From Oehlia diaphana (Eukaryota > Glomeromycota > Glomeromycetes > Glomerales > Glomeraceae): DNA of 42,756 nt. Below are positions 1-42,756 of the stretch, one piece after another. The stretch lies in NCBI GenBank assembly GCA_003833135.1, contig QZLH01000168.1, positions 75,157-117,912 of the forward strand, read 5' to 3'. The first letter of the stretch is position 1, and every line of letters begins with the position of its first letter. Under the pieces are notes generated by a model. It was not told where the DNA came from and searched no databases. It was given only the letters and a program-made list of their open reading frames with translations. The position numbers and the translations under genes were made by a program.

Positions 1-3
1 AGT

Positions 4-284
4 TTGACCGACCATTTAACCAACCGTTTAACCATTTTTTTTTAATGAATTTAATTAAGAAAAAACGTTAAAGTGTTTTTTTTTTGATTAAATCCACTAA
101 AGAAATGTCATAACAACTTTTTTTATTGATTAAGTTCGTAAAAAAAGTGTTAAATGATTAAATGGATTAAATGGTCAGTTAACGGTCGGTTAAACGGTCG
201 GTTAAATGGTCGGTCAGAAGCCTTTGACCGACCGATATCGGTCACGGTCATAACCGGTCATGACCGGCTAATAACCGTGACCGT
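4..284. repeat. Inverted repeat built on GGTCGGTTAAA motifs
   Basis: Bases 4-31 and about 188-216 are reverse complements of each other with one visible mismatch (core GGTTAAACGGTCGG). The right arm is preceded by further GGTCGGTTAA units. From 240 to 284 there is a second, GC-richer palindromic stretch bounded by GGTCACGGT and ACCGTGACC. This looks like an end of a non-autonomous DNA element cut by the window edge; no coding sequence is seen in it. Confidence 0.6.
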
Positions 285-330
285 TGCCATCCCTACTACT
301 AGTATAAGCAAGACATTATACGTTGTAAAA

Positions 331-947
331 ATATCAAATCTTTCATTGGAAGTACAAAAATGAATTATTTATTTTCTTATTATTAAAAGAAAAAAAATCC
401 TGTTAAATATATGCTTATTTTGTAGGACGGTGAATTTGTCAAACAATATTTGAAAGAATGAAAATTCTTATAAATGACTTGCGTTAATTAGAAAATTAAC
501 CCAAGATAAAAAGCATATATATGCAAGATTTACGGCAAGGTATATATGTTTATAATCAGTAAATAAAATTTTTTTTCTTTCTTACTTTTCTTGAAGATAT
601 TTATAAATATGTTTAATAATTTAATCATAGATGAAAAACCATCTTAATCCGCGTTATGTAAATTTGATTTCTATTCTAAATAAAAAAGAATTACATTAAT
701 TTAGTTTATCTTTTTATACTAATATTCTATTAGTATGTCACGACCCTTTGATACACAAATGAAATAAATTTTATTATTGAACAAGCTCAAAAACAATAAA
801 GATCAAAAGTTATTGATTTAGAATTTATACCGATAATTAAATTTGGCAAATTACGTTCTATAACTAAAATCAAAGATTTTTGGTACTCATGGAATCTTGA
901 TTCAAGTTGTGTTTACAATACAGTATATAATATATATTTTTTAAAGA
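331..947 (+). pseudogene. Decayed duplicate of the 5' exons of the Myb-like/kinase gene at 7165
   Basis: This stretch aligns along its whole length with 7165-7792, the first four exons and introns of the kinase gene downstream, in the same orientation. It cannot be expressed as that protein: the start codon is ATA (331) instead of ATG; two bases are missing near 455 in the second exon; the third exon's first full codon TGG is TGA and its GT donor near 642 is lost; in the SANT-like exon a CAG codon has become TAA (about 797). The donor after the SANT-like exon (GTAAGT at 7790) reads GTGTTT here. No kinase domain follows. It is best read as an old partial segmental duplication, about 6.8 kb from its source. 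Confidence 0.85.
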
Positions 948-959
948 AGAGTACGTGCG

Positions 960-1065
960 TATACATCTTTACTAGGGTGTCGGGACTTTTCGCAGATATC
1001 CATTTCACCGAAACCCTATTGCACCGAATTCCATTTCGCCGAAAATTATTTATTCCATTTGGCTA
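960..1065. repeat. Short repeat with CATTTCRCCGAAA motifs
   Basis: The motif CATTTCACCGAAA and its variants (CACCGAATTCC, CATTTCGCCGAAA) occur three times between about 1000 and 1050, preceded by GGTGTCGGGACTTTTCGC. Such short GC-richer blocks inside AT-rich DNA are typical of degenerate terminal repeats of non-autonomous elements. The assignment to a family is unknown. Confidence 0.35.
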
Positions 1066-1207
1066 TTTTATTGTTTTTACATAAAGAAGTCTTTTCTAGA
1101 AAATTTTTGAATTATAAGTTTATCTCATCGTTTACCACTGACGTCGAGTTTCCAATTAATATGACCGTTTATTCTTCGATTGCTTTGAACATGTTCAATA
1201 ATATATT

Positions 1208-1347
1208 TTTTTTCGTCATCAGTTAAAGGCTCGAGACATACTGCATAATAAAGAAAATCCATGAATGTTTATTTCATTTTTTTCGTCATCAGTTAAAGGC
1301 TCGAGACATACTGCATAATAAAGAAAATCCATTAATGTTTATTTCAT
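1208..1347. repeat. 70-bp tandem duplication
   Basis: Two adjacent 70-base copies (about 1208-1277 and 1278-1347) containing GTTAAAGGCTCGAGACATAC are almost identical; the only difference noticed is G versus T in CCATGAATG/CCATTAATG. The near identity points to a recent duplication or an assembly artefact. No ORF is carried. Confidence 0.85.
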
Positions 1348-1350
1348 TTG

Positions 1351-2562
1351 TTAAATATTTTTTTAAAGAAAAATGTGAATAATATGAGATTACATACGTC
1401 GTGGATCGAGGTAATTATTCCAACTAGATGAATTTTTTTTAAAGTTACTTTACGATTTTTTTTATTTTTTTTATTAAATAAGAAGAAAAAAATTGTTCAA
1501 TTTAAACTTACTAATTTGAAAGTTGATTCAGTTTGTATTTCGGGACTAACTTGCTAATTAAAACGAAACGATTATGAATATGTTCATATTCTTTCATGTA
1601 TTTTCTGATAAGTTTATTACTCTACAAGAAATATAGAAATATAAATAAATTAGTATCAGTAAGAATATAAATATATAAAGTTCTCTATGATAATAATATG
1701 ATAAATACTTCTTCGTCGAATAATAAAGACATATTTTTTTTTTATTTATATATTTTAAATCGATATTGTTATTCTTTTTCGAAAGGTGGAAAATTTTTAA
1801 GAAGTTTGTCCAGAAAGGATGGCGTATTTATTTCGGGACCGTTTTTTTTTTGTGTCGCAAACACGTGTGATAATAAAGAGGGACAAGGGACTTTGTAGCT
1901 AATTACTTGCTTTATTGTTAAACTTCAAAGTATATTTCTGTCTATCAATGTTCAATGTTTCGGATTAAATAAAATTTACCGAAATTGGTTAAGTCAAAAC
2001 TGTAATAATGCGGCTGAAGTCACGAATTATGTTGTGTTCATTTTTATTTCATTTACATTTGAAATAATTTATCCATAAAATTATGCCTTAATGGAACTCC
2101 TGATACTCCCATACCCTTTAGTAGACTAATTGGGATCTACACACTTTTCGATTACCGATCACTAAAAAAATTTTTAGTTATTAAAAAAAAGCTATAAAAT
2201 AATCCTAATATCCCTACATTCTGGCTTATCTTAGCGATTGTAACTTATCAAGATCCATAATCCTTACTTTTTTGGTAGTAATAACATTATTATCATTCTA
2301 TGAATGTACGTGATTTTTAATTAATTAATTTATTTATTATTTTTTTTTTCTTTAACCTACATTCTTGTATTTTTTTTTTTAATAAAAAAAAGCACAATAC
2401 GAATATACAGGTAAATTATTATTTTTTGGTTGAATTTTATTGAGCCCAAATTTTTTTATCCTTCAGTTGGTTTGGATATATTTTGATTTAAAATTAAAAA
2501 CATTCAATTACTAGTTTTTAATTAGAATTTATTTATTTATAAATTAATTATATTTTATTTTA
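1351..2562. other. Intergenic AT-rich DNA
   Basis: No gene is supported here. A 66-residue ORF at 1698-1898 is low-complexity (poly-T derived) and has no recognisable features. The stretch should contain the 5' end and promoter of the kinase gene that begins near 2569, but no start exon could be placed with confidence. Confidence 0.5.
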
Positions 2563-2568
2563 TAAAAG

Positions 2569-3924
2569 TTACGCGAGCCAAATAGCATCAATGTATTATT
2601 AAATGATAAGATAATTTGTTACTATGACTCTCAAGAATTTAGAAATTTTGCTAAGATTGGCTCTGGAGGATTTTCTACGGTTCATATCGCATATTGGAAG
2701 AACACAACGAAATTTGCGATTAAAAAATTTAATGAAAATTTAAGCTCTATGAAAGAAATCATTAATGAAGTACTGTATGTTAATAATATAACTCTGTTTA
2801 TATATAGAATACTGTATCCGTATTATTTTATTGACATTATTATTTTTAATATTATGAATTCTTCATTTAGATTAATTTAATGATAATAGCCTCTCATCCA
2901 AATATAATTCGATTTTATGGAATTACGAAATTTAAAGGTATGAGGTATGATAATCATTTGATCACTTGATATATATTTTAGGTATTTGCTCTATACTTTT
3001 TTTATAATTTAAGATGAATCGGATGGAATAAATTGCTCATTCGTTCTTGAATACGCGGACGAGGGGACATTGGAAAATCATTTAAAAAACAATACTAAAT
3101 CTTTAATCAAATGGGAAATTCAATTTAAGTTTGCCAAAGAAATTACAGGTGCAATTTTATGGTTACATGATAATAAAATCATACATGGAGATCTTGTAAG
3201 TGTGATTAATTTATTTTAATATTGTTATGATATTGTATAATTAATAATAAATAACATATTAAGGTATTATTCATTCTATTTAGCATCCAAAAAATATATT
3301 AATACATCAAAATACAATAAAATTATCAGATTTTGGATGTTCGCGTTTGCGTCAACAAGGAAAAGATTCCTATTTACCTACTAAACCACGTGGCATAATA
3401 CCTTACGTTGATCCTAAAATTCTTAATAATGTTAAGGGTTACGATTTAAACGAAAAATCAGATATATATAGTTTAGGAGTAATATTCTGGGAATTAACTA
3501 GTTGTTCATCACCTTTTAATTATGAAACAAGGAATGATAATGCATCTATTATATTAAAAATTCTCGATGGTGAAAGGGAAAAACCTATACCAAATGCAAA
3601 CGATAAATTCGTTGCCCTTTACGAAGGTAAGTTTAGGCTAATACTATTAATTTTTAACTGTACGATCTAATTTTAAAATTTATTTGAATAGAATGTTGGA
3701 GACAAGAACCAGATGAAAGACCAAATGCTCACAAAGTAAATTCGGAACTTAATAAAATTATTGATTCTACTGATCCTAAAGTCAACACAAGCTTAGCAAA
3801 TAATTTTAAAAATGAAAGTGAAACATCAGTAATATTAAGAAATGATGATTCTGACTTATTGAACTTACCAAATTTACCAAGTTGCGATGATTGTGACATA
3901 AATTCCGATAAGTATCAAATATGA
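2569..3924 (+). CDS. TKL-type protein kinase with HGD catalytic loop, 5' end unresolved
   Basis: Five exons are joined by GT-AG introns that keep the frame: about 2569-2769, 2871-2937, 3014-3195, 3284-3626, 3692-3924 (TGA). The product would phosphorylate protein substrates with ATP, probably in the cytoplasm; substrates are unknown. Motifs in order: glycine loop IGSGGFSTVH, lysine in FAIKKF, glutamate in the exon-end INE, HPNIIRFYGIT, VLEYADEGTL hinge, catalytic loop HGDLHPKN, metal-binding DFG (LSDFGCS), and YVDPK in place of the usual APE. HGD replaces the usual HRD, so this is a non-RD kinase; the catalytic D and N remain. A tail of about 60 residues ends in a Cys/Asp-rich stretch (PSCDDCD). 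A TAA at 2563-2565 closes the frame upstream and no ATG lies in the first exon, so one or more 5' exons are missing or the gene is 5'-truncated. AG at 2567-2568 or 2576-2577 could be the acceptor. Confidence 0.82.
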
Positions 3925-3989
3925 AAACATATATTATTTCGTTTATTATTCTTTTTTTTCGGTTTTTATTACAAACGCAAACAAATTAT

Positions 3990-4152
3990 ATAATGGTGTA
4001 ATTAGCTGAAAAATAATTAGCCGCAACGTGATTCGGACCCGGCTCAGGCGTAGATCGTCGTGGAATTCCAGGGGATTTTCTGTGATTAAACCGGATCCGG
4101 ATGATCGGCCATCAGGAATTCGGCTCCGTTTTTCGGCTAACTACACCATTAT
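3990..4152. mobile_element. 163-bp MITE with 24-bp terminal inverted repeats and 9-bp target duplication
   Basis: The ends ATAATGGTGTARTTAGCYGA are inverted copies over 24 bases with two mismatches (3990-4013 versus 4129-4152). Perfect 9-base direct repeats ACAAATTAT flank it at 3981-3989 and 4153-4161. A 9-bp duplication is characteristic of Mutator-like (MULE) transposons, so this is probably a non-autonomous MULE-derived element. Its interior is much GC-richer than the flanks (CCGGATCCGG, GATCGGCC). It lies just beyond the stop codon of the kinase gene and may contribute to its 3' end. A 168-residue ORF crossing it is spurious. Confidence 0.8.
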
Positions 4153-4156
4153 ACAA

Positions 4157-4390
4157 ATTATTCGAGTTATTTCAAATTTTCTTTCATTTTATCACCGTTT
4201 TTTTTTTCATATACTCTTTCTCGGGTTTATTACAAATACAACAACTTTTCGTTTATTATTATTCTTTTTTCGAATTATTCGAGTTATTTCAAATTTCCTT
4301 CATTTTATCGCTTGTTTTTTGTATTTTTTCCTCGGATTTTATTACAAATACAATAAACATTTTTTTGATTATTTCAAGTTTTCTTTCATT
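4157..4390. repeat. 117-bp tandem repeat next to the MITE
   Basis: The phrase TTCGAGTTATTTCAAATT recurs 117 bases apart (4161 and 4278), each followed by CTTCATTTTATC and then TTTATTACAAATACAA. A third partial copy lies on the other side of the MITE (about 3935-3980), so the MITE probably inserted into a pre-existing tandem array. Confidence 0.65.
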
Positions 4391-4779
4391 TATTATAGTA
4401 CATGTGTGCACAGCTGTTTTTTTTTAATTTTATACAACCATTTGTTTATATATATGTATGCATGCATTGCTAGATTTCTTACAATCTGTATGTTTCGTCT
4501 AAAAATAATTTGCAAACCAATTAATAATAATTAATTTAGATGTATTTTTTTTTATAATAATAATAGTATTAATAATAAAAACGTTAATAAAAAGATATCA
4601 ATTTGCCTGTAGCGATCGTAGCATGTCAATCCAGCTTTGATCGAGCCTAAAAGAACTTTTATAATAATAATTATCATTTAAATAATAATAAAAATAATAA
4701 TGAAGTGGTAGAAAATACTATTATATTTCCGTTTTCAAAATGGGCATTCTTAATAATGAAAACAGCTATATATATAGGT

Positions 4780-4860
4780 CAGGGGAGATCGGCACACATT
4801 TACTATTAGCTCTACGCATTTCTTCAGGGCCGGCACTATGTAATGCTGGTCGGCATTATA
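4780..4860. repeat. Dispersed repeat, copy 1
   Basis: The sequence around TATATAGGTCAGG ... CTACGCATTTCTTCAGGGCCGG is repeated near 38178-38265 in the same orientation with about 75-80 percent visible identity. The function is unknown; it resembles a decayed end of a mobile element. Confidence 0.55.
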
Positions 4861-6285
4861 CACAAATGGAAGCGAGCTACATGATTTTGGACAGGACCCT
4901 TTCTATGTATAGCTCAAAGTATTGCCTAAAGACCTATACAATATTACCCCGATATTTACATTCTCTACATACTTAATATTACCACAATATTAGAACTACT
5001 TTCCATTCCTTGTTTTTATTAAAGGATCCTAATTCCATATGAACATCACGCGTTAATACATAATACATTGATAACATGTGCGGAGTTAAATGGTCCTTAT
5101 ACTAAAATGTTTATCATCAATAAATTCCCTAAAACATCTAAAAAAGCTTTAACGATTCATTAAAAAAATAAAAAGATTTACCCAACGTAAAAAAAAACCT
5201 ACTGTGCCACAAAACATGTCATATTAATTCGAGATCTGGCTATAATCAGTGAGAAATGTTAATTTTATTTAATTGGCATTTTTGTGGGCAAGGTATCACT
5301 GCATCCAGTGCAGCAAAATGAAAATGTTACGCAGTATTTTGCAGCAGAAACCCACAGCTTTCGAATGCATTATTAATTTGTACTTACGAATTTTCACTGA
5401 TCGACATCCGGTTCACGAATTAACTATAGTTAATTGTTCCGTTAAAATTGAAATGTATAATATACAGTATATAATAACTTATTTATAAAAGAAATAGCAA
5501 ATAGGTTAGAGATAATTTCAGTGTAATAAACCTTAAAGAAGATATTTTAATGGACATATGAAATCTATTGGATTAAAGATTTTATAAGATGTTACAATGG
5601 ATGAAAATACATTCATTATTCATTATTTTTCATCATTGAAAAATAAATTATATTTTTTATTTACCAGTAATTGGTTAATATACATATAATTATTATAAAC
5701 AACAAAAATAAACTAAACTAAAAGAAGAGACGAAAAATCTACTTCAACTGTGAGGTAATTAAACTATTTAAAACCTATATAATAAATTCTAAAAACATTT
5801 CTATAATTAATCACTACCTCCCATTCTCCAATAAAATTAGATAGCTCGCCCTGTAGAAAAATTATAAACATAATCCTATAAAATTATATGAGCTAATAAT
5901 AATTAATCTACTTTAGCATTATGAAGCTAGATTAGTATAAATTCTATAATATTTTTTACCAAAATAAATGTTATTTCTAATACTATCATCTAATGCACAA
6001 ATATTATTTAATCTATTATTATTATTTGTAGGTAAAGAACGATAATTTTTAAGCTGTAATTTTTTATTTTTTGTAATACCCAAAGAATGTTCAAATTATT
6101 TCAAATACGAACATTTAGGAATCCAAATTTCTTCAAAAACATGATTGAAGATATATTGTCGCATATTTGTTAATATATTAAGAGTATAATTCCTCTAATT
6201 AAGTCTATAAATGTGATAAATCAATATTCCAAAAGAGAAAAATTTCTATTAATAATTAAACTCTATAAATTCCAATTATTTTTCC
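4861..6285. other. Intergenic AT-rich DNA
   Basis: No gene, RNA or clear repeat is seen. ORFs at 4740-4976 and 5273-5488 encode compositionally odd peptides with no recognisable domain, no splice context and no paralogue in the window. Confidence 0.45.
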
Positions 6286-6293
6286 GCCAATAG

Positions 6294-6429
6294 TCCAGTG
6301 ATGTGCTCTTGGAAGATTGGAAGCAATATGAGAAGCACCTTTGGAAAGATTGGAAGCATAATTTTCTAATAAAACCAGGATTGGAAACTTACAACCAAAT
6401 AATGTTGGAAGTACAAATGCACATCACTA
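6294..6429. mobile_element. 136-bp hAT-like MITE
   Basis: Termini CAGTGATGTGC (from 6296) and GCACATCACTA (to 6429) are inverted copies differing only at the outermost base; CAGTG-type ends are common in hAT elements. Flanking 8-mers GCCAATAG (6286-6293) and GCCAATAC (6430-6437) match at seven of eight positions, consistent with the 8-bp target duplication of hAT transposons. Inside are repeated TTGGAAG-type motifs and no ORF, so it is non-autonomous. Confidence 0.7.
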
Positions 6430-6437
6430 GCCAATAC

Positions 6438-7164
6438 TGTACTACGGATTGAACAGTTTAAATAAGGCAAAATAAGAAAGAAAAAAATAATTTTTAAACG
6501 TCAACTCCGAAGACATCCATCTCGCATTCAATAATCGTTATTTAATTAGCAATTTGTTGAAAGTCTGTCGTGCTACAGAATGTACAGTATGATAAAAAAA
6601 ACTGCAGTATGCATGTGGATCATTTTAAAAGGAAATTATTTTAGTGTTTGTGGAAGGACACTAAGCAGGGGCTGAAACAAAATTTTTTTTAAAAAGAAAA
6701 AAAAACAAACAAATAAACTCTTATGAACTTAACAAAATAGGAATTTTTTAAACTATATTACACATGATCATGTGTTGAACCCTTTTAGCCTGTCCGAATC
6801 AATGTAATACTAAATTACTTATTTTGTATGATGTTTACATCAGGGCGTATATAATGTACATGGATGCAATCATATATTCAAGATATTTCTTAAAACTGAA
6901 ATATATTACATAAGTTTAGATCCAAATACAGGTGTAATGCAGAAGTGGTGTAATGTTATATCCTGTTGAGGTAAATAATAAATGGTGAATAAAATTCATA
7001 AATGGTGAGTAAAATTCGGATTAACCATTTTTAATTTAACGTTTTGACCAACAAAAAAATAGTTTTAAAATGAAATATTTAAACGCGCTTTCTACGTTTT
7101 TGTAGAGAATATACAATTATTTTAATTTTTCTTCTTCCACTCTAAAGATATTATATATTGTAAA
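6438..7164. other. Intergenic DNA upstream of the Myb-like/kinase gene
   Basis: It contains the segment near 6945-7010 (TGTTATATCCTGTTGAGG, then AATAAATGGTGAAT twice) that resembles 16500-16545 (TGTTACATCCTGTGTTG, AATAAATAGTGAAT), suggesting a weak dispersed repeat. The promoter of the gene starting at 7165 should lie here; no defined element was identified. Confidence 0.4.
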
Positions 7165-9835
7165 ATGTCAAAGAAAGCGATTCTTACATTAGAAGTATAA
7201 AAATGCATTATTTATTAATTTATTTATTTCAAAAAAATAAAATCTAGCTAAAATATATACTATATTGTTTTTTATTATAGGACGGTGAAATTGTTAAACA
7301 ATATTTGAAAGAGTATGAAAATTCTTATGAATGTCTTGCGTCAATTAGAAAATTAACTCAGAGCACATATGCAAGATTTACAGACAGACACATTTATTAT
7401 TAGTAAGTTTTTAATAAGTTATTTTTTTCTTTCTTTCTAAGACATCGATATATATGATTATTTTAAATTTTAGCTGGAAAAACCATCTCAATCCGCGTTG
7501 TATGTGAATTTATCTATTAATATTAATTTATTTTTGTTTTATTTTTTTCTAAATAAAAAAAGAATTACATTAATTTTAGTTATCTTTTATACTTTTATTC
7601 TTTTAGTATGTCACGATCCTTTAACACATGATGAAATAAATTTTATTGTTGAACAAGCTCAAAAACAGCAAAGATCAAAAGTTATCGATTGGAAATTCAT
7701 AATCCGTGATTTAGAAAAGAAATTTGGCAGACTACATTCTATAAATAAAATCAGAGACTTTTGGCATTCATGGAATTTTGATCTAAGCTGTAAGTGTATA
7801 CATACGTATTATATTGATTTTAAGAAAAAAACTAATATATATATATTTCAATTCTTTAATACAAAGTATATCATGATCAAGAATGTCACGATCCCTTAGG
7901 AGATGATGAAAAAAAATTTATTATTAGACGGGTTCCAAAATACCAAAATTCGTATATGATTTGGGAATCTGTTATCCGTGATTTGAAAAATAAATTTGGT
8001 AAACTTCGTTCTGCAGATAAAATTAAAATGGTTTGGTACTCGAAGCAAAATAGAATTCTCGATATGGATTGTAAGTAGTTCTTATCTTTAGTTATCTTTT
8101 TTTCACGTAAACATATTTTAAATTTAGTAATTTAACACGCTTCTTTGATAGTATGTCCCGATTTTTTGGGAGATGAAAAAATATTTATTATTCAAAAACA
8201 TCGAACATCGAATGGTACCATTTGGAAATATGTACTTCGCGATTTAGAAAATAAATTTAGTAAATTTCACTCCAGGAATAATACTTATTGCTTACAAAAT
8301 TGTGAATTTAAACAACATTACAACCCTGAAGAAAAATGTTATAATAACTATGATACAATTGAACTAACTAAATGTGAAAAATCCAATGCTGATTATTATG
8401 GTGTATGTCCTAATTGCAAAAAAATAAACACTGGATATGCATGGTGTAAGAAATGTGATCCAGGTAAATTTTTGAGGGAAGGAAAAGCAAGTGGAAACAC
8501 TGAAATAAACCAACTAATTTATCAAGCGCAAATCAAGACTCAATCTTATTATAGTAATTTAGAATGGATATCTTATGATAAATTTCAAGATATCAAACTT
8601 GTTGCAGAAGGTGGGTTTGCGAAAATATATTCTGCTATTTGGCTAGATGGTGAACCTAAACTTAATAGAGAAAAAAAGAGGTCTCCTCCAATTACTGTTG
8701 CTTTAAAAAGAATTAAAGATACAAAATTTACGACAGAAGCTTTCGTTAATGAGGTATTTGATTGTTTGATACACTTATAATTAATTTTGCTTTATATATG
8801 CTATATTAATATTATTTTATTTTAATTAGATTAACATACATCACCATTGTGTTTTACACAATGCGAATTTGACGAAATTTTATGGAATAACTAAAGATCC
8901 CGCAACGAATGAATTTCTTATGGTCTTAGAATATGCTCATGAAGGAAATTTAAGAAATTACCTTGAAAACAACTTCATAAATTTAAAATGGAAAGATAAA
9001 TTAAATATCTTAATAAGTATTGCGAATAATCTTTTTAATATTCACAAACTAAAATATATACATAGAGATTTGCATAGTGGGAACATACTTCAATTTTATA
9101 TCGGTGGTTTTGGTACAAAAATAACTGATTTAGGACTTTCACAATCAATAACAAATTCAAAATCTTCTTATTGTTCAAACGTTTTTGGGGTTCTTCCTTA
9201 CATAGCACCTGAAATATTAGATGGTAAATCTTATACATTGGAAAGCGATATTTATAGTTTCGGAATTATAATGACAGAAGTGTCAACCGGAAAATCACCT
9301 TACAGAAATGTACCGCATGATGGAAATCTTGCATTAAAAATATGCAATGGTTTGAGACCAAGAGTAGCTAAAGGGACACCAAAATGCTATATCGATTTGG
9401 TAAACCAATGTCTTGATGTAAATCCAGGAAAAAGGCCCTCATCAAAAGTGTTACTTAAAACAATTAGAAATTGGAGATTTCCTAACGTTAATTATTCCCG
9501 TCTCGAAAAATCTTTTGATGAACCAGAAATTCCTAAAGAATTTATTGATGCAGATAACATTATGTTTAAAAAATCCTTTCCTGAAATACTAAAACATTCT
9601 GAAGCAATTTATTCTGGTCGTTCTATGTGTTTTTATAATCTTCCTGTACCAAGGAATTCCGCAAAAGTTCAAATTGAAGATCCAGAAGGTAGTAAAATTT
9701 TACATATAAATATTTATCAATTCTTTTGTATTTATTTGTGTATTTACTAACTTTTTTTAAATGATATCACTTATTGTAGTCCCAGATTCACGTTTGGTTG
9801 AACTTCATATTTCCGGAAAATCAAATTTTAATTAG
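7165..9835 (+). CDS. Triple Myb/SANT-like repeat protein fused to a zinc ribbon and TKL protein kinase
   Basis: Eight exons give an uninterrupted reading frame of 693 residues: 7165-7194, 7281-7402, 7474-7499, 7607-7789, 7867-8070, 8152-8753, 8830-9688, 9780-9835 (TAG). The start ATG at 7165 is followed by a consensus-like donor at 7195. Exons 4, 5 and the start of 6 each encode one repeat of the form C-H-D-P-L-x-D-E-x-F-I ... W-x(2)-I/V-x-R-D-L-x-x-K-F ... S-x-x-K-I-x-x-x-W, a helical Myb/SANT-like pattern. All three begin at a phase-1 intron, with matching TATGTCNCGAT starts. Next is a zinc ribbon CPNC-x10-CKKC, then SGN, then the kinase: EGGFAKIYSAIW, VALKRI, HRDLHSGN, TDLGLS (DLG instead of DFG), YIAPEI, and DVYSFG-like DIYSFG. 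The catalytic residues are intact, so it is probably active. A DNA- or protein-binding role for the repeats is inferred. A dead 5' copy lies at 331. Confidence 0.88.
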
Positions 9836-11405
9836 TATATTCACCGTAATTTTATTATTATATATAGATGAGCATACAGTAATTCAATCCTATTTTATTA
9901 AAAGGATTATTATAATGAAATCGTAAATGAATAATACTAACAAATTATATACTGTATGTTATAAATAGTTAACGAAAATAAATCAATTTAGCTTCTTCAT
10001 ATATAGGGTGGGTCCAATGCGTCACCATAATAGTAGAGTAAGGTTTTATTTGCGTGCAGTTTATGAATTATTTGAATTATTAATTTAGCAGGTCACGTAA
10101 AAAAATTATTTTTTCATTATCCTAACTAGCTTGCTTAAATAATTATTTATACAGATCATGATGTATTTTTATAATTTGTATACAGTATGGTAATGATGTA
10201 CATTTAATAGATCAAATATATAACAAATACATAAACGTATTTTTACAGGATTTTTAATGTCAGATGTCAATAATACGTGCTATTCTTATTAAAAAACCCT
10301 GCGTACAGCTAATAGTCAAAAGTTAACTGCCCAAGAACACAACCAAAAAATATTCGATAACATAGCTTTGTACTACTAATCTAAAATAGTGGATATATTG
10401 ATGAAATAGAACGCGTCTTAATTTTTTCAGTATTTTGCGTTATTTTGTCTCGAAATGTATTTCCGCGAAAATTTTTCTCAGATATAAGTCTGTAGTGCTG
10501 GTCAAATATATAATGCTGGCCCAAATTAAAAATCCTGTAACTATATTATCGTCTATCGAGTCTTATTATAAATTTGGCGATCAGCAATGAAATTAAAATT
10601 TGCGGATATACTGTACTAATCATAAAATAGAAAATTAGCGACTCTTCTATTATTTGACGACAATCCGCGTACTTCGTTAATCGATAAGATTTTTCAATTG
10701 CTTTCTATTACTAGCTAGTTAAAAGAATTTCAAATACATTATTATTGTTTATGCTATAATTTTATTTTTTTAAAAAAAAATTTTAGATGCATTTCTAACG
10801 TGACAATAAATCGGTAGTGGAATATTCCTTTCATACGAATTGTAAAACAGATTGAATGGCGCCGGTCAAAAGTACGTTGGTGAAAAAAGATGTGTTGTAA
10901 TGTTTCTGGATTTCAGAATGCTTACTTTAATATAGATTATCTCTCATTCAATATTTTATTATTTATATGTTAAACCAAGAATTTTTTGATCATATTATTG
11001 TGATATTATAGTTAAGTATGAGTCGGCTAAAATTGATCAACAAATCTTGTACGATAAGAAAAATTCTTATTAATAAGAATTGAACCCAAAAATCTATTCT
11101 GAAATTATGTAATTATGCACTACTTACTAGATTTCCCTGTGATTTTTTTTTCGAATATATTTTTTTTCGCATATCTTTTGTAACAGATAACATTTACTAC
11201 TCTTCTAGAAATAAAATAAATAATAAGTAAATATCTATTACTATAACAGACAATCTTGTCCGACCGATTTTATATGGGATTTTTTTTTCATGAATTTAAG
11301 TATATTATTCATTCCACCATAGCAGAACCTCACCCTTCGAATTGAACTATACTAGTAATAAAACTACGCTACTACTAGCACTAAAAAACCATACGAGAAA
11401 AAATA
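9836..11405. other. Intergenic AT-rich DNA
   Basis: No coding region, RNA gene or convincing element could be supported. A small palindrome (AGAAAAATTCTTATTAATAAGAATT) around 11058-11082 is the only structure noticed. Confidence 0.45.
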
Positions 11406-11409
11406 AAAC

Positions 11410-11411
11410 TA

Positions 11412-11447
<36 letters not shown>

Positions 11448-11461
11448 AAAGGGGAAAAAAA

Positions 11462-11520
<59 letters not shown>
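11410..11520. repeat. Poly(A) low-complexity tract
   Basis: About 110 bases are almost pure A, interrupted by a GGGG and a few other bases. Overlapping lysine-rich and phenylalanine-rich ORFs on the two strands are artefacts of this tract. It is on the plus strand, so it is not the poly(A) tail of the minus-strand LINE that follows. It could be the tail of an inserted plus-strand retrocopy, but none was recognised upstream. Confidence 0.9.
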
Positions 11521-11522
<2 letters not shown>

Positions 11523-11667
11523 GAAAACTAGTCCGATGGGTATATATATTAGAAATAAAATAGATCCAAATTATAATGAGAATAAAAAGAAATAGATGAT
11601 ATATCAACATCCAAAGATGATAGCCAAGGCAGATTATGACTAAAATTTGACGATGTTTAATAGATCC

Positions 11668-12600
11668 TTAATATAGAGTTGTCAAGCGCTCGTCGTGAGT
11701 CATTAAAGGGGTGGCGATAACACGTTCTATAATGGAGTTATAAAGATTTCGGTCGTGATGCGTACGTTTTCGTGTAGTGTCGTAAGGATGTGTGCGTCGA
11801 TAGTCGCGGAATGAAGATTTGGTGATGTTGAGACGTTTTTTGGCCTCTTTCCACATAATGGAACGTTCTTTCCAAATAGCTTCGTAAATGTCTTGTGAAG
11901 GTCGTATAAAAAGTTGATTAATAATTTTTTATACTAGATTTACCTATACAGCAGCTTTGAAAGGATAAACAACCTCTTTAGGGATTAAATTTAAGAGTAA
12001 GCAATGTAAATGTGGATTATCCGTGATATTCGTTAAAGTACGTTCGGTCCAATTAAATACGGCGCAAAATTTGATAGCATCTTCGTATAAAGCAGAATAT
12101 CGGACAGTTATTGACAATAATAATTTTGTAGGTGTCGTGAAATTTTTTGAAAATGGGGCGAAGTATGTCGAGGACTTTAGAACATGTCCATAGATGTTGG
12201 TTATCTTCAAGATCTTTGCTACAAAAAAAAAACATGAGGAAACCTTTCAATAAATCAGGATAGTTTCTATTTAAGATATTTAGCGTGGGTAGTGAGTGTG
12301 TAGAACATTTTATTTTCCAACTGGTAAATTTACTAAGTTGTATGCTTGTAGGTCAATCAAAAGGATTATGTTGATCCAAAGTTGTGAAAATCCCAATCTA
12401 TAGTATGTTCGAGGGCGCGCTTAATGATCGATAGCGAGCGATGAGAAATGTGAGATTCTAATATACGGTAATACAAAGATTTCTTTAAAGTTTTTATGAT
12501 GTCTCGATCAATGATGAAATTGTCGTTGAAAGAAAGATAACAATGTTGGTCAGGAATTCCTTTCGGGAAAATAGACATAGAAGGCTTAATATCACGTCCT
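11668..12600 (-). mobile_element. Decayed LINE (non-LTR retrotransposon) C-terminal region
   Basis: Read on the minus strand, several frames together give a pattern typical of the region after the reverse transcriptase of fungal LINEs: SWKIKC, HSLPTLNILNRNYPDLL, then a Cys-containing stretch with EDNQHLWTC (12250-12140), resembling the zf-RVT motif. It ends in FRDYRRTHPYD and related sequence (11800-11670). The reading frame changes several times and contains stops, so it is a dead fragment; no reverse transcriptase core is present. Domain naming is by motif resemblance only. Confidence 0.6.
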
Positions 12601-12662
12601 AATTTTGCTAGGTAGTGTCATTAAAAGCGTCTTATAGTAATGGATAAATTACCCTAAAATAG

Positions 12663-12757
12663 GTCATGTTCGTTCACGTGATCATAAGCCAATCTTAATG
12701 CCTGGCTATTTGTAGTGACCAATCAAGGTACGTGTATTTCACGTGATCGAACACGAC
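12663..12757. repeat. Short inverted repeat with CACGTG ends
   Basis: GTCATGTTCGTTCACGTGA at 12663 and the reverse complement of the sequence ending at 12757 (GTCGTGTTCGATCACGTGA) match at 17 of 19 positions and enclose about 57 bases. It could be a tiny non-autonomous element or a paired regulatory site; each arm holds the palindrome CACGTG, an E-box-type core. No target duplication was found. Confidence 0.5.
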
Positions 12758-12882
12758 TTCAAAATGGTGATCGGTGTCGTTAAATCTATAAATAATGATC
12801 AACTTAGAATTCTACTTCGTGATGCCTCTCTCCTAAAAAAAATCTCTCAAATAAAAAAAAAAAAAAATGAATGACTGTAAAA

Positions 12883-14352
12883 ATGTTAAAACTTAACGAT
12901 GATATATTTTTCTTAATTTTACAAGAACTAATAAATGATAGAAAACCACTATATTCTTGCTTATCCGTTAATAAACTTTTATGTGAACTAGTAGTCTCAA
13001 TCTTATGGAGAGATCCATATAAATATTTACGTTCAAGAGATATTGAAGAAAGATTAAAAAGAGGAACATTATTTGAGAGAATTATTCTTTTTCATTTACC
13101 AGAATCATCAAGAAATCATTTAATAAGCAAAGGCATCAATATTATTCCAGAACAACGACAAAAACTTTTATTTAATTATATCAAATATTGTTAATATATT
13201 TGCTATGGTAAATATTTATTTACATGAATCGCTTAATTTAACCGATTCTCAATATGCAATTTTAAATCAAGAAATTATTAAAACTTTTTATCAGTAAATG
13301 TTATGTTATAAAGCGTTTGAATACTATGCTCAGCGAATGTCCATTATATACATTCCCAGGAGCAAATGTTAATCTCTCAACACTCGAATTACAATGTATG
13401 TCATGTAGTGAATTATCATTTTATTATGGATTGACACAGATATGCAGATCAACAGAAAAAATTTCTCTAATGTTATTTGAAAGCAATTCTGGGATTGCAC
13501 ATTTAATTGAAATGCAAAACCGAATTAAATATTTATGCATGTTGTTGATAATGATTATGGATTTAAAGATAAAAATGAAAGTATAAAGGAACAAGTGAGT
13601 GGAGAGAACAAACACACAAGAATCTCTCAAACTTTGATGAAACATGCTGATTCAATTCTTTATTTTATGTTATGGATTGATAGATCTTTTCCCTTTTGTC
13701 TTTTTCCACAATTAATAAATTTAGAAACTTTGAAATTGATTAATGATCTTGATGTTGAACAAAGATTATTTGAGAAGCAATTAGAAATGGCATCTTTTCC
13801 TAATCTTCGAGTACTTGAATTATCTAGTATCTCACTTTCTGTAGCTACGAAGATTATTGGGAATACTAATGGGAATCTTTAAAGGTTAAAATTGAAAGCA
13901 GTGATATTAACAATACAATAATATATATACGAGCAATAATAAACTATTGTCCGAATATTGAATATGTTTCATTGTTCATAAATAATCAGAATCTTGATGA
14001 ACTGAAAAGGTTTTTAATTAGTTGTCAGCGATTAGAAGGAATAGAATTACAAATAAAAATGGCAGAGAATGTAAGGTTTATGAGTGAAAAGTTCTTTTAT
14101 ATATTGGTTAGATTAGCACCAAGTAGTTTATATAAAATCCAAATCGATTTAGGAATTTTCTCCTTATAATCTTTAGATCTATTTTTTATTAATTGGAGAG
14201 GTGGAAAATTTCTGCATTTATATCCTTTGATAACTTTGAGAATTATTTCTGATTCACTTAAAAAAAATGAAATGGAAGGAATTGTCAAATATTGTATGGA
14301 TAATAGTTTTTGGGATACTGATAAATATAAAGAAATTGAATGGGAAGATTAA
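12883..14352 (+). pseudogene. F-box protein pseudogene
   Basis: The N-terminus MLKLNDDIFFLILQEL, then SCLSVNKLLCELVVSILWRDP, is the F-box pattern of the large glomeromycotan F-box family (substrate adaptors of SCF ubiquitin ligases). The rest matches the leucine-rich C-terminal part expected of them (LINLETLKLIND, FPNLRVLELSS, NYCPNIEYVSLF, ending WDTDKYKEIEWED). The frame is broken at least five times: a change near 13192 (TAA), one in the T-run near 13285, one near 13530, a one-base loss in the T-run at about 13878 (TAA at 13880), and an in-frame TAA at 14167. An ATG at 12871 lies four codons upstream in the same frame. Two of the lesions are in homopolymers and could be sequence errors, but the number makes decay the better reading. 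Confidence 0.85.
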
Positions 14353-17032
14353 TAATGACGACATAATTCTATTTGCCACAACGATAAAATGAACTTTTTT
14401 TTTTTTTCTTATGATATTATAGTGTGGCATTGGCGAAATAATGTATATCACATCCTCAAATAAATTTTTACTTTGCCCTTTATTTTAAATACTTTTAAGT
14501 GACCAATAAACTCATTTTAGAACATTGCTATTGTCAAGTAGCCCGTCAATATGCTGAATATGTAATACATGGTTCTATTTAATTTCTTATATTCAACAAT
14601 TTTTATACACTTTTTATACGCTATACTAAATTCTTCTAGTACTGACAGGATGAAAGTTATACTCGGATACTACTATTCAATGATGTGAATTAAGTTTTGC
14701 AACGCTCCCACCAGAACATAATACAACGTTCCAAAATTTACTAACTTTTAAAATATTTAAATGATGTTAATGCGGATGATTGATCTTGGAATATAGTCAT
14801 GATATGATACAAAATATCTTCGCTCACCCTAAAGAATTTATAATAAATCGGTTTCGTATTTTTAAATTAAGGAGCACTTCTTTGAAAGAAAAAAAATTAT
14901 TAAACTTACGAGTTCGAACCTTTAAAATCTCGCCTTTGTGAAAGCAAATTACAAATATATTGTGTAACAACTCATTAGCTTGCTTGTTAGATCGTTTTAT
15001 ACAATGCTTCGCTGCTTCGATATAATTATAATAGCTTCAATAATTAATTCAATATAGAAAATATTTTTAATTTATTTGGCCTAAATGCAACTTACTATTT
15101 TAGATTACAACAATAAAAATATGACAACTAAAATTATTTATAAAGACAACTTTATTCAGTTCTTTTATTATTTATTAATGTTCAAATATTTTCTTTTGTG
15201 ATCATAAGTATTGCTTCAATTGAGACTACTGTATTTCCGATAGTATGGAAGATACGAAATATGATAAACTTTATGTTGGCATATTTCCAACCCTTGTAAA
15301 GTGAGAAACTATTACTTAATATATATCATTTTATTGCACTTGGAGGAAACTATGAGATTGAGCTAGTTGAAGAACCTAGGGTAATGAAAGATTATAAGAA
15401 GAAAACAAATCTATAAATATCATATTTTCAAGCTTCAACTGTTGTTTCAGGAACTTCTAATTATATGGTTATCAAAGGAAATTTTGGTTTAGCTATTTTT
15501 GGTTCCGTCTGCTGGTAAATCTATAGGGAGCGTTCTTAATATTAAATAATGATAATTATTATTAATCAGAATAATTCTTGATTATTCAATTACATCATTT
15601 AAGAATTGCTTTGGTTAAAACAAAATTTTTAGTAATATCAGTTATTATTTATTTACTATAAAATTTTCATGAGTTGTTACTTAGACGTATTGCTTTTTAT
15701 AAAATATATAAGATAGTAAAGTTAACAGTTAAAGTTTACTTAAATATTATTGTTATTAAAAAAATCATTTTAAAGTAAAACAAATGAAATTTTTAAATTA
15801 TAGTAAAATGAATAAATGATGGTTTGTATTTGGAAACTATAATATAATAATATTAATGTAACATAGAACAAGTTTTCACTAATAAGAAAGAATTGCAAAA
15901 ATAAACTTTGTTAATCTCTACGAGACATGAAGATGAAGTAGTAGCAATGAAAAGACATAATAATTTAACTAGCCAGGTATAGAGAGTACATTCTATCAGA
16001 AGTATTGTCAGAAGGAAAGTTTATCAAGAAAGTAGAGATATGTTTCTTTAGTTTTCTTTGGTTGTTCCTTCGCACTTTGGAAAGCTTGAATGACCTTCCT
16101 TATGTAAATACCTCCTTGTTTCATGAAGAAAACAGTCGGAAAAGAATAGAAGTAATTTTAAACACCTATGCCTAGTACCTCGCAATCATGTTGACCTTTA
16201 GGGACTTAAAACTGAATGGTAAACATAAGCCCTGTATTCCGTGTTTTCTTATTCCATGTTATTACCACGAATGTATCATATTCACAAAATTTATTGCCTC
16301 AAAACATGGGAATTACCTTAATTGCTTACTGAGATTTTTCCATAAATGTATCATAATTATATTCACGAGTTACGGGGAAATTACAGTGGTCCGGTTCATG
16401 TTTACCGATAGACGGTTTGACAACAATCATTTCACTGTCAACACATGGCGTGATGTATAAACATAATGACCAGAGTTATACTGTAATGTGGGCCAGGTGA
16501 TTAATTGTTACATCCTGTGTTGTCGTGAAATAAATAGTGAATCATAATTATTTTATACTATTTCGGTAATATGTACTTGTGTAAAAATGTATAATTCTAT
16601 TTCATTTTTTTCTTTAACGTGAAAATTAATCATCAGTTATGCAAGTTAACATCAGCTCGATTATTATTATTATTAAGATAGGTAACGTTATTGCACAATT
16701 TCCTAACATTATAATAAGATATCAATTTGAAACATAGTAAAAAAAAAACTATCGTATGAAACAAGATCTATATAAAACATTTGTCACCATAATGACTACA
16801 AAATTGCAATTTTGACCAAGTATGTGAAGAATAAAGTATATAAATGGAAACAAAAGTATTAAATATTTTACAGTTTTCCATATAAAATATTTTATTAAAT
16901 TAACATTTTACCGTTTTCCATATTAAATATTTTATTAAATTAACATAAATTGATTTAACATAAATTGATATCACATTATATCTTTTTTTAAAAAAATCAA
17001 CAGATACAACCGGAAGTGTTAAATTAAGCAAC
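14353..17032. other. Intergenic DNA with a possible unrecognised coding relic near 15250-15530
   Basis: Near 15250-15530 the phrases YDKLYVGIFPTL, ALGGNYEIELVEEPRVMKDY and SNYMVIKGNFGLAIFG can be read in different frames with stops between them. They have protein-like composition but no family is recognised. The ORF at 16188-16460 lacks any recognisable domain. At 16860-16965 there is a small tandem duplication of a phrase ending TTTTATTAAATTAACAT. No RNA gene was found; a T-loop-like GTTCGAAC at 14913 has no tRNA partner arms. Confidence 0.35.
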
Positions 17033-17260
17033 ATGCCAAAAAATAAAGAACCTGAAAATTTTGGTAAAGTAATTTTTTGATTTGTGATTAAGAAACAATT
17101 GTGATTAAAAAACTGACTTTGCACCAAACATTTTTAATACTAATTCTCTCATGCCAAAAAATAAAGAACCTGAAAATTTTGGTAAAGTAATTTTTTGATT
17201 TGTGATTAAGAAACAATTCTGACTTTTGAACTAAACATTTTATTTAATACTAATTCTCTC
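17033..17260 (+). repeat. Tandem duplication of the first exon and 5' intron of the Uma2-like gene
   Basis: Two direct copies, 17033-17150 and 17151-17260, each start with ATGCCAAAAAATAAAGAACC and end with AATACTAATTCTCTC. They are nearly identical over their first 65 bases; the second copy then lacks a short block. Each includes a start codon, 10 codons and the same GTAAAG donor. Only the second is followed directly by the polypyrimidine tract and acceptor (TTCCTTTAG at 17261-17269). The first copy may be an alternative first exon splicing to the same acceptor. Confidence 0.85.
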
Positions 17261-18062
17261 TTCCTTTAGACTTAAACAAATTGGATCTCACCCGTACTTA
17301 TACTCCAGAGGAACTTGAACAAATTAACAAATGTCTAAAAGTTCGTACTAATTTTGAAAATGGAAGGCTAATCTCTCTTCCTCAAACTCCAATTGCTCAT
17401 GAGGCTGTTGTACATGAGATTTCCAGACAACTTGGTAACTGGAATATTGATACCTGCCAAAACGGTGTTGTTACTACATCTCAAGGGGCTTTTAATTTTA
17501 GTACCACTGCACCAAAAAAAAATCCGAGCACCACATGTTGCTTTTACGTCTGCAAATACTTACAACTCACTTAATGCAAAACAACTTTGGACTTTGCATG
17601 GCCGACCTTTTACTCCCATATTTGTTGCTGAGGTTATAAATAGTACAAATGATCAAATACTTAATGAAGTTGATAATAGGTTCAAAAATGATTACTTCGC
17701 AATGGGTACATCTGTAGAGTTAGGATGGTTAATTGATGCAAAAAACAGCATGATCTGTACTTATAAGAGGAATAATAATGAAATTATTCGTAATAATTGT
17801 AAATGGGAAGATTTAGATGGGGGCGACACTTTACTAGGTTTTACTTTAAACATATCAATAATTGAGAAAATTGTTTCACAGGTATATGTTGTTTTTATTG
17901 CTTTTATGTTGCAATGTTCTACCTTTTTATTTACAATTTAATTTTTTTTTTTCATAGGAATGTGATGAAATTGAAGATAAATGCCCTTATTGTGATTCAC
18001 ATTTTACTCAGGTTTTTGCTATGTTAAAACATATAGCAAGAGTACATATTGTTGTTAAATAA
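17151..18062 (+). CDS. Uma2-like PD-(D/E)XK nuclease-fold protein with C-terminal C2H2 zinc finger, frameshifted
   Basis: Three exons: 17151-17181 (MPKNKEPENF), 17270-17881 and 17958-18062 (TAA). Exon 2 carries the Uma2-type fold (restriction-endonuclease-like, PF05685 by recognition): TPEELEQINK, FENGRLISLPQTPIAHEAVV, then RAPHVAFT, LWTLHGRPFTPIFVAEVINS, LGWLIDAKN and WEDLDGGDTLLGFTL. The frame shifts by one base in the run of nine A at 17513-17521; with eight A the protein would be 248 residues and continuous. The expected catalytic Asp of the RAPDVAF motif is His, while the Glu of AEV remains, so nuclease activity is doubtful. Exon 3 encodes a textbook C2H2 finger, CPYC-x12-H-x4-H, suggesting nucleic-acid binding. 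It is either a real gene with a homopolymer error in the sequence or a recent pseudogene. An extra copy of exon 1 precedes it and a decayed copy of exon 3 follows. Confidence 0.75.
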
Positions 18063-18111
18063 TAATCAAGGACGATCATCTTTAAAACTTTTAAAAACGT
18101 TTTTTATTAAT

Positions 18112-18255
18112 ATCCAAAAATGCCTTTATTGTAATTCACATTTTATTCAGTTTTTGTATGGTAAAACAAACATATTATTGTTAAATAATAATCAAAGTTG
18201 ATAATTTTTAAAATTGTAAAACTTTTAATAACATACGTTTTTTATTAATATCAAA
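18112..18255 (+). pseudogene. Decayed tandem copy of the zinc-finger exon
   Basis: This stretch repeats 17976-18110: AAATGCCTTTATTGTAATTC corresponds to the CPYC part of the finger, and the 3' flank (GTTAAATAATAATCAA, TTTTTTATTAATATC) is conserved too. A deletion after TTTATTCAG and loss of bases before the histidines destroy the finger. It is a tandem duplication of the last exon plus 3' flank. Confidence 0.75.
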
Positions 18256-18605
18256 TTTATAATTACATGATTAATTATATTTTTGAAAGTATTGACATAT
18301 GACAAAACCCTCTCCTTCATTATTATAATTATGATGAGCATCATTTTTTTCTTTCGCAAAATTGTGGGATGACGATTTTAATATTATATACAATAACATA
18401 GTTGATTTTTACTTTAAGTAGTAAATGATAAATTAAAAAACAATCGAAAATTTTATTATGATTTTTTTTTCCATCGGAAATTGTGCTAAAAATGGTCATT
18501 AATTACGCCGAAAATGATCAAATGATTTTATTATAAAAACAGATTTTATTAATTAAATTAATTGTTTTTTTTTTTTTTTTATTATTAATTTTATTAATTA
18601 AAATT
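18256..18605. other. Intergenic AT-rich DNA
   Basis: No gene or clear element. TTTTTTTT-plus-CGGAAA or CGCAAA phrases recur at about 18350 and 18470, hinting at a weak local duplication. Confidence 0.4.
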
Positions 18606-18835
18606 AGTACAGAAAGATCATATCACTTATTTTCACATGGTTAATGAATGATTGGTTAAAAAAATTTTCAAAATTTTATTAGCCGATCACCGACGTATAT
18701 AATAATATATTATAGTACGGGGTGAGATCACTATGGTTAATGGATGATCGGTTATAAATTTTGCCACTTACGTGGCAAAATTTATAACCGATCATCCATT
18801 AATCCATGTTAAATAAGTGGTATTACCCAAGTACT
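18606..18835. mobile_element. Inverted-repeat element with an internal long hairpin
   Basis: The outer ends start AGTAC and read inward with the shared phrase ACTTATTTNNACATGGNTTAATGNATGAT in inverted orientation (18623 onward and 18825 backward). Inside, 18733-18767 and 18772-18807 form an almost perfect hairpin of about 35 bp with a TTAC loop and a single bulged T. No ORF is present. It is probably a foldback-type or MITE-like element formed by inverted duplication. Confidence 0.7.
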
Positions 18836-18854
18836 ATAATATTATTATCTCTTG

Positions 18855-18943
18855 CTAATTGGAATAGTAAAATTTTACTTAGAATCGGAACATCGGCCGA
18901 TCATTTATTCAGTCCTAGTAAAATTTTACTTATTCCTAATTAG
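18855..18943. mobile_element. Foldback element A (CTAATT-GGAAT ends)
   Basis: CTAATTGGAATAGTAAAA at 18855 and its inverted copy ending ATTCCTAATTAG at 18943 bracket a core CATCGGCCGATCATTTATTC. Both arms contain the 14-bp palindrome AGTAAAATTTTACT. The core and arms recur inverted at 19164-19237. Confidence 0.65.
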
Positions 18944-19163
18944 ATAAGTAATACTTGTCGTACGACCTGACCATAACAGAAAAGTTTATTACAGCTGATT
19001 TCATATTGCAATAATAAATAATATATAGTATATAACTATTATTTCTATCGAACCAAAAAAGTTATAAAAAACTCTATTATGTTTATGTTATTATAAAACA
19101 AATATAATATGGTTTTTCATCGTGATTTTCATATAGGAAATAATACTGTCATTTAAGTATTAC

Positions 19164-19237
19164 GGCTAATTAGGAATATGTAAAGGATTGGATAAATGAT
19201 CGGCTATCGACCGTAAATTTTTACATTCCAATTAGCC
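19164..19237. mobile_element. Foldback element B, inverted relative of element A
   Basis: GGCTAATTAGGAATATGTAAA at the left and TTTACATTCCAATTAGCC at the right are inverted copies. The core GGATAAATGATCGGCTATCG is the reverse complement of element A's core with few changes. Homology to element A extends about 10-15 bases outward on both sides (AAGAGATAAT; AGTATTAC), so A and B are related insertions or arms of a larger inverted structure. Confidence 0.6.
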
Positions 19238-19490
19238 AAGAGATAATTGATTTATCCCCTGCTCGTGAGTTATAATATAGTATATTTTATTGTTGAATAT
19301 TATTTTTTCTTTCGCTTGGTTTTTTTTTTTTTTTTATTTTAAAAGATTTTTAAAAAAATAATTAATTTTAGAAAGTTTCGGAACTATTATTATTACACTT
19401 GAAAAATAATATTGAGATTACAAATAAATTAAAAGAAAGTTTTTCTTCATTTGGAAAATGCAAATCTTTCCGAATTACTCAAATTTTCAA

Positions 19491-19715
19491 ATGATAATGA
19501 ACTTTCGGAATTTATGTTTTTCATGTGTAAGTCGGAATTTTGGATTTTTGACCAGACGTCTAAACCACGTTCTCACAGCAGTACATGAATTATCGAGAAT
19601 TTGATAATGAACTTTCGGGATTTATGTTTGTCAGAATTGTGTTAGTCGGGCAAACGAAATTTGAGATTTTGGCCAGACACCTAAACCACATTCTCCTCAC
19701 ATCAGTAAACTCAAT
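19491..19715. repeat. Diverged 110-bp tandem duplication
   Basis: GATAATGAACTTTCGG occurs at 19493 and 19603, each followed by ATTTATGTTT, then GACCAGACGTCTAAACCACGTTCTC or its variant GGCCAGACACCTAAACCACATTCTC, and CAGTA. There are two copies of about 110 bases with perhaps 75-80 percent identity. Confidence 0.7.
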
Positions 19716-20569
19716 TTACAAGATGTGTTGATAAACCTCATGAAAATTACCAACGGTCAGCTGACGCATTGTTTTAAGTAATATTAATAATAATATAAAA
19801 AGCTATTCATATTGATGATGATCAAATTGATAGATGGAAAAGGATACATTGTTGTTTCATTCATATGGATATTTTACGGAGTAAACAAAAATGGTAACAA
19901 AATAACAAAATTTTTCTGACGATCCTAATAAGATATCACGTGTTGATCCGCAGGTGACTTTTTGGCAGTCTTTATTAGAGTTTCCTGTTTACTATATTGA
20001 AAAAAAGTATGAACATATTGCTACCAAAATACATTTCCTTTAATTTCCACTTTTAAATGATTTTACTTTACCGGTAATAAAATTAAGTAATTATTTCGAT
20101 TAATATTAATTTTTGTGGGAAATTTATAAATTTATATTTAATAAAGCATTTCCAAGTAAAAAAAAAAAAATAAACTAAAAAAAATATTGCTTACCAAAAC
20201 ATATGTCAAACAACTTCATAATTTTATTACACAGGTTGTACCGCGAAATTTAATGTGACTTATCGTTAAATCCTTTTTAAATATATTAAAAAAAAGATCT
20301 GCGTTTGAAGTAAGATTACCACATGCAAAGATCAATTTTATATAATTTGACGATCACACATCTTGAATCAAATTAGTCCAATTTAGTAAAAATAATGGAT
20401 TATTATCTTTAAATATTAAAATTTCACCATCCTCAGGTCTAATCGGTTCTCAAATAATTGTAGTTTACTAAAGGATATAAATATATCTAGAAAAAAGAAG
20501 CTGAATAAAGTAAACAAAAAAAAAAGTATACCGTGGCGCAACAGCGTCTACAAAAAAAAAAAAAAAAAA
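19716..20569. other. Intergenic DNA and 5' flank of the first P450
   Basis: No gene is seen. The P450 start codon at 20570 follows directly on a run of 19 A (20551-20569), preceded by GTGGCGCAACAGCGTCTAC. The A-run would be a highly unusual immediate 5' leader, but the ATG matches the expected N-terminal membrane anchor. Confidence 0.4.
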
Positions 20570-22312
20570 ATGATGATTTTTAAACTATTTGAAAATTTTG
20601 GAATTTATGATTGCATTTTATTCTTAACAGCAATGTTAATGACATATGTGGCATATTATTATTACAAATATTTTACTCGTATCAATTCTTTACCTGGTCC
20701 ATTCCCATTCCCGTTCGTCGGTAATTTGCCTCAAATTTTGTGGTTTGGTGGAAACATCATAATGTTTTATGATTATTGTTACGAGAAATATGGTGACATA
20801 TACGAGATTTATAGTGTAAATATGCGAACTATAATTTTATGTCGAGAAAAATACCTTGAAAACATTTTATCAGATAATACATATGCAATGAAATTTCCAA
20901 AATGTGAAGTAACAGAAGAATTGGGACTTTACGGAAAAGGATTAACGTTCAATAATAATTATAAATCGTGGATGTTTAATAATCATTTTTTTAATCAAGC
21001 TATTTTGTCACCAAAATTTACTAATGAAGCTATTGATCAGACAAACAAACTTTTCAATGAATTAGAAAGTTATTGGATTAAGTTATTCCTTAAGGAAGAA
21101 ATTATTAGAGAACATAAAATTAAATTGGATTTTTCTGAATGGTTTTATCATTACACAAATGATTTTATTATTAAATTGTTAACTGGTAAGAGATCTTATT
21201 CAATGGCAGCTTATTTTGATACTCTTAGTGACGAAAAAACTGATTATCCATTAGCAATAGCAGCAAAAGTTGAAGATTCTGTGAGATTATTTGAAGCATT
21301 ACGTAGATTAGTTATAGGATATTCAATGTTTTTCGTAATTCCTTCTTTTATACGACATAATGTTCCATTTGTTAGAAAGAAAATAAATGAAATAAAACAA
21401 ACCTTTAGTTATGTTAATCAAAGATTGGATGAATTAATTAAGAATCGAAGACAAGAAATTGAATATACACCATTGAATGAACCTTTATCGTATGATATGT
21501 TGACATCGATGATTATCAAAAATACAATTCGTGATAATAATTATATCGAAACTGGTGAACCCATGAGATCTATGACTGATGCTGAAATTCGCCTTAGTAT
21601 ACAAGAAGCAATTAGTAGTGGAACTTTTAAAGTAAGTAAATCTTATTAAGGAAATTTTTATTATACATTACTTTAATCATTGAAACGCAATGTACTTTTT
21701 AACTTGAAATTAATTTAAATACTCATTTTTTTATTTCAAATATAGACTGGAAATTTACTCTCATTCATTGTCTATTATATTGTATGTAATCCAGATGTAA
21801 AAAAGAAAATGTTAAAAGAAATTGATAATGTATTCCAAGGTGATAAAAGGCGACCAATTACTAAAGATGATTTTTATAGTTTAAATTATTGTGAAGCAAT
21901 TGTAAAGGAAACAGCTCGCATTCTTCCAATAGTACATACATTTACAAGATATATTGATAAACCTAATAAAACGGCAGAATATCATTGGCCAGCTGACTCA
22001 TTGTTTCTAATTTATTCTAAAGCTATTCATAATAATGATAAAATTTGGGAAGAACCTAATAAATTTAACCCTGATAGGTGGATGGTTGAAAATTTTGAGC
22101 CAAGGAAAAATTCTTTTCTTATGTTTGGTGGAGGATTAAGATTATGTCCAGGAAGAAAGTTATCAATGATTGGAATAGTTTGTTTAATGGCTTTATTGTT
22201 TAGAAAATATGAAATTAATTTAGTAGATATGAATAATCCTATTAAAATTACCAGTGACGGCAGTATAATTAAATGTCTCAACTTAATAGTTGAAATTAGA
22301 TCAAGAAATTGA
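20570..22312 (+). CDS. Cytochrome P450 monooxygenase with non-canonical I-helix
   Basis: Two exons, 20570-21631 and 21746-22312 (TGA), separated by a GTAAGT...TAG phase-0 intron, give 542 residues, a normal length. The protein begins with a hydrophobic anchor (CILFLTAMLMTYVAYYYY) for the endoplasmic reticulum and a proline hinge (LPGPFPFPFVGNLP). Later come the K-helix E-x-x-R (ETAR), the PERF-type FNPDRW, and the haem-binding loop FGGGLRLCPG with Cys as thiolate ligand. The expected oxygen-activating AGxE/DT of the I-helix is replaced by SGTFKTG across the splice junction, so the acid-alcohol pair is missing. Such P450s exist but often have unusual chemistry. The substrate is unknown; the fold predicts NADPH-reductase-dependent oxidation of a lipophilic compound. 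Confidence 0.93.
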
Positions 22313-23723
22313 TTTTCTTGTATTATAAATGCTATTGACGAATTATTGTTTGAAATTAAACTAAGAAATTTAAGAAATTTACTCTCTTACTATATTTAAG
22401 GAAGTAATATATGTATTATATACATTTGATAAGGAATAGATAGATGTATCGGTTTAAGACCAACGGATATCCTCCAAAAATCAAATTTAAGTGATTTAAG
22501 AGTAAAATATAGTAATAAGCTCTATGTTTATAATATTTATTATTAAGTTGATAAAAAAAATTAAAGATATATTTAATAAGATTATCAAATTTTGTCTGTT
22601 TTACAGAAATAAAATGTTATTTTAATATTTCTAAGTTATTTAATTATATATATATATATATATATACTGTATATATTTTAACATGATAAATTTGAGAATA
22701 AAAATGATGATTTCTTCTTGATGCAATTTGGATGCCGGATGATGTAGTCATCTAATTTTTTTTTAAAAAAATTTTTAGAATTTAAATTCGCATTTTTTTT
22801 TTTTTTTTTTTTTTTTTTTGCGAAGTATCGGAAAAGAAAATTTTTAATGATTCATAAACAGATCAACGAATTTATTTTTTCTAAAGTTTATCCTTTATGA
22901 GAAATAACATCCCACTGCTATTTAAAAATGTTCGATTTAGTCAAATTAATGAAGTCAGATGTTTTAAAAAGAATGAAAAATCAGGGAATATCTAATAAAT
23001 AATAATAACCACAAAGATATAGGCATAAAAAAGGCTTTACCGAATATCGAATATCAGCTTACTATTGCTGTAGATGAAATCTATACTTTCAGTTTGTCTT
23101 TTTGTCAAAAAAATTATATAATTATTAATGATTACAATAAGGACACAATAATGAAAATGTAATACATAAATTATGACAGTCCATCTATTAAAAACTACAG
23201 TAATAAAAATAATATTTAATCCTAGACAATATTTAAAATTTGTAATTTAATTTAATTACGAAAAAATCAATCAATTTTTTTATACTGCAATATAAGGCCA
23301 TTCCAAATTAATTTTAGTTTAACGTTTCTCCTCCCCCCCCCCCCCTCTATTTTTGAAAATTTTAAAATAATTTGTACACATATGTTCACATATGTTTAAA
23401 GCACCCCTCTCTTTTCTGAAATTGGGTGTACGAATATTTCTTATTTTATCGAAAACTTCCAGAAATTTTGATATGTTTAAATATCATGTTTGTTTAAATT
23501 ATTCCCTCCCTCTCCCCCCTCAAATTTTTCAGCCAGAAAGGACGTTAAAATAATTGTTAGCCTAATGTGATATGCCATAATTACATTGTTTAAACGGGTT
23601 TAAAACAAAATTCACATCAACATATTATTGCTTAAATACTTGAAATACTTCATAATTTTCTATTGTAAATGGAATTAGGACAGTATAAACTTCCCATACT
23701 GTAATGAAATAATAAATACCATG
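22313..23723. other. Intergenic DNA with simple repeats
   Basis: There is a (TA)n run at about 22646-22667, a poly-T run at 22793-22819, a poly-C run at 23331-23345 and CT-rich stretches at 23401-23412 and 23505-23520. No gene is supported; the minus-strand ORF at 23625-23831 lies in the left arm of the neighbouring element. Confidence 0.5.
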
Positions 23724-23976
23724 CCCTATAAAGAAATTGGATACGTTTTTTATAAAGTTTTTATACGATTTTTTTTCCTTAGAAATAACGTATCTTAATA
23801 GGATACGGAAAAATGCATAATTCCGTATCACTAAAAATATGGTTTGGATACGGAATTTGCACGGGATTCATATGGAATTTACATGATTTGATCACTGATT
23901 TTATCACGAAATTTATACGATTTGGTCACTGAATTTACTATTTATATTGCAGTTTACTATAATTGTATTTACATAA

Positions 23977-24486
23977 NNNNNNNNNNNNNNNNNNNNNNNN
24001 NNNNNNNNNNNNNNNNNNNNNNNNNNNNNNNNNNNNNNNNNNNNNNNNNNNNNNNNNNNNNNNNNNNNNNNNNNNNNNNNNNNNNNNNNNNNNNNNNNNN
24101 NNNNNNNNNNNNNNNNNNNNNNNNNNNNNNNNNNNNNNNNNNNNNNNNNNNNNNNNNNNNNNNNNNNNNNNNNNNNNNNNNNNNNNNNNNNNNNNNNNNN
24201 NNNNNNNNNNNNNNNNNNNNNNNNNNNNNNNNNNNNNNNNNNNNNNNNNNNNNNNNNNNNNNNNNNNNNNNNNNNNNNNNNNNNNNNNNNNNNNNNNNNN
24301 NNNNNNNNNNNNNNNNNNNNNNNNNNNNNNNNNNNNNNNNNNNNNNNNNNNNNNNNNNNNNNNNNNNNNNNNNNNNNNNNNNNNNNNNNNNNNNNNNNNN
24401 NNNNNNNNNNNNNNNNNNNNNNNNNNNNNNNNNNNNNNNNNNNNNNNNNNNNNNNNNNNNNNNNNNNNNNNNNNNNNNNNNNNNNN
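23977..24486. other. Assembly gap (510 N)
   Basis: This is an unbroken run of N. ORFs drawn through it are meaningless. Confidence 0.99.
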
Positions 24487-24860
24487 AACGTCTAACTTAA
24501 ATAGAAACAAAAACCCTCCTCATATAGTATCTGCAATTGTCCAAGTCACCAAAGGTCTGACCTACATAAAGAAAAGAATTATGAAGCATCTGATGAAAAA
24601 GAAACCAAAACAACAAAATAAATCCAAAACTGACCTACAAAAAAAGAAGATTCTGGCGACAAAACTGAAACAACCTACAAAAAAAAAGAATCTGAACCTA
24701 ACTTAGAAAGAAAAAAAAGAAAATTTGAACTGATCTAAAAAAGAAAAAAATCCTGAACCATCCTACAAAAAGGAAAGGACTCCCAAACTGATCTACAAAA
24801 AAAGAAAAAAGAAACTGAATCTTCTTACAAAAAAATCTGCTGGCCTATGAAATAAATAAA
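24487..24860. repeat. A-rich degenerate tandem repeat (CTGAYCTACAAAAAA)
   Basis: Phrases such as CTGACCTACAAAAAAAGAA and CTGATCTACAAAAAAAG recur every 35-60 bases with strong divergence. The lysine-rich ORF that emerges from the gap (to 24706) follows this repeat and is not credible as a gene on its own. Confidence 0.5.
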
Positions 24861-24944
24861 GGGATAAATAAAATAAAAAGAAAGGGGAATAAAGATCAAA
24901 AAAAAAAAAATATATTTTTAAAAAGAGGGTAACGAAGTTAGGAA

Positions 24945-25345
24945 AGTTAAAAAAAAATTTTTTTTAAAGGGAGGATGTCAAAGTTAGAAAAATAAAAATT
25001 TTTTTTATAAAGAGGAAATAGAAATAGAAAGAAGAATTTTTTTTTTTAAAAAAAAAGAGTGGGAATAAAAGAAAAAATTTTTTTTTTAAGAGAGTGACGA
25101 AAAAAAATTTTTTTTTAAAGGAGGGAGATGAAAAAAAAAATTTTTTTAAAGTGAAGTACGAAAAAAAATATTTATTTTAAAAGGGGGGTGACGAAAAAAA
25201 GATGAAAAATTTAGAATAAATAAAAAAATAAGACAAGAGAAAAGAGAAAGGAAAGGAAAGACAGAAAGGAAGATCGGAAGATCAAACTTATCAAAGTAAG
25301 GGTTTATATAAAAAACAAAAAACGTATCATAACAAAACAATAAAC
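24945..25345. repeat. Dispersed A/G-rich repeat, copy 1
   Basis: It matches 41350-41671 in the same orientation. Both have AAAGGGAGGANGTCAAAGTT near the start and share a well-conserved end (GACAGAAAGGAAGATCGGAA, then CATCAAAGTAAGGGTTTATA or a one-base variant, AAAACAAAAAANGTATCATAA). The middle consists of blocks of poly-T and poly-A. The tail is better conserved than the body. Confidence 0.85.
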
Positions 25346-25659
25346 AATCACGTGATCTCGTAGTATGATACGGGAAAATATTAAGTTTATACATTCCGCA
25401 TGATTAATTTTTTCCGTATACATTTCGTATACATTAGTTTTTTTAAAAAATGTTCAAAAATGAATTGCCTATTAAATATACGGAATTTGTATACGGAATC
25501 TATAGAAACGTACATCCTTTCCGTATACATATTTCTTATAGGGATGCAGATCACGGATCATTTGCCAACTGCGCCTTAAAAAAATAAATTGTAATTCATA
25601 CCAATACGTAAAAGGACAATAAACTTTTCCGCACTTTGTAACAAATAGGGTAGATATGG

Positions 25660-26570
25660 GGTTTACCACAAATTCCTGATAACTATAAAATCGACAGTCT
25701 ACAATCCTGACGCCCAAATCCCGTTGAAATAAAATCCCGATAATTACAAATTCTGACAGTTAAAATCTTAATTAAAAGAGTTTGGAATCGATTAAAGTAA
25801 ATTGATTAAGGTATCTCAAAAATCGGTTAATCGATTAAAATTATCAACCCATAATTCTGGTCAAATTATCTAATGCGGCCCAGAGCTGTGAATTTTTGGT
25901 CACGTGTTCTCCGAACTTGGTCCAATTTTTTAATGATAATAATAATAAATAAGACTTTACTATAACAAAATGTATGATCAAAAACAATTTGGTGAAATCT
26001 GCGGTCAAAAAAAAAAATATTTTATTTTTAATATTTTTAATACTAATCGATTATTAATCGGTTAAGGTTTTTTTGGTCGGTTCCAACCTCTAAAAATCTT
26101 GACAGTCAAAATCCCAAAGTTTTTTTTTTTTTAAAAAAAAAAATTATATAATATTTCCATAATTTTAACGCAATAATGGGTTAATTTATTCAAATAAAAT
26201 CTGTAAATTTTATTAATACCAATGTAAATTATTTGCAAATTTTATTAATATTAAAACAAATTAACTAACGTTACTATATTATTAATGAAATTTAAAGAAA
26301 AAAACTTAGTTAAATGGATTATGTACAGTATACTACTAGATTACTAAACTATTCCTTATCTTCTAAAATTAGAAATAATTGCATTAAAAAATTAAGTAAT
26401 CTCAAATTCATCTGATCGTATCTCAACAGTATTTTGGCTGTCAAGATTTTAGATCATCGGGATTCTGTGACTGTTAGGATTTTGATCAATCGGGAATTGC
26501 ATTTATCGGGATTTTGGTGTCGGGATTATAGACTGTCGATGTTAGGATTTTTGGGTGATCCGTCATGTAG
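25660..26570. repeat. Long inverted repeat made of AATCCCGA motifs
   Basis: The left arm (about 25680-25770: ATCGACAGTCTACAATCCTG, CCCAAATCCCG, AAATCCCGATAATTAC) is the reverse complement, with changes, of the right arm (about 26430-26565: CGGGATTTTGGTGTCGGGAT, ATAGACTGTCGATG). The motif AATCCCGA/TCGGGATT recurs in both arms. The span of about 0.9 kb and absence of an ORF suggest a non-autonomous foldback element. Two related motifs (GACAGTCAAAATCCC) lie inside near 26101. Confidence 0.6.
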
Positions 26571-26690
26571 ATCATCATTACTATGTAAAAGTAACCAATT
26601 AAAATACAATACTAGTAATTTATTATTTTAAGAATTTGAAAACTATAAATACAGTATATCGAATTTTCAATACAGTACTCATAAACAAAA

Positions 26691-26939
26691 ATGGAACTAA
26701 TAAATGTAAATCAAGAAAATTCTTTTAACCCAACACCAAAATTAAAATCTAGTCCCGTACCGATTTGTTTTGGTTCATATAATATTGAAGATAATAATTG
26801 TATTCATTGTGGAGAAAGATATGCGGAGACGTCATATATCAAGCAACCTGATTTTATATCCAAAATTAATGATAGTTTAATTGTAATTTTAAAAAGATAT
26901 AAAAATCTTCAATATGCTAAAAAATATTTTTTGAAAGAG
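26691..26939 (+). CDS. Short exon with a CIHCGERYAE zinc-knuckle motif, gene incomplete
   Basis: The ATG at 26691 follows a TATA-like AACTATAAATACAG (26640-26653) and opens 83 codons that end in a plausible GAG|GTAAAT donor at 26940. The peptide contains C-F-x(8)-N-x-C-I-H-C-G-E-R-Y, a Cys cluster like the short zinc-binding N-termini seen in glomeromycotan TKL kinases. Nothing downstream could be joined with confidence: the next coding-like stretch starts 750 bases away at 27689 and is broken. It is probably the first exon of a dead or truncated gene; function unknown. Confidence 0.45.
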
Positions 26940-26944
26940 GTAAA

Positions 26945-27688
26945 TACTTAAAAAATTCGTATTTTTTTATTTAATGTTTTCAAAATATTTTAATTTTAAT
27001 CTTGAAACAAGTTTTACTGGATAAAATTTTTTCTAATTAAATGCTTCAAAAAAAAAAAAATAATAATATATATATAATAATCATACTTATGTTATATTAT
27101 ATCATATATATATTATATTATTCATATTATTACGGTAAATATTATTTAAAATAATCTATTATTGCCGATGAATTTATAGAATTTATTAATTGTTTTCTTT
27201 GCTAAAGAGGTTTATTCCATGTAAAGTTTCTAAAACTAAGAAAATAATAAAATATTTTTGTAGAACGTTAGCGGAAACAATATAATATATATTTATTTAA
27301 CCAAACACTATATTAGAAATTTTTTATAGACCGTGGAAAATAGTAATCATTCGTATAAGGAGAACAACATCTGTTTTATTAATAAGGAAACCTATTACGT
27401 AATTATTAAAGGGATAATATGTTACAGTTAAATAAAATCATATAATTTATTAAAAATCTAAGAAAGGTATTAATTGACATGATCAACAAAATGTCTCTAA
27501 CCTTATAGGTTCTCCGGTACCACCTGTCCACCTTAGACGCTATAAAGTGTCAATTTGTGCGTCAACTATCAACTCAAATTTTGTTCCTATTTTTTTTTTA
27601 AAAAAAAAATAATGCATTATTACCCATTGAATGTTCTAGTAACATATTCTATTTTCTTGATAAGAGAGAAAAACAATTTTATTCCCAG
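26945..27688. other. Intergenic or very long intron, AT-rich
   Basis: A TA-rich stretch occurs at 27057-27130. A less AT-rich segment near 27500-27570 (TTCTCCGGTACCACCTGTCC) differs in composition from its surroundings and may be a fragment of an inserted element. It would be an intron only if the exon at 26691 joins the relic at 27689. Confidence 0.35.
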
Positions 27689-28298
27689 GACAAGCATATG
27701 ATCATTAAATCCCTCTACAATAAGATTGAATTATCAAATAGGATTCAAAAGTTTGTTGATTCAATATATCATATGATTATTAGAAAAAGTACAACCTTTC
27801 AGGAATTTGAAGTAAATGCAACACAGAAAAATTTTGTTGACTTACCTGAAGGTTCCACTTTTACAAATTATGAACCTGGATTAGATCTTTAACAATATTT
27901 AATTTAGATTTAATAACTGATGATGAAAAACATCAGAATACCATTAGAGGGAATGTCCTGTCAGGAGACGGTCCATAAACAAATGGTGTATTTGCAAAAC
28001 AACATTTGGATATTATCAAATTACAACCTTTATAGAAAATATATTAATTAAAGTTTCTAATTTGGAATTGGAATTTTGAATAGAAACTTTAAAAGAGTTA
28101 GTAATTGATAGTATAGATTTTCAACAATTTGTTTTATCATTCATAGAACTTCTTGAATTTTTATATTGTAAAGGATTTGATCATTGTAAAGATTTATTTA
28201 AGAGTTTTAAACTATGGTATTGTAATATGGATATACTGGTTGAGTTAATAAAATCTTTATTGGATATTATTAAAATTATTGAAATAAAAGATTTTTAA
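27689..28298 (+). pseudogene. Unrecognised decayed coding region
   Basis: After an acceptor-like TTCCCAG (27688) there are 67 open codons (ending PEGSTFTNYEPGLDL), then protein-like segments separated by stops: ITDDEKHQNTIRGNVL, then FIENILIKVSNLELEF, then LVIDSIDFQQFVLSFIELLE and CKGFDHCKDLFKSFKLWYCN, ending at a TAA at 28296. Composition and continuity suggest one old gene with at least three disruptions. No family is recognised. Confidence 0.45.
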
Positions 28299-29760
28299 AG
28301 TAATAGTTTATTATAAATTAAAGTTAACATACAGCAGTAACATTGGATCTAATTTTGGAAACTTGATAGAGTCCATTAGTTAGAAACTTGACCAATAATT
28401 TAATATTTGTTTGTTTATACTCTGATTTAATGTTGATTTACAAAGCTTTATATATAATTTATTATCTCAATTCATAATTAATTTATATTCTTTTCATCTC
28501 TATTCTGTTTTATATATAGATTTAATTAGTTATTTTAAATACATTTTAAAAAATTCATAAATTCTTTAAAAGCATTTGGAATTGATTTTGTGAAATTATA
28601 TACATATTTGTATAAATTTATATTCTTATTATCAGTTATAAATAATATGCTATATTGTCAATATGTATACATGTACAGTTATTATCTTATTAGACATTTT
28701 ATTAAGATTAGAGGCTAAAAACTGGCCAGGATTATGGACAGTTATGTAACAAAAAAAAAGTTGACCATGCCTTATTTATTGAATTTATAAATTATTGTAT
28801 ATTTATAATGAAATTGATTTATTCATAAAACTTTAAAATTGGCAATTTAAAATATAAGGCCGGTATAAAGTTAAAAAAATTGGTTCTTCATATCAAAATT
28901 TACTTTAATTTGACCGGATTTTTTATTTTTGAAGAACAAAATTTTTTCATCATCTGATTTTTGATTTGTTTTACTGAGTTAGGGTTGATTATTAATTAAG
29001 TATTTTGACGTGAGATCATTTTATAAAATATTTATATTGATGAAAGACTTTGTTGCAAATTTTAGTTTATCACGCAATATAATTTTAAGCAATTTTATAG
29101 GTTAAACATAAAAATATAAAAATTTGGAATTCCTGTTCTGCTAGGATATGAGAACTAATTTTTTTACCTAGAATCTTTCTTGTAATAATGCATCTTGTTA
29201 TTTTTAAGATAAAGAAAACAGTATAGGACTAGATTATAATCACTATAGTTAAATAAATTATTATTTGTGTTTGTCGTCCCTATAAAAGATTTTATCCGTT
29301 ATTGCTTAAAAAACTCCATGAAAATGAGTCTCTTGTCTCTTACAGATCTATTCAACAAAAATGTAAATAATAATTTGATAAATTTCGTGATTTAAGGTTA
29401 ATATTAATTCGAGCCTTTTTACGGAAAAAAGATGGAATATAAAAACGGATTAACTTATTACAGGAATAATGTTGTATTATTGAACATAATAATTATTATA
29501 TTATAGAAATGATGTAATTTGTATCCATGAAACTCTTGAATTTTAGAGACATTAAACATTCTATTAATTTTTTCAGTAAGTTAATAAATTCTATGCAGAT
29601 GATAATTTTTATTATAAGAATCAACTCATATGAATCAAACATCTGTTTATATTATATGTGAATTTATTATTGGTATTATTGACTCTTGAAATGAATATAT
29701 TTATTTAATTTTACACAATGAAAATAATTATATATGCTTATATTATATTTAAATAAATGA
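28299..29760. other. Intergenic AT-rich DNA
   Basis: No gene, RNA or repeat that can be supported. Confidence 0.45.
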
Positions 29761-30005
29761 AAAGGTATAAAAAAAAAAGATTTATTTTAATTACAAACTA
29801 AGAAATTTGTAAAATATTTACTACTCTAATCCTAGTGTTTTAAATAATTCTAAAAAGAGAATACATATATTTAATATTTGGATAAAATATATAAAAAAAA
29901 AAAGGAATTATTCAAATTACAAACTAAGAATCTTGTAAAATATTTTGCTACTCTAGCCTTAGTGTTTAAATAAATCTAAAAAGAATAAAATAAAGAACAA
30001 TTTTT
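29761..30005. repeat. 125-bp tandem duplication downstream of the kinase gene
   Basis: ATTACAAACTAAGAA occurs at 29791 and 29916, each followed by a TTGTAAAATATTT-like phrase, ACTCTA, TAGTGTTT and TCTAAAAAG. The two copies, about 85 percent alike, lie in the 3' flank of the minus-strand kinase gene, with a third trace at about 30020. Confidence 0.7.
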
Positions 30006-30196
30006 GTTAAATGCATGATATCAAATATTACAAAAAAAAAAAACCTAATATCTTTTTAAAACTCAAATAATTAGTTAATTTTCATTTTTTTAATATCTAA
30101 ATATTGAATGAAATAAAATTAATTTCATGTAAATAATTTGCAAATTAATTTATTTTATATCATATTGGCTATATTATATATACTTCACATACCTAA

Positions 30197-33100
30197 TTAC
30201 TTTAAATTAACCATAAATTCATTCAAATCTTCACTTACTAGCATTTCGCTCGCTTGTACATTAGCTTGTGAATTTTTACTTTCAAGAATTTCATTCAATT
30301 TTTTACTATTAAAATCAAGTAAGCGACTTGTACAACATGCTTGTGGATGAGATTCAGTAGTAAGATTGTTGTACCCAATTGGTGCATTTATAAATTCTAT
30401 AATCTTGCATTTTAATTCTTCATTAATGTCTTCAATTTTCTTATCATAAGGAAGAAAAATCCATTCTCCAATTATATTTAACACTTCTTTAGAAGATGGT
30501 CTTTTTAACGGATCTCCATCCCAACATTTTTTCATCAAATCAACATAGCATTGTGGGGTATTTTCAATAATTTCAGGACGCTCACCTTTACAAATACTTA
30601 AACTAAGTTGTAAATCATGTGCTCTGCCATTAAACGGTGGTACTCCAGATGTAAATTCCCACATAATCATAGAAAAACTGTATACATCACTAGCTGGAGT
30701 ATAAGGTTTGCCTCTAAAAACTTCAGGTGGCATAAATGATATAACTCCAAAAATATCATCCTTTTTCAAAAATGATTTTACAGGTCGACACAATCCTAAA
30801 TCACAAACATAAAGTTTATCCTCACTTTTATCTTCATGATTTAAAATATTTCCATCATGAAAATCACAATGAATAAGATTTTGTTCATGTATATCACTCA
30901 GTCCAGTAATAATTTCATATAACATATATAATTTTTGTTTCCAATTATATTTGATTACTCTTGTTAAATTTCCTCTTAAATTACCTTTGCTTGCATAATC
31001 CATTACTACCATATATTTTAAAGAATCTGGATCTTTTGTAAATCCATAAAAATTAATAATATCATATGAGTTTAAAAAACTTACATGATACTTCCACTAT
31101 AAATAATAAAATATATATTAGTATATTAGTATAGATAAAATTATAATTTAAAATAAAAAATAAATAATAAATTTTCATACCTCATTTAAAAATTCATCTA
31201 AATTATCATTTAAATTATTATGACATTTAAGAATTACTTCTTTATTACCACTATTATTTAACCAAATAGCTTTATATATAACACCAAATCCTCCTTTACT
31301 AAAATATTCAACATTTTTAAATTTATTATAAGGAATCCATCTTAAATTTTTTTCATAAATAAATTCATCTATTGTTGTATTTCCACTTTTTCCAAATCTA
31401 TGAATTTAAACAATTAAAATTTTATTAATAAAATATATATTAAAATTTATGCTAAAATTTAAAAAACACTTACTCTAAAATTCAAATAGGAATTTAATAT
31501 AATATAGTAAGTCTTAGTTTTTTGTATAAATATATATAAAAACCTATAATTCACAAACTTACCAACTAAAGTAAAAGATAATTTTTTAAATGAAAGAATT
31601 TGGTTAACAAACAAATATTATATATAATATAATAATAGAAACAATAAATAACTTACAATCTATATCATTAAATGATTTTTAAATAAAGAATTTAGTTAAA
31701 TTAAATTATATGCAAATATTATTTAAATATATAAATTAAATAACTTACTATCTATAATATTAAATAATTTTAAAATAAAGATTTAATTAGCTTAAATTAT
31801 AAGTCAATATATAAATATGTAATAGAATTAAATAAACAACTTACTCTCTATATTATTAAATACAGTAATTTTTAAATAAAGAAATTAGTTAGTTTAAATT
31901 ATATGTAATTACTAGGAAATGGAAACCGTTGTAAGTCCGGAGCGAACGATTTTGTACAAAAATCCAAATATCTTTAAAAATTCAATTTGTACAAAAAATC
32001 TGATATCCCTAAAAAAATAAAAATAAAAAATAAAACGTTAGAAACGTTTCTTTAAAGCAAAACAAATAAAACACAACTCACCAGTCCGGTATGTACAAGA
32101 AATCCAGAAACCTATATATTCTAGGAAAAAAATAAGAAAGTCGTTTAAAAGAAAAATATACTTACTAGCCGAAATCTAAAAAAAAGGTAATCATAACTTG
32201 TTTATTTTTGATGTAGCACGAAATTTCAATACACATTCTGTGCGGACCAATCAGAAATGACGCGTGCGGAAAACCGGAAATCGCCACGTGACACTAATTG
32301 TCATCGCCTTCGCTACGCTCCGGACAATTACAATAAGTAATAATAGAATTAAATAAATAACTTACTCTCTATATATTAAATATTTTTTTAAATAAAGAAT
32401 TTAGTTATTTGCAAGTGTTATAATAAAATTGAATAAATAACTTATAACTTACGCCCTAAAAGAAATTATAAAATAATTTTAAATAAAGAATTTAATTAAT
32501 TAAATTATATGCAAATATGTAATAATAGAATTAATTAAAATAACTTACACTCTATATTATTAATTAAGTTTTTAAATAAAGAATTTATAGTTAGTTGAAA
32601 TTATATTTTGATAATAATAGAATTAAATAAATAACTTACGAACTATATTATTTAAATAATTTTAAATAAAGAATTTAGTTAGTTAAATTATATGTAAATA
32701 CCAATAGAATTAAATAAATAACTTACACTCTATATTATTAAATAATAATTTTTGAATATAAAGAGTTTAATTAGTTTAAATCATACGTAAGCAATAATAG
32801 AATTAAATGAATAACTTACGAACTATATTTATATTAAATAATTTTAAATAAAGAATTTAGTTAATTTAAATTATATGTAAGTCATTAGTAATAGAATTAA
32901 ATAAATAACTTACTAGCTATATAATTAAACAATTTTTTTAATTAAAGAATTTAGTTAGTTTAAATTATATGTAAATAATATTTAACTATGATATATAATA
33001 ATAGAATCAAATAAATAGCTTATAACTTACCAGCTAAAAATAATTTTTTAAATAAATAGAATTTAGTTAATTCAGGTTATAAGTAAATATTATATAAATA

Positions 33101-35510
33101 CGCAATAGAGGAAATAATAATTTTACGCAGGCCGTTGCATCAATCATTCACGATCACGTGATATCATAAATTCCGTTTTTTTTTTTGAATAAATGCGTAT
33201 AAATTTCAAACCCCTAATTAAATAACTTACACTCTATATTATTTAAATAAAGAATTTAGTTAATATTATTAACCAATTATTTAAAAAAGAATTTAGTTAG
33301 TATAATTACATGTAAATATTATATAAATATGTAATAATAATAGAATTAATAAACAACTTACTATCTATAATATTAACCAATTTTTTAAATAAAGAATTTA
33401 GTTAGTTTAAATTATACTAAAATATTACTATATAAATATGTTTTACTTGTAATAGAATTAAATAACTTACTCCCTATATTATTAAATAATTTTTAATAAA
33501 GGTTAGTTTAAATTATAAGTAAATATTACATAAATAAGCAATAATAGAATTAAATAAATAATTTACATGCTACATTATTAAAAATAAAAAATTTAGTTAG
33601 TTTAATCATATGTAAATATTATATAAATATGTAATAATAATGAGTTAAATAACTTACACTCTATTATTATATCATTTTTTTAATAAAGAATTAGTTAGTT
33701 CAAATTATATATAAACATTATATAACCAAATAATAATAGAATTAAATAAATAACTTACTCTCTTTTAATAAGTAATTTTTGAATAAAGAATTAGTTAGCT
33801 TAAATATATATAAATATGTAATGATAGAAATTAAATAAATAACTTACGAACTATATTATTAAATAAAGAATTTAGTTATTTTAAATTATAAGTAAATATT
33901 ATATAAATAATAATAGAATTAAATAAATAACTTACTATCTATAATATTATTATATATTTTATTAAATAAAGAATTTAATTAGTTTAAATTATTGTAAATA
34001 TTACATAAATAAGTAATAATAGAATTAAATAAGTAACTTACTCTCTATATTATTAAATAATTTTAAAATAAAGAATTTAGTTAATTTAAATCATATGTAA
34101 TAATATCAGAATTAAATGAATAACTTACGAACTATATTTAAATAAAGAATTAAATTAGTTTATATTATATGTAAATATTATATAAATACATAATAATAGA
34201 ATTAAATAAAAAACTTACACTCTATATTATTAAAATAAAGAATTTAATTAGTTTAAGTTAAATTAAATATTATATAAATATGTAATAGAAATAAATAGAC
34301 AACTTACTTTCTATATTATTAAGAAATATTTATAAGAGAATTTAGTTAGCTTAATTATATGTGAATACTATATATATAAATATAATAAATAATAACTTAC
34401 TCTCTATATTATTATTATTAAATAAAGAATTTAGTTAGTTAAATTATAAGTAAATATAATATAAACGTGGATCAAATAACTCATAACTTACCAGCTAAAA
34501 GAAATTACATAATAATTTTTTAAATAAAGAAGTTAGTTTAAGTTATATGTAAATATTATAAATATGTATAATAGAATAATAAATAACTTACTCCCTATAT
34601 ATAAATAATTTTTAATTTAATAATTTAGTTAGTTTAAATTATATGTAAATATTATATAAATATTTATAATGTTAGAATTAAATAAATTAACTTACGCTCT
34701 ACATTATTAAATATATAGAATTAGTTAGTTTAAATTATGTAAATAAGTATAGAAGAATAAATAAATAACTTATAACTTACTAACTAAAAGAGATTACCAA
34801 ATAATTTTGTAAATAGAGTTTAGTTAGCTTAAATTATATAAATAATAGAAATATAAATATCATGCATATAACTTACACCCTGTATTAATTATTAATTAGT
34901 TAGACATAAATAGTATAATACAAAAGTATTTACTGTAAATTAAATAAAACACTTACAATCTAATTATTTAAATTAAGAATATAATTAGCTGAGTTATTAT
35001 AAAATATTAAACAAATAAATAATTTTTAAATATTGAAACTTACTGACTGTAATATAATTAATTATTAAATAGTTATTTAAACAAAGAATTTAGTTAGTTA
35101 TTTAAGTAAAATAATTAAGTAAAGAACTAAAGATTTAACTTACAAACTATAGTATTATTAACGAATTATTTAGTTATATGGGTATAACAAAAAATAAGTA
35201 ACTCCATTGTTATTCAATTATATATACATTAATAAACTTACGAGCTAAATTATTTTTACGTAATATAGTCATAATAAAGTTAGTTTAAATTGTATATGTA
35301 TATTACATAAGATATAATTTAAATTATTTACAAATAATTTTTATTTAATAATTAAATAAAAATTTTGATGTCTCAGCTCGTTTAATATATTATATTTACC
35401 TTCAGATTCCTCGGTGCTACTTGAAACTTATTGCAAGTTGTTTATAAGTTTTAGAATTCTAATTATATTAAATGTTCATGCTATATATGATTTTTACCTT
35501 TATCGGCCAT
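30197..35510 (-). CDS. TKL-type protein kinase whose N-terminal region is encoded by an array of 3-nt microexons
   Basis: The catalytic part is clear: exons 31397-31181 and 31096-30197 (stop) encode SGNTTIDEFI, IPYNKF, SKGGFGVIYKAIW, the lysine in EVILKC, FYGFTKDP, the loop HCDFHDGN, CDLGLC (DLG), MPPEV, DVYSFSMIMWEF and a tail of about 85 residues. HCD replaces HRD, so it is non-RD. Upstream, a 13-nt exon with ATG (35510-35498, MADK) and a 27-nt exon (35426-35400, VSSSTEESE) precede 34 exons of exactly 3 nt and one of 1 nt (31474), each with GT and AG borders; positions are in the array entry. The total is 1260 nt, 420 codons, with no internal stop. The array ends N-N-F-E, joining F-G-K-S-G-N as in the NF(x)4SGN linker I recall for this family. 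The kinase exons are near certain; the 5' model is inference from splice signals and frame. Confidence 0.75.
31911..32338. mobile_element. Insertion of about 425 bp inside one unit of the array
   Basis: The regular unit sequence is broken after ATATGTAATTACTAG and resumes at TAATAATAGAATTAAATAAA. The insert differs in composition (GC-richer: CACGTGACAC, ACGCGTGCGG). It has inverted ends, TTGTAAGTCCGGAGCG on the left and CGCTCCGGACAATT on the right, and repeated phrases GGATTTNTTGTACA in its left half. On the minus strand it contains its own strong splice-like signals (a 10-nt exon at 32165-32174 and a 30-nt exon near 32086-32115), but the host intron can simply run through it from 32365 to 31848, keeping frame. 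Confidence 0.6.
33113..33215. mobile_element. Short insertion of about 100 bp in another unit
   Basis: The unit between the triplets at 33231 and 33031 is about 200 bases, twice normal. The extra part, from about GAAATAATAATTTTACGC to TTTCAAACCCC, is unlike the array (it contains ACGATCACGTGATATC and a poly-T run). It is likely a small insertion or a fragment of one; no clear terminal repeats. Confidence 0.45.
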
Positions 35511-35995
35511 TATTATACAATTATATCAAAATTCTCTCTAACTGGAAAAGATAATGCAAATATCTTTTTTTTTCATTAACGGATATATATGGCATGCATT
35601 GCATGAATATATGTGATCTGCACCTAATTTTGGCTCTGATCATTATTTATAACAAACAAATGTTGAGTTACACGAAATTTTGTACACATGATCCGATGTT
35701 ACATGACATTTGTGTACATGTCGATTTCCGATATTACAAGCCGATATTCATCGATATACAACCAGCCGATCGTGTATACCAGATTAACCTAATAGATAAT
35801 ATTGATTATATTTGATTATATTTACATATGTAGTACTGTATTATTAGCTTGAAGATAAGAGTGCCGAAAAGCCTGTGTAATGTATCTAGCTTTAATTGTA
35901 GCATTATTTTAATAAATTTGTTGATCGTACTAACCATGAAATTAAATATATGGTTAGTTTGATGCCCAAATATAGCTTAAACTTTTCCAGCATTT
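35511..35995. other. Promoter side of the microexon kinase gene
   Basis: No defined promoter element could be identified on the minus strand upstream of 35510. The plus-strand ORF at 35594-35815 has no domain, no splice context and no paralogue and is not supported as a gene. Confidence 0.35.
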
Positions 35996-36000
35996 TTATA

Positions 36001-36072
36001 TTAAGCTTGAAGCTTGAAGCATATACTTAAGTATAGGCTTAACCTAAACTTCAAGCTTCAGGCTTCAAGTAT
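36001..36072. repeat. AAGCTTGAAGC inverted repeat (hairpin)
   Basis: AAGCTTGAAGCTTGAAGC at 36003-36020 is inverted at 36047-36068 (CTTCAAGCTTCAGGCTTCAAG), around a core with the palindrome ATACTTAAGTAT. The arms themselves are internally repeated. A stable cruciform or RNA hairpin is possible. Confidence 0.7.
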
Positions 36073-36764
36073 TGATTCGCAGTTAGCTTCTCTACAGATG
36101 GAAGGTTAATATATATTTTTTTTTAAAAAAAAAAATCAAAAAAAAAAAAAAATGACGATCAGCACGTAACCACGTACGTAACAAAATGGTAAAAATGATA
36201 AGCGTAATTATTTATTAATAATTTATTTACTATGATAAAAAAAAGTACTATGAAAGTTATCAAAAAATAATATCATAAATAGCAAATATCACAAATAAAT
36301 AAAATAATTTATTTTTTTCTAAAAAATGTTATTACCATTATCGGTTAAATAAAAAAAAACAACGGAAGATTTCGGTAAATGTCAATCATTATGTAATCAA
36401 GTTTTCCCATTCAAAGTTAAAAAAATTCGGACAAATGTTATAGGATTGATATATCTATAAATAAATAAATGATTTTTTTTACAAATATATAATAATTACA
36501 TCAAAAATATTTGATCATAAAAAAAAAATGATTCTATTTAATTATGAAGAAATATTGACTTCATTTTTTAATTTAATAACACTCAAGAAAAAAAATATTT
36601 AATAAATATCTCAAAAAAAAGAAAAATAGAAAAAAAAATCGTTTAAGAAAAATATTAATAAAAAAATATCTATTCCTTACATAAAATAAATAAATACTAT
36701 GCCAGCAAAACTCACTTTAATTTGTGTAAATTCATTCAATTGTTGAATGAGAAAGTGAAAATTT
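36073..36764. other. Intergenic low-complexity AT DNA
   Basis: Runs of A and T dominate (36115-36152, 36526-36660). No gene seen. Confidence 0.5.
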
Positions 36765-37230
36765 TATTATAAAAGAAACTATTAGAAGAAGATGATACTT
36801 CCTTTCTTCCAAAAAATCCATCAGTTCCAAAATGGATTCCCGATTTTATATCTGGTAATGTAGTTAGATTTACAGGAAAATTTTTCTCAATGAGGAACCT
36901 CTTCATGATAATATTTTGGAGTTAATTTTAATTTATTATTTATGTAAAAAAAATAATAACACCCAAAGAAAATAATTATTAATTCTTTTTTTAAAATTAA
37001 AAAATAGAAATAAATTAGATGACAGCTAATGCAGGTGATCATTTGACGATTAGTTCAATCTTTGTTTTTCTCATTGGTTACGTTATAAGACAAGTAAAAG
37101 ATGATGATGATTTATTTAAAAGTATCAAATTTAATGTTAATGAATTTGTTGGAAAGGGATATATTGCTGACAAATTTAATATAAAATGTAGATACTTAAA
37201 AGTGGATGAGAGAATTGATAATAAAGTGAA
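36765..37230 (+). pseudogene. Unrecognised coding relic (DDDDLFKSIKFNVNEFVGKGY)
   Basis: A first segment reads KKLLEEDDTSFLPKNPSVPK, then WIPDFISGNVVRFTGKFFS (36768-36882). A frame change in the T-run near 36880 leads to NEEPLHDNILELI. A second segment (37019-37230) reads LTISSIFVFLIGYVIRQVKD, then DDLFKSIKFNVNEFVGKGY and RYLKVDERIDNKVKKIHK before losing coding character. The residue use is that of a genuine protein, but no family is recognised. It is a fragment: no start, no end, and one frameshift, possibly from homopolymer error. Confidence 0.5.
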
Positions 37231-37329
37231 AAAAATCCATAAACAGATTCTTTTTCTTAATATATTCTACATTATTACAAACAAAAACATAAATACACAA
37301 CTCATAATAAATAACATTTACTGCTGAAG

Positions 37330-38616
37330 ACTGTGCCAACTTAATTCCTGACACCACCCTAGTTATGTAAATAATATTTACCGTTCAAATTTGTCATTTG
37401 TGTTCTATAAATAGATGGCTTATAATTATATAGATATATTACGATGAATCAGATAAATATATGATGTCAATAGGATATCAATAGATTACATTTCGCTCTT
37501 GATGTCAGAAAAAGAGATGGCAGTTAGATAAAAATTAGATTAAATATGCCTTCTGCCAACTCATCGATAGAAGTAGTGTTCAGTAGTGTTCATAAGAGTG
37601 TTAATTAGTTTCCCTTAAATCCTTTAAGTAGAGTAGTAATACGAAGGGAAAAGTAGATAGATAGTGTTGGCTTCAATTTCAGCGTATGTATGTTTATGTG
37701 ACATTTTTTTAAAATTCTAAATGTAATCTAAAAATAAAGCTTAAATAAGATAAAAATAATAAATATATTGTCATTTCATATGATATTGATAGTCTTAAAT
37801 TAATTTTTATTTTATAAATTTAAACAATATTAAAGCTAATAAGAAAAAATTAACTTTATTATTTAATTTCGTCGTCCCTTTTTATTCAAGACTTAGCACA
37901 ATTAATTGAAGGATATAATTCACTTGACTGGAGTAGAATGAGAAAAGAAAGACAACACAAATTGAAGAGAAAAATTGAAAATAAAAATTTTATAGAAAAT
38001 AAAAAATAAAGATAAATTAGCTTGCGAGAATTTAAATTTCTTCTGCAGAATTGAGTTCTGTGGATAACTAACAAATTCTTTAACTAATGAAATGCTAAAC
38101 ACATGTTCAGCTTATTTTTCTATTTATTGCCAGAGCCTAGCATGGGTAGTCTACATTGTACTAGGACCCAGAAATATATATATAGGGGTCAGGTGATGAA
38201 AAAATTTTTTTACTAATAGCTGTACGCATTCTTTCAGGGCCGGAATTATGATAATTTTGGCGAGTGACCAAAAAAGGCAATATCTTTTCATCAGGAATTA
38301 TCTAAAAAAGGAAAGATTTTCAATTTTTTTTGGCTGGTTGTACGCAAACTCGGATCTGACCTTTTTACGTATATTTCGGGGTCTGATCTTGGCTTTCTTG
38401 GAGTTCTCCGAAAATTCCGAATCGAACATATTAGGCAATCATATAAATTAGCAGCCATGTGAAAGTACCAAGTCGATCGTCAATTCCTTTAAATGGCGCT
38501 ATTATCTACCGAAACCCGAAACTGAATTAATCGTATATATCTTGCGATAATTTCTCCTCACCGCTTTTGAAAATTTATTCACTCAATTTGTTTTAATAAA
38601 TTTGCAACAAAACAAA
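37330..38616. other. Intergenic DNA and 5' flank of the second P450
   Basis: It contains dispersed repeat copy 2 (38178-38265; see 4780). Minus-strand ORFs at 37886-38102 are hydrophobic by AT composition only. The 38300-38600 stretch is less AT-rich and includes the P450 promoter region. Confidence 0.45.
38178..38265. repeat. Dispersed repeat, copy 2
   Basis: TATATAGGGGTCAGGTGATG ... CTGTACGCATTCTTTCAGGG CCGG resembles 4780-4860. The CAGGGCCGG block is the best-conserved part. Confidence 0.55.
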
Positions 38617-40653
38617 ATGTTTGACCTGATTTCTTTAGTTGGTTTTTTTATATTAGGAATTCTAGGGTGGGCCACTTATAAAATATATATTTGGCCAGTT
38701 TATATTACACCTTTGAGAAAAATTCCCGGACCACCATCTGAAAGTCTAATTTATGGAAATTTTAAAACAATTGTGACAGAAGAGGTTAATAATATTATTA
38801 TTAAATCGGTAATCATGATTCTTTTTTATACAATTTTCTTTCTTTTTATATATAGCGTACGTGCCTTAAATGGGTACAAAAATACGGGAATATTATAAAA
38901 TTCCATGCTGTATTTAATCAGCCAGCCCTTCTTATCTTGGATACGACAATAATTCAAGATATTTTATTAAATCATGTTTATGATTATATTAAACCTCTTC
39001 GTATGTTGGCTGATGCTATTGCAGTGGCTGGTAAAGGTCTTGTATTTGCAGAAGGTGTAGATCATAAGAGACAAAGAAAAATGATGAATCCGGCTTTCAT
39101 TCATAATAACATCAAAGTAATTATAATTCATTGTAGGTAAATCAATATAAAGTTAATTAAATCAAATTAATATGTTCATTCAATTTTAGGAAATGGTTCC
39201 AGCGTTTAGTCGAGTAGCTTTTACCTTAAAAAGTTTAATCGAAGATAAAGTGAACTTAGGAGAATCTGAAATTAATCTTACTCCTTATCTCTCAAAAGCT
39301 ACTTTAGACGTGATTGGCTTAGTCGGTGAGAAGATAATAATTTTTTTTCAAAGTTTATGTTTTCGTATTATTAATAAAAAAAAATTTTTTTTTTTCTTTA
39401 GGATTTAATTACGATTTTAATACATTAACGTCTTCAAATGAATTAGCAGGAGCTTATGAATCTCTTATGAATGCTCCAAATACTGCTCTACGCATTGGCA
39501 TTAGTTATTTTTCAAGTTTTATTCCATCTATAAGAGAACTTCCAATCGATATAAATAAGAAATTTAAAAATGGTTGTGCAGTTGTTGATCGCGTATCAAA
39601 GAAATTGGTTGAAGAAAAATATAAAGCGGCAGAAAGTGGTGAATTGAAAGGAAATGATCTCTTATCTCTTTTAATTAACATCAATAAGACATTGCCTATT
39701 GAAGAGAAAATGACTGACAACGAGTTAAAATATCAGGTAAAATAAGAGAAGAATTTTGTAATTTGTCGTCATAGTGCCATGGATCTAATATAATGTGACA
39801 ATTCCACATCATAATTTTTTCTTGTTAATATTATTGCTTATTCATCGTATATATTATCCTAATCACTTTTTTTGAATGTTTTAGATTATGACATTTTTAT
39901 TAGCAGGACATGAAACTACAAGTATAGCAATTAGTTGGGCTTTATATTACCTTTCACGATATCCACATATGCAAGACTTATTGCGTGAAGAAGTAGTTAA
40001 AGCTTTTCCCGATAAATCAAAATTCAATCCCACATTTGACGAAATTAATTCTTTGGAATATTTAAATTGCATAGTTAAAGAAACTTTAAGATTAAATCCT
40101 CCAGGTATACATTCAAATTTTTAATTTTTTTTTTTTTTTTTTTTTTTATACATATCATCTTATTAACATTGTAATTCTACTAAAGTTCTTGTTACTAGTC
40201 GACTTAGTACTAAAGATGAAATTTTTGGAGGATATCACGTTCCAAAGGTATATTTACCGTTTTATATTTTTTTGTCAAAAATTAAAATTATTAATTTGAT
40301 CTTTTTTTTATTATTTTAAAAAATAGAATACTCTAATTATGATTCCATTTTCATTACTTCATCGACTACCTGAAATTTGGGGCCCAACAGCTGCTGAATT
40401 TGATCCAAAAAGATGGTTAGATCCTTCCTTAATTAAGAACGTAACAAATTATAACTATTTGCCCTTCCTTGCTGGTACAAGAGCTTGTATAGGCAATAAA
40501 GTAGCCTTGACTGAATTTAAAATATTATTGAGTATGTTAATTAGGAATTTTGTTTTTAAACCAATTGAAGGATTTAACATTAAAAGAAGATTTATTCCTT
40601 TGGATAAACCTGATCCATACCTTGGATTATCTGTTTCTAAAGTTGAAAATTAA
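38617..40653 (+). CDS. Cytochrome P450 monooxygenase (seven exons)
   Basis: Exons 38617-38808, 38856-39116, 39190-39325, 39402-39736, 39885-40104, 40186-40247 and 40327-40653 join in frame to 510 residues. The N-terminus is a membrane anchor (LVGFFILGILGWATYKIYI) with a proline hinge KIPGPPS, placing it on the endoplasmic reticulum. All catalytic signatures are intact: I-helix AGHETT, K-helix KETLRL (E-x-x-R), FDPKRW, and haem loop FLAGTRACIG. The general reaction is NADPH-reductase-driven insertion of one oxygen atom into a lipophilic substrate; the substrate is unknown. Introns are 47-148 nt with GT-AG ends, two preceded by long T runs. The family within the CYP nomenclature cannot be assigned from sight. 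It differs strongly from the P450 at 20570 in exon structure and sequence, so the two are not a recent tandem pair. Confidence 0.95.
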
Positions 40654-41349
40654 GTTATCATATTTATAATTTATAATATATAATTATATATTGATTGATT
40701 TTTCATCTGCTTTTATTTTTTTATTGTTTTCAGAGTTTTCATATTAGTTTGACATTTAAATGTCATAAGTTATTTATTTTATAATATATATAATATATAT
40801 AATAAATATCATGTAATCATAACTATATTATTGTTTCACATGGATATGTTTTTTTCATCATTGTTGGTAAAATCATCCAATAGATGTTGAATATTATTAC
40901 TGTAATCAATATTAGTTGCTTCTTTTGGATAACGACCCCAGATTACATGTGCAGTAGGACTGAGGTCTGCTATTTATTGATCCAGTGATCATAGAAAGAT
41001 GTCTTATATTCCATTAAGGCTCATATTTCCGGAATTAATAACCTTATATCACGGAATTTATCGGATCATTTAATTTCCGTGAATGGATTCGTAAAAGGCT
41101 CATTTACGAAGTTTTTACAGAAATAACGGGTAAAATTTTTTATTGGGATGAATACAGCTTGTTAGAATCGTCTCGCTCAAATAAATCAAAAATCAAATGA
41201 TGGTGGTTTTATCTTTCTATGATTACTTGGTGCCGAGTATGTCAAAATTCACTATTTTAACGCTTATTACTGCGCTTTTGAGTTGCAAGCCATGTATAGA
41301 ATGACAATGAAAGATTTAATTCTATATAGTAGATCTTTTAAAGTCTACT
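40654..41349. other. Intergenic AT-rich DNA
   Basis: It contains TTTCCGTGAATGG/CACGGAATTTATCGG phrases (41020-41100) reminiscent of the subterminal parts of the element at 23724-25543. With the A/G-rich repeat that follows, this may be a decayed second copy of that element. No gene seen. Confidence 0.4.
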
Positions 41350-41671
41350 GTTAAAAAAAATTTTTTTTTTAAAGGGAGGAAGTCAAAGTTAGAAAAACAA
41401 AAAATTTTTACAAAGAGGAAATAGAAATAAAAAGAAGAAAATTTTTTTTAGAGTGGGAATAAAAGAAAAAATTTTTTTAAAGTGAGGTACGAAAAAAAAT
41501 ATTTTTATTTTAAAGGGGGGTGACAAAGAAGAAGAAAAATTTAGAAAAAATAAAAAAAATAAGACAAGAGAAAGAGAAAAGAAAGGAAAGACAGAAAGGA
41601 AGATCGGAAGATCAAACTCATCAAAGTAAGGGTTTATATAAAAAACAAAAAATGTATCATAACAAAACAAA
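41350..41671. repeat. Dispersed A/G-rich repeat, copy 2
   Basis: Same orientation as 24945-25345 and sharing the well-conserved block GACAGAAAGGAAGATCGGAA and the phrase TAAGGGTTTATATAAAAAAC. ORFs on either strand are compositional artefacts. Confidence 0.85.
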
Positions 41672-41774
41672 ACTCCCCCAGCGTAACCCTCTCGGGCACG
41701 TGATTCATGTGATTTGACTGCGGCTGTGTGGCTATAGAAATTGCACTACGCAGTTATTGCTAAATTAACTTCCT

Positions 41775-42002
41775 AAGGTCAACACTAACTCCAAAGGTAA
41801 AAGTTTCAGCCTAAGCTAACCTTCCTTACCTAACCCTAAGATACTCCAATGTCTGCGTTATCTTTAAGGATAAGTATTTGCGCCTAAACCAACTTTCCTT
41901 ACCCTAACCCTAAGATACTCCAACGTCAATGTTATCTTCAAAGATAAGTATTTCAGCCTAAAGTAACTTTTCTTACCCTAAGTCCTAAGATACTCCACTC
42001 CA
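41775..42002. repeat. 75-bp tandem repeat with telomere-like CCCTAA units
   Basis: Three copies plus a partial one. The phrase CCTAAGATACTCCA recurs at about 41836, 41910 and 41985 (period 74-75), followed by GTTATCTTNAAGGATAAGTATTT and GCCTAAA. The copy at 41900 contains TTACCCTAACCCTAAG, two and a half telomere-type CCCTAA units. This is a minisatellite and not a telomere, as the remainder of the unit is unrelated. Confidence 0.8.
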
Positions 42003-42614
42003 AAATGATTGCTGAGAATATAATAAAATTTTATAGATGTTAATTCATAAGAGTAAACCAAATTCTTTTAAATTAATAAATTAGCATAATTATTTTATTA
42101 AAATAGAATGTATATTAATTTGACAATAAAATTTATTCAATTTCAAATTTTAATTTATTAAAATACATTAATTTAAGATAAATTATTGTAAATAATGAGT
42201 GCTATCAGTATGCCTTCCATGTTAATGGCATGGTTCACTTATTTTGCCTTACTACTTTATGATACAGACTAGTTTTGCTCCTCTAGAAGAGAAGGTAGCA
42301 TTAATAAGGCTGTCAAATAACAGTTGCAAATTAGTTTGTTGCACTGGTATTATTGCTTACTTTGTGATTTCCAAGATATTAGGTTTATTTCTACAGGTTT
42401 CATATTTTCTGCAAGTAGTTATTGTAAATAAAATAGGCCAACCTTTTTTTTAAAAAAAAATTTGTATTCTTGGTATTTGATAATGTAGACGCGAAAAGAA
42501 AGGATAGCTTAAAGAATAGCTTAAATAAATATCAGTTGCCACAAACTGCGCCGTATGTAACAAAATCACATGCTCAAAAATCACATGCCCGAGCTTTTTT
42601 TGATAGTGTTACTG
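42003..42614. other. Intergenic DNA
   Basis: The ORF at 42244-42453 is hydrophobic and unrecognised. No supported gene. Confidence 0.4.
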
Positions 42615-42756
42615 CAGTGTTGGGAAATTCAATGTGCGGAGTGTGCGCGCGCACAAATTTTAAAAACTCCGCACATAACCAAAAATTTTTGCGTGCGCTT
42701 TGCGCACACAAAAATTTGCATATTTGACACATTCTCAAATAATGTGCATATTCTGC
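42615..42756. mobile_element. Possible hAT transposon terminus
   Basis: CAGTGTTGGGAAATTC at 42615 resembles the CAGTG-type terminal inverted repeat of hAT elements and opens a stretch of markedly different composition with subterminal GTGCGGAGTGTGCGCGCGCAC and TGCGTGCGCTTTGCGCACAC motifs. Clustered subterminal repeats are usual in hAT ends. The other end and any transposase would lie beyond the window. Confidence 0.45.

Follow-up and report, generated by a model that had tools for sequence, protein, structure and literature searches.

The window, meaning the whole stretch of DNA analysed here, comprises 42,756 nt of Oehlia (formerly Rhizophagus) diaphana, very likely a root-symbiotic fungus (GCA_003833135.1, contig QZLH01000168.1, positions 75,157–117,912 of the forward strand), and all positions below refer to it. 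Its minus strand carries a kinase gene that begins with exon 1, ATGGCCGATAAAG (35498–35510), found by direct reading, with similar starts in paralogues and an end in phase 1. Exon 2 (35400–35426, 27 nt) encodes the acidic segment SSSTEESE and is entered and left in phase 1. It is followed by an array (31475–35399), recognized by its borders, stop-codon tests and peptide homology, of 34 predicted three-base exons and 35 introns, and by a one-base exon, A at 31474, which changes phase 1 to phase 2 and forms the middle base of a Glu codon in E-F-G-K. The kinase sits in two ordinary exons: K1 (31181–31397), assigned by its kinase match and containing the glycine-rich loop (FGKSGN...GGFGVIYKA), and K2 (30197–31096), a 299-aa open frame including the stop codon. 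Joined as 35510–35498, 35426–35400, the 34 triplets, A, 31397–31181 and 31096–30197, the ORF is open for 419 codons, and the array contributes 102 of its 1260 bases. The conceptual protein begins MADKVSSSTEESE and as a whole matches PF07714 (E 2.6e-39).

The array units have the form AG-NNN-GTAA[G/A]T, and their triplets span 35244 to 31563. Triplets 1–17 have their first bases at 35244, 35146, 35046, 34959, 34879, 34783, 34698, 34594, 34494, 34403, 34310, 34221, 34131, 34044, 33938, 33850 and 33761, and triplets 18–34 at 33660, 33569, 33473, 33364, 33233, 33033, 32916, 32822, 32729, 32642, 32551, 32455, 32368, 31847, 31751, 31659 and 31565, all on the minus strand. The window has 33 exact copies of the motif AGNNNGTAAGT (0.54 expected; maximum in shuffles 3), and the 34th unit has a GTAAAT donor, so that the 34 three-base gaps with GTAAGT or GTAAAT borders described in an earlier note on this DNA were recovered in full (34/34), as was its final one-base case. 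The same note counted "17 or so" different triplets; the variation was confirmed, the number is 18. All 34 triplets are of micro-exon size with splice-site borders, AG on one side and GTAA(G/A)T on the other, and every joint inside the array is in phase 1. The introns measure 77–518 nt. Two of them contain insertions, delimited approximately by eye, with intact flanking triplets: one at 33110–33216 (unit spacing 200) and a repeat-like one at 31915–32328 (unit spacing 521). No inverted-repeat ends were found in either, with at least 14 bases sought for the latter. From the sequence, the 34 blocks are very probably one-codon exons, joined in order and all included, between the acidic start and the kinase domain.

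Gene family and splicing signals

The earlier note spoke of one kinase gene, which proved too narrow: arrays were read in 28 genes of the same genome, the window gene included, and constitute a gene family. The sequence AGNNNGTAAGTTATTTATTTAATTCTATT has 235 copies genome-wide (reversed control 0). The unit scan presupposed three-base spacing and AG. A freer count agrees with it: of the 717 GTAAGT lying within the 28 arrays, 692 follow an AG at a distance of exactly three bases. Among the other 25 are one-base exons at array ends, units that lack an acceptor and hits due to chance. Scoring of 150 of 1833 candidates placed K1-like kinase exons at 57 or more genomic sites (E <= 1e-19), the window among them, and among the matches listed a downstream K1 match accompanies 25 of the 28 arrays, none being listed for L018, L021 and L026. 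In L028, by reading, exon 1 runs up to the array in phase 1, and no exon 2 was seen. A search of plasmid records gave no match.

Array introns are mutually alike, with a median of 95 nt (n = 575), and CTAAC is present in 269 of the 575 (15.6 in shuffled introns, 8 on the other strand). Donors of 512 units are GTAAGT (455), GTGAGT (19), GTAAAT (9), GTAAGA (6), GTAGGT (6), GCAAGT (4) and others (13). Every short intron would be complete in itself, with donor, branch site and acceptor, and be spliced out by intron definition. Removal would most likely proceed step by step from the 5' side, each triplet being first joined to the longer exon upstream and so spared from having to hold two spliceosomes at the same time.

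The one-base exon was found by pattern search in 22 of 24 genes (A in 19, G in 2, T in 1) and by eye in 4/4 divergent genes, i.e., in 26 of the 28 genes read. Its joint codon is Glu in 16 of 17 scored genes and Arg in one, and the window gene joined without it meets a stop at the tenth codon. This last exon would reset the reading frame for the kinase. The predicted phase-1 message has the single A directly before ATTTGGAAAAAG, whereas a phase-0 reading puts AGTAA there.

Reading of the triplets

In phase 1 a spliced codon consists of the last base of one triplet and the first two of the next. Over 28 genes, stops at such neighbouring joints number 1 in 696, against 35.8 +- 4.5 expected (minimum 19 in 3000 within-gene shuffles); partly duplicated units make the shuffles overstate independence, and 352 distinct pair types contain one stop type. 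By type, observed against expected, TAG is 0 vs 15.4, TAA 0 vs 10.8 and TGA 1 vs 9.5, and the codons TGG (53 vs 34.7) and TTT (55 vs 37.4) are in excess. A fresh gene set with the earlier matrix gave 0/137 (6.4 +- 1.8 expected; minimum 1 in 5000 shuffles), and a divergent clade 0/121 (5.7 +- 1.8 expected, 0 being sometimes reached by shuffles). Codon likelihood under kinase usage is -5.93 in phase 1, compared with -6.38 for shuffles (best -6.18 of 1000). Stops are not depleted in the phase-2 reading (75/575 vs 58.0), nor at joints over gaps of more than 150 bases (3/65 vs about 4.1), the latter most simply due to unrecognized units inside the gaps. The avoidance of stops at neighbouring joints in phase 1 and not in phase 2, together with the homologous peptide of the window gene described below, supports the proposal that all introns lie in phase 1 with one residue per exon.

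Since all array units are symmetric (phase 1-1), every skip of a unit would stay in frame, and the arrays might serve combinatorial splicing into many isoforms. This is unlikely: skip-one joints show no stop depletion, with 34/498 against 24.1 expected (z +2.9, an unexplained excess) and 6/108 against 4.8 in the divergent clade, so skip products are not kept open by selection. Because stops are avoided at neighbouring joints and not depleted at skip-one joints, selection appears to see messages carrying every triplet in order.

The same contrast bears on the idea that the arrays are satellites or dead intron clusters, either spliced out whole as a single intron or located ahead of a later start, with triplets that are never translated. 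The tandem units are indeed alike, exon 1 and the one-base exon alone also keep the kinase in frame, and stray unit fragments without an array occur at four loci (L010, L012, L023 and L027). Against this, stops are avoided at neighbouring but not skipped joints, the ordered triplets of the window gene spell a homologous peptide, and bases about 95 nt apart would covary for no other evident reason; we regard the idea as very improbable. A satellite is a tandem repeat free of coding constraint; here codon-level constraint spans units, in line with the earlier view that this is no ordinary satellite.

Public gene models treat the triplets as whole phase-0 codons and enter the kinase via a five-base last exon (NGTAA). 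By reading, the model of the window locus, P0035, chains 22 of 34 triplets in this way, and P0023, P0032 and P0044 have stretches rich in L, I, G, E or V that end in SKFGKS; P0035, however, leaves out triplets and K1 with its glycine-rich loop. Stop triplets are few in three sets (3/512, 0/152 and 0/136), but the first of these counts is not much lower than in its own shuffle (3 vs 6.2, P 0.06), and stops do lie within L013, L018 and L024. The phase-0 codon likelihood of -6.17 beats its own shuffle (-6.39, best -6.25), a signal whose source could be within-triplet structure from duplication. Read directly, the end joint of L035 would be AGT-TAG, and in L036 a single ORF, uninterrupted by introns, leads from ATG to the array, which it enters in phase 1. 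The phase-0 reading also leaves stop avoidance across neighbouring joints unexplained and gives a window peptide without homology, and we regard it as extremely improbable. It had first been suggested by a 17-nt reading of exon 2, which together with exon 1 gives phase 0, and by the public models, and was dropped when exon 2 proved to be 27 nt (acceptor AATAAG followed by TTTCAAG, phase 1) and after the joint-stop and homology tests.

In the phase-1 reading the usable triplets are restricted. Among 664 triplets, those starting with GT are depleted about ten-fold (9 vs 87.9 expected), those starting with TA (6 vs 24.4) or TG (13 vs 42.9) and those ending in AG (12 vs 25.5) are also scarce, and Met and Cys each take 3 of 575 codons. 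Avoidance of rival splice sites by the triplets thus leaves few codons for Met or Cys and few that end in GT or TA. Separately, GTT joint codons (11 vs 30.5) and CG-starting triplets (8 vs 28.3) are rare; both observations are unexplained.

Origin of the arrays

Against an exon that other kinases carry without interruption, the ordered triplet peptide of the window gene scores 48.2, whereas 20,000 shuffles of the order average 19.9 and reach 37.3 at most. The score used triplet-coded residues alone; the test was prompted by a search hit for which the query had also contained the kinase start. Scores of the phase-0 and phase-2 readings against the same exon are 14–26. Matching uninterrupted exons elsewhere lie within open frames, and the window array matches the uninterrupted exon in order and almost in length. 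No homology to it was found in the 27 other arrays (lowest P 0.10), and the claim is restricted to the window gene because Fisher's combination over 28 genes is 0.099. In a retrocopy search, the 50-residue conceptual peptide of L035 gave matches at kinase exons that covered nothing before residue 21, and a protein-database search with the first 54 residues of the window protein found nothing.

The earlier note had left two origins side by side, duplication of units and insertion of an intron-creating element. Insertion is favoured for the window gene because of the exon homology and because near-identical introns flank differing triplets: copies of one intron likely became inserted between the codons of a pre-existing zinc-ribbon-like exon. 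Family-wide, the coded segment would then have diversified fast while the introns stayed alike, and units would in part have been duplicated, as signs in other arrays suggest. Growth of the arrays by tandem duplication of a unit made of one intron and three coding bases, with later divergence, is a serious possibility, if somewhat short of an even chance. It agrees with the nearly constant three-base spacing, with runs of as many as ten consecutive alike intron pairs within a gene (observed without a chance control) and with L009, which spells SLNGRR-TLNGRR-TLNN. Against it, the window array retains the order and near-length just described, and same-gene unit pairs whose flanking introns are both 94–96% identical share 49–64% of triplet bases (pairs chosen for intron likeness); duplication could still fit these observations if triplets changed fast or gene conversion homogenized the introns. 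Nearest-neighbour introns at the highest likeness have the same left triplet in 15% and the same right triplet in 24% of cases (chance about 4%).

On balance we favour a general reading in which one exon equals one codon: dozens of kinase genes would carry a hypervariable segment in which each codon is cut 1+2 by its own intron, the splicing grammar rewriting the usable code (almost no Met, Cys or codons ending in GT or TA), a recognition segment that changes residue by residue with the frame intact, and introns having entered a zinc-ribbon exon at every codon.

Significance and relation to known systems

If transcripts confirm the predicted exons, spliceosomes of this fungus splice together tens of three-base exons in a row, a strain on current ideas of minimum exon size and exon definition, and a protein segment has an amino-acid alphabet seemingly limited by splicing. 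The family is a natural test bed for intron gain, because the likeness to an uninterrupted relative persists in one gene. The arrays may also explain the missing N-termini in the public models read here and the glycine-rich loop missing from the model of the window gene.

Single micro-exons of 3 nt and 1 nt are known, and we know of no array with one residue per exon. None was found in the open-licence literature by a search sensitive to phrasing, part of which a known 3 bp case escaped. Schistosome micro-exon genes have the majority of their coding sequence in short symmetric exons, and their products are secreted, with a signal peptide; in the window gene the short exons make up 102/1260 bases. 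Schistosome micro-exons are reported to range from 3 to 81 bp (PMC10526429); there, too, a protein is spelled by tiny exons, of varied sizes and with introns up to 5 kbp, whereas here predicted exons of 3 nt, among alike introns of median 95 nt, would encode a kinase N-terminus.

The homothorax gene of Drosophila has a single, alternatively spliced 3-nt micro-exon (PMC7392893), also internal, in contrast to the rows of tens, apparently all included, seen here. Single-nucleotide exons were described in APC11 of Arabidopsis (PMC4674806) and in CYP621A of Fusarium, the latter argued from an intronless relative and reads (PMC12940212); they too are needed for the frame, while the present one-base exon terminates an array. 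As predicted for the arrays, adjoining or nested introns are removed one after another in stwintrons (PMC8469720; PMC12403724) and in recursive splicing (PMC6224609). In a stwintron, one intron sits within a splice element of a second one, whereas the array introns lie end to end, three bases apart, and recursive (ratchet) sites have AG abutting GT around a zero-length exon, instead of AG-NNN-GT. Introners, or introner-like elements, insert alike introns in many unrelated genes and can show target-site duplications or transposon ends, and exons of three bases offer scant room to see such a duplication. They provide many alike introns per genome (PMC9860276; PMC4457414), as do the arrays, but here the alike introns are in tandem, in one gene family and at a fixed three-base spacing.

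Layout of the window gene and the array family

The kinase gene of the window is on the minus strand and starts with exon 1 (ATGGCCGATAAAG, 35510-35498) and a 27-nt exon 2 (35426-35400). These are followed by 34 triplets (predicted three-base exons) from 35244 to 31563, a one-base exon (A, 31474), and two ordinary kinase exons, K1 (31397-31181) and K2 (31096-30197). The splice-like borders described in the earlier note are present throughout, with AG before each triplet and GTAAGT (33) or GTAAAT (1) after it. Joined together, these parts read as one open frame of 419 codons, whose protein matches PF07714 (2.6e-39). When the one-base exon is omitted, a stop appears at the tenth codon; when the array is skipped and the A kept, the frame stays open.

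The public model of this gene is a Rhizophagus diaphanus protein, P0035. According to our reading, it equals K2 except for one 32-residue gap and chains 22 of the 34 triplets in phase 0; it also includes ten codons that come from an insertion, and it lacks K1, the exon with the glycine-rich loop. Several other public models start just before FGKSGN. These public models are taken here as probably software output, not transcript evidence.

Another, broadly similar kinase gene (8136-9750, plus strand) has an array-free layout of two uninterrupted stretches, the first without Pfam match and the second corresponding to PF07714 (1e-35); CPNC...WCKKC...SGN precedes its kinase. The plus strand of the window also includes cytochrome P450 coding in two stretches (20420-22312; PF00067, 6.1e-20 and 3.1e-37), a weaker P450 piece (39341-39745; 3.8e-5), and an open frame with an Uma2 match below Pfam's cut-off (17372-17941; PF05685, 1.4e-4). 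At 41804-41997, a unit of 74 bases is repeated in tandem, with 2.6 copies and 84% matches.

The array had been attributed to one kinase gene, but arrays were found in 28 genes of the same genome, window included. In the 108.8-Mb genome, 235 copies of a 29-base array word were counted, against 0 for its reversed control. Arrays were present in 16 of 20 loci fetched around array words (0-2 units in the other four) and in all 11 additional loci that had been selected by their kinase exon. Among the best-scored candidates listed, a K1 match lies downstream of 25 of the 28 arrays, and none of those listed belongs to L018, L021, or L026. K1 matches at E <= 1e-19, counted from the listing, fall in at least 57 places including the window. 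One locus, L031, shows identity over 330 residues to a Rhizophagus diaphanus protein; with the P0035 match, this makes R. diaphanus (now Oehlia diaphana) the very likely source of the genome. The best 120 of 826 protein matches are assigned to R. irregularis, R. diaphanus, and R. clarus. Four loci (L010, L012, L023, L027) have single or paired stray intron-triplet-intron junctions away from any array, which look as if array fragments spread. Some arrays are at or near contig ends (C37, C52, C79, C134); arrays may thus break assembly, and some unit counts are lower bounds.

Stop codons across joints and splicing grammar

With triplets spliced in order in phase 1, each codon would be formed by the last base of one triplet and the first two of the next, and its letters are about 95 bases apart in the DNA; the counts are limited to unit pairs within 150 bases of each other. 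Stops at neighbour joints numbered 1/438 in 19 genes (23.8 +- 3.6 expected), 0/137 in a fresh five-gene set with the same matrix (6.4 expected), and 0/121 in four genes of a divergent clade (5.7 expected, shuffles sometimes giving 0). Pooled, they numbered 1/696 (35.8 +- 4.5 expected, and never below 19 over 3000 shuffles), the sole stop being in L026, whose array is at a contig end. The window array by itself has 0 stops (3.4 expected, P 0.007). TAG, TAA, and TGA are depleted in the pooled codons and TGG and TTT enriched; GTT is also depleted (11 vs 30.5 expected), for which stop avoidance does not account. Stops were not depleted at skip-one joints (34/498 vs 24.1 +- 3.4), over gaps above 150 bases (3/65 vs about 4.1), or in phase 2 (75/575 vs 58.0), and not clearly at longer skips of up to six units. 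The proposed phase-1 reading, with a codon split by each intron, agrees with stop avoidance at neighbour joints; the pattern is the one expected if selection acts on messages that contain all triplets in sequence.

Triplets starting with GT (9 vs 87.9 expected), TA (6 vs 24.4), or TG (13 vs 42.9) and those ending with AG (12 vs 25.5) are scarce. In our reading these, with AG before and GTAAGT after, would make a rival donor or acceptor; triplets starting with CG are also scarce (8 vs 28.3), for which this reading does not account. The scarcity of the GT-, TA-, TG-, and AG-type triplets results in a limited code. Compared with the kinase exons, arrays are poor in codons ending with GT (1.0% vs 7.9%) and TA (1.0% vs 9.2%), in Met (0.5% vs 3.3%) and Cys (0.5% vs 2.6%), and rich in Trp (8.2% vs 1.7%) and Arg (11.1% vs 3.2%). 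The fast-changing Trp- and Arg-rich stretch ahead of the kinase might, at a guess, have a docking or recognition role.

The branch-like CTAAC is present in 269/575 introns, against 15.6 after shuffling and 8 on the opposite strand, and a wider motif in 457/575 (221 after shuffling), its last branch-like A at a median of 35 bases before the intron end. Donors other than GTAAGT occur in 57/512 units and are chiefly GTGAGT, GTAAAT, GTAAGA, GTAGGT, and GCAAGT, all usable donor forms.

Uninterrupted relatives and origin of the arrays

A genome search with the window peptide, spelled across introns and extended by the kinase start, gave uninterrupted exons elsewhere, the best with 48% identity (residues 5-53 of 53, E 3e-4). 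Of the six that were fetched, one has relatives with a kinase-like annotation in R. irregularis and R. clarus. The segment YCKKCSKKFINEQNKWCKSCQIDYLKSNF of locus L044 aligns to WFKRTEKKFQNIQKSWNKSAIQFQWQKNNF of the window gene with one gap. Triplet-coded residues alone have a mean score of 48.2, compared to 19.9 (SD 2.74, maximum 37.3) for 20,000 triplet-order shuffles, and phase 0 and phase 2 readings score 14-26. All four cysteines of the L044 segment are replaced in the window gene, which fits the limited array code. When the remaining 27 arrays were tested for homology to an uninterrupted exon, none was shown.

Two origins had been proposed, intron entry and unit duplication. In same-gene unit pairs with both flanking introns 94-96% identical, only 49-64% of triplet bases are common (82, 36, and 12 pairs by threshold, non-independent and picked for intron likeness). 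On these comparisons, triplets would not have been simply carried along with introns, or would have changed about nine times faster, or introns would have been homogenised. This mismatch, and an uninterrupted relative that agrees in order and almost in length, favour introns entering between existing codons as the likely origin of the array in the window gene. Duplication has its signs too: successive alike runs of units (seen without chance control) and the repeated SLNGRR-TLNGRR spelled by L009 point to its possible contribution.

The one-base exon

The one-base case noticed after the window triplets recurs in 22 of 24 genes by pattern search (A in 19, G in two, T in one) and is visible in four divergent genes. 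The codon at its joint is Glu in 16 of 17 genes scored and Arg in one. Nuclear one-base exons are described for one plant gene and one fungal gene (PMC4674806, PMC12940212), and the array family would add many cases to these.
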